Of a DNA stretch of 51,339 nt, positions 1 to 51,339 are shown piece after piece (position 1 is the first letter of the stretch; every line of letters starts with the position of its first letter). The notes beneath the pieces are model-generated. The model was not told the origin of the DNA. It made no database searches and saw nothing but the letters and a program-made list of their open reading frames with translations. The stretch is from K189A clade bacterium (lineage in GTDB: Bacteria > Pseudomonadota > Gammaproteobacteria > Pseudomonadales > Azotimanducaceae). Location: NCBI GenBank assembly GCA_902565895.1, contig CACFGV010000013.1, forward strand, positions 1 to 51,339, written 5' to 3'. Made by a program: the position numbers and the translations under genes.

Positions 1-29
1 AACAAAAACTCCAGCCCATAGGAGAAACC

Positions 30-818
30 ATGTCTGATAACCAAATGCTTTACGTCGTAGAGAACAACGTTGCGACGATTACCTTTAATCGCCCGGAGCA
101 GCAGAACACCATCTCAGGCAGTATGCTTAACCGACTGAGCGAGTTGCTGCTAGAGGCAGATGCCGACACCGAGGTACGCGCCATCATCATCACCGGCAGC
201 GGCAAATTCTTCTGCGCGGGCCTGGATCTGCGCGGGAGCGACATCACCGACAACATTACCTCGGACAGACCTAAGGCCACTTTGGATTTGCGAAACACCC
301 CACCCACGGTGTTGCACAACTTAGATACCCCAACCATCGCCGCTGTAAACGGTTCGGCAGCGGGTTATGGCATGGATTTAGCGCTGGGCTGTGACATAAG
401 AATCATGGCCGACAACGCCAAATTGGCGGCCGCGTTCACGGCGCGGGGCGTCGTACCTGAGTCAGGCGGTACCTGGATTTTACCGAGGCTTATCGGTTGG
501 TCGCGCGCCAGCGAAATTATTTTCACCGGTAAAACATTGAATGCCGCAGAGTGTAAAGAGATGGGACTGGTCTCCCATGTGACAAACAACAACGAGGTGG
601 GTGAACGAGCGAATACCATCGCAAAGGAGATCGCCAGTCGCGCACCCTTGGCGGTACAAGCCTCGAAACGGATGATGCGCATGGGCATGAATGAGACCTT
701 TAATGATCATGTGCATCACGTATTCTTACAACTCCTGCCCCTGTTCCAATCGCAAGACTTTGCCGAAGGCATGGCTTCGTTTATGGAAAAACGCGAAGCA
801 GAATTTAAAGGCCGCTAA
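30..818 (+). CDS. Enoyl-CoA hydratase/isomerase family protein (crotonase 1)
   Basis: A 262-residue crotonase-fold protein, probably acting on an enoyl-CoA or related thioester in the cytoplasm. The first oxyanion-hole segment FCAGLDL lies at residues 61-67 and the second at AAGYGMD (110-116). The classical catalytic pair of rat hydratase (Glu144/Glu164) is not conserved: the first position is Asp116 and the second is not acidic. A Glu at 144 in VVPESGGTW is the likely acid/base, as in many divergent crotonases, so hydratase activity is not certain; isomerase or hydrolase is possible. AGGAGA precedes the ATG by a normal distance. First gene of a plus-strand operon with thiolase (39 bp gap), lipoprotein and acyl-CoA dehydrogenase. 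It is a clear paralogue of the crotonase at 29645-30478. Confidence 0.9.
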   Translation: MSDNQMLYVVENNVATITFNRPEQQNTISGSMLNRLSELLLEADADTEVRAIIITGSGKFFCAGLDLRGSDITDNITSDRPKATLDLRNTPPTVLHNLDTPTIAAVNGSAAGYGMDLALGCDIRIMADNAKLAAAFTARGVVPESGGTWILPRLIGWSRASEIIFTGKTLNAAECKEMGLVSHVTNNNEVGERANTIAKEIASRAPLAVQASKRMMRMGMNETFNDHVHHVFLQLLPLFQSQDFAEGMASFMEKREAEFKGR

Positions 819-857
819 CCACCCTACTTATCACCATTCAACTTTTAAGGAATTGCT

Positions 858-2096
858 ATGACTGACGCTTACATTATTGACGCCGCTCGAACACCTCGCG
901 GCATTGGCAAACTCGGCAAAGGTTCCCTGTCAGAATTTCACCCCGGCAGGTTGCTGGCCAAAGTGTTCGAGGGTATTGAACAACGCAACGATTTAAACAC
1001 CGCCGAAATAGACGACGTTGTGGTGGGATGCAGTTCGCAAGTGGGCAAGCAAGGTTCATGCGTGGGCCGAATGGCGGCCTTAGATGCCGGGTGGGATACC
1101 TCAGCCTCAGCGGTGACGTTAGATCGCTTTTGCGGCTCGGGCATTACGTCGGTGAATCTCGCCGCTGCCAACATCATGAGCGGCATGGATGACCTGTGTG
1201 TTGCTGGCGGTGTGGAGATGATGTCCTATACCGCTACCTTGATGCCAGAAAACGGCAATCGCACCGTAGACGGCGGCAATCTGCATCTTCGAGATTTGCA
1301 TCCGCAACCCCACCAGGGTGTTTGCGCCGACATTATCGCCACTCTGGAGGGCTTCAGCCGTGAAGAATTGGATGCTCTGGCCGTTGAAAGCCAGAATCGC
1401 GCCCAACACGCCGTTGCCAATGGCCACTTTGATCGCAGCCTAATTGCGGTAAATAACGACGACGGTACGGTAGCTTTAGATCGCGAGGAATTCCCGCGCC
1501 CTGGAACCACCTTGGAAACCCTTGCCAGCCTGCCCACCGTGTTCTCGCAATTTATGGATGCGCCCATCGATGACGGTGGTGAGACCTTTGCACAGCTGGT
1601 GGCACGCCGCTATCCAGACCTCGCCATAAATCACGTGCACCATGCAGGTAACAGCTCGGGTGTGGTAGATGGCGCTGCGGCATTGATTCTCAGCAATAAG
1701 GCCTATGCCGACAAAGTCGGCTGGAAACCTCGGGCGCGCATCGTCGCTATGGCTACGGTAGGCGGTGATCCGACCTTGATGCTTAACGAACCGGTGCCCG
1801 CGGCAAAGAAAGCGTTAGAACGTGCCGGCATGACCGCTGACGACATCGACTTGTTTGAGATCAACGAGGCATTTTCTGTGGTGGCCGCGAAGTTTATCCG
1901 CGACCTGGCGTTGGATCCGGCCAAAGTAAACGTCAACGGTGGTGCCATGGCGCTGGGACATCCTATTGCCGCTACCGGCTCTATTTTGATTGGCACCGTG
2001 CTTGACGAGCTCGAGCGCCGCGACCTGAATACAGGTCTGGTCACCATGTGCACAGGCGGCGGCATGGCCCCTGCAATCATCATTGAGCGCGTTTAG
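858..2096 (+). CDS. Thiolase family protein (acetyl-CoA C-acyltransferase)
   Basis: A 412-residue thiolase that would cleave a 3-ketoacyl-CoA with CoA, or run the reverse condensation. The nucleophilic Cys is C92 in DRFCGSG, the conserved His is H368 in GHPIAATG, and the second catalytic Cys is C398 in MCTGGGMA, so the triad is complete. Length is slightly above the usual 390-400. AAGGAATTGCT precedes the ATG. The 3' end overlaps the following lipoprotein gene by 14 bp, which suggests translational coupling. Its place between a crotonase and an acyl-CoA dehydrogenase supports a beta-oxidation-like role. Chain-length or ring specificity cannot be read from the sequence. Confidence 0.93.
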   Translation: MTDAYIIDAARTPRGIGKLGKGSLSEFHPGRLLAKVFEGIEQRNDLNTAEIDDVVVGCSSQVGKQGSCVGRMAALDAGWDTSASAVTLDRFCGSGITSVNLAAANIMSGMDDLCVAGGVEMMSYTATLMPENGNRTVDGGNLHLRDLHPQPHQGVCADIIATLEGFSREELDALAVESQNRAQHAVANGHFDRSLIAVNNDDGTVALDREEFPRPGTTLETLASLPTVFSQFMDAPIDDGGETFAQLVARRYPDLAINHVHHAGNSSGVVDGAAALILSNKAYADKVGWKPRARIVAMATVGGDPTLMLNEPVPAAKKALERAGMTADDIDLFEINEAFSVVAAKFIRDLALDPAKVNVNGGAMALGHPIAATGSILIGTVLDELERRDLNTGLVTMCTGGGMAPAIIIERV

Positions 2097-2811
2097 ATTT
2101 TTGTTCTACGTTGCAGCCGCCCTGTTGATGGGCGGCTGCGATACGAGCGAGCAAGATACCCTGCTCGAGGCTCAAGCTTTTCTCGATCAATGGCTCCAGC
2201 CGTCAGGGGATGAGTCCGGTGAAATAACCCAACCTAATTGTCATGGTTATGGCGAGCTAATGTTTCCAGCGGCAAGCTGTGTAGACATGTATGAACACGC
2301 CAAACGCATTGACCCATCTAGCCGGGTGTTAGAACGCATAAACTCACTGGATTGTTTCGGCACCGGGGCGCAGCGAGTTTGCGGCGACTTTGTGGAAATC
2401 TGGTATCGCAGCAGAGATGCCAGCGGCCGCGACATCAAGGAGGGCTCGGTGGTAAAGCGAGACGACGGGGCGTTTCGATTGTATTGGTACCGATCAGATC
2501 TGTTGTTCACAACCCTCGCCAAGCGCAAGGAGCAGGCGGATAAAGACGACAGCGATGATCGTCAAAACGACGACACTTTGACTCGCAACTACAACCAACT
2601 GGTGGCCATGCATCCTGAGCTGTATCAATACCCACCGTGTCTAGGCGACATTCGGCTGTCCAGTTCTACTATGATCGGCGTGCCGGTAAGGCTGCAAAAC
2701 CTCCAGCCTTCCGACATTCATCAGCGAGCAGCGCAATGCTCGGCAAGCATTTGTTTCGCTGTCGTCGGGCAAAAAATCACTACATTGTGTTCAAAGGAAG
2801 ACCATGACTGA
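2083..2811 (+). CDS. Putative lipoprotein of unknown function
   Basis: A 242-residue protein I do not recognise. It starts with TTG inside the thiolase 3' end; the N-terminus has a hydrophobic stretch (residues 4-16) followed by LLMGGC with Cys19, a plausible lipobox, so it is probably an envelope lipoprotein. The rest is hydrophilic, rich in Asp/Ser and has several cysteines. It overlaps the thiolase by 14 bp and the next gene by 8 bp, so it is embedded in a catabolic operon although it is not an enzyme of obvious type. A role in substrate capture or signalling would be speculation. The TTG start is chosen because it gives the complete signal peptide. Confidence 0.7.
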   Translation: MSAFRFLFYVAAALLMGGCDTSEQDTLLEAQAFLDQWLQPSGDESGEITQPNCHGYGELMFPAASCVDMYEHAKRIDPSSRVLERINSLDCFGTGAQRVCGDFVEIWYRSRDASGRDIKEGSVVKRDDGAFRLYWYRSDLLFTTLAKRKEQADKDDSDDRQNDDTLTRNYNQLVAMHPELYQYPPCLGDIRLSSSTMIGVPVRLQNLQPSDIHQRAAQCSASICFAVVGQKITTLCSKEDHD

Positions 2812-3991
2812 CTCCAACGCCGTAGCTGAATTTCGCCGCGAACTGCGTGATTGGCTTGCCGAAAATTGCCCACCAGGCGTGCGCGACGGTGCCGAACCCA
2901 CCGTTGAAACCACACCGTGGGGCAGTTCTAAGATCCCTCTGGATTCCGACAGCCGACTGTGGCTAGAGCGCATGGCACAACGCGGCTTCACGGTACCCAC
3001 CTGGCCGGTGAAATACGGCGGTGCTGGGCTAGACCGCGATCTTTACCCGGTGCTGATTGAAGAACTGAAACGTATCAACGCGAGAACACCCCTGACCGGG
3101 CGCGGCGTTAACTACATCGGGCCAACAATCTTAGAGCTGGGGACTGACGAACAAAAAGCTAAGTGGCTGCCAGGCATTGCGCGGGGCGAAGGCGGTTGGG
3201 CCATGGGCTATTCTGAACCCGGCGCGGGTTCAGATCTGGCAAGTCTGTCTTGTCGAGCCGAGCTCAACGGCGATCACTACGTGATCAACGGTCGAAAGGT
3301 GTGGACCTCGGACGCTATGGATTGTGACTACATCTTTATCCTGGCGCGGACCGACCCAGACGCACCTAAGCACAAAGGCATCAGTCTGATTTTGGTGGAC
3401 ATGCATCAACCCGGCGTCCAGGTCAGCCCGATCCGTCTACTTAGCGGCGCCTCCCCCTTTAACGAGACTGTTTTTGAAAACGCTATCGCACCAGCGGCAG
3501 ATGTCATTGGCGGCATAAATAACGGCTGGACCGCAGGCAAACGGTTGTTGCAGTTCGAGCGTTCGACCCACGCCGGCATCAATACATCCGGTTCCCAAGG
3601 CGGCCGAACCCAAGACAGCGAGCTGCCCAGGCAGCTGGCGCCCTATCTAAGCAATCAACCCGCACTGCGACGCGCGTTGACAGCCCATGAGATGGCATTT
3701 GCCGCACAACGGCTGACGCAAAAGCGAGTAATTGAAGAGACCGCAGCCAACGCCCCGGGTTTTGCATCCTCGGCAGTAAAACTGTCCAACGCGCTGATTA
3801 CCCAAGCCGGCGATGAGCTGCGCATTGCTACTTTAGGGACTAACGGCATCGGTTGGAGCGGCGATTTTCAGCCGGAAGAGCTGACGGCCACCCGAACGTG
3901 GCTGAAACAGAAGTCGCTTACCATTGCTGGCGGCACCATGGAGGTGCAAAAAAACATTATCGCCAAGCGAGTGCTGGGGCTGCCTGACTAG
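2804..3991 (+). CDS. Acyl-CoA dehydrogenase (paralogue 1)
   Basis: A 395-residue flavoprotein expected to introduce an alpha-beta double bond into an acyl-CoA, passing electrons to an electron-transfer flavoprotein. The signature GYSEPGAGSDLAS is at 135-147 and the C-terminal CoA/FAD segment ends in KRVLGLPD. The Glu of the common YEG motif is replaced (TIAGGTMEVQ), so the base is probably Glu252 in the LLQFER segment, as in other FadE-type enzymes. This resembles the FadE branch acting on branched or polycyclic acyl-CoAs in mycobacteria and proteobacteria. The ATG overlaps the lipoprotein gene by 8 bp with AAAGGAAGACC upstream. A paralogue lies at 34601-35800. Confidence 0.92.
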   Translation: MTDSNAVAEFRRELRDWLAENCPPGVRDGAEPTVETTPWGSSKIPLDSDSRLWLERMAQRGFTVPTWPVKYGGAGLDRDLYPVLIEELKRINARTPLTGRGVNYIGPTILELGTDEQKAKWLPGIARGEGGWAMGYSEPGAGSDLASLSCRAELNGDHYVINGRKVWTSDAMDCDYIFILARTDPDAPKHKGISLILVDMHQPGVQVSPIRLLSGASPFNETVFENAIAPAADVIGGINNGWTAGKRLLQFERSTHAGINTSGSQGGRTQDSELPRQLAPYLSNQPALRRALTAHEMAFAAQRLTQKRVIEETAANAPGFASSAVKLSNALITQAGDELRIATLGTNGIGWSGDFQPEELTATRTWLKQKSLTIAGGTMEVQKNIIAKRVLGLPD

Positions 3992-4010
3992 AGCGCCCGC
4001 TGTAGATACC

Positions 4011-4652
4011 CTAGGGCTGCAAACGCTCGATCAACCAAGTATCGCTGTCGAGCATTTGACGATAGCGAAATCGATCGTGTAAACGGCTCTCGCGACCTTG
4101 CCAGAACTCATAAGCCTCTGGCACTAAACAAAACCCTCTCCACGCATCAGGACGAGTGACTTGGTCTTTACTGCTCTGTTCCAGCGCGCTAAAACGCGCC
4201 TCAAGCTGCGCGCGAGATTCAATGGGTTGGCTCTGCACAGACGTCGCCGCTGCCAACTGACTGGCCCGTGGCCGCGAACGGAAATACGCTTCTGTCTGCG
4301 CCTCTGATATGCGACTTACCGTCCCACGAATGCGTATCTGGCGCTCCATCTCTCGCCAATAGAACAGTAATTCAGCTTTGGGGTTAGCAGCCAAGGCCTG
4401 GCCTTTCTCGCTGCGTGCGTCGCTAAACCAAACAAAACCGTGCTGATCGAATTCTTTCAACAAAACGATACGCGCCGAAGGCTGCCCGGCCCCATCTACT
4501 GTGGCTACGGTCATGGCGGTTGCGTCTTCGACCGCCCCGGCAAGAGCTTGCTGTAGCCAAACCTCAAATTGTTGCAGTGGCCGAGCTGCTAAATCTGCGC
4601 GTCTGAGCTGGGTGAACGTGTATTCCCTACGGATGTCGCGGGTTTGCTCCAT
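4011..4652 (-). CDS. pdxH: Pyridoxamine 5'-phosphate oxidase
   Basis: A 213-residue FMN enzyme that oxidises pyridoxamine- or pyridoxine-5'-phosphate to pyridoxal-5'-phosphate in the cytoplasm. Length and ends fit the family: an N-terminal REYTFTQLRRADL segment, the FMN-binding VLLKEFDQHGFVWFSDARS stretch, and the C-terminal EFWQGRESRLHDR motif that binds substrate phosphate and FMN. The ATG at 4652 is chosen over an upstream in-frame start because AAGGATG lies just before it and the extra 37 residues have no family counterpart. It is the last gene of a minus-strand group and converges on the acyl-CoA dehydrogenase with a 19 bp gap. Confidence 0.96.
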   Translation of the reverse strand: MEQTRDIRREYTFTQLRRADLAARPLQQFEVWLQQALAGAVEDATAMTVATVDGAGQPSARIVLLKEFDQHGFVWFSDARSEKGQALAANPKAELLFYWREMERQIRIRGTVSRISEAQTEAYFRSRPRASQLAAATSVQSQPIESRAQLEARFSALEQSSKDQVTRPDAWRGFCLVPEAYEFWQGRESRLHDRFRYRQMLDSDTWLIERLQP

Positions 4653-4758
4653 ATTCTTGCATCCTTTGTCACCAGCTAAGCCTAAGCCTTCGCTGCGATT
4701 GAGACCAGTCAGCGCGTACAGACCTGTGGCTAAAATACAGTAAGTTTGTAGCGCTGAG

Positions 4759-4780
4759 ACCACCTAAATTATCAGGTGGT
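4759..4780. repeat. Perfect 7-bp inverted repeat between MFS and pdxH
   Basis: ACCACCT (4759-4765) and AGGTGGT (4774-4780) enclose an 8-base AT-rich loop. It lies just after the MFS stop and upstream of pdxH. No T-run follows on the minus strand, so it is at best a weak terminator or an mRNA-processing hairpin; it could also be an operator for pdxH. Confidence 0.4.
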
Positions 4781-4787
4781 TGCAGGC

Positions 4788-6011
4788 CTAGCTCACCGCA
4801 GCGCTGCGGTAGGCCCAAACCTTGGAAAAGTAAGCGCCATACAAGAACAGCAACAACGAGACGAACATGGCGGGCACCAAGGCGTTGAGGGTGCCAAAGG
4901 TTTCGATAATCCAGCCCAGAATAATTGCGCCGATCGGTGCACTGCCGACCATGCCTATGCTGAATACTGACAGGACCCGTCCGCGGTATTGGGCCTCGGC
5001 GGATTCTTGCACGATGGTGCGCGCCAAGGTGGTCGTTACCCCCATATTTAGACCCCAGCCAATGGTCGCCACTACCAATAACCACATTTCCGGCTCGATC
5101 CACATCAACAGCAGCACCACAATACGGCTGAGCTGCATGATCAAGAATACTTTGCCTGGAAACTTCAATGGCATGTAGCGCAATAGCAATACATTGGAAA
5201 CCGCAGCCGCGGCAAAAAACACCGCCATCAACCAAGCCAACATCCAAGCGTCACCATCGTAGACGCGCTTCACAATAAAGGGGAAGGCCGTTACAAACGA
5301 GCCCGCATTGAAAATGCTGGACACAAAATTGATGAGCAACGCGTCAAATATCACCGGACTTCGATAGGTCGCCCGCAAGCCTTCAGCAATGCCTTGAATC
5401 GGTGAGGCAGCGGCTCCAGTACTTCTACCAACTGGCATAGGAGCAATTCGCAGCATCATGATACCCGCCATCAGTAGCGTGAGCGCCTGCATGATTAACA
5501 CCGGTGAGACGCCCAGCCGATCAATCTGGCCAGCCAGTCCTAGGCCAATGACCTGCACCACATAGCCGATCGCCGTGGCGACGGTAATCCCCTGTTGTAC
5601 AGAGTTACCACTGACACGGTTAAGAATGGCCTGCTGACCCGGCATGGAATAGGACTGCACCACGCTCATGCCCAGCCCCCACAGCGTTACTGTGGCGACA
5701 TTCAACCACTGCCACTGCTCCATAAGCAGTAAAAACAAAGGCAAAATGGGCGCGATAAGATAGATTTGAACCAGTAATCGACGTGCGTCCTTCTGGTCAG
5801 CGCTCGCACCCCCCATCAGCATTAACACAATACCTGGGATTCCGATAAGCGCTTGAATGACACCCACTTGGTCCGCGGGCAAATCGAGAATGCCAATCAG
5901 GATCCAGCTCAGTAGCAACTGCTGCATTGCCAGGGCCATGCCAGAAAAGCCTGTAGAACCCAGGTAGGCACTGAATCCTGGCTCGCGCCAAACTGATTGC
6001 GTCGCTGTCAA
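4788..6011 (-). CDS. MFS transporter (EntS-like/MFS_3 type)
   Basis: A 407-residue integral membrane protein with about 12 hydrophobic segments and the cytoplasmic loop pattern ASADQKDARRLL after helix 2, typical of the major facilitator superfamily. The overall pattern resembles small-molecule exporters of the EntS/MFS_3 group. It starts with TTG at 6011; AAGGGGG lies about 8 bases upstream. pdxH follows on the same strand after about 135 bp. The substrate is not predictable. Confidence 0.85.
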   Translation of the reverse strand: MTATQSVWREPGFSAYLGSTGFSGMALAMQQLLLSWILIGILDLPADQVGVIQALIGIPGIVLMLMGGASADQKDARRLLVQIYLIAPILPLFLLLMEQWQWLNVATVTLWGLGMSVVQSYSMPGQQAILNRVSGNSVQQGITVATAIGYVVQVIGLGLAGQIDRLGVSPVLIMQALTLLMAGIMMLRIAPMPVGRSTGAAASPIQGIAEGLRATYRSPVIFDALLINFVSSIFNAGSFVTAFPFIVKRVYDGDAWMLAWLMAVFFAAAAVSNVLLLRYMPLKFPGKVFLIMQLSRIVVLLLMWIEPEMWLLVVATIGWGLNMGVTTTLARTIVQESAEAQYRGRVLSVFSIGMVGSAPIGAIILGWIIETFGTLNALVPAMFVSLLLFLYGAYFSKVWAYRSAAVS

Positions 6012-6109
6012 AACTCGCCCCCTTCCCTGCGAGATGCATGTCGCAGAATCTACGCTAATTCATAACGATGCAATGACTAAAATTACAGCTCGATTCGAGC
6101 CCACTGCTG

Positions 6110-6760
6110 TTACGTCGCCCGCAGTAATTGTGGCAACTCAGCGAGAGTCTTTAACCGATACTGGGCCTGACTGAAGTCGTGGCCACGGGTGAAGTGATTG
6201 TCAACAATTGCGCAATCAATTGACGCTGCACGAGCAGCCTGCAAGCCGCGCTCCGAGTCCTCGATCACCAAAGCCTGTTCTGCTGGAGCAGAGAATTTAT
6301 TCAGCGCCATTAAGTAGGGCTCAGGATGTGGTTTTGAGTACACGTAATCCTCTCGCGCCAGCACGAACTGCATAAAATGCAAAATGTCGTCGTTGGGGTG
6401 GATCACTTCGAAATCTCGTCGCTTGCACGTGGTCACAATGGCCATGTCATAGTCTTCGGCGAGTTCCGCCAGCACCTCAATTACTCCCGGTATGCGAATG
6501 TCTTCGGTGCGTAAATAGTGCTGGTAATAGCTGTCTCTGCGCGCTTGCGCGGCGTCGATCTGACGTTCATCAATACTGGCCTGCAACGCCAAACTCCAAC
6601 TCGATTGGCCCTTGATCATGATCTGTTGATAGACCTCGGGCGGCAGTTCAACACCCAGTTCCCCAAGCGCTCGCCTTGTGGCGGTGTAATACCATTGCTC
6701 GGTATCCACTAGCACGCCGTCGTTGTCCCATAGAATGAATTTGCGGCGTGGTGCGCTCAA
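6110..6760 (-). CDS. HAD-superfamily phosphatase
   Basis: A 216-residue haloacid-dehalogenase-family hydrolase, probably a phosphomonoesterase or phosphoglucomutase-like enzyme. Motif I is LWDNDGVLVD with nucleophile Asp12 and acid/base Asp14; motif II Thr is in VTTCKRRD; motif III Lys is in YSKPHPEPYL; motif IV is VIEDSERGLQAA. A helical cap sits between motifs I and II (subfamily I). The start is TTG with AGGTGG upstream. The gene begins 18 bp after the stop of the LEH-like gene, so the two are probably co-transcribed. Substrate unknown. Confidence 0.88.
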   Translation of the reverse strand: MSAPRRKFILWDNDGVLVDTEQWYYTATRRALGELGVELPPEVYQQIMIKGQSSWSLALQASIDERQIDAAQARRDSYYQHYLRTEDIRIPGVIEVLAELAEDYDMAIVTTCKRRDFEVIHPNDDILHFMQFVLAREDYVYSKPHPEPYLMALNKFSAPAEQALVIEDSERGLQAARAASIDCAIVDNHFTRGHDFSQAQYRLKTLAELPQLLRAT

Positions 6761-6778
6761 AGATTCACCACCTGACGC

Positions 6779-7153
6779 TTATGCGGCACTCATGGCGCGG
6801 CTGTAGGTATTGGCGTCAAAGTAGTCCCGCCACTCGTTAATTTTACCATCACGCATTAAAAATACCCCCACACAGGGTAGATCAACATCACCCTGGCTGC
6901 TCTTGGTGCGATCAAGTCGTTCACAAAACACTACGTCTTCGGAACTGCTGATTTGGATAATATCCCAAGTAGTAGACGTCCAAGTTTTCGTAAATTCCGC
7001 AATAAATTGCTCAATCGCCTTGCGCCCACGCACTGGCTGAAACGGCATATTGTAGTAACAGCCGTCCTCGGTGAAATAACTGGCCAACCGCGCAGGATCT
7101 AACTGGCTCCAGGCGGCCACGAACTCAACAATAATGCCCTCATTGTCATGCAT
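6779..7153 (-). CDS. Limonene-1,2-epoxide hydrolase-like (NTF2/SnoaL fold) protein
   Basis: A 124-residue single-domain protein of the SnoaL/NTF2-like fold. Two features point to the limonene-1,2-epoxide hydrolase branch: an Arg-x-Asp pair (R79, D81 in ERLDR) and the C-terminal WRDYFD motif (108-113), matching the Arg-Asp-Asp active site described for the Rhodococcus enzyme. It may open an epoxide without a covalent intermediate; steroid-isomerase-like or non-catalytic roles remain possible. GAGGAATAGGA precedes the ATG. With the exported alpha/beta hydrolase at 15820 it gives the window two unrelated epoxide-hydrolase candidates. Confidence 0.75.
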   Translation of the reverse strand: MHDNEGIIVEFVAAWSQLDPARLASYFTEDGCYYNMPFQPVRGRKAIEQFIAEFTKTWTSTTWDIIQISSSEDVVFCERLDRTKSSQGDVDLPCVGVFLMRDGKINEWRDYFDANTYSRAMSAA

Positions 7154-7178
7154 AGTCCTATTCCTCTCGGTTTGCAGA

Positions 7179-8236
7179 TCAAAGCCCGCAGGCTTTGGCC
7201 AGTCGCTCTACATCTAAACCTTGCTGCAACTGTGGGAAGTACCGCGTGAAGGCCTCACGCTCCAATTTACTGGCGTATACGTCCTGAAAGAAATATCGCC
7301 CGTGCTTTACGACGTAATTTAAAATGAAAAATCGATAGGCTTCGGGCACAAATTCCAGCTCTTCGCGAGTGATTGGATAGACTTCGTGGTAGGCCGCTAA
7401 GAATCTCGCAAAACCGTCCTCTAACAGAGTGTCGAGGTCATAGCTAAACAGAGATCGATCCCCCGCTCTCGAACACACGCGGCTGAAGAAATAAAAATCG
7501 AAAACCCGGGAACTCATGCGGAACCAATCGTAGTCCCAACGAGAAAAAAATTGCAGCTCGCGGGTGACCGAAAAATTACCAATGTTCCAATCGATGAACA
7601 CCGGGATAGGCTGCCAAGCATGGGCACCCAAGGCCTCGGTATTGCGTTCGAACAAATCCATTTGCTGTTGAATCACCGCGATGCGCCCACGATGATGGAA
7701 CTGGCCCTCTGGCTCTTTTAACCAGAGCGCAAGGTCAGTCATACCCCGACGCAGAGTTTTCGACCAGTCAGGCAGGATGTTTGTCAGACTGGTACACGCA
7801 CGATGAAACTCGGCCAACTGTCGGCCCAATGCTTCAATTTGCGTCGGTTGTAGACGTTTGGGCAGCATTTGATCTACACCAATAGGGTTGTAGAAGACCA
7901 CCCAAACATCGACCAGCTCGGTTTGATGGCGATAAGTATAGAGTTGATTTTTTTCAGCAAAGATCGTGACAGGAATTTGTCAAAGGGCGCTGGCAAATTG
8001 TTTGCCAGCGCGTTGATCAGCGAATGATCCTCGACAAAGTGCTCATGGCGACGAAAGTACGACAGCTTGGCGACCACCAGGTCACCGTTTTGCAGCCGCA
8101 CGCGAAACACATGGTTCGTTGACACCAGCACGCTGATGTCGTCCACACTACACACAGGCCTGGTGCTGTCGTAGTCCTGCCAGGCCTTTGCAACAATGTC
8201 TAAAAAGTCGATCTGCACGTTAATCGCTCTACACAC
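7179..8236 (-). pseudogene. Aminoglycoside-phosphotransferase/kinase-fold protein, frameshifted
   Basis: Two partial reading frames (8236 down to about 7955, then on to 7179) form one kinase-fold phosphotransferase of about 352 residues if one base is added in a run of seven A on the minus strand (plus-strand T7 at 7948-7954). The N-lobe has VVAKLSYFRR (nucleotide-binding Lys). The C-lobe has a modified Brenner motif FIDWNIGN, where the usual His is Phe but Asp and Asn remain, and a downstream WDYDW metal-binding segment. Read through with the extra base, the junction gives LLKKNQLYTYRHQTELVDVW, a sensible continuation. GTG at 8236 is a tentative start; another GTG lies 18 bases downstream. 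Sequencing error, genuine pseudogene or slippage-expressed gene cannot be separated here. Confidence 0.75.
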
Positions 8237-8309
8237 CAGAATAAAACATCCTGGGGCTTAGCAGACAATGCGGCTTGCAAACAGCCTATTTGGCCGAGCG
8301 GTCTGATTT

Positions 8310-8357
8310 GGCAAACCAGTGGTACATTGCACCACTTGGGCACCGCTTGGGTTTGCC
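8310..8357. repeat. Nested inverted repeats between FKBP and phosphotransferase genes
   Basis: An outer 8-bp pair GGCAAACC (8310-8317) and GGTTTGCC (8350-8357) encloses an inner 6-bp pair AGTGGT (8318-8323) and ACCACT (8331-8336). On the minus-strand transcript this lies after the FKBP stop and about 75 bases before the phosphotransferase start, so it could fold as a branched intercistronic hairpin or processing site. No T-run follows. Confidence 0.45.
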
Positions 8358-8380
8358 ATTCGCCCGTTTTGCCCCAGCTT

Positions 8381-9064
8381 TTAGTCGACGATATCGAGCA
8401 ATTCCACTTCGAATATTAGCGTGGCTTGGGGCGGTATTGCGCCACCCGCGCCGCGTTCACCGTATGCCAACTCTGGTGGAATCACTAGCCGCCATTTGGA
8501 GCCAACGCCCATTAACTGCAGCGCTTCAGTCCAACCGGCGATAACACCGTTAACGGGAAATTGTCCAGGTATTCCTCGATCCACTGAACTGTCGAAAACA
8601 GTGCCGTCAACCAAACTCCCATGGTAATGAGTTGATACGGTGTCCGTAGGCCCAGGTTTTGGGCCGTCGCCGGCTACAATCACTTCATATTGCAGACCAG
8701 ACGGTAACGTGGTTACTTCGGGGCGCTTCGCGTTCTCTGCCCGGTAGACATTGCCCGGCTCGCTGTTGCTGGCGGTTATAGCATCACGCAATGCCGCGAG
8801 TACAAGCTCCTGCTTATCTGATGCAACTTGGGACTCGGCACCAGCAATTGCATCGGTGGTTCCCAGCAAGAAGGCATCGGGATTAACGTGGGTACCCGCT
8901 TGCTCGATGACTGAACGCATTTGTTGGTAGCCTATCAAGTAACTGGCGCTGTCCAGATCGGAGCTTTGATCAAGGGTCTGCGCTGTCTCCTCTTGAACTT
9001 GACACCCAAAAATAAACAACAGCAGTGCAGCAAGTAATGATCGGAAAGAAAGTTTTAAAGTCAT
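8381..9064 (-). CDS. FKBP-type peptidyl-prolyl isomerase lipoprotein (Mip/FkpA-like)
   Basis: A 227-residue envelope protein. A short signal peptide ends in LLLFIFGC with Cys21 as probable lipidation site. Residues 25-110 form the helical dimerisation domain of Mip/FkpA/FklB proteins; residues 130-227 are the FKBP domain with VSTHYHGSLVDGTVFDSS, MGVGSKWRLVIPPELAYG and a terminal EVELLDIVD strand. It would catalyse prolyl isomerisation and assist folding of exported proteins. ATG at 9064 is chosen because AAAGGACT precedes it and it starts the signal peptide; an upstream in-frame start adds only ten hydrophobic residues. Confidence 0.93.
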   Translation of the reverse strand: MTLKLSFRSLLAALLLFIFGCQVQEETAQTLDQSSDLDSASYLIGYQQMRSVIEQAGTHVNPDAFLLGTTDAIAGAESQVASDKQELVLAALRDAITASNSEPGNVYRAENAKRPEVTTLPSGLQYEVIVAGDGPKPGPTDTVSTHYHGSLVDGTVFDSSVDRGIPGQFPVNGVIAGWTEALQLMGVGSKWRLVIPPELAYGERGAGGAIPPQATLIFEVELLDIVD

Positions 9065-9451
9065 AGGGAGTCCTTTCAAAAGAAGTAAAAACAAATAAAT
9101 TCAGGGCATTTAGTCAGTTAAGCTCGCCGACGGTCAAAACATTGGTCAAAAAATTGGCCTTTGACATTTGTTAGCACCGGGTTATCGTTACATCAGAAGT
9201 ATACAGCGGGTCGCGCCAACAACATGGTTGCGCCTCATTCACGTTATGCTTGAGTTGCTGAGCGACTATAACAGAGATGCCTATGCATTAGTCCTTACCT
9301 TGACGCATTACTCCAAGGCACCGCATCCTGACCTTTGCAATGCAAGCGCGCTACTACCGGCGGATCTGACAGCAACAGGCGCGACAGCATTTGCGTAGCC
9401 AATCGTCACCCTCCTACTGGTTGAGCGCACCACTATAGGTAGAATTGCGCT
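9065..9451. other. Non-coding divergent intergenic region
   Basis: This 387-bp gap between the FKBP gene and prc holds no gene I would call. It contains a candidate promoter toward prc (9161-9188) and a direct repeat of GGTCAAAA at 9132-9139 and 9144-9151, 12 bp apart, just upstream of that promoter. The repeat spacing is close to one helical turn, so it could be a regulator site. A short reading frame of 76 codons at 9168-9398 has no ribosome site or recognisable content. Confidence 0.6.
9161..9188 (+). promoter_or_regulatory. Candidate sigma70-type promoter upstream of prc
   Basis: TTGACA (9161-9166, perfect -35) is followed by a 16-bp spacer and TATCGT (9183-9188, four of six -10 matches). 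It reads toward prc and would give a leader of about 255 nt. A TAGAAT at 9440-9445 lies much closer to the prc start but has no matching -35. Confidence 0.4.
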
Positions 9452-11767
9452 ATGGCTAGCTCGACAAATAATCGCTTCAAGAACTTCACCGCAATGGTCC
9501 GAGTTGGCCTGGCGGCTATCATTGCGGCCCAGACCCCTTCACTTATCGCAGCTGACGTCGAAGCCACTGCGGCGATTGAACCTCCAGCAACCATAGCGCC
9601 GCTGCGGCCTCTTGCCGAGCACCCCCGAACCAGTTTGAACGTCGTCGAACAACTGCGTCGCAATCACTACTTGCGAAAACCCATTGACGATGCGTTGTCC
9701 AGCGCGATGCTGGACAAGTACTTAAACATTCTGGACAGCAGCAAGTCGTATTTTCTGGCCAGCGACATCCAGGCGTTCGAGGCGTTGCGCTACAGCCTGG
9801 ACAATGCACTGAAAGACAGCGACTTAGACCCCGCCTTTCACATCTTCAATCGCTATCAAGATCGATTGCTGAATCGCCTTAATTTTTCATTGCAGCTGTT
9901 GGATCAAGAACTGGCGTCCTTCGACTTTGAGGTCGAAGAAACCATTGAAATTGATCGCGAGCAGGCCGAATGGCCGGCTGACCAAGCAGAACTAGATGAT
10001 TTGTGGCGCCGAAGATTGAAGTCACAGATTTTGTCATTGCGTCTAAGTGACAAAACACCAGAAGAGACCGTCGAAACGCTCACTAAGCGCGTGCGCAATC
10101 AAATCAAAATGCTCAAACGCAATAAGAGCGAAGACGCTTTCCAGGTTTACATGAACGCCTTTGCCAGCACCTATGATCCACACACCCAGTATTTTTCACC
10201 GCGAACCTCGGAGAACTTCAACATAAATATGTCGTTATCCCTTGAAGGGATTGGCGCCGTGTTGAAGACCGAGGATGACGTGACCTCAATCGTAAGACTG
10301 GTACCGGCAGGCCCAGCTGCAAAATCCGGCGCGGTGAAACCAACGGACAAAATCACCGCAGTAGGTCAGGGCGTTAACGGGCCGATGATTGATATCGTTG
10401 GTTGGCGCTTGGACGACGTCGTTGAGCTGATTCGGGGACCTAAGGGCTCCACCGTACAGCTTCAAGTGGTTGGCGCGGATGCAGATAAGGAATCCAGCCG
10501 ACGCGTCACCATCGTGCGGAACACCATCAAGCTCGAAGAGCAAGCGGCGCAGGCAAAAGTCATTGAAGTGAGCACCCCAATAATGGGACTTACACCGGTC
10601 AGCAGCCAATCTGAAAGCAGCACTATGCGCATTGGTGTCATCGAAATACCAACCTTCTACATCGACTTTCGTGCTCAACAACAAGGTGTAAAGGACTTTC
10701 GTAGTACCACCAGAGACGTACGTCGCTTGATTGATAGATTGCGCGCCGAAGATATTGAAGGGCTGATCATAGACCTGCGGAGCAATGGCGGCGGATCGCT
10801 GCAAGAAGCAGACTCTTTGACCGGTTTATTCGTGGGTGCCGGTCCAACTGTACAAGTCAAAGCAGCGCGACGGCGGCCCAACGTTTACAGCAGTAGCGTC
10901 GATCAGGTGGCGTGGGATGGCCCGTTGGCGGTGATGGTTAACCGCTTGTCCGCGTCTGCATCAGAAATTTTTGCGGGCGCGATTCAGGACTATGGCCGCG
11001 GCATCGTTATTGGTAGCCAGACCTTTGGTAAAGGCACAGTGCAGACTCTCATTCCGCTGAATCGTGGGCAGTTAAAGCTTACTGCTGCCAAGTTCTACCG
11101 CGTGTCTGGAGAAAGCACCCAGCACCAGGGCGTAACCCCTGACATTTTGTTCCCAACCTTGGTGGATGATGAACAGATTGGCGAGAGCACGCTAGACGAT
11201 GCCATGCCCTGGGACATGATCAAACCCGCATCGTTTACGCCACACAGCCGCTTATCATCGCATATACAAACGCTGCAATTACGCCATGATCAACGTGCGG
11301 CTAACGACCCTCATTTCGAATACTACCGATCGCTGATGGCGCGCAGCGAGATGAAGTCGCAAAAGACCACCATGTCGCTGAATGAAGCGACACGCAGAGC
11401 GGAGAAATCCGCTGACGATGCGTGGCGTTTACAACTGGAAAATGAGCTGCGCGTTGCCACCAATAAAATCCCGGCGAAAGATCTAGATGAACTCGAGGAC
11501 CTGATTGAAGCAGAGTCTAAAGAAGACGCCCCGGACGACCTTTCTCCGACAGATCAAAGCGAAAATATGGCGTCTGAACAAACCCAGACGGCACAAGCTG
11601 AAGACGCCGTTGAAGTGGTTGAGGATGACCCGCTACTGCAGGAGGCGGGCAATATCGTGGCCGACTTGGCACGCCTCGGTGTGGTTAATCCCAGCCCATC
11701 AGACTTTGCCGACGGGGAATTGTCGGATCTGCCCAGTGGCGTCGCTCGAGCACCTGCGGGCACCTGA
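9452..11767 (+). CDS. prc: Carboxy-terminal processing (tail-specific) protease
   Basis: A 771-residue S41 protease that in Gammaproteobacteria degrades periplasmic proteins and trims penicillin-binding proteins and lipoproteins. Order: signal/anchor segment (residues 13-33), N-terminal Tsp domain (45-230), PDZ domain (about 245-350), S41 catalytic domain (about 370-560) and the C-terminal DUF3340 region. The catalytic residues fit E. coli Prc spacing exactly: Ser502 in SASASEIF, Asp513 in QDYG, Lys527 in TFGKGTVQ. The E. coli enzyme is 682 residues; the extra length is mostly an acidic, low-complexity tail (about 680-740) followed by a short terminal segment. Confidence 0.96.
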   Translation: MASSTNNRFKNFTAMVRVGLAAIIAAQTPSLIAADVEATAAIEPPATIAPLRPLAEHPRTSLNVVEQLRRNHYLRKPIDDALSSAMLDKYLNILDSSKSYFLASDIQAFEALRYSLDNALKDSDLDPAFHIFNRYQDRLLNRLNFSLQLLDQELASFDFEVEETIEIDREQAEWPADQAELDDLWRRRLKSQILSLRLSDKTPEETVETLTKRVRNQIKMLKRNKSEDAFQVYMNAFASTYDPHTQYFSPRTSENFNINMSLSLEGIGAVLKTEDDVTSIVRLVPAGPAAKSGAVKPTDKITAVGQGVNGPMIDIVGWRLDDVVELIRGPKGSTVQLQVVGADADKESSRRVTIVRNTIKLEEQAAQAKVIEVSTPIMGLTPVSSQSESSTMRIGVIEIPTFYIDFRAQQQGVKDFRSTTRDVRRLIDRLRAEDIEGLIIDLRSNGGGSLQEADSLTGLFVGAGPTVQVKAARRRPNVYSSSVDQVAWDGPLAVMVNRLSASASEIFAGAIQDYGRGIVIGSQTFGKGTVQTLIPLNRGQLKLTAAKFYRVSGESTQHQGVTPDILFPTLVDDEQIGESTLDDAMPWDMIKPASFTPHSRLSSHIQTLQLRHDQRAANDPHFEYYRSLMARSEMKSQKTTMSLNEATRRAEKSADDAWRLQLENELRVATNKIPAKDLDELEDLIEAESKEDAPDDLSPTDQSENMASEQTQTAQAEDAVEVVEDDPLLQEAGNIVADLARLGVVNPSPSDFADGELSDLPSGVARAPAGT

Positions 11768-11912
11768 TCGGTAGGGTGCATCGCACATAGACTGAAGGAT
11801 GCCGCATTAGCAGGCATCGCTCCATTCGCGGCCTAACCGGACGCATTGAAAGCGCAACGCCATTCGTTCATGGTGGATCGTAATCTGGTCGTTCTTGCAG
11901 AAGAGAGCCGTG

Positions 11913-13739
11913 ATGCCCGCACCACCTGACCTACCCGACCTACATGCCCTAGCCATGCTGGTCATCACAGCCGTGGCACTGGTGCTGTTTAGCATCGAGC
12001 GCCTACAGCTCGCCCTGACGTCGCTGAGTCTGTTGACCATAATTACCTTGATTTTCGCTTTATTACCCTACCCCGGCGTTACGCCGATGATGTTTTTCCA
12101 GGGTCTTGCCCACGAGGCTTTGATTGCTGTCTGCGCGCTTATGACGCTAGGTCAGGGGCTGGTCAGAACTGGCGCGTTAGAACCGGTAGGTCGGATTCTA
12201 GGTAAGTTGTGGGGCCGGGTGCCTGGACTGTCGCTGCTGTTGACGCTTTTGGTCGGTGCCGTGTTGTCCGCTTTCGTCAACAACACGCCAATCGTCGTGC
12301 TGCTGCTACCGATCCTGATCTCGGTGTGCCTACGTACAAGAAAGTCCCCCAGCAAAATACTTATCCCCATGGGCTTTGCCACCTTAGTCGGCGGCATGGC
12401 AACGACCATTGGTACTTCCACTAACCTATTAGTGGTCGGTATCGCCAAAGACCTTGGCGTTGTCGAGTTCAGCATGTTTGACTTTGTCTTACCCGCTGCT
12501 GGGGCCGGCGCGGTGGCTCTTTTGTACTTATGGCTTATCGCACCACGACTGCTGCCCGATCGAGCAACCGAACTAGCCAACCCCAACCCACGACTGTTTG
12601 CCGCCCGTTTAGTGCTGTCCCAGGACAGCGCGGCAACAGGACTGAGTGTGGCCGAAGCGCGCGCGCTGGCTGATACTGAGATCACTATTCAGCGCATCTT
12701 GCGGGAGGACGCGCAGCTTGTACCACTTCCCGATGTACGTTTGTGCGCCGGCGACCGCTTGGGTCTGCTCGATACCCCGACCAATCTCCATGCCATCGCC
12801 ACCGCACTGGGTGGTGAGCTGTATTCAGGTACCACCTCAGATCAACCGGTGTCCGAAGACAACCCCTTAAGCGCCGGCGAGCAACGCCTGGCAGAACTGG
12901 CGGTGGTGGAGGGCTCAGACTTGGACGGCGCAAGCCTGGCAACAAGTCACTTTATTGCGCGTCATCGATTGGTCGTGCTGGCGTTACACCGCAGAGGTCA
13001 AAACCTGTGGCGGGCCAGCGAAAAACTGCAAGACCTGACTTTGCTGCCCGGTGATGTACTGCTGGTCCAGGGGCACAACCAAGCCTTGGAGACAGTCAAA
13101 CAATCTACCGATTTGTTGCTGCTGGATAACACCATTGCCTTGCCGCGCACAGACAAGGCGTCGCTCGCTCTTGGCATCGCTATCGGCACCATCGCCCTGG
13201 CGGCCACAGGCGTATTGCCCATCGCTATTGCAGCGCTAACTGGCACCGGGTTGATGTTAGCAACCCGTTGTCTGACTCTGGGTACTGCAATTCGTGCCAT
13301 AAGCCCAGCCATCTATTTTGTTGTTGCCGCCAGTCTGGCACTTGGCATGGCGCTACAAGCAACCGGCGCTACTCAGTACCTGACCGAGCTGTTTTTGTAT
13401 CTGACCCAGGGTGCTACGCCTACTGTTGTCTTGTCAGCACTCATGCTGTTGTTAGCCATCTTAACCAACGTCGTGTCAAACAACGCCGCCGCCGTCATCG
13501 GCACGCCGATCGCTGTGGGTATTGCTCAGCAACTGCAACTGCCTGCCGAGGCCTTCATACTGGCGGTGTTATTTGGAGCCAATATGAGCTATGCCACACC
13601 CATGGCCTATAAGACCAATTTGCTGGTCATGAACGCCGGCAATTATCGCTTTGCTGATTTTGTTAAAGTCGGCGTGCCACTGACCTTGCTGATGTGGGCG
13701 ACTCTGAGCTGGCTACTGGCCGCTTTGTATCTATGGTGA
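11913..13739 (+). CDS. SLC13/DASS-type anion permease with RCK_C domains
   Basis: A 608-residue membrane protein with hydrophobic helices at the N-terminus (residues 10-215) and C-terminus (about 410-608) flanking a soluble middle that contains TrkA-C-like (RCK_C) segments around 255-300 and 335-390 (LPLPDVRLCAGDRLGLL and TLLPGDVLLVQG). This is the layout of SLC13-family permeases for sulfate and other divalent anions. Helix motifs SAFVNNTPIVVLLLP and TNVVSNNAAAVIGTPIA are the paired family signatures. ATG at 11913 is preferred over TTG at 11895 because AGAGAG lies just before it. Only 4 bp separate its stop from the sulfatase start, which suggests transport of sulfate or of a sulfated product. 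Confidence 0.88.
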   Translation: MPAPPDLPDLHALAMLVITAVALVLFSIERLQLALTSLSLLTIITLIFALLPYPGVTPMMFFQGLAHEALIAVCALMTLGQGLVRTGALEPVGRILGKLWGRVPGLSLLLTLLVGAVLSAFVNNTPIVVLLLPILISVCLRTRKSPSKILIPMGFATLVGGMATTIGTSTNLLVVGIAKDLGVVEFSMFDFVLPAAGAGAVALLYLWLIAPRLLPDRATELANPNPRLFAARLVLSQDSAATGLSVAEARALADTEITIQRILREDAQLVPLPDVRLCAGDRLGLLDTPTNLHAIATALGGELYSGTTSDQPVSEDNPLSAGEQRLAELAVVEGSDLDGASLATSHFIARHRLVVLALHRRGQNLWRASEKLQDLTLLPGDVLLVQGHNQALETVKQSTDLLLLDNTIALPRTDKASLALGIAIGTIALAATGVLPIAIAALTGTGLMLATRCLTLGTAIRAISPAIYFVVAASLALGMALQATGATQYLTELFLYLTQGATPTVVLSALMLLLAILTNVVSNNAAAVIGTPIAVGIAQQLQLPAEAFILAVLFGANMSYATPMAYKTNLLVMNAGNYRFADFVKVGVPLTLLMWATLSWLLAALYLW

Positions 13740-13743
13740 TCTT

Positions 13744-15426
13744 ATGTTCAATCCGTTAAGCAAGAGCACTTTTTGCACACTGGTCATCGCAGCCCTGATG
13801 TTCAGCGGTCACGTCCATAGCGAGGACGGTAAACCACCGAACATTTTGTTGCTGGTTGCAGAAGATCTAAGCCCGCGCCTCGGCAGCTTTGGCGATCCTC
13901 TGGCAAAAACACCGAATATCGATACCCTGGCGCAACGCAGCACGCGCTTCACCCAGGTATTTACGACCGCTGGCGTTTGCGCGCCGAGTCGAGCCGCACT
14001 GATTACCGGCCAGCACCAGATCAGTTTTGGTGCCCAACACATGCGCAGTTCCACATCGCCGCTAGGACGCTACCTGGCACAACCAGCGATAGAACTGCGG
14101 GCACTACCTGAACTACTGCGACAACTGGGCTACTTCACCTATACCGACAACAAACTGGATTACCAATTCAGTGGCATTCGCGCCGGTACAGGTCCGTTTA
14201 CCCTTTGGGATAAAGACGGTGCAAGGGCGGAAGACTGGCGGCTACGAAAACCCGACCAGCCCTTTTTTGGCTTAATCAATTTCATGCACACCCATGAGAG
14301 TGGCGTCATGCGACCCGATGGGATGAGTTATAGCCAAAGCCACACCCAGAGCCAAAATATGCGTACGGCGCTGGGGCTGGTGGCGACGTCGATCACGGAT
14401 CCAAAACACGTGCAGTTGCCGCCCTACTACCCGGATCTACCCGACGTGCGTGCCGATATCGCTCGGCACTACGATAATATCCACGCTATGGATCAGCGCG
14501 TCGGCGAAATCCTTGCAGCGCTGCACGACGACGGCCTGGCTGAATCAACACTGATCATCTGGACCTCTGACCACGGTGACGGCCTACCCCGAGCCAAACG
14601 CGAACTTTTTGATACAGGAATCCATGTGCCGATGCTGCTGCATCGTCCAGGCCAAACAACCGCCACAGAAGACTCACAACTTATCAGCTTTGTTGATCTG
14701 ACACCCACCCTGTACGCTCTGGCAGGTGGCACTGCACCACCAAGCTACTGGCATGGGCGGGATTTTTTGCAGCCGAACTCACCAAATCGTAGCTACATCT
14801 ACGCCAGCCGCGATCGCATTGACGAGGTCAACGATCGGCAGCGAGCCGTGCGTACCGCGCGCTTCAAGTACATCCGCAGCTATCGTCCAGAGGTCCCAGG
14901 AGGGCATGCACTGGCCTATCGCGACAACCTAGACATGATGCGAGCCTGGCGCGCAGCGTATAGAGCGAATCAGCTTCCCCCAGTCCAAGCCGCCTGGTTC
15001 GAGCCGCCAGGGCAAGAACAACTGTACGATCTGCATGATGACCCTCATGAGGTAACCAATTTAGCCGCCGATCCTGACTATGCTGATGTACTTGGGCAGT
15101 TAAGCCAGCAACTGGATGACTTTTTATCCCGAGTAGGCGATACCAGCGAGTACACCGAGCACAACCTACGCGAGCAATTTCTGGACAATGGAGCACTACC
15201 AAAAACGCCGCCTCCAACCGTGACTTGGCAGGACGGCAAAGCACGACTGCACAGTCCGATCGGTGCGAGCATTGGCTATCGCCTCGAATCTGATGGACCC
15301 TGGCAACTCTATACTCGGCCGGTGCAAGCCCAATCACTGCAAGCGAAATCAATACGCTATGGCTGGGCCGAGAGCCTGACAACGCGCCATAGCGCGCCCA
15401 ATATTAGTCCACAAGAAAAACCTTGA
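13744..15426 (+). CDS. Exported sulfatase (N-sulfoglucosamine sulfohydrolase-like)
   Basis: A 560-residue type I sulfatase with a signal peptide (residues 1-26), so it probably acts in the periplasm. The signature is C79-A-P-S-R83, where Cys79 would be converted to formylglycine; metal ligands are in LLVAEDLSPRLG (Asp41 region) and WTSDHGDGLPRAKRELFDTG. The overall pattern is closest to heparan N-sulfatase-like proteins, but the substrate could be any sulfated glycan or metabolite. It is translationally close to the SLC13 permease (4 bp), making a release-and-uptake pair plausible. No formylglycine-generating enzyme gene is present in this window. Confidence 0.9.
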   Translation: MFNPLSKSTFCTLVIAALMFSGHVHSEDGKPPNILLLVAEDLSPRLGSFGDPLAKTPNIDTLAQRSTRFTQVFTTAGVCAPSRAALITGQHQISFGAQHMRSSTSPLGRYLAQPAIELRALPELLRQLGYFTYTDNKLDYQFSGIRAGTGPFTLWDKDGARAEDWRLRKPDQPFFGLINFMHTHESGVMRPDGMSYSQSHTQSQNMRTALGLVATSITDPKHVQLPPYYPDLPDVRADIARHYDNIHAMDQRVGEILAALHDDGLAESTLIIWTSDHGDGLPRAKRELFDTGIHVPMLLHRPGQTTATEDSQLISFVDLTPTLYALAGGTAPPSYWHGRDFLQPNSPNRSYIYASRDRIDEVNDRQRAVRTARFKYIRSYRPEVPGGHALAYRDNLDMMRAWRAAYRANQLPPVQAAWFEPPGQEQLYDLHDDPHEVTNLAADPDYADVLGQLSQQLDDFLSRVGDTSEYTEHNLREQFLDNGALPKTPPPTVTWQDGKARLHSPIGASIGYRLESDGPWQLYTRPVQAQSLQAKSIRYGWAESLTTRHSAPNISPQEKP

Positions 15427-15456
15427 GCGTGGCCGTGAGCTGACTACACTGACACG

Positions 15457-15759
15457 ATGAAAAAACCGGCGAAAAACCATCCTTGGAAGCTCGGGCTGTC
15501 TGGTCCCGTTTCCTACGCAAGCCGCAACTCTGGCAACTGGCGAGGCTTTTATCGACCCCAGGAAGACCCGAGTCCGGTAAAGACTTTAAGTCCGGCAGAA
15601 ATCGAGGAACTCGGTTTAGAACTGGTCATACCGGTCGCGGAAATCCTTGAAGCTCGACGTATGTGTCAGCAACTGCACCCTGATCGCGGTGGCGACCCCG
15701 AGGAGTTCCAATACTGGAAAGAAAAGCTTGATCGGCTAAAGCGCAAAGTTCGCCGCTAG
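15457..15759 (+). CDS. Small J-domain-like protein
   Basis: A 100-residue basic protein. Residues 45-95 resemble a shortened DnaJ J-domain: a helix with EIEELGLELVIPV, then ARRMCQQLHPDRGGDPEEF (HPD at 74-76 followed by RGG), then a charged helix YWKEKLDRLKRK. The HPD tripeptide is the DnaK-activating motif of J-proteins. The N-terminal 40 residues are Pro/Gly/Ser-rich and unlike any domain I know. It may be a specialised DnaK co-chaperone; a degenerate, non-functional J-like fold is also possible. It starts 30 bp after the sulfatase stop. Confidence 0.65.
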   Translation: MKKPAKNHPWKLGLSGPVSYASRNSGNWRGFYRPQEDPSPVKTLSPAEIEELGLELVIPVAEILEARRMCQQLHPDRGGDPEEFQYWKEKLDRLKRKVRR

Positions 15760-15819
15760 CATCTACCCTACAGGACATACCAGTGGTACCGTTTGGGTTT
15801 TCTTGGGAGAGGGGAACTC

Positions 15820-16770
15820 ATGGGTTACCGCTCATTCATATATGCGCTCGGCCTGTTGTTGCTCGCAACCACCGTAACCGTTGCCGCCAACGACCATGTA
15901 GCCCTTGAGCAAGAGGTAAGCCACCATTACGCCGACAATAACGGCGTTAAAATACACTACGTAAGGGTGGGCAGCGGTCCGTTAGTGGTCATGATTCATG
16001 GCTTTCCTGACTATTGGTACAGCTGGCGGCATCAGATGCACGGTTTGAAAGATGACTTTACTGTGGTCGCGATAGATCAGCGCGGTTACAACCGTAGCGA
16101 CCAACCCGAAGGTATCGACGCCTACGCTATGCAGAATTTGGTCGGTGATGTCGTGTCGGTGATTCGCGATACCGGTGCGACCGGTGCAACTGTGGTTGGA
16201 CACGACTGGGGAGGTGCTGTGGCCTGGCAGGTTGCCTTCAATGCGCCGCAAGTGGTCGAAAACTTAGTGATTCTGAACCTCCCCCACCCCAACGGCTTTG
16301 CCCGAGAATTAGCAAACAATACCGACCAACAGCGCAACAGCGCCTATGCCCGCAAATTCATCCAAGGCTCTGCGGCTGACCCAGACATCTTTTTTGGCGG
16401 GCCAATGACTCCTCTAACACTAGCCAGCTGGGTATCAGACGCTAACGCTCGGGCCAAGTACGAGGCCGCTTTTGCCCGTTCAAGCTTTCCTGCCATGTTG
16501 AATTTTTACAAAGCAAATTATCCCAGACCTGGTAAGCCAAGTCCGGTCGCAAGCACCGGACCAACACCAAAGTTGCCCATGCCGCTATTGATGTTTCATG
16601 GATTACAGGATACAGCGCTCCATTCTAACGGGTTGAACAATACCTGGGACTGGATCGATAACGATGTCACGCTGGTTACCGCACCCGAGGCCAACCACTT
16701 TGTACAACAAGACGCTGCCGAATTAGTCACCCGCACAATGCGCTGGTGGTTGTTGGATCGCAGCCAATAG
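15820..16770 (+). CDS. Exported alpha/beta hydrolase, epoxide hydrolase-like
   Basis: A 316-residue alpha/beta-fold hydrolase with a signal peptide (residues 1-23), so it is probably periplasmic. The oxyanion-hole motif HGFPDYW is at 60-66, the nucleophile elbow GHDWGG has Asp129 as nucleophile, and His293 in EANHFVQQD completes the catalytic set. An Asp nucleophile in this context marks the epoxide hydrolase/haloalkane dehalogenase branch. The start at 15820 is preferred over an upstream ATG because AGAGGGGAACTC precedes it and the signal peptide then has normal length. It is 9 bp ahead of the MFS transporter gene, so an exported product may be imported by that permease. Confidence 0.87.
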   Translation: MGYRSFIYALGLLLLATTVTVAANDHVALEQEVSHHYADNNGVKIHYVRVGSGPLVVMIHGFPDYWYSWRHQMHGLKDDFTVVAIDQRGYNRSDQPEGIDAYAMQNLVGDVVSVIRDTGATGATVVGHDWGGAVAWQVAFNAPQVVENLVILNLPHPNGFARELANNTDQQRNSAYARKFIQGSAADPDIFFGGPMTPLTLASWVSDANARAKYEAAFARSSFPAMLNFYKANYPRPGKPSPVASTGPTPKLPMPLLMFHGLQDTALHSNGLNNTWDWIDNDVTLVTAPEANHFVQQDAAELVTRTMRWWLLDRSQ

Positions 16771-16779
16771 AGAAGAACC

Positions 16780-18159
16780 TTGAGCAACAACACCCATTTC
16801 AGTAACGGCTACCGATATTACGCACTCACCGTCCTAGTGATTGGCTATGTGGTTAATTTCGTTGATCGACAAATTCTCGCGGTACTCTTAGAGCCAATTC
16901 GCAAAGATCTGTTTTTCAACGATTTTCAGTTGGGTCTGTTGGGCGGACTGGCCTTTGCGGTTTTTTATGCCACCCTGGGTATTCCCATCGCGATGCTCGC
17001 GGATCGCAAAAGCCGAGTGAAGATACTCGCCGCAGCGATGGCAGTCTGGAGCATCATGACGGCGCTATGCGGTATGGCCAGCAATTTCTTCTGGCTACTA
17101 TTGGCCAGAATCGGTGTTGGGGTCGGCGAGGCAGGCGCGAGTCCACCCAGCCATTCATTAATTTCTGATTACTTCCCCGTTTCGACTCGCGCCACGGCGC
17201 TGTCCATTTATTCTCTTGGCATTCCTATTGGGTCGTGGATCGGCACCACAGTTGGCGGTTGGGGTGCGGACAATTTAGGTTGGCGCATGACGTTTTTCCT
17301 GGTGGGCATTCCAGGGCTATTAGTGGCTGCCCTGGTTTTACTGACGTTACGGGAACCTCCGCGTGGCATGTCCGACCTTGAAGAGCAACCCAAGGCCGAT
17401 CCGACACCTGAGCCTGAGCCGGTTGAGGAGACACAAATTGAGGCAGCGGATGCCCACAGCGATGCTCCGAATTGGCAAGTGGTGTTTGCTTATTTATGGG
17501 CCAAACGGTCATTTCGACACTTATCCATCGCAGCAGGCTTACACGCCTTTGTCAGCTATGGCGCAACCAATTGGAATCCTTCCTTTCTCAATCGTATCCA
17601 CGATATGTCCTATACCGAAACGGGCTACTGGTTGGGCTTGGTCTACTTTATCGGTGCTATTGGCACTTTCTTGGGTGGCTTTCTCGGCGATCAAATCTCT
17701 GACCGAACCGGCGAAAAACGGTGGTATTTTTGGATTCCCGCAGCGTCCTTGATCGCCATGGTGCCACTGCAACTATGGGCGTATCTCGACAGCGATGCCA
17801 TGACCGCCATTGCGGTATTGTTCCCGATTTCAATTCTCTCCGGGATGTATTTGGGGCCATCTTTTGCAATGACCCAAGGCCTGGTGACGCTGCGCATGCG
17901 CGCCGTGGCTGCGGCAATTTTGTTGTTTGTATTGAACCTAATCGGCATGGGCTTAGGGCCAACGTTGGTCGGTGTGCTCAGCGATGTGTTAATGCCAGCA
18001 ACCGGTGAAGACTCTATCCGCTATGCATTGTGTGCTTCGGTTGCGCTCAACGCTTGGTCTGCTGTGCATTTTCTGATTGGTGCGAGCACCTTAAAGCAAG
18101 ACCTGGCGGATTCAGAAGAATTGAATAGGAGACTGACCGCACAACGCGGAGCAGCCTAA
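16780..18159 (+). CDS. Spinster-type MFS transporter
   Basis: A 459-residue major facilitator with about 12 helices. NFVDRQILAVLLEPIRKDL in helix 1 and ADRKSRVKIL after helix 2 are typical of the Spns/spinster-like bacterial group often found beside degradation genes. A Glu/Pro-rich hydrophilic linker (about residues 200-228) separates the two six-helix halves. The start is TTG, only 9 bp after the hydrolase stop, with AGAAGAA as a weak ribosome site. It is followed 17 bp later by the LLM oxidoreductase, forming an operon of hydrolase, transporter, LLM enzyme and peroxiredoxin. Confidence 0.87.
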   Translation: MSNNTHFSNGYRYYALTVLVIGYVVNFVDRQILAVLLEPIRKDLFFNDFQLGLLGGLAFAVFYATLGIPIAMLADRKSRVKILAAAMAVWSIMTALCGMASNFFWLLLARIGVGVGEAGASPPSHSLISDYFPVSTRATALSIYSLGIPIGSWIGTTVGGWGADNLGWRMTFFLVGIPGLLVAALVLLTLREPPRGMSDLEEQPKADPTPEPEPVEETQIEAADAHSDAPNWQVVFAYLWAKRSFRHLSIAAGLHAFVSYGATNWNPSFLNRIHDMSYTETGYWLGLVYFIGAIGTFLGGFLGDQISDRTGEKRWYFWIPAASLIAMVPLQLWAYLDSDAMTAIAVLFPISILSGMYLGPSFAMTQGLVTLRMRAVAAAILLFVLNLIGMGLGPTLVGVLSDVLMPATGEDSIRYALCASVALNAWSAVHFLIGASTLKQDLADSEELNRRLTAQRGAA

Positions 18160-18176
18160 AACTTAGGGGAAAAGAT

Positions 18177-19214
18177 ATGAAACTAGGACTTTTGGCAGGC
18201 AATTTCGGTCCGCGAATGCGGGTTAACTTGGATGTCGTCAAACACGCAGAGAACTTGGGCTTTGACTCGGTTTGGACGGCGGAAGCCTGGGGTAGCGATG
18301 CGGTTACACCAGCAACTTGGATGTTAGCCCATACCACCAAGATCAAAGTGGGTACGGCAATCATGCAAATGCCGGCGCGTTCGCCAGCCATGACCGCTAT
18401 GACTGCTATGAGCTTGGCGGCGATGTCAGACGGCCGTTTCATTGTTGGGTTGGGGGCCTCTGGTCCCCAGGTCGTCGAAGGTTGGCACGGTGTGCCTTAC
18501 GGCAAGCCGGTGACCCGGCTGAAAGAGTATGTGCAGATCATGAAACAAATCTTCCGCCGCGAAGCACCTCTGAGTTTTGAGGGCGAGTTGTATCAATTAC
18601 CCTATACCGGCACTGGTGCCACCGGCCTTGGCAAACCCCTTAAGAGTATTTTGCACTGTGAAGAGGAGATTCCAATTTTCTCTGCCAGCATTACACCCAA
18701 AGGTGTTGCTGCCGCAGCGGAGGTGTGTGATGGCTTCTTTCCAATTTGGATGGATCCAGAAAAGCACGAGGTTTTTGATCAACCCATACGTGAGGGCTTT
18801 GCCGCAGCCGGGGACAAGAACAAAACTCAATTCGAGGTCTCGCCCTTTGTGACCGTTTCTATGGGCGATGACGTAGAACAGTGCATGATGCCCATTCGGG
18901 CCAACATGGCCCTTTACATAGGCGGTATGGGGGCAAGGGATAAGAATTTCTACAACAACTATGCCAAAGCGTTAGGTTTTGCGGATGCTGCGGTGGAAAT
19001 TCAAGATCTATTTCTAGCTGGACGCAAAGATGAAGCAGCCGCCGCTGTGCCTGCGGAGCTTATTGACGCCTGTCATCTGGTGGGCCCCGCAGAGCGCATC
19101 AAAGAACGACTACAACGTTGGAAGACCGCTGGCAAAAACGGCCAGGTTGCGTCGATGCTACTGGGTTGCCAGCAACCCGAAGCGCTAGAACTTATCGCCA
19201 GCGAGGTACTGTAA
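18177..19214 (+). CDS. LLM-class oxidoreductase, F420-dependent Rv3520c-like (copy 1)
   Basis: A 345-residue luciferase-like (LLM) TIM-barrel oxidoreductase. WTAEAWGSDA near residue 40 and GLGASGPQVVEGWHG near 95-110 are, from memory, characteristic of the mycobacterial Rv3520c family, annotated as coenzyme-F420-dependent. It would oxidise or reduce a substrate with F420, or with FMN if the assignment does not carry over to this lineage. AGGGGAAAAGAT precedes the ATG. Its stop codon shares one base with the peroxiredoxin start (TAATG). A paralogue lies at 41247-42302; no F420 biosynthesis gene is visible here. Confidence 0.85.
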   Translation: MKLGLLAGNFGPRMRVNLDVVKHAENLGFDSVWTAEAWGSDAVTPATWMLAHTTKIKVGTAIMQMPARSPAMTAMTAMSLAAMSDGRFIVGLGASGPQVVEGWHGVPYGKPVTRLKEYVQIMKQIFRREAPLSFEGELYQLPYTGTGATGLGKPLKSILHCEEEIPIFSASITPKGVAAAAEVCDGFFPIWMDPEKHEVFDQPIREGFAAAGDKNKTQFEVSPFVTVSMGDDVEQCMMPIRANMALYIGGMGARDKNFYNNYAKALGFADAAVEIQDLFLAGRKDEAAAAVPAELIDACHLVGPAERIKERLQRWKTAGKNGQVASMLLGCQQPEALELIASEVL

Positions 19215-19759
19215 TGAACCACAAACTAAGTAACTTACTCAGACTTGGGCTGATCCTACTGACCACAGCAGGTTTTTCCGGCCTCGTCTCCGCAGAGCTA
19301 AAGGTAGGAGACGCCGCGCCTAAATTCGCACTGCCAGGCACCGATGGCCAAACACACGAACTGACAGCAGCCGACGGATCCTGGGTGGTTGTGGCATGGT
19401 TTCCCAAGGCTTACACCAGCGGTTGCACGATCGAATGTAAATCTTTGGCGGAAAACGGCCATCTGCTGCGTGAATACAATGTGCGCTATTACATGGCCAG
19501 CGTTGACCCTCTTGCCGACAATATCGGTTTTGCAGCACAGCAACAGGCGGATTTCCCTTTGCTTAGCGACGTCAGTAAAGAAGTCGCCCAAGCCTTTGGT
19601 GTACTTAGCAGCGCAGGTTATGCAAAACGCCATACCTTTTACATGAATGGGAACGGCGAAATCATGGCAATAGATCGCCAAGTGCAACCCAGCACGTCGG
19701 CTGAAGACATGGCAGCAACCTTAGCGCGTTTAGGGACCCCGAAGAGGGCTGCGCCATAG
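19214..19759 (+). CDS. Exported BCP-type peroxiredoxin
   Basis: A 181-residue thioredoxin-fold peroxidase with a signal peptide (residues 1-27), so it is probably periplasmic and not the usual cytoplasmic BCP. The active site is TSGCTIEC with peroxidatic Cys71 and a possible resolving Cys75, the spacing typical of BCP/PrxQ. It would reduce peroxides formed by neighbouring oxidoreductases. The ATG overlaps the LLM stop (TAATG), so translation is probably coupled. Confidence 0.88.
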   Translation: MNHKLSNLLRLGLILLTTAGFSGLVSAELKVGDAAPKFALPGTDGQTHELTAADGSWVVVAWFPKAYTSGCTIECKSLAENGHLLREYNVRYYMASVDPLADNIGFAAQQQADFPLLSDVSKEVAQAFGVLSSAGYAKRHTFYMNGNGEIMAIDRQVQPSTSAEDMAATLARLGTPKRAAP

Positions 19760-19786
19760 GGTGATTGGTAACCGCGGTAAGTAAGT

Positions 19787-21319
19787 ATGTATCCAGGACA
19801 TTGGGCGGACGTCAAACCCACCACCCTCGCCGTAATTGATGCGGTCTCAGGCGCGGGGATAACTTGGCAGGAATTGGATCAACGCTCGAATCAGGTTGCA
19901 CAACTGTTGTACGCGTGCGGCTTGCGCCCAGGTGATCACATCAGCTTATTGATGGAAAACGATCTGCGGTATTTTGAAATCGCCTGGGGTGCCTATAGAT
20001 CTGGCTTGTACATTACTTGCATTAATCGTTATCTGACTGCCGCCGAGGCTGCCTACATAGTAAACGACTCAAACAGCCAGGCGCTGTTTGCATCTAGCGC
20101 TCTGGATATAGCAGCAGCGTTGCCTGAGTTGCTGGCAAACTGCCCGCACCGATTTATAAAGGGTGATGCGACGTCAGACTTTGAGGATTATGACGCCGCA
20201 CTCGAAGCGCATCCCACAACACCCTTGGCCGAGCAACCCGCCGGCGACTCCATGCTCTATAGTTCTGGCACTACAGGCCAACCTAAGGGCATTAAACGAC
20301 CTTTGAGCGGTCAGCACGTCAGCGCGGGCATACCCGGCGTTGAGCCCGATAATCCCTATGGCATAAACGCACAGAGCATCTATCTGTCTCCGGCACCCCT
20401 TTATCATGCTGCACCCTTCGGCTATTGCATGCGCACCCTGGCACTGGGTGGCCAGGTCGTGATGATGCAACGGTTTGATCCGGAGTTATCCCTGAAGTTC
20501 ATTGAGCACTATCAAATTACCCACTCCCAGTGGGTGCCCACCATGTTTGTGCGCATGCTGAAACTGGACTCGGCAGTACACGAGCGCTACAACTTGAGCA
20601 GCCACCAATGCGCCATTCATGCAGCAGCACCCTGTCCGGTAGAAATCAAACAGCAGATGATGAGTTGGTGGGGCCCAATACTTTGGGAGTACTACGCCGG
20701 TACCGAACGCAATGGCACCACCATCATCAGCCCGGAAGAATGGCTAGAGCGGCCAGGTTCCGTTGGCCAGGCCCACAGCGGCATTCTGCACATTTGCGAC
20801 GAAAACGGTGTAGAGCAAGCTCAAGGTGACGAGGGCCTCATTTATTTCGAACAGCCCACCATGGCTTTTGAGTACCACAATGCGCCAGAGAAAACCTCAG
20901 GCGCCACCCACCCGATTCACCCCAATTGGAGCTCCTTAGGCGATGTTGGCTACGTCGATCCTGAGGGTTATCTGTACCTAACGGATCGCAAGGCTTATAT
21001 GATCATTTCCGGTGGCGTCAACATCTACCCTCGGGAAATCGAAGATGCGCTGATTCTGCATCCAAGCGTAGAGGACGTCGCGGTATTCGGCGTACCCAAC
21101 CCAGACTTCGGCGAAGAAGTGAAGGCGGTCGTACAGCCCGTGGCTACCGTCCGCCAGGATGATCAACTGGTCGACGAGCTTATGGCCTTTGCCAGAGCCA
21201 ATCTTGCAGCCTATAAAGTGCCGCGCTCCATAGATTTCCTTGATGAACTGCCAAGGCTGCCCACCGGCAAACTTTATAAACGCTTGCTTAAAGACCAGTA
21301 CTGGCCCGCGAAATCCTAA
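19787..21319 (+). CDS. Acyl-CoA synthetase (AMP-forming) 1
   Basis: A 510-residue adenylate-forming ligase that activates a carboxylic acid to its CoA thioester. The P-loop YSSGTTGQPKG is at 158-168, the A5 segment is YYAGTERNG, the hinge region contains LTDRKAYMIISGG, and the catalytic Lys is K495 in LPTGKLYK. The acyl specificity cannot be read, though medium-chain or aromatic/terpenoid acids fit the setting. It lies 27 bp after the peroxiredoxin and converges on the GST gene with a shared CTAA at 21316-21319 containing both stop codons. Confidence 0.92.
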   Translation: MYPGHWADVKPTTLAVIDAVSGAGITWQELDQRSNQVAQLLYACGLRPGDHISLLMENDLRYFEIAWGAYRSGLYITCINRYLTAAEAAYIVNDSNSQALFASSALDIAAALPELLANCPHRFIKGDATSDFEDYDAALEAHPTTPLAEQPAGDSMLYSSGTTGQPKGIKRPLSGQHVSAGIPGVEPDNPYGINAQSIYLSPAPLYHAAPFGYCMRTLALGGQVVMMQRFDPELSLKFIEHYQITHSQWVPTMFVRMLKLDSAVHERYNLSSHQCAIHAAAPCPVEIKQQMMSWWGPILWEYYAGTERNGTTIISPEEWLERPGSVGQAHSGILHICDENGVEQAQGDEGLIYFEQPTMAFEYHNAPEKTSGATHPIHPNWSSLGDVGYVDPEGYLYLTDRKAYMIISGGVNIYPREIEDALILHPSVEDVAVFGVPNPDFGEEVKAVVQPVATVRQDDQLVDELMAFARANLAAYKVPRSIDFLDELPRLPTGKLYKRLLKDQYWPAKS

Positions 21320-21948
21320 AAACGCAAGACTTGTTGTGCTGCGGAACGCTCGCGGTAGCGCCCATCCCACTGCTGCACACTCTCGTAACCGTCGATTACG
21401 TCCACTTTAGCGAAACGCGCGAACTGCAATGCTGATTGCAATGTAATGTCCGCTATCGAAACGCGCTCTCCACCGAGCCAGTCACGCCCGTCAGCCAAAA
21501 GGGTTTGCAGGTACTCTAAAGCTTGGGTCATGGCGCTGCGTAGCTCAGCCGCAAGCTCAGGATCAGCCGGTAAACCAAGCGGTGAATTGGTCGCGTGTAC
21601 GTAACGCCCAACGTGATTCGCAAAACGCAGCTCTACCGTGCGCTCCAAATCATAGGCGAGCGCCTGTTCTGCTGGGTCGCCCTGCACTAAGGCTGTATCT
21701 GCTTGCACAGTTTCTAGGTATCGAATGATCGACAGTGATTCAAGCAAGAACCGACCGTCATTAAGTTCTAGGACCGGCAGCGTACCGAAGGGGTTGCGCG
21801 CCAAATGTTCGGGTTCACGATGCCGTCCCTTTAGGGTGTTCACAACCACTTGCTCTATCGATAGCGCACTACCCAGAGCTTCGCGTTCTGCAATATACAA
21901 CATCACCTTAGTCGGATTTGGTGCCGCAGGCACCATATAAAGTTTCAT
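21316..21948 (-). CDS. Glutathione S-transferase family protein
   Basis: A 210-residue GST with an N-terminal thioredoxin-like domain (residues 1-80; PNPTKVMLYIAE, conserved cis-Pro in FGTLPVLEL and the glutathione-contacting ES in LLESLSIIRYLE) and a C-terminal helical domain (90-205; WLGGERVSIADITL). It probably conjugates glutathione to electrophiles such as epoxides or supports an isomerisation. AGGAGG lies 10 bases upstream of the ATG. Its TAG overlaps the stop of the convergent acyl-CoA synthetase. Confidence 0.92.
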   Translation of the reverse strand: MKLYMVPAAPNPTKVMLYIAEREALGSALSIEQVVVNTLKGRHREPEHLARNPFGTLPVLELNDGRFLLESLSIIRYLETVQADTALVQGDPAEQALAYDLERTVELRFANHVGRYVHATNSPLGLPADPELAAELRSAMTQALEYLQTLLADGRDWLGGERVSIADITLQSALQFARFAKVDVIDGYESVQQWDGRYRERSAAQQVLRF

Positions 21949-22116
21949 TCGCCTAGTCCTCCTGCTGCAAAGCTACAGCATACCCGGCTGGGCCGAGGTC
22001 TGAATAGTTAAACCCGACATTGCGAGGATGAATTGACTTTCCCTCACAGCGCCCTAGCATCTTGCCCTCCCATCCGATGAGCGCCACTTAACCGATCAAC
22101 CCGCAATGAGAGCAAC

Positions 22117-23748
22117 ATGACAGAGAATACGAACCAGCACTTTGACTACATCATCATCGGCGCCGGAACCGCCGGTTGTGTGCTGGCTAACCGTTTATCT
22201 AAGGATCCGCAAAAACAAGTATTGCTCCTGGAAGCGGGTAAAAAGGACAACTACTTTTGGATCGATATCCCCGTCGGGTATTTGTACACCATTGGCAATC
22301 CACGCACGGACTGGTGTTTCGAGACCGAGGCAGAGCCCGGTTTGAACGGACGTCGAATCGGTTATGCCCGCGGCAAGGTTTTGGGTGGTTGCTCCTCAAT
22401 CAATGCGATGATTTATATGCGCGGTCAACAGTCCGACTACGATCACTGGGCAAGTTTGGGCAACCGTGGCTGGGGCTGGCAAGACGTATTGCCCGTGTTT
22501 CGGCGCTCCGAGGACTATCAGCATGGCGCCGACGACTTTCACGGCAGCGGTGGCGAACTGCGCGTTGAAGAACGACGCGTTAACTGGGAAATTTTGGACG
22601 TATGGCGCGACGCGGCGGCACAGTGTGGAATTCCAAAAATCGATGAGTTCAATCGCGGCGATAACTTCGGAAACGCTTATTTCCAAATGAATCAGCGCCA
22701 AGGTAAGCGTTGGAGCGCGGTGCGAGCCTTTTTAGACCCTATTAAAGAGCGCACGAATCTGACCATACTGACCGAGGCCAGTGTGCGAGAACTGATTTTT
22801 GATAAAGACAGCCCGGAAATCACAGCTACCGGCGTAAAGGTGATTCATGATGGCCACGAGCATGTGTTCCAGGCCAACGCTGAGGTCATCCTTGCCGCTG
22901 GCGCCATCGCCTCACCACAGTTATTGCAGTTATCCGGTATTGGATCTTCCGAAGCGCTGCAAAACCACGGCGTTACGCCGCGGCTGGAACTACCTGGGGT
23001 CGGCGAAAACTTGCAGGATCATTTACAGATTCGCACGATCTACGAAGTAAATAATACCGTGACCTTAAATCAAAGAGCGCGGACGCCGTGGGGTATGGCG
23101 ATGATGGGCTTAGAGTATTTTTTACGCAAGACTGGGCCAATGACTATGCCTCCCTCGCAGCTCGGTGCTTTCGCGAAAAGCGACGCCTCCCAGCCCTCAG
23201 CGAATATCGAGTGGCACGTGCAGCCGCTGTCGTTAGATAAATTTGGGTCGCCGCTACATCGCTATAACGCCATTACCCCTTCGGTATGCAACCTTAGGCC
23301 CAGTAGCCGCGGCTTCGTTGCACTGCGAGACGCTAACCCTGACAGTGCGCCACTCATACAACCGAACTATCTGTCTACTGCGTCAGACCGAGCTGTGGCT
23401 GTTGCTGGGCTTAAAATGACCCGAGAGATTATGGCAGCACCAGCGCTACAGCCATTTACGCCCCACGAACTTAAGCCCGGCGCACATATAAACAGCGATG
23501 ATGAACTGGCCCTGGCGGCCGGGGACTTGGGCACGACCATTTTCCATCCGGTAGGCACCTGCAAGATGGGTAATGACTCAATGGCCGTCGTGGACGATGA
23601 ATTACGGGTCAAAGGCGTACAGAATCTGCGCGTCATTGATGCATCGATCATGCCCACGATTACTTCGGGTAATACCAATGCTCCAACCGTGATGATCGCG
23701 GAAAAAGGTGCTGAGTTTCTGAAACGCCAGCACCAGCATCGGTCCTAG
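22117..23748 (+). CDS. GMC-family FAD oxidoreductase (choline/alcohol dehydrogenase-like)
   Basis: A 543-residue glucose-methanol-choline oxidoreductase that would oxidise an alcohol to an aldehyde or ketone. The FAD-binding Rossmann motif IIIGAGTAGCVLANRLS is near residues 12-28, the first GMC signature GKVLGGCSSINAMIYMRG follows near 88-105, and the C-terminal active site has HPVGTCKMG and SGNTNAPT. Length is normal. GAGAGCAAC precedes the ATG. The closest general types are choline dehydrogenase-like and AlkJ-type aliphatic alcohol dehydrogenases; the substrate is unknown. Its TAG overlaps the convergent gene's stop in a shared CTAG. Confidence 0.92.
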   Translation: MTENTNQHFDYIIIGAGTAGCVLANRLSKDPQKQVLLLEAGKKDNYFWIDIPVGYLYTIGNPRTDWCFETEAEPGLNGRRIGYARGKVLGGCSSINAMIYMRGQQSDYDHWASLGNRGWGWQDVLPVFRRSEDYQHGADDFHGSGGELRVEERRVNWEILDVWRDAAAQCGIPKIDEFNRGDNFGNAYFQMNQRQGKRWSAVRAFLDPIKERTNLTILTEASVRELIFDKDSPEITATGVKVIHDGHEHVFQANAEVILAAGAIASPQLLQLSGIGSSEALQNHGVTPRLELPGVGENLQDHLQIRTIYEVNNTVTLNQRARTPWGMAMMGLEYFLRKTGPMTMPPSQLGAFAKSDASQPSANIEWHVQPLSLDKFGSPLHRYNAITPSVCNLRPSSRGFVALRDANPDSAPLIQPNYLSTASDRAVAVAGLKMTREIMAAPALQPFTPHELKPGAHINSDDELALAAGDLGTTIFHPVGTCKMGNDSMAVVDDELRVKGVQNLRVIDASIMPTITSGNTNAPTVMIAEKGAEFLKRQHQHRS

Positions 23749-24305
23749 CCGTCGTTGCGCCTGTGCTCTGGGGGTTCAATCTTGCGTAAGGCCCTCACTC
23801 TACGCACGGCTAATCCAAGTACCGCCAACGTCACCACGCCAAGGGTTAAATACAACATTGAGAATTTGCTTGAGCTCGCGACAGCCTTTACCCAGGCCAT
23901 TGCAGCCAGACTCGCATCATCCAACTGCAATAACGACATAGACAGCAAGGCGGTCTGGCTCAGGTTCTCCACAAGGTCAGCGGTGATCAGAATCACCAGA
24001 GGCAGAAGCAACGCAGGGCTATATCGGCCAAACCCACGGATGATCAAGCCTGCAAACAATACGACGTAAGCCAGCGGGTATAAGAAGTCAAAACCCGCTG
24101 TCACCGCGATATGCCACGCCATTTGCTCGAAGGACATCGCCGACAACATCGACAGGACAGCAGCGCTATCAGCTACTTCATCAAGCAACAGCCCGCCGAC
24201 TAAAGGGCGAGTCAACTGAAACCCTAAGGACAATAGCAACACGGCACCCAGAGCCAGCCAAAAAGTCCGAGGACGTTTAACAAATTCAGCGAAACGAAGA
24301 AGCAT
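23745..24305 (-). CDS. Integral membrane protein of unknown function
   Basis: A 186-residue protein with four clear hydrophobic segments (about residues 14-32, 67-92, 98-118 and 147-168) and a basic C-terminal tail. I do not recognise a family. ATG at 24305 is preferred because TTGGAGGCGACA lies just before it; an upstream in-frame start adds ten residues. It converges on the GMC gene with overlapping stops (23745-23748). Confidence 0.75.
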   Translation of the reverse strand: MLLRFAEFVKRPRTFWLALGAVLLLSLGFQLTRPLVGGLLLDEVADSAAVLSMLSAMSFEQMAWHIAVTAGFDFLYPLAYVVLFAGLIIRGFGRYSPALLLPLVILITADLVENLSQTALLSMSLLQLDDASLAAMAWVKAVASSSKFSMLYLTLGVVTLAVLGLAVRRVRALRKIEPPEHRRNDG

Positions 24306-24433
24306 TGTCGCCTCCAAGTAAGACCGGACAGGCAAAATGGCTTAATCTCGCGCGTCAGCAACGCGTTGCCGACAAAGCGTACTAGGCAGGCGCTGGACGG
24401 TAGTAAAAAGTAAACAGCTTTAGACTAGGGCCT

Positions 24434-25243
24434 ATGAGATGCACGATTTTCAGAGGCAGATTTTGGATTACCCCAGCTTTGGGCTTGGTGACGCCTACTC
24501 TGATGAGCCTGTTGGCATGTGTTAGTACAGTTGTTGCTGAGCCGCGCAGCAATGCTGACCTGACAAGGGACCGCCACAGCAAGCCGTTCGAGGTTATAGA
24601 CTTCATTGGCGCACAACCTGGGTGGATTGCGCTAGATTTATTCGGCGGCGGCGGTTACTACAGCGAAGTTTTAGCGCACCACGTGGGACCAACTGGTCTG
24701 GTCTACCTTCACAACGACCAAGCCACCAAAGTTACACCAGGCCAACTGCAAAAACGCTTAGGCAACATCTCGCGACGAACTGGGCGGAGCGAGACCTTGC
24801 CCAACATCATGCTGTTAGACGGCGCCATTAACGACCTCTCAATACCCAGTCACAGTGTCGACCTGGTGCTGTTGGTGCAGATCTACCACGACGCCTACTA
24901 CCAAGCACACGGCTGGCAATTGCAATCAAAGGCTCTGTTTAAGTTCATTTACCGAGTATTGAAACCTACCGGCGTCTTGGCGGTAATTGACCACACTGCG
25001 GTCCCAGGTTCAGGCGCTGAACATGCCCAGGCACTGCATCGCATTGACCGCGAGTTTGCAATCAACGACATCAGTCAGCACGGATTTGTCTTAAACGACC
25101 AAAGTGATTTGCTCGAAAACTCAGACGACGACCTGCAACGCTCGGTATTTCATCCGTCTATTCGCGGCCGCACTTCACGATTTCTTCTTACATTTCGCAA
25201 AACGGCGCCAATAAAAAAGGGGCCTAAAGGCCCCTTGTTATGA
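24434..25243 (+). CDS. Exported class I SAM methyltransferase-like protein
   Basis: A 269-residue protein. Residues 1-29 form a signal sequence ending in SLLAC (Cys29), a good lipobox, so it may be a lipoprotein. The rest has a class I methyltransferase fold: DLFGGGGYYSE (68-78) as the glycine-rich AdoMet loop, SVDLVLLVQIYHDAYY as motif IV and VLKPTGVLAVIDH as motif V. Envelope-targeted proteins of this kind exist in many proteobacteria (COG4798-like), but the lack of AdoMet in the periplasm leaves their function open. The last nine codons (from about 25214) lie inside a terminator-like hairpin used by the opposing gene. Confidence 0.78.
   Translation: MRCTIFRGRFWITPALGLVTPTLMSLLACVSTVVAEPRSNADLTRDRHSKPFEVIDFIGAQPGWIALDLFGGGGYYSEVLAHHVGPTGLVYLHNDQATKVTPGQLQKRLGNISRRTGRSETLPNIMLLDGAINDLSIPSHSVDLVLLVQIYHDAYYQAHGWQLQSKALFKFIYRVLKPTGVLAVIDHTAVPGSGAEHAQALHRIDREFAINDISQHGFVLNDQSDLLENSDDDLQRSVFHPSIRGRTSRFLLTFRKTAPIKKGPKGPLL
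25213..25236 (-). terminator. Rho-independent terminator for the serine hydrolase gene
   Basis: AAGGGGCC (25217-25224), loop TAAA, GGCCCCTT (25229-25236). Read on the minus strand the hairpin is followed by TTTTTT, a classic intrinsic terminator 17 bp after the serine hydrolase stop. It lies entirely inside the 3' coding end of the plus-strand methyltransferase-like gene. On the plus strand the hairpin is followed only by TTGTTA, so termination in that direction would be weaker. Confidence 0.85.
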
Positions 25244-25252
25244 TTAACGGGT

Positions 25253-26596
25253 TTATTCAACCAGTGCTTGATAAGTCAGCACTTTGAAGTCACCCGCCAA
25301 ACGTGTGCGATGCGGAATGCTCTGCACCATGAATAAGCCGATGAGCTGCTCCTGGGGGTCAATCCAAAAGCGCGTGCCGGCAGCGCCTCCCCAGTTGTAT
25401 TCACCTGCGGAGCTGACCTCGCCGACATCACCCGGATTCAAAACCAAACCAAACCCAAGGCCAAAGCCCGACCCACTGCGACCAAAGCCCATCGGCAGGT
25501 CGCCCAAGTGATTAGTCGTCATCAGCTCGATGGTTTTTGGCGACAATATGCGCACACCGTCCAATTCGCCGCCGTTGAGCAGCATTTGGCAAAAGCGCAG
25601 GTAGTCCCGTGCGGTAGACACCAACCCGCCACCGCCACTTTCGAACTTGCCACCGTATATGTAACGAGCGCTGACAAATGCATCAGCAACTTCAAGCCCG
25701 TTACCCGTAGCAGGTGAAAAGAAGTTATTAGCCTGTACGCCTTCTGGCTTATAGAGCTGTGCCAGGCGGTCTTTGTTGCTGTCGTTTACCTGGAAATCTG
25801 TATCTGGCATATCCAACGGTTCGAATATGCGCTGCTTTAAAAACTCGCCAAAGCTCATTCCTGACAACACCTCTACCAGGCGACCCTGGACATCTACGGA
25901 CACGCTGTAGTGCCATTGCGCACCGGGATCATATTGCAACGGCAGTTGACCCAATGCCTTGGTGAATTCAGCCAATGTCGTATCACCCAAAAGCCCTGCT
26001 TTTCGATACAGCTGATCGACTTCTGTGTTGCCGAATACACCGTAGGTCATGCCCGCGGTATGGAGCAGCAAGTCACGAATGGTGGGTTGGCGTGTGGGCT
26101 TGCGCCACTGGCCTACTAGGCTTTCGTCGCCAGCACCTACCGTACGACTGGTGGTGCCATCGGAGACAATACTGGTGCCCGCAGTTGAGGTCGCAACCTG
26201 CAAATTCGCAAACTCTGGCATGTACATAGCGATGGGATCGTTAAGACGGAACTTGCCTTCTTCGTACAGCATCATTAACGCAACGCCAGTAATCGGCTTA
26301 CTCATCGAGTAAATACGATAAATCGCGTCGTCTTCCATGACCCGGCCCGTTTCGCGATCAGCCATACCATAGCTTTGCTGGTAGATGATCTTGCCGTTGC
26401 GCGCGATAACACCCATGCCACCGACCATGGTGCCGTCCTCAACCTTGGCATTCATAAACTCGGTAATTCTTTCCAACCGCTCTGATGAATATCCTTGTCG
26501 CTCGGGTTTGGATGTACCAATTTCTTTTGCAGCCACCGATGCTGCAAGCCCTGCGGCCAACACTAATGTGAGGCACTTGTGTAAACGCAATTTCAT
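25253..26596 (-). CDS. Exported serine hydrolase (beta-lactamase/esterase family)
   Basis: A 447-residue penicillin-binding-protein-fold hydrolase with a signal peptide (residues 1-23). The nucleophile motif SxxK is S97-M-S-K100 in IYSMSKPITG; the second motif is the Tyr of HYSVSVDVQG (near 235), a form common in EstB-like esterases; a C-terminal GAAGTRFW segment corresponds to the third motif region. It is more likely an esterase or transesterase than an antibiotic-resistance enzyme. GAGGGGAAGGT precedes the ATG. A strong intrinsic terminator follows at 25213-25236. Confidence 0.9.
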   Translation of the reverse strand: MKLRLHKCLTLVLAAGLAASVAAKEIGTSKPERQGYSSERLERITEFMNAKVEDGTMVGGMGVIARNGKIIYQQSYGMADRETGRVMEDDAIYRIYSMSKPITGVALMMLYEEGKFRLNDPIAMYMPEFANLQVATSTAGTSIVSDGTTSRTVGAGDESLVGQWRKPTRQPTIRDLLLHTAGMTYGVFGNTEVDQLYRKAGLLGDTTLAEFTKALGQLPLQYDPGAQWHYSVSVDVQGRLVEVLSGMSFGEFLKQRIFEPLDMPDTDFQVNDSNKDRLAQLYKPEGVQANNFFSPATGNGLEVADAFVSARYIYGGKFESGGGGLVSTARDYLRFCQMLLNGGELDGVRILSPKTIELMTTNHLGDLPMGFGRSGSGFGLGFGLVLNPGDVGEVSSAGEYNWGGAAGTRFWIDPQEQLIGLFMVQSIPHRTRLAGDFKVLTYQALVE

Positions 26597-26631
26597 ACCT
26601 TCCCCTCTATTGTTTGCGTAGTCTGTTTACC

Positions 26632-29493
26632 CTAGTTTCCAAACCGATAGCGCAGCTTGGCCACAAACGTATCGATGACAGGCTCGTTAAAGCTGTCGGA
26701 CAATAGGTCGTTTAACTCGATTTCGTCCGCCGTGGATTCTAGAGCATTGCTCAGCGAATTACCGCGATTGTAGACCAAGAAGAAGTCAGTCAGCGGCGCG
26801 ATCTCCCAGCGGTATCTGAGCTGGGTGGTCAACAACCCAACATTAAAGTCGTAACTGTCTTCCAGGCGTTGCGCAGGTTGCAGCTTGCCGTCGCCAATGG
26901 GTACGGCATAGAAACCGGTTTCAGTCGCACGTACGCCAGCCCACTGCAAATTCCAGCGTAGCTGGTGCCCGGGTGCAATGAACCAATTAATGTCAAAGCT
27001 GGGTTGCCATTCATTCGCTTCAAAGCGTCCAAAATTGCGACCCCCTTGGTGCACTAACCAACCGTTACGGTTTCGATACTTAAGATCTAAATCTATGCTC
27101 ACGGCGTCGAATGGCCGTATGGTGACACCGGCCCCTAAACTTTGACTCCAATCGCCGATGTGTTCGCTGATTGCTGCCGCAGAGAATGAGTAGCTGAACA
27201 TCTGATTTGCGTCAGTAGACAACGTCAATTCCCACCAACCGCCAGCATCTACCCGATAGGCGCCATTGCCACGGCTGTCAAGATCCTCGTACCGTTGTGG
27301 CAGATAACCCACACCCGCGCGCAGCGTATTGCGACCCGGCAAAACAAGGGACGAGCGCCATAAAATCGCACTGTCATTAATTTGTCCTCGGTCAATGTTG
27401 TATTGCTGCACCACACTGAGTGTCGTGCGGTAGTTGGTAATAAAATCGCTCAGGCGCTGCTGGTTGTATAACAACACGTAACGCAAACGCCCATAGTTAT
27501 TACGCCGCAAAAAGCCAAGATCATTAAAGTTGACGTCTTCATCCATATAGTCGACTTCAACCTTGTGCCTTAGGTTGCTGGCGCTGGCATACAGCACGTC
27601 AATCATGCCGCCATAACCCAGCACGCTGTCGCGGTCGCTGTTTATCAGTTGCAGGTCCGCTTTGAAATTACCCGAACCGGAGCCGTAGTGAGCATCAACA
27701 CTATGAACCATTGCGTCATACTGGGCGCCGCCCACAAATGTGCCCATATAACCTAGGGCTTTTCGCGATGCGCCAACGTCTTCGTACACCAAACGGGCGA
27801 CCGCAAAATCGCGTCCAGCGCCTTCTATGTCGACTGCTAAGTCATTAGCGTCGCGGCCTCGCCAACGGATGTCGTCTTCCATCGCGGCCAGAAGACCATA
27901 GCGTAGATCACCGACACCGCCAGTAACCTTTACCGCACCCAATAAATCGGTAGGCGTATCACGCTGTCCAGGTTCGGGGGTCACGCCATCGGGCAATGTC
28001 AGTTGATTGGCAGTACCACCGATACGCCGAGTATTGAGCAGCGAAACCGGTACGGGCACAAAATCCTTCAAATAGATTTGGCGCGACGTCGTCGCGTAGT
28101 CCTCGTTCACGGCCATACGATAGATACTGCTGAAGTCATCTCTGGGCATGATGCTGAAGACTTCATTACCCTCGAGAAAAAACAGCCGCTTTTCTGGAAA
28201 AAAAGTTTCACTGGCCGTCAAATTCAGAACCACGTCATCCGCCTCTACCGCCCCAAAGTCAGGGTTAGCGGTAGCGGCCAGCTCGAGTTTGGGCGAGGGT
28301 TTCCAAGAGAAGTCGACACCGACTTTTACATCGGTTTCTTCATTTGCTTGGTCATAGGTGGTGGCGGCAAAAGGGATGACGCCAATCTGGGCTCGAGGCT
28401 GCACACCAAGAACTTCTAGCTCGTTCAACGCCGATACAAACCGCGCGGAGGATTGTGGGTATCCAGGCCAGCCATAACTTTGGTCTGTTGCGGAGATGTT
28501 GCGCTTAGCAGCAAAACCTATTGTGCGAGGTCCATCAACCTCGGGCATGTTCATCATCGACCAGGGCAAGAAAAACTCTACGCTCCAACCGTTGTCAGTT
28601 TCGGCCGACTTGCCGAGCCATGGGCCATCCCAATCTCGCTGGAAGCGCCGTTCAGGTAGTACCTTACCGTCTGACAAGCTGTCCCCTAGCGCAATGAAGA
28701 ACCAATAAGCCACTAAGGCTTCGCCGGAGGCGTCGATTGTTACTCCAAAGGTGTCGCGATTGATAAAGTCGTCGCGACGCGAGTATCTCTTAACCAGAGA
28801 ATCCGGCGGTTGCTCCATATCCGAACTGACATACAAACCTTTCTCGGTAGCGAATATACGTATTTGTGTTGCGTACTCTGCAGGCGTCACTAATGCTGGA
28901 ATCGATACCAGCATGTTGTCGTAGTAAGGCAAGGTCTGCCATAGCGATTCGTCAATCTTACCGTCAACGACGATGTCGACATCGGCTTCAGCAAAGGTCT
29001 GAATGCTTAGCCGATGCAGATCAACGCCAGCTTCTTTGCCCACGACGGCTTGCGCCCCAGCACCTGGCCTGGGACGTCTCGGTTGCACCGGTGTTTCCAC
29101 CACCACTGGTTTTTCAACCTGTTCCTCAACCGCAGCCGCAGGAGTTGCCGCTTGCACGGGTTGGCTTGCCGCCACGCCAACAGGGGCCTTAGTCGACACA
29201 CCCGTCTGCGCTAGATACCAAGCGTCTGCAAAGCCCAGATTGCGTACTTGCGACAACAAAGACCGAGTCTGTGCGGCTATCGTTGGCACAACTACGACCC
29301 GAGCATTAGCCCCTTGGGATACGATATGTATTTCTATCTCGCTGCTTATTGCGCCCAAGGCACGCCGAGCGTTTTCCGCCGCTGCTTGCGCATTCGCACG
29401 ATCGGTATAGCTGCCAACCACCACACCGGGTGTGGCACTGACCGACGGCGCTATCAAGAAACTTAATACTATGGTTAGAACGAACTGCTTCAT
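26632..29493 (-). CDS. SPOR-domain, CBM9-like and DUF5916 outer-membrane protein
   Basis: A 953-residue exported protein. After a signal peptide (1-20) residues 23-97 look like a SPOR domain (VVVGSYTDRANAQAAAENARRA ... NLGFADAWYLAQ). A Pro/Ala/Val-rich linker (about 100-150) leads to a CBM9-like beta-sandwich (about 165-330; VDGKIDESLWQ, FGVTIDASGEALVAYWF), then a long DUF5916 region predicted to form a beta-barrel and ending in FVAKLRYRFGN with the terminal aromatic typical of outer-membrane proteins. ATG at 29493 directly starts the signal peptide; GTG at 29547 has a better ribosome site (GGAAGAAG) and would add 18 residues. SPOR domains bind denuded septal peptidoglycan. Confidence 0.82.
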   Translation of the reverse strand: MKQFVLTIVLSFLIAPSVSATPGVVVGSYTDRANAQAAAENARRALGAISSEIEIHIVSQGANARVVVVPTIAAQTRSLLSQVRNLGFADAWYLAQTGVSTKAPVGVAASQPVQAATPAAAVEEQVEKPVVVETPVQPRRPRPGAGAQAVVGKEAGVDLHRLSIQTFAEADVDIVVDGKIDESLWQTLPYYDNMLVSIPALVTPAEYATQIRIFATEKGLYVSSDMEQPPDSLVKRYSRRDDFINRDTFGVTIDASGEALVAYWFFIALGDSLSDGKVLPERRFQRDWDGPWLGKSAETDNGWSVEFFLPWSMMNMPEVDGPRTIGFAAKRNISATDQSYGWPGYPQSSARFVSALNELEVLGVQPRAQIGVIPFAATTYDQANEETDVKVGVDFSWKPSPKLELAATANPDFGAVEADDVVLNLTASETFFPEKRLFFLEGNEVFSIMPRDDFSSIYRMAVNEDYATTSRQIYLKDFVPVPVSLLNTRRIGGTANQLTLPDGVTPEPGQRDTPTDLLGAVKVTGGVGDLRYGLLAAMEDDIRWRGRDANDLAVDIEGAGRDFAVARLVYEDVGASRKALGYMGTFVGGAQYDAMVHSVDAHYGSGSGNFKADLQLINSDRDSVLGYGGMIDVLYASASNLRHKVEVDYMDEDVNFNDLGFLRRNNYGRLRYVLLYNQQRLSDFITNYRTTLSVVQQYNIDRGQINDSAILWRSSLVLPGRNTLRAGVGYLPQRYEDLDSRGNGAYRVDAGGWWELTLSTDANQMFSYSFSAAAISEHIGDWSQSLGAGVTIRPFDAVSIDLDLKYRNRNGWLVHQGGRNFGRFEANEWQPSFDINWFIAPGHQLRWNLQWAGVRATETGFYAVPIGDGKLQPAQRLEDSYDFNVGLLTTQLRYRWEIAPLTDFFLVYNRGNSLSNALESTADEIELNDLLSDSFNEPVIDTFVAKLRYRFGN

Positions 29494-29644
29494 TTGCTCG
29501 GTTCTGGGCACAATGCTCTGCAATCTTGCTAAACGACTTTGACTCACCGTACTTCTTCCCCAGCAAAACGCGCCATTCTGCGGTACTTCTATTTGGATGG
29601 AAAGGTGCCTAACATCGATGCCTCAAAAGTGAGGGGCAATCATC

Positions 29645-30478
29645 ATGACCATATCCGCATCGACAACAGAACAGTTACTAGTCGAACAACACGACCACGT
29701 GTTGCTCATTACGCTCAATCGACCCGAGCGGTTGAATGCAATCAGTCGCGCCATGTTGAATGAACTATCTGCCAAGGTTGTGGAAGCCGACAAGGACCCA
29801 GACATCCGCTGCATCGTTTTGACCGGCAACGGTAAAGGGTTTTGCTCTGGCTTAGATCTCGTCGATACTAATGAGCGACGTCAACAAGACAACTCAACCG
29901 ATGCCGCCAAAGCTGGCGACAATCGCCCAAGCCGACGTTTGTTTGATCTCAGAGACGCCCCAATCAATGTGATGTGGCATTGCGACACACCGATTATCTG
30001 TGCCATCAACGGTGCGGCCGCGGGCTATGGTATGGACATGACCCTGTTGTGCGACATTCGCATCATGTCGGAAAATGCCAAGCTCGCCGCAGTCACTGCA
30101 AAGCGCAACGTGGTCCCAGAGAGTGGCGGCACCTGGCTGTTGCCTCGCCTCGTGGGCTGGGCCAAGGCCGCGGAGTTGTACTATCGCGCACGCACGGTAG
30201 ACGCTGCTGAAAGCCTGTCGCTGGGCTTGGTTAACGAGGTCGTGGCCGCAGAGGCGTTGCTGCCCACGGCCATGAGTTGGGCCCACGAAATCGCCGATAA
30301 CGCCCCTATGGCGGTACAAACCACCAAACGCATGATGCGCATGGGCTTAGAGGAATCTTACGACACCGCTGTGGACCATCTCATGGTGCATTTGAACGGT
30401 CTATTCCAAAGTGAAGACTTCGCAGAGGGCCTCAGCGCATTCCTAGAAAAGCGCAAACCCAACTTCACCGGCCGGTAA
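29645..30478 (+). CDS. Enoyl-CoA hydratase/isomerase family protein (crotonase 2)
   Basis: A 277-residue crotonase, clearly paralogous to the one at 30-818: both share AAGYGMD, CDIRIM, NAKLAA, VVPESGGTW, KRMMRMG and FQS-DFAEG. Oxyanion-hole segments are FCSGLDL (66-72) and AAAGYGMD (124-131). The classical second catalytic Glu is absent and Glu159 in VVPESGG is the probable acid/base. It has a longer, Ser/Asp-rich loop (about 75-97) than copy 1. GAGGGG precedes the ATG by 8 bases. Divergent from the DUF5916 gene and convergent with crotonase 3 (5 bp gap). Confidence 0.9.
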   Translation: MTISASTTEQLLVEQHDHVLLITLNRPERLNAISRAMLNELSAKVVEADKDPDIRCIVLTGNGKGFCSGLDLVDTNERRQQDNSTDAAKAGDNRPSRRLFDLRDAPINVMWHCDTPIICAINGAAAGYGMDMTLLCDIRIMSENAKLAAVTAKRNVVPESGGTWLLPRLVGWAKAAELYYRARTVDAAESLSLGLVNEVVAAEALLPTAMSWAHEIADNAPMAVQTTKRMMRMGLEESYDTAVDHLMVHLNGLFQSEDFAEGLSAFLEKRKPNFTGR

Positions 30479-30483
30479 ACCCG

Positions 30484-31320
30484 TTAGGGTAATTTCGCCT
30501 CGCGTTTTATGACCTCGGCCCCTGCAGGGTCTACCGCGCGACCGTGTACGATCTCATTGTTCGCATGACCTAACTGCTGCAACGACATGGCCGCCTGTAG
30601 GGCCGTATAGAAACCTTGAGCGTCTAAGGCCTGGTTAACGCTCTGTTTCGCCAGACGCAATCCCATGCTCGGGCGCTGTGCGATGCGTGCAGCTAAGTCA
30701 CTGGTGAATGTGGTTAGATCAGCGCGCGCCACCACATGATTCACCATACCGCAAGACAACGCTTCCTGTGCCGTCATGCGACCCCCGGTAAACAATAGCT
30801 CCTTTGCTTTACGCGCTCCAAACTCCCAGGGGTGAGCGAAGTACTCGACACCGTTCACGCCAAAGGCCACAACAGGATCAGAAAAGGTCGTGTCTTCGGC
30901 AGCGACAATCAAATCGCAAACCCACACCAACATCAGCCCGCCGGCTATAACCTTGCCCTGAACCTCGGCGATCGTTGGTTTGGGCAAATTACGCCAGCGC
31001 CAGCACAGCCCCAAATAAATTTCCTCTTCTAACGCCTGGCGTCCTTCCGCCCCTGGTTTGTCATAACCCCCCCAATTACTGACCTGAGAAAATTCAGTGA
31101 CGTCAGTACGATCCGCTAAGTCGTGCCCTGAAGAAAAGTGTGGGCCATTGGCAGCGAGCACTATGACTTTTACCTCATCATCACGAGAGGCGAGATCAAA
31201 AGCGTCATTGAGCTCATACAACATGACTTTATCCTGGGCGTTGCGCACCTCGACACGATTTAAGGCGATCCGCGCCACACCCTCGCTTACCTCGTACGTG
31301 ATTCTAGAAAACTCCGACAT
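30484..31320 (-). CDS. Enoyl-CoA hydratase/isomerase family protein (crotonase 3)
   Basis: A 278-residue crotonase. Oxyanion-hole segments are HFSSGHDL (about 61-68) and GKVIAGGLMLVWVCD. At the catalytic positions the usual Glu residues are not evident (the first is replaced in GGLMLVW; the second lies in SDPVVAFGVNG), so the reaction is probably not simple hydration. It differs clearly from crotonases 1 and 2. AAGGAGAGG lies about 8 bases before the ATG. Confidence 0.9.
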   Translation of the reverse strand: MSEFSRITYEVSEGVARIALNRVEVRNAQDKVMLYELNDAFDLASRDDEVKVIVLAANGPHFSSGHDLADRTDVTEFSQVSNWGGYDKPGAEGRQALEEEIYLGLCWRWRNLPKPTIAEVQGKVIAGGLMLVWVCDLIVAAEDTTFSDPVVAFGVNGVEYFAHPWEFGARKAKELLFTGGRMTAQEALSCGMVNHVVARADLTTFTSDLAARIAQRPSMGLRLAKQSVNQALDAQGFYTALQAAMSLQQLGHANNEIVHGRAVDPAGAEVIKREAKLP

Positions 31321-31613
31321 AACCTACCTCTCCTTCCGCACTTTCCTTATGACCTTTTAATCAAGCCGGCATTCTTGATCTTGCGTCTGTCATCCGAACA
31401 TCAGCAGAGCACCATAATCGATGAATCGAAAAGCATCTATGTCTGGCTGGCCCCACCTGGAACTGTTCATCCCAAGTGCGCGATGCCGCCTGGGCGTTTT
31501 TGGGTCTGCGCTGCTATGAATGGCCGCTCAAGCTATTGAATCCCTCGTGCAATTTACCCGCGAGTTTTACTGCAGTTATCCTTACACTGGGTTCAGCATA
31601 GGCAGGAGGGGTT

Positions 31614-32630
31614 ATGCCGGTTTTATCAGTACTCGATCTATCACCCATAGTCGCAGGCGCAGACGCAGCTCAAGCACTGCACAACAGCTTGGGGTTGGCT
31701 CAACACACCGAAGCCTTGGGCTACCATCGTTACTGGGTGGCCGAGCATCACAACATGGCAGGTATCGCCAGCGCTGCAACAGCGGTGGTAATCGGCCATA
31801 TCGCGGCCGGCACCTCCAGCATTCGGGTTGGCTCTGGCGGCATCATGCTGCCTAACCACGCGCCGCTGATGGTCGCTGAGCAATTTGGCACGCTGGCGGC
31901 TTTATTTCCTGATCGCATCGACCTCGGTTTAGGCCGAGCACCAGGCACCGACGGCGTAACGGCCCACGCCCTGCGCCGAACCCTGCACAGTGATCCAAAT
32001 CAATTCCCCAACGACGTACTGGAACTGAAAGGTTATCTCGGCAAAGTTAGGGAAAATCAAAAGGTCATGGCAGTGCCGGGCCAAGGATCGAACGTGCCGC
32101 TGTATATTCTAGGTTCAAGCTTATTCGGCGCCCAATTGGCGGCAATTTTAGGCCTGCCTTTTGCCTTCGCTTCGCACTTTGCTCCGGCAGCAATGATGCG
32201 GGCCATCGCCCTCTATCGAGAGGAATTCACGCCATCAGAGCAACTCAGCCATCCCTATGTAATGCTTGGTTACAACATCTGTGCCGCTGACACCGAGGCA
32301 GAAGCCTGGCATTTACGCACGTCCGGTTTGCGTGCGTTGTTGAATTTGCGTATGGGTAAACCGGGGCCATTACCCGCACCCATAGACAACTTCGAAGCCA
32401 CTTTGAGCGCCGAAGAGCAAGCAATTCTGGCCCAATCCGATGCGGCTGCCGCTGTCGGCAACGCTGCACAGATTCGGCAGCAAGTTAGCGCTTTCGTCGC
32501 AAAAACTCAGGCCGACGAACTAATTATTACGGCACAAATTTTCGATCATGAGGCGCGCTGCAGAAGCTACAGTATCGCCTATGAGGCGTGCAGCAATCTC
32601 AATCCCGACACTGTTGCGCTTGCCCAGTAA
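31614..32630 (+). CDS. LLM-class flavin-dependent oxidoreductase (luciferase-like, YhbW type)
   Basis: A 338-residue bacterial-luciferase-like TIM-barrel protein of the group that includes E. coli YhbW. VLDLSPI at the N-terminus, [22 protein letters not shown] (about 40-60), [16 protein letters not shown] and [11 protein letters not shown] are the group's conserved segments. It is probably an FMN-dependent monooxygenase; it is not of the Rv3520c type found at 18177 and 41247. GCAGGAGGGGTT gives a strong ribosome site for the ATG. It stands alone on the plus strand after a 293-bp gap in which I see no gene. Confidence 0.9.
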
Positions 32631-32700
32631 GCCAATCTGCACCGCTTGTTATATCTTCGAGGCTTGCTAACCTGCCAATAGCGCCGCCGAGGGCTGGCAA

Positions 32701-33837
32701 TTAGAGCGTCGGGTTAATCAAAAATTTCTTGCCCGTAGCTTGTAACGCATAGGCTTGCAACGTCTCAACCTGCAGCGCCTGGACGAGGGAAATTTCCTCG
32801 GTATAACCGCTGGCAAAGGTCGTCTTTATCTCGTCTGCAACACGTTGACGCAGTTCCTCTGCTCGCGCCGGTCCTACCTTCTGCAGGAACGGTGTTAACA
32901 GCCATCCGCCAACGCTCCACTGCATACCGTAACTGCGGGTAAGTGTGGTGGGTCGCCTTTCCAGACCCCCGTAGATGTAGACCTGTTTGTCTTGGGTAGA
33001 GCCGTAGCGGCTGTATTCTGTAGCGGTCTGATTTGCAGCGGCCTCCATAGCGATCAAAATTTGGTTGGCCAGTTCACCGCCCCCGGTTGCATCAAACGCT
33101 AAGTAGGCGCCAGTTTCTGCGATGGCAGCGGTGAGGTCCGCAATGAATGTGTCCTGACTGGAGTCACAAACATAGGTAGCACCAACACTGCGCAATAACT
33201 CGGCTTGCTCTGGCTTGCGCACGATGTTCACCAACGCAACGCCATCATTAAGGCAAATTTTTTGCAGCATCTGGCCCAAGTTTGACGCCGCCGCGGTATG
33301 AATCAGCGCTTTAAACCCTTCGCGGTTCATAGTCTCGACCATGCCTAAGGCCGTTAATGGATTGACAAAACAGGACGCACTCTCCCGCGGTGTCACCCCA
33401 TCATGCATAACCAGACATTGGCTGACATGCAAGGTACGGTACTCGCCGTACATAGCGCCGCCTAATACCCCTACGGTCTTTCCTACTAGCGCTTGAGCCG
33501 CATCGCTGTCGCCAGCGGCCACCACGACCCCACCGCCCTCGTTACCCACGGGCATAGACTCATCCCAGCGCGCTTTCAAAGCGGGGAGGATCTTTTCTGG
33601 CACCTGGGCACTGATGGCCGGATTGTTGTCACTGCCCACCTGCCTGGCTGTTGATACATCCGCCATTCCCAACAGTAAGCCGAGGTCTGATGGATTAATG
33701 GGCGACGCCTCGATACGCACAATCACTTGTTCGGGTTTAGGGGGTGCGATGTCCACATCCACTAAGCTCAGTTTGAGTTCCCCTGCCGAGGTCACTTCGG
33801 TACGCAGCTGACGGCCTGAACTAGGTAAGTTGCTCAT
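32701..33837 (-). CDS. Medium-chain dehydrogenase/reductase (quinone/enoyl reductase-like)
   Basis: A 378-residue MDR-superfamily oxidoreductase. The N-terminal GroES-like part has GNEGGGVVVAAG and the Rossmann part has ALIHTAAASNLGQMLQKIC as the nucleotide-binding region. Catalytic and structural zinc ligands are not apparent, so it fits zinc-independent quinone or enoyl-thioester reductases better than alcohol dehydrogenases. NADPH preference is likely but not proven. CTAGGGGAACAA precedes the ATG. The gene diverges from the FBP-domain gene across 125 bp. Confidence 0.87.
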   Translation of the reverse strand: MSNLPSSGRQLRTEVTSAGELKLSLVDVDIAPPKPEQVIVRIEASPINPSDLGLLLGMADVSTARQVGSDNNPAISAQVPEKILPALKARWDESMPVGNEGGGVVVAAGDSDAAQALVGKTVGVLGGAMYGEYRTLHVSQCLVMHDGVTPRESASCFVNPLTALGMVETMNREGFKALIHTAAASNLGQMLQKICLNDGVALVNIVRKPEQAELLRSVGATYVCDSSQDTFIADLTAAIAETGAYLAFDATGGGELANQILIAMEAAANQTATEYSRYGSTQDKQVYIYGGLERRPTTLTRSYGMQWSVGGWLLTPFLQKVGPARAEELRQRVADEIKTTFASGYTEEISLVQALQVETLQAYALQATGKKFLINPTL

Positions 33838-33962
33838 TTGTTCCCCTAACTAAGAATTGCTTTGGTTGCGAAGCATACAGCAACCCGTACGGCAACACCG
33901 GGTTACTCTGCGTTAGCCCGAGACGTTACTTCGCCGCTATACTCTCGCCTTGATCCCTGAGG

Positions 33963-34451
33963 ATGACACCATACTTGCAGGCTTTAAACCGCGCAGACAT
34001 AACACAGCTATTTCCTGATTGCTCAGCAACAGAACTGGCCCTGCCTGATCTGACCCACGTTGACTGGGCTGTTTTAGACTACTTCGGTTGGCTGCATCCG
34101 TCAGGGCATTTGGGCTATGTAGTGGTGGCATCAGAGCAGGGTTTACAGGGCATGCAGCTGCGGCGCAGTCTGAATCACTCCGCTCGACCGCGCACCCGCA
34201 TGTGCTCTTGGTGTCATCACGTTTACCGCAGTCGTGGCACCGCTCTGTTCAGCGCATCGGTAGTGGGCAGCGACGGGCGACGTTTCATTGGCAACCATAT
34301 CTGCCGCAATTTAGATTGCAGTCTGCGCATTCGTAACTTGGCATCGGACCCACCGACTTACCTACCCGAGACAATACATATTGAGCATAAAATTAAGCGT
34401 CTGAAAAATTCGCTCCTTGCTTTTATGGCCAGAGCCAATGTGTCCGCATAA
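33963..34451 (+). CDS. FBP-domain (FusB-like treble-clef zinc finger) protein
   Basis: A 162-residue protein whose second half carries a four-cysteine treble-clef zinc finger: C81-x2-C84 in MCSWCHHVYRSRG and C114-x4-C119 in HICRNLDCSLRIR. This matches the FBP family, the C-terminal domain of FusB-type elongation-factor-G-binding proteins that release EF-G from the ribosome. The N-terminal half is shorter than the FusB helical bundle. A role in EF-G binding or ribosome recovery is inferred from the family. A TATACT at 33938-33943 is a possible -10 element, without a convincing -35. Confidence 0.82.
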   Translation: MTPYLQALNRADITQLFPDCSATELALPDLTHVDWAVLDYFGWLHPSGHLGYVVVASEQGLQGMQLRRSLNHSARPRTRMCSWCHHVYRSRGTALFSASVVGSDGRRFIGNHICRNLDCSLRIRNLASDPPTYLPETIHIEHKIKRLKNSLLAFMARANVSA

Positions 34452-34512
34452 ACTAGACACGCATTCGACGTCGGAGCAAATCCTAGCCACTGGTTCGCTT
34501 ATGATCCTGACA

Positions 34513-34528
34513 TCGCTGATATCAGCGA
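34513..34528. promoter_or_regulatory. Perfect 16-bp palindrome upstream of acyl-CoA dehydrogenase 2
   Basis: TCGCTGATATCAGCGA is a perfect 16-bp palindrome with no spacer, centred 80 bp before the start of the acyl-CoA dehydrogenase in the 149-bp gap after the FBP gene. Length and symmetry fit a dimeric regulator such as a TetR or GntR protein. A TTGAAA lies downstream of it. I did not find the same sequence elsewhere in the window's gaps. Confidence 0.55.
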
Positions 34529-34600
34529 AGACAAACCGCATAATCCGACGAGTTTGAAAACCCAACATATCTACTAAACGTTTATTGATGAGGTCGAGAG

Positions 34601-35800
34601 ATGGATTTAAACGCTTTTCGTGAAGAAGCCAGAGATTGGTTAGAAAGCAACTGCCCTCAGGCTATGCGCCTCGGCGCCGTGCACTTTGAAGACGCCTACG
34701 AGCTGTATCAGACCGACGAAGCGTTGGAATGGCGGGATCGTGCAGTCACTCGCGGCTGGACAGCGCCTGCATGGCCCACCCAATACGGCGGCGGTGGTTT
34801 GAGCCGAGAACAACACCAGGTACTGGCTCAGGAAATGGCGCGGATAAAGGCATTGCCCCCTGCCACAGGAATGGGCCTGGCCATGATTGGACCGACCATC
34901 TTAGAGTTGGGTACCGAAGAGCAACGTCAACGTCACATTCCCCGCATCATTACCGGCGAAGCTCAGTGGTGCCAAGGTTATTCCGAGCCAGGTGCGGGCT
35001 CTGATTTGGCAGGGCTACAAACCAAAGCAGTTCTTGAGGGTGACGAGTTCATTATCAATGGTCAGAAAATTTGGACCAGTGGTGCGCAGTACGCCAATTG
35101 GATGTTCGCCCTAGTACGCACGGATCCCGAAGCACCGAAACACGAAGGCATCAGCTTTGTACTGCTGCCAATGGATCAACCCGGTGTCACCGTGAAGCCG
35201 ATCAAGTTGATCTCTGGCTCCTCACCGTTTTGTGAAACATTCTTCGATAACGCCGTGGCCAAACGTGAAGACCTGATTGGAGAAATGAACAAAGGCTGGA
35301 GTGTTGGCAAGCGTCTACTGCAATACGAACGCAACGCCACCACCCGCAGCAAGCCAAAAAATGGCGACAAGAAAAAAGCGGCTGCGAAGCCAAAGGCCAA
35401 TCCATATGCAGAGATTGCTAAAAAATATGCAGGCACTGATGCTCAGGGACGCATCGCTGATGATGCCAGCCGCGAAGAAGTACTGGATCAGGTTATGGCA
35501 GAACAAGCCTTAGCCTTGACCACTCGCCGCGTGGTTGAGGAAAGCAAATCGACGGGCGCTCCTGGCGCCGCGACCTCGATCTTCAAGTTGGTGGGCTCTT
35601 CCCTGTCACGTTCTGGTTCAGAGCTGAAGTCTCGCCTGCGCGGTACCGCTGGTTTGGTTTGGGAAAGTAATGAGTTCAGCGAGGACGAGTTGGAGTCGAC
35701 CCGCAGCTGGTTGCGCGACCGCGCGGTAACGATCTACGGTGGCACCAATGAGGTGCAACAAAATATCATCGCAAAGCGCGTGTTAGGACTTCCTGATTAG
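34601..35800 (+). CDS. Acyl-CoA dehydrogenase (paralogue 2) with Lys-rich insertion
   Basis: A 399-residue acyl-CoA dehydrogenase paralogous to the one at 2804-3991, sharing GPTILELGT-EEQ, GYSEPGAGSDLA (127-138) and KRVLGLPD at the C-terminus. As in copy 1 the YEG glutamate is missing (IYGGTNEVQ) and Glu243 in LLQYERN is the candidate base. It carries a Lys/Ala-rich segment (about 250-290, SKPKNGDKKKAAAKPK then YAEIAKKYAG) where copy 1 has a shorter Gly/Ser stretch. GAGGTCGAGAG precedes the ATG. The palindrome at 34513-34528 suggests its own regulation. Confidence 0.92.
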   Translation: MDLNAFREEARDWLESNCPQAMRLGAVHFEDAYELYQTDEALEWRDRAVTRGWTAPAWPTQYGGGGLSREQHQVLAQEMARIKALPPATGMGLAMIGPTILELGTEEQRQRHIPRIITGEAQWCQGYSEPGAGSDLAGLQTKAVLEGDEFIINGQKIWTSGAQYANWMFALVRTDPEAPKHEGISFVLLPMDQPGVTVKPIKLISGSSPFCETFFDNAVAKREDLIGEMNKGWSVGKRLLQYERNATTRSKPKNGDKKKAAAKPKANPYAEIAKKYAGTDAQGRIADDASREEVLDQVMAEQALALTTRRVVEESKSTGAPGAATSIFKLVGSSLSRSGSELKSRLRGTAGLVWESNEFSEDELESTRSWLRDRAVTIYGGTNEVQQNIIAKRVLGLPD

Positions 35801-35845
35801 CTGATAAATAGCACTGATAGACCGCATTCATAGGCTACTGCACTG

Positions 35846-37210
35846 TTAAGGTAAACGGTGGGTCACTGCTCCGGACCGGATCGTGGCCTGCACCTTGACG
35901 TTGGCAACTTGTTTTTTCGCCTCACACCACGGCAGCTGCAAAAGACAAAGGTCTGCATTGGCGCCCACTCTGGTCTCCCGCGCTGGCTCTTTAAGCCCAT
36001 GAGCATTCAGCAGATAACCGCGTAAGGAGTGATCAGGGCTAACTCTTTCTTGGCCGCCAATGGTCGTGCCGGATTGAGTTGTGCGTCGACTGGCGGCGTC
36101 CATGACCTTCCAAGGGTTCACTGGCCCATAGGGACCGTCACTACTTACAACGGTATTCACACCTGCTTCCAGCAGAGCGCGATGCCGGTACAGTACTTCG
36201 ATCTCTCGCGGTTCCAGATCCTTTAAATACTGGTCTCCGCGTTGCCATAAAAAACCTGGCTGGGTGACCACTGAGATTCCCCGCTGTTTAAGACGCGGCA
36301 ACATCTCGTCATAGACAATAGCGGCGTGCTCAATGCGATCTCGCGAATCCGCTGGCACTTGTTCCAGCGCAGTTAACGCAAAGAGAAGTTCTAGGTGACT
36401 TACGCAGTGAAAAGCAATCGAGCGCCCTCGATTACGAGCACGTTGCAAACGAACGACCAAATTTTCTAAGTCTGGGAGAGAGTCCTCATCTAGTATCACC
36501 TTTAACGGCCCGGCATGCAGGCTATCATCACCCATTAACAAGACATCTTGCTGAAGCACACCATCGCTTTGCCATTGCGCAAAGAGCTGTGCAGTTTGTT
36601 GCGAGTTAGTCGCGGAGGTATCAGTAAAACCGGTAACGCCATAGCTCGACAACTGTCGAGACAGAGAACTTATATCGGACGTTAAATCAGCAGATAAACG
36701 CTCTCTTAACCAGCCATCCAAACGAAACAGTCGACCTGTGACTGCACCGCTGGAGTCAACTTCCACTCCGTCAATGTCGGCATACTGCTGTAGCTGGAGT
36801 AATTCAATTGCAGCCGAATTCAGCATCCACGCCTTGCCACTACGATGTTGTATACGCACTGGTCGATTATCCGCCAGCTCATCAAGAGCCCTTACTTGCA
36901 GTTCTCCAGCTATGCTTTCGTGATAGTTAACGCCCCGCAACCACCCAGAGCCAGTCTGCTGCCTCAACAACCGACCTAATTCATCAGGACCGGTAATATC
37001 AACAGCGCCACAATCCACTGAGTTCGCCCAAGCCGCTGTAGCAAGGAAGTGCATATGGTGATCATGCAGGCCGGGCAATAGAGCGCCACCCTGTGCATCG
37101 ATCACCGACTCGCCTGGCGCAGGTTGAATGCTCGAACTGAGTTCCAAAATTTTGTCTTGGAAACGCACATCCAACCGCACACCATCAACTTCGGCGTTAA
37201 CAATTAACAT
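35846..37210 (-). CDS. Amidohydrolase (YtcJ/amidohydrolase_3 type)
   Basis: A 454-residue metal-dependent hydrolase. The metal motif HDHHMH (49-54) is followed by a carbamylated-Lys/His barrel with IAFHCVSHLELL, RIEHAAIVYDEML and VSSDGPYGPVNPW. This group hydrolyses amide or cyclic amide bonds; substrates are mostly unknown. The ATG at 37210 lies inside the end of the CoA-transferase gene (7-bp overlap), so translation is probably coupled; an upstream in-frame start would add 22 residues inside that gene. The pairing with a CoA-transferase of this type is familiar to me from actinobacterial gene sets. Confidence 0.85.
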   Translation of the reverse strand: MLIVNAEVDGVRLDVRFQDKILELSSSIQPAPGESVIDAQGGALLPGLHDHHMHFLATAAWANSVDCGAVDITGPDELGRLLRQQTGSGWLRGVNYHESIAGELQVRALDELADNRPVRIQHRSGKAWMLNSAAIELLQLQQYADIDGVEVDSSGAVTGRLFRLDGWLRERLSADLTSDISSLSRQLSSYGVTGFTDTSATNSQQTAQLFAQWQSDGVLQQDVLLMGDDSLHAGPLKVILDEDSLPDLENLVVRLQRARNRGRSIAFHCVSHLELLFALTALEQVPADSRDRIEHAAIVYDEMLPRLKQRGISVVTQPGFLWQRGDQYLKDLEPREIEVLYRHRALLEAGVNTVVSSDGPYGPVNPWKVMDAASRRTTQSGTTIGGQERVSPDHSLRGYLLNAHGLKEPARETRVGANADLCLLQLPWCEAKKQVANVKVQATIRSGAVTHRLP

Positions 37211-38343
37211 CGCAAAGCGGGCCTTCTTAGCGCAGCGGTGGCTTGACCGTTGTGCTTTTGCAGCCATTCGACACAAAAGCGAGCGGCACGGAACAACGAA
37301 AAATCTACCAACCCCGCTGTTTGTTTTTGCCGTAAGTGCAGAATCACCGAAGCCGCCAACAGGCCCGTTAACGGATCAGCAATGGCATCCCCCGTAAATT
37401 GGGGTTGATTGGGATCTGACCAATCTACAGCGCCCGCAGCTATAGCCACGTCGTCGCCAAAACCTACCCACTGACCAAACGGCAACTCTCGCCCGTAAGC
37501 GGTCAGCGACAGCCACAATTTATCTGGCCGGCCTTGCTCTGTGGAAAGTTGATTGATGCGTGCGTATTCAAGCCCTAGGGCTTCGAGCGCCCTCGGCCGC
37601 GATCCCTCAATGACAACATCTGCGCTGATCAACAAATCACGCAACCGCGCCAGGTCCTTTGAATCTGAGAAGTCGCATTGCCGGCATTCCTTATCTTTAT
37701 GTAACGCTGCAAATAGGTGGGGACTACCTTGGCGAGCACCATCGGGGCGACCAATGGATTCCACTTTAATCACTTCAAAACCACATTGAGCCAGCACATG
37801 TGAGCACAACGGTCCGGCCCACAGCGCCGACAGGTCCACTACTCGTGGCGCTGTCGCCGGGTCAGCAGATGCCTGTTGCAAACTATCTCGCCAATTGTCT
37901 TGGAGAGGTTCTGCAGGGAAAGAAAGCGCAAGCCCCATAAGACGACCACGCTCTACTACCGCCTCAGTTGACTGTTGCGCAACTGCCTGTGCCACCTGTT
38001 CCCAATTTTCAGCCGGTGTTTGTAACCACGCTGGCAGCAACGACCAGTCCTCGATTCGAGCCATGTTCAACGCTATATGGCCGCTCAACGAAGGCAGCAA
38101 TCGGCAGAATTTATTTGCTGAAAAGTGTTCCTTGGGTGCAATACCCAATTCAGCAGCACGTTCCCACAACAAATCAGAGCCAACAACTCCAGCCAGCAAC
38201 TCGGGGTTAAATCTGCGCAAACTTTGCAGCACCACATCGGCACATTCGTTGAGATTGCAAACCGGTATACTCCCAGTATCCAACACGCTGTCTGTTATGA
38301 GCTCATCACCCAAAATACACACTCCTGATGAACTACGACGCAT
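37204..38343 (-). CDS. Family III (CaiB/BaiF) CoA-transferase, apparently circularly permuted
   Basis: A 379-residue CoA-transferase. The segment that normally opens the family, VVDLSALWAGPLCSHVLAQ followed by FEVIKVES, lies at residues 168-195 instead of near residue 10. The probable catalytic Asp is D323 in IADPLTG (equivalent to Asp169 of formyl-CoA transferase), and the protein ends about 55 residues later, where the normal family continues for about 190. Residues 70-150 (RLLPSLSGHIALNMARIEDW ... WEQVAQAVAQQ ... GRLMGLALSFPAEP) match the normal C-terminal part. It would move CoA between acids. ATG at 38343, no strong ribosome site (GAAGAA); it diverges from crotonase 4. Confidence 0.85.
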   Translation of the reverse strand: MRRSSSGVCILGDELITDSVLDTGSIPVCNLNECADVVLQSLRRFNPELLAGVVGSDLLWERAAELGIAPKEHFSANKFCRLLPSLSGHIALNMARIEDWSLLPAWLQTPAENWEQVAQAVAQQSTEAVVERGRLMGLALSFPAEPLQDNWRDSLQQASADPATAPRVVDLSALWAGPLCSHVLAQCGFEVIKVESIGRPDGARQGSPHLFAALHKDKECRQCDFSDSKDLARLRDLLISADVVIEGSRPRALEALGLEYARINQLSTEQGRPDKLWLSLTAYGRELPFGQWVGFGDDVAIAAGAVDWSDPNQPQFTGDAIADPLTGLLAASVILHLRQKQTAGLVDFSLFRAARFCVEWLQKHNGQATAALRRPALRC

Positions 38344-38362
38344 CGTAAGTTCTTCGTTGCTG

Positions 38363-39286
38363 ATGGAGACCTACAACATAGCCCACGGCTGCAACTATAT
38401 GATCGTTACAGCCAGCGACCTTGAACCTATATTGCCCTTATCGCCGCTGCCAAATTGCCCAATTATTGCTTTGTGGGAAGATCCTGGGAAGGTCCCAAAT
38501 GCGATTGAATTAGCGACTTTTGACTGCTGGGCAACACCTGACGAACTGGAACACTTACTTCAAGCCATCACGGCTCAGCCTATTGCCGCTACGGTGTTGT
38601 GCCAAACATTGCGGCAAACCTTAAAACTAGGCGTCGAACAAGCCTTGATGAGCGAATCTCTTGCCTACAGCGTGTTGCAATCCAGTACAGGATTTCTGCA
38701 GTGGCTAGAGACAAGACCCAAACCCACCCTGAACCAGGAGGAAGGGCCCGCAGTCCTTATCCAGCGAGAAGATAATGCATTGGCCATTACCCTGAACAGG
38801 CCCGAACAACACAACGCTTACAATGCTCAAATGCGCGATGAGCTATGGGCCGCCTTGCAGCTTGCGAGCGTCGACACGAGTATCAATAACGTTACGCTGC
38901 GCGGCAACGGCCCATCTTTTTGTTCTGGCGGCGATCTTTCAGAGTTCGGCGCCGTTGACGATTCAGGCATCGCCCACATCGTGCGCACCAGCCGCAGCCC
39001 TGGGCTTTTGCTCCACCAACTTGGCAAACGCACAAGCGTTGAGCTGCACGGCGCCTGCATAGGTGCCGGTATCGAGTTGCCAGCCTTTTGCGGCCATATC
39101 ATCGCCACGCCCGACACTTCTTTTAAGTTACCGGAAGTGGCTTTAGGACTTATCCCTGGGGCCGGTGGCACAGTGAGCATAAGTCGCCGCATTGGGCGGC
39201 ATGCTACCGCAAAGCTTGCGTTAGGCGGCGAATCCATTGACGCAGAAGACGCATTGAGATTCGGCTTGATCGATGCAATACATTAA
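38363..39286 (+). CDS. Enoyl-CoA hydratase (crotonase 4), apparently circularly permuted
   Basis: A 307-residue crotonase with both canonical catalytic glutamates: E238 in GAGIELPAF and E258 in KLPEVALGLIPGAGG, exactly 20 apart as in rat hydratase; oxyanion segments are FCSGGDL and HGACIGAG. The core starts only at about residue 128 (VLIQREDNALAITLNRPE) and stops at GLIDAIH, lacking the 70-residue C-terminal helical part. A segment of that type (residues 58-120: ITAQPIAATVLCQTLRQTL ... ESLAYSVLQSSTGFLQWLETR) lies before the core. Residues 30-55 (PNCPIIALWEDPG) look like a faint crotonase remnant. ATG at 38363 is a guess; ATG at 38297 is in frame. No clear ribosome site. Confidence 0.82.
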   Translation: METYNIAHGCNYMIVTASDLEPILPLSPLPNCPIIALWEDPGKVPNAIELATFDCWATPDELEHLLQAITAQPIAATVLCQTLRQTLKLGVEQALMSESLAYSVLQSSTGFLQWLETRPKPTLNQEEGPAVLIQREDNALAITLNRPEQHNAYNAQMRDELWAALQLASVDTSINNVTLRGNGPSFCSGGDLSEFGAVDDSGIAHIVRTSRSPGLLLHQLGKRTSVELHGACIGAGIELPAFCGHIIATPDTSFKLPEVALGLIPGAGGTVSISRRIGRHATAKLALGGESIDAEDALRFGLIDAIH

Positions 39287-40803
39287 TTCTGTGCGGGTTT
39301 GCCCAGTTCAGTACGCACGACTCGGCGCAGCAGCTTACCAGTTTCGTTGTAAGGCAACTCCTTCCAGACCTGGATCAGCTCTGGCACCCGAGAACTGCGC
39401 AAGCGGTCTTTGACAAAGTCCTGTAACTCCGCGACTTCGATCTCAGCTCCGGGCTTTGCCACCACCGCCGCCGCTACGGCTTCGCCCCATTTTTCGCTCG
39501 GTACACCAACCACCGCGACGTCAGCAACTGCCGGGTGAGTGAGCATGACGTCCTCGATCTCGCCGGGCGAAAGGTTTTCGCCACCCCGAACAATCACGTC
39601 GTCGGCGCGACCCTCTAAAAACAAATATCCCTCGTCATCTAAGCTTCCAGCATCCCGGGTTGGGAACCATCCGGCGCTATCGATCACGGATCCGCGACCC
39701 TCGTACTCGCCAGATACCTGTTCTCCACGGACATAGATCTCACCCCGCTCACCCGCAGATACTTGGTGACCGTCCTCATCACGGATTTCGATCTCAACAC
39801 CAGGCAGCGGCCGACCCACCGACACCAAACGGCGACGTTCTGTGTCTGTGCTGGCCGCAGCAGCTTGTCTGTGTTCTTCTGGCCCTAGCACGCAAATGGT
39901 CGAGCTGGTCTCGGTAAGACCATAAGCGTTCGAGAAGTCCGTATCCGGGAATAAAGTCATCGCTTTTTCGATGACACTTAATGGCATTTTGCCGCCACCA
40001 TATGACAGGCTGCTAAGATGTGGCATTTGCGCATCCGACACGCCCTCGGCTTCTAGACATTCGACGATCCGCGCTAGCATCGTTGGCACCACAAAGGCGG
40101 TGCTGATTTTGTATTTGCGCGCTAATTCGATCCAGGCTTCGGCGGTAAAGTTGGGCAACTGCACAACGTGGCGGCCGGAATAGACCGAGCTCATGATCGC
40201 CGCAATGCCTGCGATATGGTATGGCGGCACACACACCAGAGCAGCATCGCTGTCTTGTGCGCCGGCAAATTCTACTGACCCCAAAATGTACGAGACCAGG
40301 TGCTTGTGTCTAAGCACCGCAGCCTTAGGCTCACCGGTAGTACCGCTGGTGAACAACAAAACTGCAATGTCTTCCGGATCCATCGCCCACGGATCTTCTA
40401 TGCCATGATCATGCTGGGTGTCGTCAAGAAAACTTTGAGTGCTCGCCGCATTAACGTCATCTGTCGCGCCCAGTTCGGCGACTCGCTCAGCGTCGGTAAT
40501 CAAATACGCAGGCGTAACCCGTGCCAGCAGCGCCTTAATCTCTGCATCCGTGAGTCGATAATTCAACGGAACATAAGGCACGCCAGCCCACGCACTGGCG
40601 AACAAGCTCAGTGGCGTGCCCAAATTGCTGACATCTAATTTCACTAGGCGGCTCGCGCCACTGGCCTGGATAGTACCCGCGCGCAAACGCGCTGCATCAA
40701 AGAGTTGTTGATAAGTAAAACTGACACCCGTGCTGCCATCGGTGAATGCCAACCGCTCGGGAAAAGCCGCGCTGGCCATTTCCAGCAACATCATTACGTT
40801 CAT
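39283..40803 (-). CDS. Acyl-CoA synthetase (AMP-forming) 2
   Basis: A 506-residue adenylate-forming ligase that activates a carboxylic acid to its CoA ester. The P-loop LFTSGTTGEPK is at 150-160, the A5 region is NAYGLTETSS, the hinge contains EGRADDVIVRGGEN, and the catalytic Lys is K490 in NETGKLLRR. It differs clearly from synthetase 1. The stop overlaps that of the convergent crotonase 4 in TTAA (39283-39286). Upstream it is separated by 8 bp from the small protein gene, so the two are co-transcribed. Confidence 0.93.
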   Translation of the reverse strand: MNVMMLLEMASAAFPERLAFTDGSTGVSFTYQQLFDAARLRAGTIQASGASRLVKLDVSNLGTPLSLFASAWAGVPYVPLNYRLTDAEIKALLARVTPAYLITDAERVAELGATDDVNAASTQSFLDDTQHDHGIEDPWAMDPEDIAVLLFTSGTTGEPKAAVLRHKHLVSYILGSVEFAGAQDSDAALVCVPPYHIAGIAAIMSSVYSGRHVVQLPNFTAEAWIELARKYKISTAFVVPTMLARIVECLEAEGVSDAQMPHLSSLSYGGGKMPLSVIEKAMTLFPDTDFSNAYGLTETSSTICVLGPEEHRQAAAASTDTERRRLVSVGRPLPGVEIEIRDEDGHQVSAGERGEIYVRGEQVSGEYEGRGSVIDSAGWFPTRDAGSLDDEGYLFLEGRADDVIVRGGENLSPGEIEDVMLTHPAVADVAVVGVPSEKWGEAVAAAVVAKPGAEIEVAELQDFVKDRLRSSRVPELIQVWKELPYNETGKLLRRVVRTELGKPAQN

Positions 40804-40811
40804 GGGTTGCC

Positions 40812-41123
40812 CTAGTCAGTTTTAGGAAGTTTTTTCGTATCCTTCTGCAACAGCAGCGTACCGTTGGCCGCCAAACTGCCGTCGCCTGCCTTAACGCAAA
40901 GTACCTCTAAGGTTTCAGCCTCGTCAATGTAGCGCTTGCCCATGACCACACCCACCGCGTGATCAGGATGCACCTCGCCGCTAGGTGTGACCGACTCGCC
41001 AGCATCTACCATGGCTGCGCCGCCGCAGCTCATTTCTACCTCTGTATCCGGCGCCATCACCACCATAATTTCGCCTGAACAAACCGTGCTCTTTAAACGT
41101 GCGCCCATTTTCAATGCTGCCAC
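40812..41123 (-). CDS. Small conserved-looking protein of unknown function
   Basis: A 103-residue protein with Cys15 (KSTVCSGEIMVV) and Cys33 (MSCGGAAMV), then a Gly/Asp-rich beta-type sequence ending in Lys-rich KKLPKTD. I recall similar short proteins beside acyl-CoA synthetases in mycobacteria but cannot name the family. GTG at 41123 is the start because GGAGGGGATCAA precedes it; an upstream frame would add 28 residues without a ribosome site. It is 8 bp from the synthetase gene and may assist or bind its product; this is inference. Confidence 0.72.
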   Translation of the reverse strand: MAALKMGARLKSTVCSGEIMVVMAPDTEVEMSCGGAAMVDAGESVTPSGEVHPDHAVGVVMGKRYIDEAETLEVLCVKAGDGSLAANGTLLLQKDTKKLPKTD

Positions 41124-41186
41124 TTGATCCCCTCCTAGTTGAATGTGTGCCGATTCAGTAGATGATTCTAGGCACTCTCGCAACCG

Positions 41187-41216
41187 TTGACAAAGTGCGC
41201 TGCGCACGGGATCTTG
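41187..41216 (+). promoter_or_regulatory. Candidate promoter with palindromic operator before LLM copy 2
   Basis: TTGACA (41187-41192) is a perfect -35; 17 bp later GATCTT (41210-41215) is a poor -10. Within the spacer GTGCGC-T-GCGCAC (41195-41207) is a perfect inverted repeat with one-base centre, in the place a repressor would occupy. It lies in the 123-bp gap between the divergent small protein and LLM genes and could control either. Confidence 0.45.
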
Positions 41217-41246
41217 GCCCGCTAGCTAAAGCTAAAGGAGAGCATC

Positions 41247-42302
41247 TTGCGTATTTCCATATCCATAGGTTCCGCTTACTACAACGGTGAGGAATGGGAT
41301 CAACTGGTCGAATACACCCAGGCCGCCGACCACATGGGTGTACACGAGGCTTGGTCAGCAGAGGCCTGGGGCATGGATGCTATTGTCCCGCTGGCATATC
41401 TAGCTGCAAAAACCGAACGCATTCGGTTAGGCACCGGCATCATGCAAATCAGTTCCCGCGTACCTTCCATGATTGCTATGACCGCGCAAAGTTTAGACAC
41501 CGTGTCGAATGGCCGCTTTAACCTGGGACTAGGTGTCAGTGGCCCTCAAGTGGTGGAAGGATTGCATGGCGCAAAGTTCGCTAAGCCTTTATCACGTCTA
41601 CGAGAATGCGTTGATATTCTCCGTTTGGGTTTAGGCGGCGAGAAACTCCAGTACGACGGAGAACACTACACGTTGCCTCGACCCGGTGGCGAAGGGAAAC
41701 CCATACGTTTATCCCAACCACCCCGACCTAACCTGCCGATCTACCTAGCAACACTGGGGCCTAAATCGCTGCAAATGACTGGCGAAGTGGCCGACGGTTG
41801 GCTCGGCACCTGCTTTATGCCGGAGGCGGGCCATGTGTTCCTGGATGACCTTGAAGCGGGTGCAAAAGATGCGGGGCGCAGCCTGCAGGACATTGACATT
41901 CAGACCGGTGGCTACTTCGAGATCAGTGACGACGTTGATCGACTGGTGGCTGAACGCAAGCCCGCCATGGCCTTCACTTTGGGTGCAATGGGATCGGCGA
42001 AAACGAACTTTTACAACGACGCCTATTGCCGAGCCGGCTATGAGGATGACGCTAAGGCCGTTCAGAGCCTATGGATCGACGGCAAGCGTGACCAAGCCAT
42101 CGCTCGGGTACCCGACGAGATGGTTTTGTTAACCAACTTAATTGGTACAGAGACCATGGTGCGAGAACGCCTGAGAGCATTTCGAGACGCAGGTGTTAAT
42201 ACCATCCGCTTGGGTACCGGTGGCGGCAACTGGAGCGAGCGCACCGCCGCTTTGGAAGAAGCCACCGATCTGGTGCTCAACGAATCCGCCAGCTGGTCCT
42301 AA
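41247..42302 (+). CDS. LLM-class oxidoreductase, F420-dependent Rv3520c-like (copy 2)
   Basis: A 351-residue LLM oxidoreductase paralogous to 18177-19214: WSAEAWGMDA and GLGVSGPQVVEGLHG are in the same places, and the C-terminal LIGTETMVRERLRAFRDAGV segment matches AERIKERLQRWKTAG of copy 1. The family is annotated as coenzyme-F420-dependent from mycobacterial members; the cofactor here is inferred. It starts with TTG after AAAGGAGAGCATC, a strong ribosome site. It stands alone on the plus strand beside the divergent synthetase operon and converges on the GFA gene. Confidence 0.85.
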   Translation: MRISISIGSAYYNGEEWDQLVEYTQAADHMGVHEAWSAEAWGMDAIVPLAYLAAKTERIRLGTGIMQISSRVPSMIAMTAQSLDTVSNGRFNLGLGVSGPQVVEGLHGAKFAKPLSRLRECVDILRLGLGGEKLQYDGEHYTLPRPGGEGKPIRLSQPPRPNLPIYLATLGPKSLQMTGEVADGWLGTCFMPEAGHVFLDDLEAGAKDAGRSLQDIDIQTGGYFEISDDVDRLVAERKPAMAFTLGAMGSAKTNFYNDAYCRAGYEDDAKAVQSLWIDGKRDQAIARVPDEMVLLTNLIGTETMVRERLRAFRDAGVNTIRLGTGGGNWSERTAALEEATDLVLNESASWS

Positions 42303-42322
42303 GACCAGTAAGTAGCAACCGC

Positions 42323-42350
42323 GAGGGTGGGCGGCTGGCCACCCACCCTC
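42323..42350. terminator. GC-rich hairpin between convergent genes
   Basis: GAGGGTGGG (42323-42331) and CCCACCCTC (42342-42350) form a perfect 9-bp stem with a 10-base loop between the LLM stop and the GFA stop; the right arm overlaps the GFA stop codon. No T-run follows on either strand, so it is a structural transcript end or pause site more than a classic intrinsic terminator. Confidence 0.5.
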
Positions 42351-42780
42351 AGCTTGTACTGTCACCGGATCCGATCGAAGCCATAAATTCCGCACCGGTC
42401 ATTCGTGAATGCTCACCGGCAAAGTCATAGCCAGATGGTTTTTCGTCGATATAAATTTCACCGCAAAGCTCAAAATCCGGCGAGTCATCGAATGCGCCTA
42501 CGCACATGATGTAGTTGCCCTGGTCCTTTAGCTGGTAAAACAAGTTGCTTCCGCAGTTTCGGCAGAAGCCACGCTGGGCCCATTCAGACGAGTCGTAACG
42601 AGCAATGTTTGATGCGCCAGTAAAATCCACAGCGGCTGTGCCCATGGCGAGCATTGAGGCCCCGCGCCATTTGCGACAGGTCGCACAATGGCAAGCATGA
42701 ACCTCGCCGTTAACACCTTCCGCGGTGAACGACACCGCCCCGCACAAACACCGCCCTGAATAAGATTTCGTTTCACTCAT
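42349..42780 (-). CDS. GFA-family (CENP-V/glutathione-dependent formaldehyde-activating-like) protein
   Basis: A 143-residue zinc protein. CLCGAVSF near the N-terminus, CHCATCRKWRGAS and CRNCGSNLFY provide the cysteine zinc ligands of the GFA fold. Some members bind glutathione and were proposed to capture formaldehyde; most are uncharacterised. The gene stands alone, with a short ribosome site (AAGGAGCC) before the ATG. It has no partner such as glutathione-dependent formaldehyde dehydrogenase in this window. Confidence 0.9.
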   Translation of the reverse strand: MSETKSYSGRCLCGAVSFTAEGVNGEVHACHCATCRKWRGASMLAMGTAAVDFTGASNIARYDSSEWAQRGFCRNCGSNLFYQLKDQGNYIMCVGAFDDSPDFELCGEIYIDEKPSGYDFAGEHSRMTGAEFMASIGSGDSTS

Positions 42781-42909
42781 AGCTTTGGCTCCTTCAACCT
42801 GTTGATCTGGTCAACATGCGCCAGTAGGCAGAAAGATCGCAGAGAATCCAGACGTCTGGTGGTTTTTACCCGACAAAAGGCCCGATTACACCGCTTGCTT
42901 GCGGCTTAA

Positions 42910-44325
42910 TCAGCCCCGACCCAGAGTCTGTAAATTTTCTTCATGCACAGCCCGATCAACCTGATACATCGAAATGCACAAAATCATCAAAGACCACAGC
43001 AACACCACTGCGGGCACATAGATTGTCGCTAGATCGTGTACCACAGATACCGGCACCTGATCCGGTGTGGCGCCCTCAGGGAACTGGGTAAAGGTAAGTA
43101 GTAGGCCCGCCGCCACCACGCCGATACCCTGAGTGGTTTTGCGAATGAACGTGACTGAGGCAAAAAATACACCTTCGCTGCGTTTGTTGGTCCTGACCTC
43201 AGCGTCTTCAACCAGGTCAGCGATCATCGAAGACCCCAGCGTCTGGTAGACAATAATAAGTGCGACGTCGACAACAATAATGGTCAGGTAGAGAGGAAAT
43301 AAAATCGGGTCACCGTTTTCCGGCATCAAGCCCAAAAGCCGCAGCACAATGGGTGCTGGGTTTACCGTGAAGGCCAGAATACCTACCGCGATTGCGCCGC
43401 GTTTTTTGCCGAATTTTTTTGAAATCAGCGGCGAAATAAATAAGGCCAGCACCGCGGAAATCACCACACTGGCAGAAATAAGACCTATTTGTTGGGCGGT
43501 AAATCCCCACAAGAAGGTATAGAGCAAGTAGGCTAACGACGCCACCATACCGGTAGCGACCGCACCAAACATTGCCGACATAAATAATGCAGCGAAGGAA
43601 CGTGTTGCTAGGGTTTCAAAAATTTCTTTGTAGATCGTCACGACCGAGAGCGATCGCTTCGGCGGCGGCGCCTTTAGGTTGGGTATCAGCGAGTGGGTGC
43701 CCAGTGCAGATACCGCGATCGCGGTAAATATGAAACCCGCTGCCACCAATCCCATAAGCTCGTAGCCGGCAACGTTAAACATACCGTCACTGACTTCGTC
43801 AGTAGGGACCAATAACATCAGCGTCGCCACCGTTGCCATTAGCGTGCCGCCAGACCAGCCGAAAAAATAACGATAGCTCAATAGCGAAGTACGCTCATCG
43901 TAGTCATCTGTCATCTCAGCGACCAAGGCTGAGCTTGGTATCTCGTACACAGTGATCAACGTACGTACCAGGATCGATACCACCACAAGAAAGGGAAAGA
44001 GCTCGTCACCTGAAAACTGACCCGGTGGGTTCCACAGCAGAAAATAGCAGAGTGTCACCGGCACAGCGGCGCCGTACATGTAAGGGTGACGGCGCCCCCA
44101 TCGTGTGCGCGTATTATCAGAAAAGAATCCGATCAGTGGATCACTGATGGCGTCGAACACTAAGGCAATGGCTAAAGCAGCGCTGACCAGAGAAGCGCTA
44201 ACACCCATCACCTGGCTGTAGAAAAACAATAGAAAGTAGTCGAAGCCATTGTTTTTGACACCGAATGCCACAGACCCAAAGCCATAGGCTAGCTTGTTGC
44301 CGAAACTCACTGTTTTTGTTTTCAA
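42910..44325 (-). CDS. GPH-family sugar/cation symporter-like MFS transporter
   Basis: A 471-residue transporter of the glycoside-pentoside-hexuronide:cation type (MelB-like). GNKLAYGFGSVAFGVKNNGFDYFLLFFYSQV at the N-terminus, FDAISDPLIGFFSDNTRTRWGRRHPYM after helix 2 and SALVAEMTDDYDERTSLLSYR are signatures of that family; about 12 helices. In proteobacteria many such genes sit in steroid, aromatic or glycan clusters. TTG at 44325 is chosen because CAGGGGGGACGG precedes it and the upstream 41 residues are unlike the family. It diverges from the SDR gene over 264 bp; a 7-bp inverted repeat ACCCAAT/ATTGGGT (44443-44479) lies in that gap. Confidence 0.87.
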   Translation of the reverse strand: MKTKTVSFGNKLAYGFGSVAFGVKNNGFDYFLLFFYSQVMGVSASLVSAALAIALVFDAISDPLIGFFSDNTRTRWGRRHPYMYGAAVPVTLCYFLLWNPPGQFSGDELFPFLVVVSILVRTLITVYEIPSSALVAEMTDDYDERTSLLSYRYFFGWSGGTLMATVATLMLLVPTDEVSDGMFNVAGYELMGLVAAGFIFTAIAVSALGTHSLIPNLKAPPPKRSLSVVTIYKEIFETLATRSFAALFMSAMFGAVATGMVASLAYLLYTFLWGFTAQQIGLISASVVISAVLALFISPLISKKFGKKRGAIAVGILAFTVNPAPIVLRLLGLMPENGDPILFPLYLTIIVVDVALIIVYQTLGSSMIADLVEDAEVRTNKRSEGVFFASVTFIRKTTQGIGVVAAGLLLTFTQFPEGATPDQVPVSVVHDLATIYVPAVVLLWSLMILCISMYQVDRAVHEENLQTLGRG

Positions 44326-44589
44326 CCGTCCCCCCTGTGCTACGACTCGTTGGCTTATTCTTTCTTTGCCTTTTAGGCCGCTACCTATGATCGCTGATTT
44401 CCCAGCACCCAGAGGTTGCACGTCAACAACGCCTTGGGCAATACCCAATCTGTCTTATCGGCGTCCATAATTATTGGGTGCCCCTGGGACGGCTCGTGTA
44501 TTGTTGCGGCTCTCACGGTGTCTACCGCGTGTCCGAAGTAACGGGAACACGGGGATATTTAACGAAGTAATTTTAGAAAAGGAGACGGT

Positions 44590-45393
44590 ATGTCTGATCG
44601 CTTAGCAGGAAAAGTAGCACTCATTACCGGGGGCACCAGTGGCATTGGTGCGGCAACCGCACAGTTGTTCGCAGAACAAGGCGCAAAAGTCGTCATCAGC
44701 GGCCGCTCAGTGGAAAAAGGCAGCGCATTGGCGACAACCTTAGGCTCCGCGCTGAGCTTTTGCGAATCCGATGTTACCCATGAGCCTGATATCGCCAAGG
44801 CTATTAACTTTACCGTGGAGCAACACGGCAAACTCGATATTTTATTCAACAACGCCGGTGGCCCGGTGGGTGCGCCTTTAGACGAAATCACCCAGGCGCA
44901 TATCGACTATGGCGTTCACTTATTGCTGTCTAGCGTTATCCTCGGCACGCGCTATGCGATTGAGCCGATGAAGACTGCTGGTGGCGGCTGCATCATCAAC
45001 AATTCCAGCATTGCAGGCTTGCGTTATCGCCAAGGTGACCCGCTCTATTCGGCCCTGAAGGCAGCGGTCACGCACTTTACTAAGATGTCGGGCATTGAAT
45101 TGGGGCCCCACAACATTCGCGTGAACGCTATTTCCCCCGGTGCCATAGCAACACCAATTTTCTGGGGTGGCTCAGGTCGGGCAAATACACTAAGCGATGA
45201 AGACAACGCCCGCAAAATGGAAAAGCTGCAAGCCAATCTGGCGCGCTCTGTGCCCTTGGGTAAAACCGGCCTAGCGGAGGACATCGCCGAAGCCGCTTTG
45301 TATTTGGCCAGCGAAGCCGGACGCTTTGTTAACTGTCACGATCTGGTTGTGGACGCAGGCCGAACCTCGATGTTCAACGAGCCTGCGAGCTAA
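44590..45393 (+). CDS. Short-chain dehydrogenase/reductase
   Basis: A 267-residue SDR. The nucleotide-binding TGGTSGIG is at 13-20, NNAGG at 87-91, the catalytic Ser in NNSS (139/140) and Tyr153-x3-Lys157 in YSALKAAV. It would interconvert an alcohol and ketone with NAD(P); it could supply the 3-hydroxyacyl-CoA dehydrogenase step otherwise missing from the window, but hydroxysteroid or other alcohols are equally possible. AAAAGGAGACGGT gives a strong ribosome site. Its 3' end overlaps the convergent gene by 20 bp. Confidence 0.93.
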   Translation: MSDRLAGKVALITGGTSGIGAATAQLFAEQGAKVVISGRSVEKGSALATTLGSALSFCESDVTHEPDIAKAINFTVEQHGKLDILFNNAGGPVGAPLDEITQAHIDYGVHLLLSSVILGTRYAIEPMKTAGGGCIINNSSIAGLRYRQGDPLYSALKAAVTHFTKMSGIELGPHNIRVNAISPGAIATPIFWGGSGRANTLSDEDNARKMEKLQANLARSVPLGKTGLAEDIAEAALYLASEAGRFVNCHDLVVDAGRTSMFNEPAS

Positions 45394-45868
45394 CGTCGTT
45401 CGAGGTCAACTCAAACGACCACCAATGCTCTGCACGGGGCTGGTCCGAGCCACGGCCAGTCTTTGCTGCTCTGGCTTGCCATGCCAGATCGAGTTCTACA
45501 GCATCGGTGACTCGACGTAGGTTTACCGGATAGACCTGAAGACCTATAGCTATTCTGCCACGCTGTTCACGCAGTGCCGTGGTCGACCAATATTTGCCTT
45601 CACATCGCGCGCAACTGACATACAGTTTGCCGTCGGCGGACATGCAATTCAGATTGATAGACCAAGGAACAACCGCTGGGACTTCGAGTTGACACAAACC
45701 AACGTCATTGGCGAATCGCCAATCCGCGACGGGCTCAACGACTTCGGTGTAGCGCAGCGGTCCGCCGGGCGTTCGCTCACAAGGGCAGACATACCAAAAG
45801 GTTAAAACAACCGCAGCGATCAACAGCACTGCTGCAAGCGCAAGCATTGTCCAAATTGGTTTTGTCAT
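45374..45868 (-). CDS. Membrane-anchored protein, possibly of split-barrel nitroreductase/oxidase type
   Basis: A 164-residue protein with one N-terminal transmembrane helix (residues 7-27) and a soluble part containing conserved-looking DWRFANDVGLCQLEV, INLNCMSADGKLYVSCARCEG and YPVNLRRVTD. The pattern faintly recalls the split-barrel flavin/deazaflavin proteins, but this is uncertain and no cofactor motif is clear. It starts 5 bp after the stop of the upstream amidohydrolase, so it is in that operon, and overlaps the SDR 3' end by 20 bp tail to tail. Confidence 0.7.
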   Translation of the reverse strand: MTKPIWTMLALAAVLLIAAVVLTFWYVCPCERTPGGPLRYTEVVEPVADWRFANDVGLCQLEVPAVVPWSINLNCMSADGKLYVSCARCEGKYWSTTALREQRGRIAIGLQVYPVNLRRVTDAVELDLAWQARAAKTGRGSDQPRAEHWWSFELTSNDVSSQAR

Positions 45869-45873
45869 GGCAC

Positions 45874-47052
45874 TTAGGCCACTCGAGCCTCAGGCCAAAG
45901 ACGCAGAAAGTTCTCGCTATAAAACGCTTTCTTAACCGACTCATCGACATCCACTAGAGAACGTTCAAAACGGCCAATAGGGTCCTTGGTGCCTTCAAGG
46001 TGCGGGTAATCGCTACTGAACAAATATAGGTCAGGTGCCGAATCGGCAGCAAGATTGCCAACATGTTCGTGAGAGAACGGCGTAAAGCCCATTTGTTCTT
46101 GCAACTGCTCAGACGGTGGCCTGTCGAAACGTACCGACGTATCAGAGCGACCATAAATGCGGCATACCCAGTCCAGGCGGCGGCACAACTCCGGCACCCA
46201 ACCTGCGCCAAGTTCTACTGCCGCTCCACGCAGGCCCGGATGCCGGTCAAATACTCCATCTAGCAGCAACATGCTGATGAACATTTCTGGCGTTTGATGC
46301 AGCACCGCTGCGTCTTTGGTACGCACATTTTCGCCGCCACCCAACCAGTCTTTAACCGCTCCGCGACCGTTGTTTCCCCAATCTTTAGCGACCTGTAGCG
46401 GCGCACCACCCACGTGCAGTACAAACGGCACGCCCGCCTCGGCAAGGCGCGCCCAAAAACCTTCCAGATCCACATGTCCCGGCGAATGGCCTATGGGTGC
46501 TCGATGGGGTATCCAAATCGATTCCAAACCGTGATCAATAGCCCACTCAAGTTCAGTGATGGCTGCCGCAGGATTGTCTAACGGCACGATGCCAACGCCC
46601 ATTAGTCGGTCGTCTTGGGAACAAAACTCAGCCATGTGGCGGTTATGCGCCCGGGTAGCCCCATAACGTAGCTGCACAGGTTTTTTTGAGCTGGGGTGAA
46701 ACGGAAACGCCACCGAATGGGTAGCAAAGACCAACTGTTTTTTAAAGCCAAGTAAATCCATAGCCACAGTGCGGTCGGCGCTGTTAAAAGCCCCAAGCGC
46801 CTGGATCTCTTTCGAATCTTCAATAAGTGCATCACCCATGGCGATCTGGGCTGCCACGTGTTCATCTGAGTGCTTGCCACCCTGGCTCATAATTTGCGCC
46901 ACTTCTTCGTCGGTCACTACCGACGCGCTGTAGCTCACTTCTGGGATTTCGTCACGCAACTTAGGGTCAGCATAGGCTCTTAAAAAATCCGGCAATTCCA
47001 TGATGTGACTGTCGGCGTCGTAAAACGCTCGGTCTGCTGGTGCGTAGGCCAT
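45874..47052 (-). CDS. Amidohydrolase_2-family metal-dependent hydrolase
   Basis: A 392-residue TIM-barrel hydrolase of the ACMSD/amidohydrolase_2 group. The N-terminal DADSHIMEL (metal ligands Asp14 and His16), the central FVLHVGGAPL His and the C-terminal FSSDYPHLEGTKDP Asp are the family's metal and catalytic positions. Related proteins decarboxylate or hydrolyse aromatic and cyclic acids; many copies occur in actinobacterial and proteobacterial steroid and aromatic clusters. AGGAGATCACA precedes the ATG. The membrane-anchored gene follows after 5 bp. Confidence 0.9.
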   Translation of the reverse strand: MAYAPADRAFYDADSHIMELPDFLRAYADPKLRDEIPEVSYSASVVTDEEVAQIMSQGGKHSDEHVAAQIAMGDALIEDSKEIQALGAFNSADRTVAMDLLGFKKQLVFATHSVAFPFHPSSKKPVQLRYGATRAHNRHMAEFCSQDDRLMGVGIVPLDNPAAAITELEWAIDHGLESIWIPHRAPIGHSPGHVDLEGFWARLAEAGVPFVLHVGGAPLQVAKDWGNNGRGAVKDWLGGGENVRTKDAAVLHQTPEMFISMLLLDGVFDRHPGLRGAAVELGAGWVPELCRRLDWVCRIYGRSDTSVRFDRPPSEQLQEQMGFTPFSHEHVGNLAADSAPDLYLFSSDYPHLEGTKDPIGRFERSLVDVDESVKKAFYSENFLRLWPEARVA

Positions 47053-47181
47053 TGTGATCTCCTATCCCGTCGCTTTGATGAGGCTAAAGGTAACGGGTTT
47101 TATGGATCTATGACAATGTTTTGCGCTGGCTTCTAAGCTCGTTACTATGCCTTTCCTGAACAAACGAAACAGCACATTAAA

Positions 47182-47964
47182 ATGCAACGCAAACTCTTAG
47201 ATACCCTCTGGCAACTGCAACAAAACCAAAACTTCGAGAGCACGGACATATTGCTCACTAGTGAATTGTCTGCCGACGAAGGCCAGGCGTTGCAACTGCA
47301 ATTGCTAGAGCGTTGGCTAAATGAAGGGGAAACCCTCGGCGGTTGGAAAATTGGCATGACCTCCGGGGAGTCGCGCGACGCCTTGGGTCCGGGCATCCGG
47401 CCATTTGGTTTCGTCCTCAAAAGCCGCTTGTTGCAAAGCGGCGCAACAATCCCACGTCCCAACTTATACCGCGGCGGCGTAGAGAACGAACTGTGTTTTG
47501 TAATGAAAGATGCTCTAGGCGCGGGAGCAACCGCAACCAGTGCGGTTACTGCCATTGCAGGCGCCGCACCCGGCTTTGAAATTAATCAAAAACGCCTACC
47601 CCCGGGCTGCAACGCCGGCGTGCGCGTGGCGGATAACTTGTCTAACTGGGGTATCGTGGCCGGTGAAATTGTGGCCGCGCCTGCTAACTTGGATGATCTG
47701 GCCGTGACCCTGTACCGAGATCCTGCTGAAGCATCACCGCGGCAGGAGCAGCCTGTTGGCTGCGTTGAAAGCCAGGGGCACATAGACGATCACTACGAAT
47801 CTCTGGCTGTCCTTGCACGGCGCTTACACGACTTTGGACATGAACTGCAGCCAGGCCAATGGGTGATTACCGGCGCCTATGAAAAGCATCCTTTCGAGGT
47901 GGGGGATTTTCGCGGTCATTTTAGCTCGGGCATCGGTGATGTTCGCGTTAGCCTCAGCGCTTAA
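47182..47964 (+). CDS. 2-keto-4-pentenoate hydratase-like protein (FAH superfamily)
   Basis: A 260-residue protein of the MhpD/HpaH/HsaE type, which adds water to 2-hydroxypenta-2,4-dienoate after ring cleavage of aromatic or steroid compounds. GWKIGMTS near the N-terminus, the acidic metal-binding ENELCFVM (about 103-110), a FEINQKR segment and the terminal GDVRVSLSA strand are family features; length fits. The matching aldolase and aldehyde dehydrogenase are not in this window, so a complete meta pathway cannot be claimed. The ribosome site is weak. Confidence 0.85.
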   Translation: MQRKLLDTLWQLQQNQNFESTDILLTSELSADEGQALQLQLLERWLNEGETLGGWKIGMTSGESRDALGPGIRPFGFVLKSRLLQSGATIPRPNLYRGGVENELCFVMKDALGAGATATSAVTAIAGAAPGFEINQKRLPPGCNAGVRVADNLSNWGIVAGEIVAAPANLDDLAVTLYRDPAEASPRQEQPVGCVESQGHIDDHYESLAVLARRLHDFGHELQPGQWVITGAYEKHPFEVGDFRGHFSSGIGDVRVSLSA

Positions 47965-48041
47965 CAACAAGGCTTCGCACGCATACCCAAACACAGTGGC
48001 TTGAGCTAGTATCGCGCATCAACTTACTGGGGAGTATGTTC

Positions 48042-48641
48042 ATGGCGGAAGCCCAACAAAAGGCTGATAAAGAGCCCAGCTTATTTAGCTTGCTCAGCCG
48101 CGACACAATGATCGTATTTGCCGCCCTGACCCTTTGGGCCGCATCGGACGCCTGGTTTCAAGTCACTGGATTGTTTGCGGCAGAATTGCTCAGCGCCGCG
48201 GATGGCATTTTCGTTGGTTACATTGTCGCCGCAATTTTTCACGAATGGGGCCATTACCTGGGCGCACGCGTCAGCGGTGCGCAAACGAAGCGAACGTTAC
48301 CAAAGAGCCTAACTAATTTGTTCCGCTTTAGCTTTGACTTCAACAACAACTCATCACGGCAATTTCACAGCATGAGCTTCGGCGGTTGGATCGGACACTG
48401 GGGCATTCTAGTGCTGATCTTTATAACCCTGCCCTTAGACACCCTCGGTCGAGCGGCCTTGGTCAGCTCGCTCTTTGGCTTCGCTATTTTCGCGACATTC
48501 ATTGAGACCGGTATTTTACGTAAGACCTTTGGCGGAGCAGAACCCGCAGCGGTATTGGGTGAACTATCGACACGGAACTTCCGTCAAGCCGGCGCAATGG
48601 GCACCCTTAGCGGTGCACTTATGCTGGCCAGTCTGGCCTGA
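48042..48641 (+). CDS. Membrane protein with HEWGH metalloprotease-like motif
   Basis: A 199-residue hydrophobic protein. A zinc-protease-type motif H67-E-W-G-H71 lies at the end of a transmembrane segment (57-73, VGYIVAAIFHEWGHYLGAR), the arrangement seen in M50 site-2 proteases. Further helices are near 24-50, 113-131 and 137-158, with LPLDTLG (130-136) as a possible third-ligand segment; the usual LDG is not present. No PDZ domain. It may be a small intramembrane protease or a non-catalytic relative. The second ATG (48042) is chosen because GGGGAG lies 7 bases before it; another ATG is 6 bases upstream. Confidence 0.68.
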   Translation: MAEAQQKADKEPSLFSLLSRDTMIVFAALTLWAASDAWFQVTGLFAAELLSAADGIFVGYIVAAIFHEWGHYLGARVSGAQTKRTLPKSLTNLFRFSFDFNNNSSRQFHSMSFGGWIGHWGILVLIFITLPLDTLGRAALVSSLFGFAIFATFIETGILRKTFGGAEPAAVLGELSTRNFRQAGAMGTLSGALMLASLA

Positions 48642-48792
48642 TAGCGACGTCATGGCGGGAGCGTGGCCCACGAAACACGGGGTCGTTCATGGGCGTTCAC
48701 GCGTCCACTCCACCATTGGCGTTATGGCAATACTCGCCAGCTCATAAACATGCCAAGGGAATCAGACTTTGGTGTCATCGACTCACTAATGG

Positions 48793-49821
48793 TTACGAGA
48801 AACCAATAGACAGCAGGTTATCCACGGGACGATAGAGTTCCTCGAGGTAAACGATGTCCTCGTCGGCTAATTGAATGTCTACCGCAGCAACCAACTGATC
48901 CAATTGGGATACCTTGGAAACGCCAACCACGGGGGATGCCACCCCCGGCTTATGCAACAGCCAGGCAACAGCAATTTGCGCCGCGGTTTTTTCGTATTTG
49001 GCTGCCACTTCAATAACACGTTCTGCGATTGGGAAGACATGCTCGCCCTTATACAGACCTTCAGTGCGTTGCCGATCTTGTCCTTTCGAGCGATCAGTAC
49101 TGCCGCCACTGAAACCACCTTGGTAAGACCCCGCCAAGATCCCCCTCGCCAACGGTGACCAGGGTGTTAAGTCAACACCGGTGCTCAAACAATAGGGGTT
49201 CATCTCGCGTTCTTCTTCGCGATAAACCAGGTTGTAGTGATTTTGCATGGAAATGAATTTGGCCCAACCATTTGCCTCTGCCGTCATTTGCAATTGTGCA
49301 AATTGCCAGGCGAACATCGACGAGCCACCCAGGTACAAAACCTTGCCAGCCTTCACCGCATCGTTGAGCGCTTCCATCGTTTCCTCAATGGGCGTATCTA
49401 CATGGCCAGGGACCCCATGGGGATGCCTATGAATTACCAATTGGTCGATGTAGTCATGCCCTAATCGTTGCAGGCAGGCGTCGATTCCCTCACGAACATG
49501 CTTGCGCGACAGGCCAGCCTGATTGGCACCACGGCCCATGGGCATAGCTATTTTTGTGGTGAGTACATACTCATCTCGTGGCAGAAGCTCCTTGAGCAGG
49601 GCGCCCACCACCTCTTCAGAAGCACCAAGACCGTAGACGTCAGCACAGTCGAAGTAGAACAGGCCGTGATCAATAGCGGCTTTCAGGATAGGACGCGCTT
49701 CGTCCAAAGTCAGGGTCCAGTCGCCCTGGTGGCCACGACCAGGGATACCGAAATTCATTGTACCCAAACACAGTTGCGACACTCGCAAACCGCTGTTACC
49801 CAACTGCACTGACTGCAACAT
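48793..49821 (-). CDS. Aldo/keto reductase
   Basis: A 342-residue NADPH-dependent (beta/alpha)8 reductase. The catalytic tetrad is visible: Asp and Tyr in FDCADVYGLG, Lys in LTTKIAMP and His in QLVIHRHP. MQNHYNLVYREEER and WSPLARGILAG fit the voltage-channel-subunit-like AKR group found in bacteria. It would reduce aldehydes or ketones. GGAGGGGTGC precedes the ATG at 49821; an upstream in-frame ATG would add seven residues. The 150 bp after its stop side (48642-48792) show no gene. Confidence 0.92.
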   Translation of the reverse strand: MLQSVQLGNSGLRVSQLCLGTMNFGIPGRGHQGDWTLTLDEARPILKAAIDHGLFYFDCADVYGLGASEEVVGALLKELLPRDEYVLTTKIAMPMGRGANQAGLSRKHVREGIDACLQRLGHDYIDQLVIHRHPHGVPGHVDTPIEETMEALNDAVKAGKVLYLGGSSMFAWQFAQLQMTAEANGWAKFISMQNHYNLVYREEEREMNPYCLSTGVDLTPWSPLARGILAGSYQGGFSGGSTDRSKGQDRQRTEGLYKGEHVFPIAERVIEVAAKYEKTAAQIAVAWLLHKPGVASPVVGVSKVSQLDQLVAAVDIQLADEDIVYLEELYRPVDNLLSIGFS

Positions 49822-49932
49822 GCACCCCTCCAAATGGTTCAATCGCTTAAGCCCGAGAGGTTAGCCTATTGCAGGGTAGATTGCAGACCCATCTCATCGT
49901 GTCGGCGATCCCAATACCAAATCGAACAATGA

Positions 49933-50394
49933 TTAAGCAGCTAGGTAACGAAGAATATCCAGTTCATGATCCGCACCCTCTGCTAATTTGGTTCGTGAAC
50001 AAAGGCCAGCTCTGTAGTAACCGAATCTATTGGCGTGCCGCAGATACAGCAAATAAGTGGCCCCGAGAACAAAAGATCTACCGCAGAATGCAGTGCTTGT
50101 GCTCATCCATGTGTGTAATTTTGCACCAGGTGCCGAACCTTGAAAGGATTCGATTACTAAGAATTCGGCAATTTCCTCCGGTGACTTCCGCATATCGTAG
50201 GTTGTATCACCCAAGGCGACCGAGATATCGCTGCTAACCACTTCTTGCACCGTAGCCACGACGACCACATCGGCACTTCGCATGGCCGCGATAACAGCAC
50301 GATCCGAGTTATCTCCCAACGACCTGCTGCAAGAACACGCCAAAGCTTGCATCGGCTACATTACTGCCACCCATGCAATCCATAAATAAGCCAC
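49933..50394 (-). pseudogene. TIMP/NTR-like exported protein interrupted by an in-frame TAG
   Basis: From GTG at 50394 the frame reads VAYLWIAWVAVM, then TAG (50356-50358), then PMQALACSCSRSL: a signal peptide with a cleavage-like ALA-C junction, split by one stop codon. The remaining 139 residues have ADVVVVATVQEV, TAFCGRSFVLGATYLLYL and GLCSRTKLA, with cysteines spaced as in TIMP/netrin (NTR)-like domains, which occur in some bacterial exported proteins. An ATG at 50352 could start translation but gives no signal peptide. It follows the VOC gene by 10 bp. Function unknown; the NTR assignment rests on cysteine pattern only. Confidence 0.65.
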
Positions 50395-50404
50395 GCGAAT
50401 CGCT

Positions 50405-50761
50405 TTACTTAAATCGATGCAGCGCCACCAAATTACCCTCGGCATCTGTGAACTGAGCGCAATACCCATGGGGACCAATGTCGGTTTCCTGTTGCATCAC
50501 AGTGCCGCCGTTAGCGGTGACTTGTTGCAGCGCTCTTTGGATGTTTTCGCAGCTCAAATAAACCAATACCCCTCCCGCCATCGGACTGGAGTCCTCGGTA
50601 GTGAGGCACCCTGCCGGACCCTCGTCACCCACAAAGGCAAACATCTCAGTAGTGCCATCCGACATTGTCTGCATCTGGGTATCTAATACGGCCTCCTAAA
50701 ACGCTTTCGCGCGGGCCTCGTCTTTTACCGGTATCTCAAACCAATCTACTGCAATGCTCAT
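50405..50761 (-). pseudogene. VOC/glyoxalase-family protein interrupted by an in-frame TAG
   Basis: From ATG at 50761 the frame reads VDWFEIPVKDEARAKAF, then TAG (50696-50698, codon 22), then EAVLDTQMQTMSDG and on to a normal VOC ending (DIGPHGYCAQFTDAEGNLVALH). The stop stands where the family usually has Tyr or Trp, so one base change from TAC or TAT explains it. The whole frame is 118 codons plus stop, the usual size of small single-domain glyoxalase-like proteins. Downstream ATGs could give an 89-residue fragment lacking the first beta strand and helix. Confidence 0.82.
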
Positions 50762-50847
50762 CACTCTTCTCACTCAAGGTTAGACGCCAACACCATGACT
50801 GACTCGGCTGCGCTTGTGCAGGAATTGGCGCGGAACTAGTTCTCTTT

Positions 50848-50876
50848 TTGAGCCAAATTTTGCTACCTTTTATCAG
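50848..50876 (+). promoter_or_regulatory. Candidate promoter of the FAD oxidoreductase gene
   Basis: TTGAGC (50848-50853) and TATCAG (50871-50876) are separated by 17 bp; each matches four of six consensus bases. The -10 is 20 bp before the ATG at 50897, so the leader would be very short. No strong ribosome site is seen before the ATG. Confidence 0.35.
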
Positions 50877-50896
50877 CTGTATTTTGAGTAGTAGCT

Positions 50897-51339
50897 ATGA
50901 CACAAGTCGCCAGTAAAGATCCTTTGGCATCACCGCGTGCAGAAACCATTGCGGTAGTAGGAGCAGGTATTTGCGGGTTGTTCACCAGCCTTGCGCTGTC
51001 TCGCCAGGGCTTTGACGTCACCTTATTTGAGCGCGACACTCCACCACCCGAGGGCGATGCCGAACAAGCATTCTTTACCTGGCAACGGCGCGGGGCAGCG
51101 CAGTTCCGACACCCTCATGCATTTCTTGGCCTGATGTGTAGCGTACTTGAGCAACATTACCCCGACCTATTAGAAGACTTCTTTAGCGCCGGTGCACGCA
51201 AGGTCGCCTTTGCCGATACCATCCCAGATGCACTCAAAGACCAATATCAGCCTGAGCCCGGTGACGAAAAAATGTGGGTATTGATGTGCCGACGCGCCAC
51301 GATGGAAACGGTAGTCAGACGCTACGTAGAGCGCCATTC
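50897..51339 (+). CDS. FAD-dependent oxidoreductase, partial (runs off the window)
   Basis: The first 147 codons of a flavoprotein. IAVVGAGICGLFTSLALSRQG (residues 18-38) is the FAD-binding Rossmann fold and TLFERD the end of its second strand. A later RRATMETVVRRYVER segment (about residues 134 onward) resembles the helix preceding the GD motif of UbiH/PHBH-type monooxygenases. FFTWQRRGAAQFRHPHAFLG is a segment I associate with halogenase/hydroxylase-like members. The frame remains open at 51339, so the full product and its length cannot be judged. Confidence 0.8.
   Translation, partial: MTQVASKDPLASPRAETIAVVGAGICGLFTSLALSRQGFDVTLFERDTPPPEGDAEQAFFTWQRRGAAQFRHPHAFLGLMCSVLEQHYPDLLEDFFSAGARKVAFADTIPDALKDQYQPEPGDEKMWVLMCRRATMETVVRRYVERH

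What the first reader, a model, noticed from the sequence alone, without database searches (positions are those of the whole stretch)
37204..39286. Two divergent neighbours, a CoA-transferase and a crotonase, both look circularly permuted
In the CoA-transferase (37204-38343) the family's N-terminal block (VVDLS..WAGPLCS, VIKVES, catalytic D323) lies at residues 168-350, preceded at about 70-150 by the block normally C-terminal. In the crotonase (38363-39286) the core with E238 and E258 lies at 128-307 and ends where the C-terminal helices should begin; a helical segment of that type (58-120) comes first. Two adjacent, head-to-head genes for CoA-thioester enzymes with the same topological change suggests linked evolution or a partnership, for example one hetero-complex. 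I recall similar architecture in actinobacterial proteins but know of no description of the pairing.
Basis: partly seen in the sequence, partly recalled or inferred. Interest (0 to 1): 0.88.

Follow-up and report, generated by a model that had tools for sequence, protein, structure and literature searches.

The report
Two neighbouring enzymes with rearranged domains
Two neighbouring bacterial enzymes each carry at the front of the chain a piece that normally sits at the back, and they tend to occur together in distantly related bacteria, which points to a shared and so far undescribed way of rebuilding an enzyme's active site.

Summary
In both proteins a block that is C-terminal in relatives comes first. 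CoA-transferase: the N-block matches the canonical small domain (E 3.6e-7; score 51.4, best of 200 column shuffles 20.1) and the rest the large domain. Crotonase: weaker; its helical N-segment matches the canonical C-terminal helices above all 200 shuffles, but several other tests were negative. Catalytic residues are invariant (Asp 47/47; both Glu 65/65). In 296 Actinomycetota genomes the same 12 carry both permuted proteins; of 40 related gammaproteobacterial genomes with the permuted CoA-transferase 39 have the crotonase, which also occurs in 22 of 40 genomes where no such CoA-transferase was found. That argues against an obligate complex.

The CoA-transferase is probably not one permuted gene but a pruned tandem fusion: its N-block resembles the mostly Asp-less first halves of fused CaiB-CaiB proteins (45/47), its core lies on the side of the active second halves. 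Active sites in this family combine one subunit's large domain with the partner's small domain, so exactly one working site is kept in one chain. Models were too poor to test this. No description found.

The parts
37204..38343 (-). permuted family III (CaiB/BaiF) CoA-transferase, ORF as given; likely true start near 38286 (GTG)
   Evidence: PF02515 5.9e-29, residues 167-356 only; relatives' starts
37903..38109 (-). N-terminal block of the CoA-transferase = small domain that is C-terminal in canonical relatives; most like the first half of fused CaiB-CaiB proteins
   Evidence: hhalign; coordinates computed from aligned residues 79-147
37270..37860 (-). catalytic large (Rossmann) domain of the CoA-transferase, normally N-terminal; on the side of second halves of fused CaiB-CaiB proteins in the tree
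   Evidence: residues 162-358
37375..37377 (-). catalytic Asp323 codon (GDAIADPLTG)
   Evidence: aligned to the canonical catalytic column; 47 of 47 (D304 there)
38297..39286 (+). permuted crotonase (enoyl-CoA hydratase-like), 329 aa with the corrected start
   Evidence: PF00378 3.4e-31 on the C-terminal part only; conserved start
38537..38698 (+). N-terminal helical segment of the crotonase, resembling the C-terminal helical cap of canonical crotonases
   Evidence: residues 81-134; low-confidence model gives helices 81-93, 95-108, 113-128, 131-139
38738..39283 (+). crotonase spiral core, ending where the C-terminal helices should begin
   Evidence: 65 of 65
   Evidence: 65 of 65
35846..37210 (-). 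Amidohydro_3 amidohydrolase, third conserved member of the module; its likely start overlaps the CoA-transferase stop
   Evidence: PF07969 1.4e-31; conserved neighbour; 10 of 296 Actinomycetota, all 10 among the 12 with the pair
39283..40803 (-). acyl-CoA ligase (AMP-binding type), frequent neighbour
   Evidence: NCBIfam matches; a homologue in 48 of 64 sources clustered
34601..35800 (+). acyl-CoA dehydrogenase, neighbour in a part of the loci
   Evidence: TIGR03204 4.2e-83, below its cut-off; 21 of 64 sources
41247..42302 (+). LLM-class oxidoreductase, neighbour in a part of the loci
   Evidence: TIGR03559 1.7e-99, just below its cut-off; 20 of 64 sources

Best explanation
The CoA-transferase is a pruned tandem fusion. 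A family III CoA-transferase pair with a dead subunit A and an active subunit B was fused (A-B, as in the roughly 760-830-residue CaiB-CaiB proteins of related genomes). The fusion then lost most of A's large domain and B's small domain. What remains is A's small domain followed by B's large domain with the catalytic Asp (and perhaps, in some relatives, B's last helix). [quoted passage not shown] It should work by the family's usual aspartyl-anhydride / aspartyl-CoA-thioester route (recalled). The crotonase shows the same layout: a helical cap of the kind that in some crotonases covers a neighbour's active site stands before the core, probably from a shrunken first copy; both catalytic Glu are kept, so it should hydrate or dehydrate an acyl-CoA. 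Both serve one conserved catabolic module with an amidohydrolase and often an acyl-CoA ligase. Shown here: block order and block homology (weak for the crotonase), residue conservation, linkage, co-occurrence. Inferred: the history, the single-chain active site, the reactions and the pathway.
For: CoA-T N-block vs first halves (F1 set, 21 sequences): probability 95.6, E 1.1e-8 over F1 208-325, and with upstream residues F1 137-326, E 1.1e-9; vs second halves (F2 set, 18): 84.7, E 6.7e-6, with upstream residues 91.1, 1e-6. 45 of 47 N-blocks score higher with F1 than F2 (means 10.2 and 2.4 bits), while small domains of 36 single CoA-transferases do so in 14. Cores form one clade (100/100) on the side of F2 and CT6-type subunits, split from F1, CT8, CT27, CT12 by a 98/91 branch (22 of 47 cores used). 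Catalytic Asp: F2 14/14, CT6 4/4, permuted cores 22/22, singles 38/42, but F1 3/14, CT8 0/4, CT27 1/3. Seven distinct loci (L027, L068, L069, L074, L075, L078, L079) have an LTG..DGP stretch ahead of the small domain, in two of them upstream of my assigned start. Of 47 CoA-T N-blocks 38 score above the 99th percentile of shuffles with a canonical HMM. Composite active site of large and partner's small domain: PMC9196870, PMC3720670, PMC10967716 (passages read). Crotonase cap on a neighbour: PMC3637252 (passages). Crotonase N-blocks against 18,950 NCBIfam models: the only two models hit by more than one of 58 members are crotonases (4 and 2 members, best E 0.025). CoA-T N-blocks against Pfam: CoA_transf_3 first with 8 of 40, every other family 1. 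Module and co-occurrence.
Against: Large domains of single CoA-transferases also prefer F2 to F1 by HMM score (32 of 36), so only the tree, not that score, places the core with F2; within that side its nearest relatives are unresolved and its branch is long. The 36 singles used as control were purged only of near-identical set members. Neither N-block profile finds its own superfamily in the PDB sequence set at E up to 10; no crotonase N-block of 58 hits PF00378 alone; putting the crotonase N-block behind the core gives no gain in my own HMM (median -0.8 bits in 65; 2 of 65 beat their 20 shuffles; 6 of 65 blocks exceed the 99th percentile of shuffles), and for the CoA-T the gain is small (median 0.9 bits, though 37 of 47 beat all their shuffles). 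No crotonase-crotonase fusion was seen (the N-block hits lie in open frames of at most 555 aa). Both structure models are poor (mean pLDDT 57) and the Foldseek alignments have about the length of the cores (ranges not shown), so nothing shows that the N-blocks occupy the place of the missing parts. The canonical stretch between small domain and last helix (about 325-385) has no counterpart, so this is no clean permutation.
Confidence: 0.66

Rival explanations
1. Ordinary circular permutation: each gene was duplicated in tandem with itself and trimmed, so both blocks come from one and the same enzyme; the pairing reflects membership in one pathway.
For: Reversed block order in both proteins. 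For the crotonase there is no evidence that the two parts come from different ancestors.
Against: CoA-T N-block and core resemble different halves of fused CaiB-CaiB proteins; the canonical stretch about 325-385 is absent.
Confidence: 0.21
2. The N-terminal blocks are unrelated domains recruited to both proteins, or to the crotonase alone; the C-terminal parts were simply lost.
For: PDB profile searches give no superfamily match; for the crotonase N-block the best PDB hit is ribokinase, E 0.022. Crotonase block-joining test negative.
Against: CoA-T block: E 3.6e-7 to 1.1e-9 at the expected canonical positions. Crotonase block: alignments in the same register, and only crotonase models recur in NCBIfam.
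Confidence: 0.08
3. The two proteins form one hetero-complex and were reshaped to fit each other.
For: Same 12 of 296 Actinomycetota genomes; distance correlation 0.937 in 30 loci, 0 of 2000 permutations as high, but the amidohydrolase correlates as well (0.93).
Against: Crotonase without a detected permuted CoA-T in 22 of 40 genomes; on the crotonase tree the presence of the CoA-T changes 7 times, at least 3 forced; in Actinomycetota the genes are often kilobases apart, in G196 about 24 kb and in G237 on different contigs.
Confidence: 0.05

Closest known systems
Family III CoA-transferases (CaiB/BaiF; Frc, YfdE, Rv3272, Mct) and alpha-methylacyl-CoA racemase
   Same: Large-domain sequence and catalytic Asp; small-domain sequence; Foldseek's best hits are Rv3272, SUGCT and relatives over about 210 columns
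   Different: Small domain comes before the large domain. By inference only one link joins the domains, so the closed ring through which the partner is threaded in YfdE (PMC3720670, passages) cannot form in the same way
Fused CaiB-CaiB proteins and paired CoA-transferase genes (CT8+CT6 and CT27+CT6 types here; BbsEF recalled as a heteromeric case)
   Same: Active second half with Asp, mostly Asp-less first half; order first-half part, then second-half part
   Different: About 380 instead of 760-830 residues; one large and one small domain instead of two of each
Crotonase superfamily (enoyl-CoA hydratase, PaaF, MenB)
   Same: Spiral core and both catalytic Glu; Foldseek hits over about 180 columns
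   Different: C-terminal helical domain missing behind the core; a similar helical segment stands in front

Membership tests
Family III CoA-transferase (PF02515) | Rossmann large domain with the family motifs | tested here: met
   PF02515 100.8 and 101.7 bits over profile 5-202 and 5-201
Family III CoA-transferase (PF02515) | catalytic Asp in the large domain | tested here: met
   47 of 47; 22 of 22 in the canonical column
Family III CoA-transferase (PF02515) | small domain present | tested here: met
   N-block ~ canonical 236-324, E 3.6e-7; by sequence profile only
Family III CoA-transferase (PF02515) | order large - small - large (C-terminal part) | tested here: not met
   small domain first
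Family III CoA-transferase (PF02515) | interlocked dimer | not testable with these tools
   only low-confidence single-chain models
Family III CoA-transferase (PF02515) | CoA transfer activity | not testable with these tools
   needs an assay; a racemase of the same fold cannot be excluded
Crotonase superfamily (PF00378) | spiral core | tested here: met
   PF00378 108.9 bits, 4-173
Crotonase superfamily (PF00378) | two catalytic Glu of the hydratase type | tested here: met
   65 of 65 each
Crotonase superfamily (PF00378) | C-terminal helical domain behind the core | tested here: not met
   the protein ends with the core; a similar helical segment lies at the N-terminus
Simple circular permutant (one gene) | both blocks derive from the same ancestral domain copy | tested here: inconclusive
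   CoA-T: blocks resemble different halves of fused proteins; crotonase: not resolvable

The most novel reading that the evidence does not exclude
Two unrelated enzyme folds in one catabolic module were rebuilt by the same route: tandem fusion followed by pruning, which turned an active-site cap supplied by a neighbouring subunit into an N-terminal part of the same chain. The result would be a CoA-transferase that needs no interlocked partner and keeps one asymmetric active site, and a crotonase with a built-in cap, under a common selective pressure such as assembly, substrate size or regulation.
Probability: 0.34. Interest if true: 0.85.

Novelty: new variant of a known kind. Interest (0 to 1): 0.72.

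Why it matters
Family III CoA-transferases of known structure are interlocked dimers whose active sites span two chains. A natural protein that keeps one site with half of the parts would let one test how such a dimer can be simplified and whether interlocking is needed. Full fusions, separate pairs and pruned forms with longer and shorter N-termini all exist in living genomes. That a neighbouring, unrelated enzyme shows the same layout and nearly the same distribution makes the question of a common cause directly testable. It also explains why the usual family models cover only part of both proteins, and it defines a conserved module (permuted crotonase, permuted CoA-transferase, amidohydrolase, often a ligase) of unknown substrate in marine gammaproteobacteria and some actinobacteria.

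Tried and rejected
Foldseek gave alignments of about core length. The second aligner was not on the machine.

Sequence routes that gave little or nothing: N-block profiles against PDB sequences; crotonase N-blocks against Pfam; core-plus-block HMM scores; rejoined CoA-T against Pfam; hmmalign of the N-blocks to F1 to read the catalytic column, which put gaps there in 46 of 47.

Rejected: hetero-complex as necessary (see rivals). Replacement of the permuted CoA-T by canonical pairs as a strict rule: 11 of 22 loci without and 5 of 27 with it have CT6, CT8 or CT27 nearby (Fisher p 0.03; L025 and L070 are the same locus, contig ends cut several loci, and five loci have both).

Corrected on the way: two crotonases (L053, L067) were labelled 'without CoA-T' although their genomes have it on another contig or 18 kb away; relabelled, the tree needs 7 changes, at least 3 forced, not 9 and 5.

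Rows dropped: of 71 CoA-T candidates 47, of 79 crotonases 65 and of 84 amidohydrolases 65 were kept after length, X and exact-duplicate filters (L008 left out by hand); L108, L113 and L127 left out of the first canonical sets; 22 of 47 permuted cores and 26 of 42 single CoA-transferases in the tree; up to 4 each of CT6, CT8, CT27 and CT12; 14 fused proteins from 15 stretches chosen for their long open frames; G241 not counted, as its match lacks the N-block.

Literature: ten searches. 'Circular permutation' with crotonase, 'circularly permuted' with CoA-transferase, and 'circular permut' with enoyl-CoA hydratase gave 3, 1 and 1 papers; PMC2837397 and PMC6157337 were checked by passage and are unrelated; the other three were seen in the listing only. 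Subscription papers are mostly not covered.
Full report
WHAT WAS CHECKED. The window holds the CoA-transferase (CoA-T) ORF 37204-38343 on the minus strand and the crotonase on the plus strand ending at 39286. The genome is a 2.02 Mb assembly, 69% complete; named relatives of the locus are OM182, K189A, Pseudomonadales and other proteobacterial bins, and Gordonia desulfuricans. Pfam covers only the first part of each family profile, and only with the second part of each protein: CoA-T residues 167-356 on PF02515 5-201 of 366; crotonase residues 137-306 on PF00378 4-173 of 251.

GENE ENDS. Relatives have a conserved crotonase N-terminus upstream of the claimed start, which sets the start at 38297. 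The CoA-T probably starts near 38286. The two start codons then lie 10 bp apart; by my assigned starts they are 4 bp apart or overlap by 2 in many relatives, and far apart in others. The likely amidohydrolase start (37210) overlaps the CoA-T stop.

BLOCK ORDER, CoA-T. I collected 47 permuted CoA-Ts and compared their profile with canonical paralogues of the window's own genome. Two alignments come out in reversed order. The N-block alone matches canonical 236-324, the small domain, with E 3.6e-7 and score 51.4; 200 column shuffles reach at most 20.1, the reversed block 11.3, and the canonical crotonase profile 16.2. With a canonical HMM 38 of 47 blocks exceed the 99th percentile of shuffles. 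Scanned singly against Pfam, 8 of 40 N-blocks match CoA_transf_3, and no other family is matched by more than one.

BLOCK ORDER, CROTONASE. The signal is weaker but consistent. A second, insignificant phmmer match to E. coli PaaF, the profile comparison and the comparison with more canonical sequences place the same helical segment at about the same canonical positions (194-248). The segment alone scores 20.1 against at most 16.8 in 200 shuffles; the score of the whole N-block is reached by 2 of 200. Against NCBIfam the only models matched by more than one of 58 N-blocks are two crotonase models (4 and 2 members). The region before it (around YLVVDL, CPVIGL, FDVVV) has a faint collinear match to the middle of the canonical core (56-61 ~ 102-107; 1 of 200 shuffles as high), as a shrunken first copy would give. 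Against: no gain with my own HMM when the block is put behind the core, no PDB match, no Pfam ECH_1 match.

CONSERVATION. Catalytic Asp 47 of 47; both crotonase Glu 65 of 65; N-block residues R106, E120, S121, L127 and Q128 of the crotonase are also invariant in 65. Nothing in these sets looks like decay.

ORIGIN OF THE CoA-T PARTS. Related genomes also encode fused CaiB-CaiB proteins of 757-826 residues (14 read). Their second halves keep the catalytic Asp (14 of 14), the first halves mostly do not (3 of 14). The permuted N-block resembles the first halves: E 1.1e-8, and 1.1e-9 when upstream residues are included (F1 137-326), against 6.7e-6 and 1e-6 for second halves; 45 of 47 blocks score higher with first halves. 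As a control, small domains of 36 single CoA-Ts do so in 14. The permuted cores form one clade (100/100) on the side of second halves and CT6-type subunits (98/91). HMM scores of the cores also favour second halves (47 of 47), but so do the large domains of single CoA-Ts (32 of 36), so that score alone says little. The order in the chain, first-half part then second-half part, is that of the fusion. Seven distinct loci keep more of a first copy ahead of the small domain (pattern search).

WHY THIS MAKES SENSE. [quoted passage not shown] passages read). In a fused pair with a dead first half, the only working site is made of the second half's large domain and the first half's small domain. Those are the two parts that remain. 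[quoted passage not shown] This last step is inference.

PAIRING. Of 26 relatives L002-L027 (several are one locus fetched twice) 25 show the permuted crotonase near the CoA-T and all 26 the amidohydrolase; L004 starts at a contig end, and its genome has the crotonase on another contig. Among 80 related genomes, chosen to include all carriers seen, 39 of 40 with the permuted CoA-T have the permuted crotonase (the exception, G134, has it on a contig of 3.8 kb); of the 40 others 22 have the crotonase (only part of the first-look candidates was scored in each genome, so absences are provisional). Among 296 genomes of the phylum of Gordonia (Actinomycetota) the CoA-T occurs in 12, the crotonase N-block in the same 12, and the amidohydrolase in 10, all among the 12 (5 to 13 candidates scored per genome). 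Within about 8 kb the pair is found in 10 of the 12 (one crotonase broken), in several gene orders. Of 87 close relatives 46 have the crotonase N-block; in a wider draw of 369 genomes of the class only 2 have it, the window's own included. Distances of CoA-T, crotonase and amidohydrolase correlate at 0.93-0.94 in 30 loci. On the crotonase tree presence of the CoA-T changes 7 times, at least 3 forced (correcting), so it has been lost or gained repeatedly while the crotonase stayed.

FUNCTION. In 64 clustered sources (63 loci and the window, some duplicated, many cut by contig ends) an amidohydrolase of this type occurs in 56, an acyl-CoA ligase in 48, an acyl-CoA dehydrogenase in 21 and an LLM oxidoreductase in 20. 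The likely setting is a beta-oxidation-type breakdown of an unknown acid: activation by ligase or CoA transfer, dehydrogenation, hydration by the crotonase, hydrolysis by the amidohydrolase. This is inference from neighbours.

STRUCTURE. Both models are of low confidence. Their secondary structure (four consecutive helices at 81-139 of the crotonase; two strands and three helices at 80-135 of the CoA-T) fits the reading but is no test.

VERDICT. The reversed block order and the linkage are real. The CoA-T is best read as one working active site cut out of a fused, asymmetric pseudo-dimer. The crotonase is a parallel case with weaker evidence. A hetero-complex is not supported. I found no description of either protein in the searches listed.

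Noticed in passing
window 38286-38297; L014, L015, L017, L018, L021-L023, L026 and others: Divergent start codons of the pair lie 10 bp apart here and 4 bp apart or overlapping by 2 in many relatives (starts assigned by me), so promoters and ribosome-binding sites would lie inside the opposite gene. A GTATAC at the CoA-T start is visible in 5 of the 7 junctions printed.
   Followed up: partly
L027:5255-6153: The permuted crotonase of Gordonia desulfuricans matches in two reading frames (frameshift or sequencing error); described only.
   Followed up: no
L029-L031, L033, L034, L040, L047, L048, L054, L057-L060 (CT6+CT8); L038, L039, L047 (CT6+CT27); L136: Adjacent pairs of canonical CoA-transferases recur near the module, CT6 with the catalytic Asp beside CT8 or CT27 mostly without it; L136 is a fusion of the CT27 and CT6 types.
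   Followed up: partly
L050:4983-6422: The CoA-T of G014 matches in two pieces in one open frame of 479 aa, with about 65 extra residues between them.
   Followed up: no
window 29645-30478 and 30484-31320: Two further, canonical crotonases lie convergent some 7-9 kb from the permuted one.
   Followed up: no
window 41247-42302: LLM oxidoreductase scoring 333.0 against a cut-off of 335 for the Rv3520c family named F420-dependent, in a gammaproteobacterium; F420 use was not examined.
   Followed up: no
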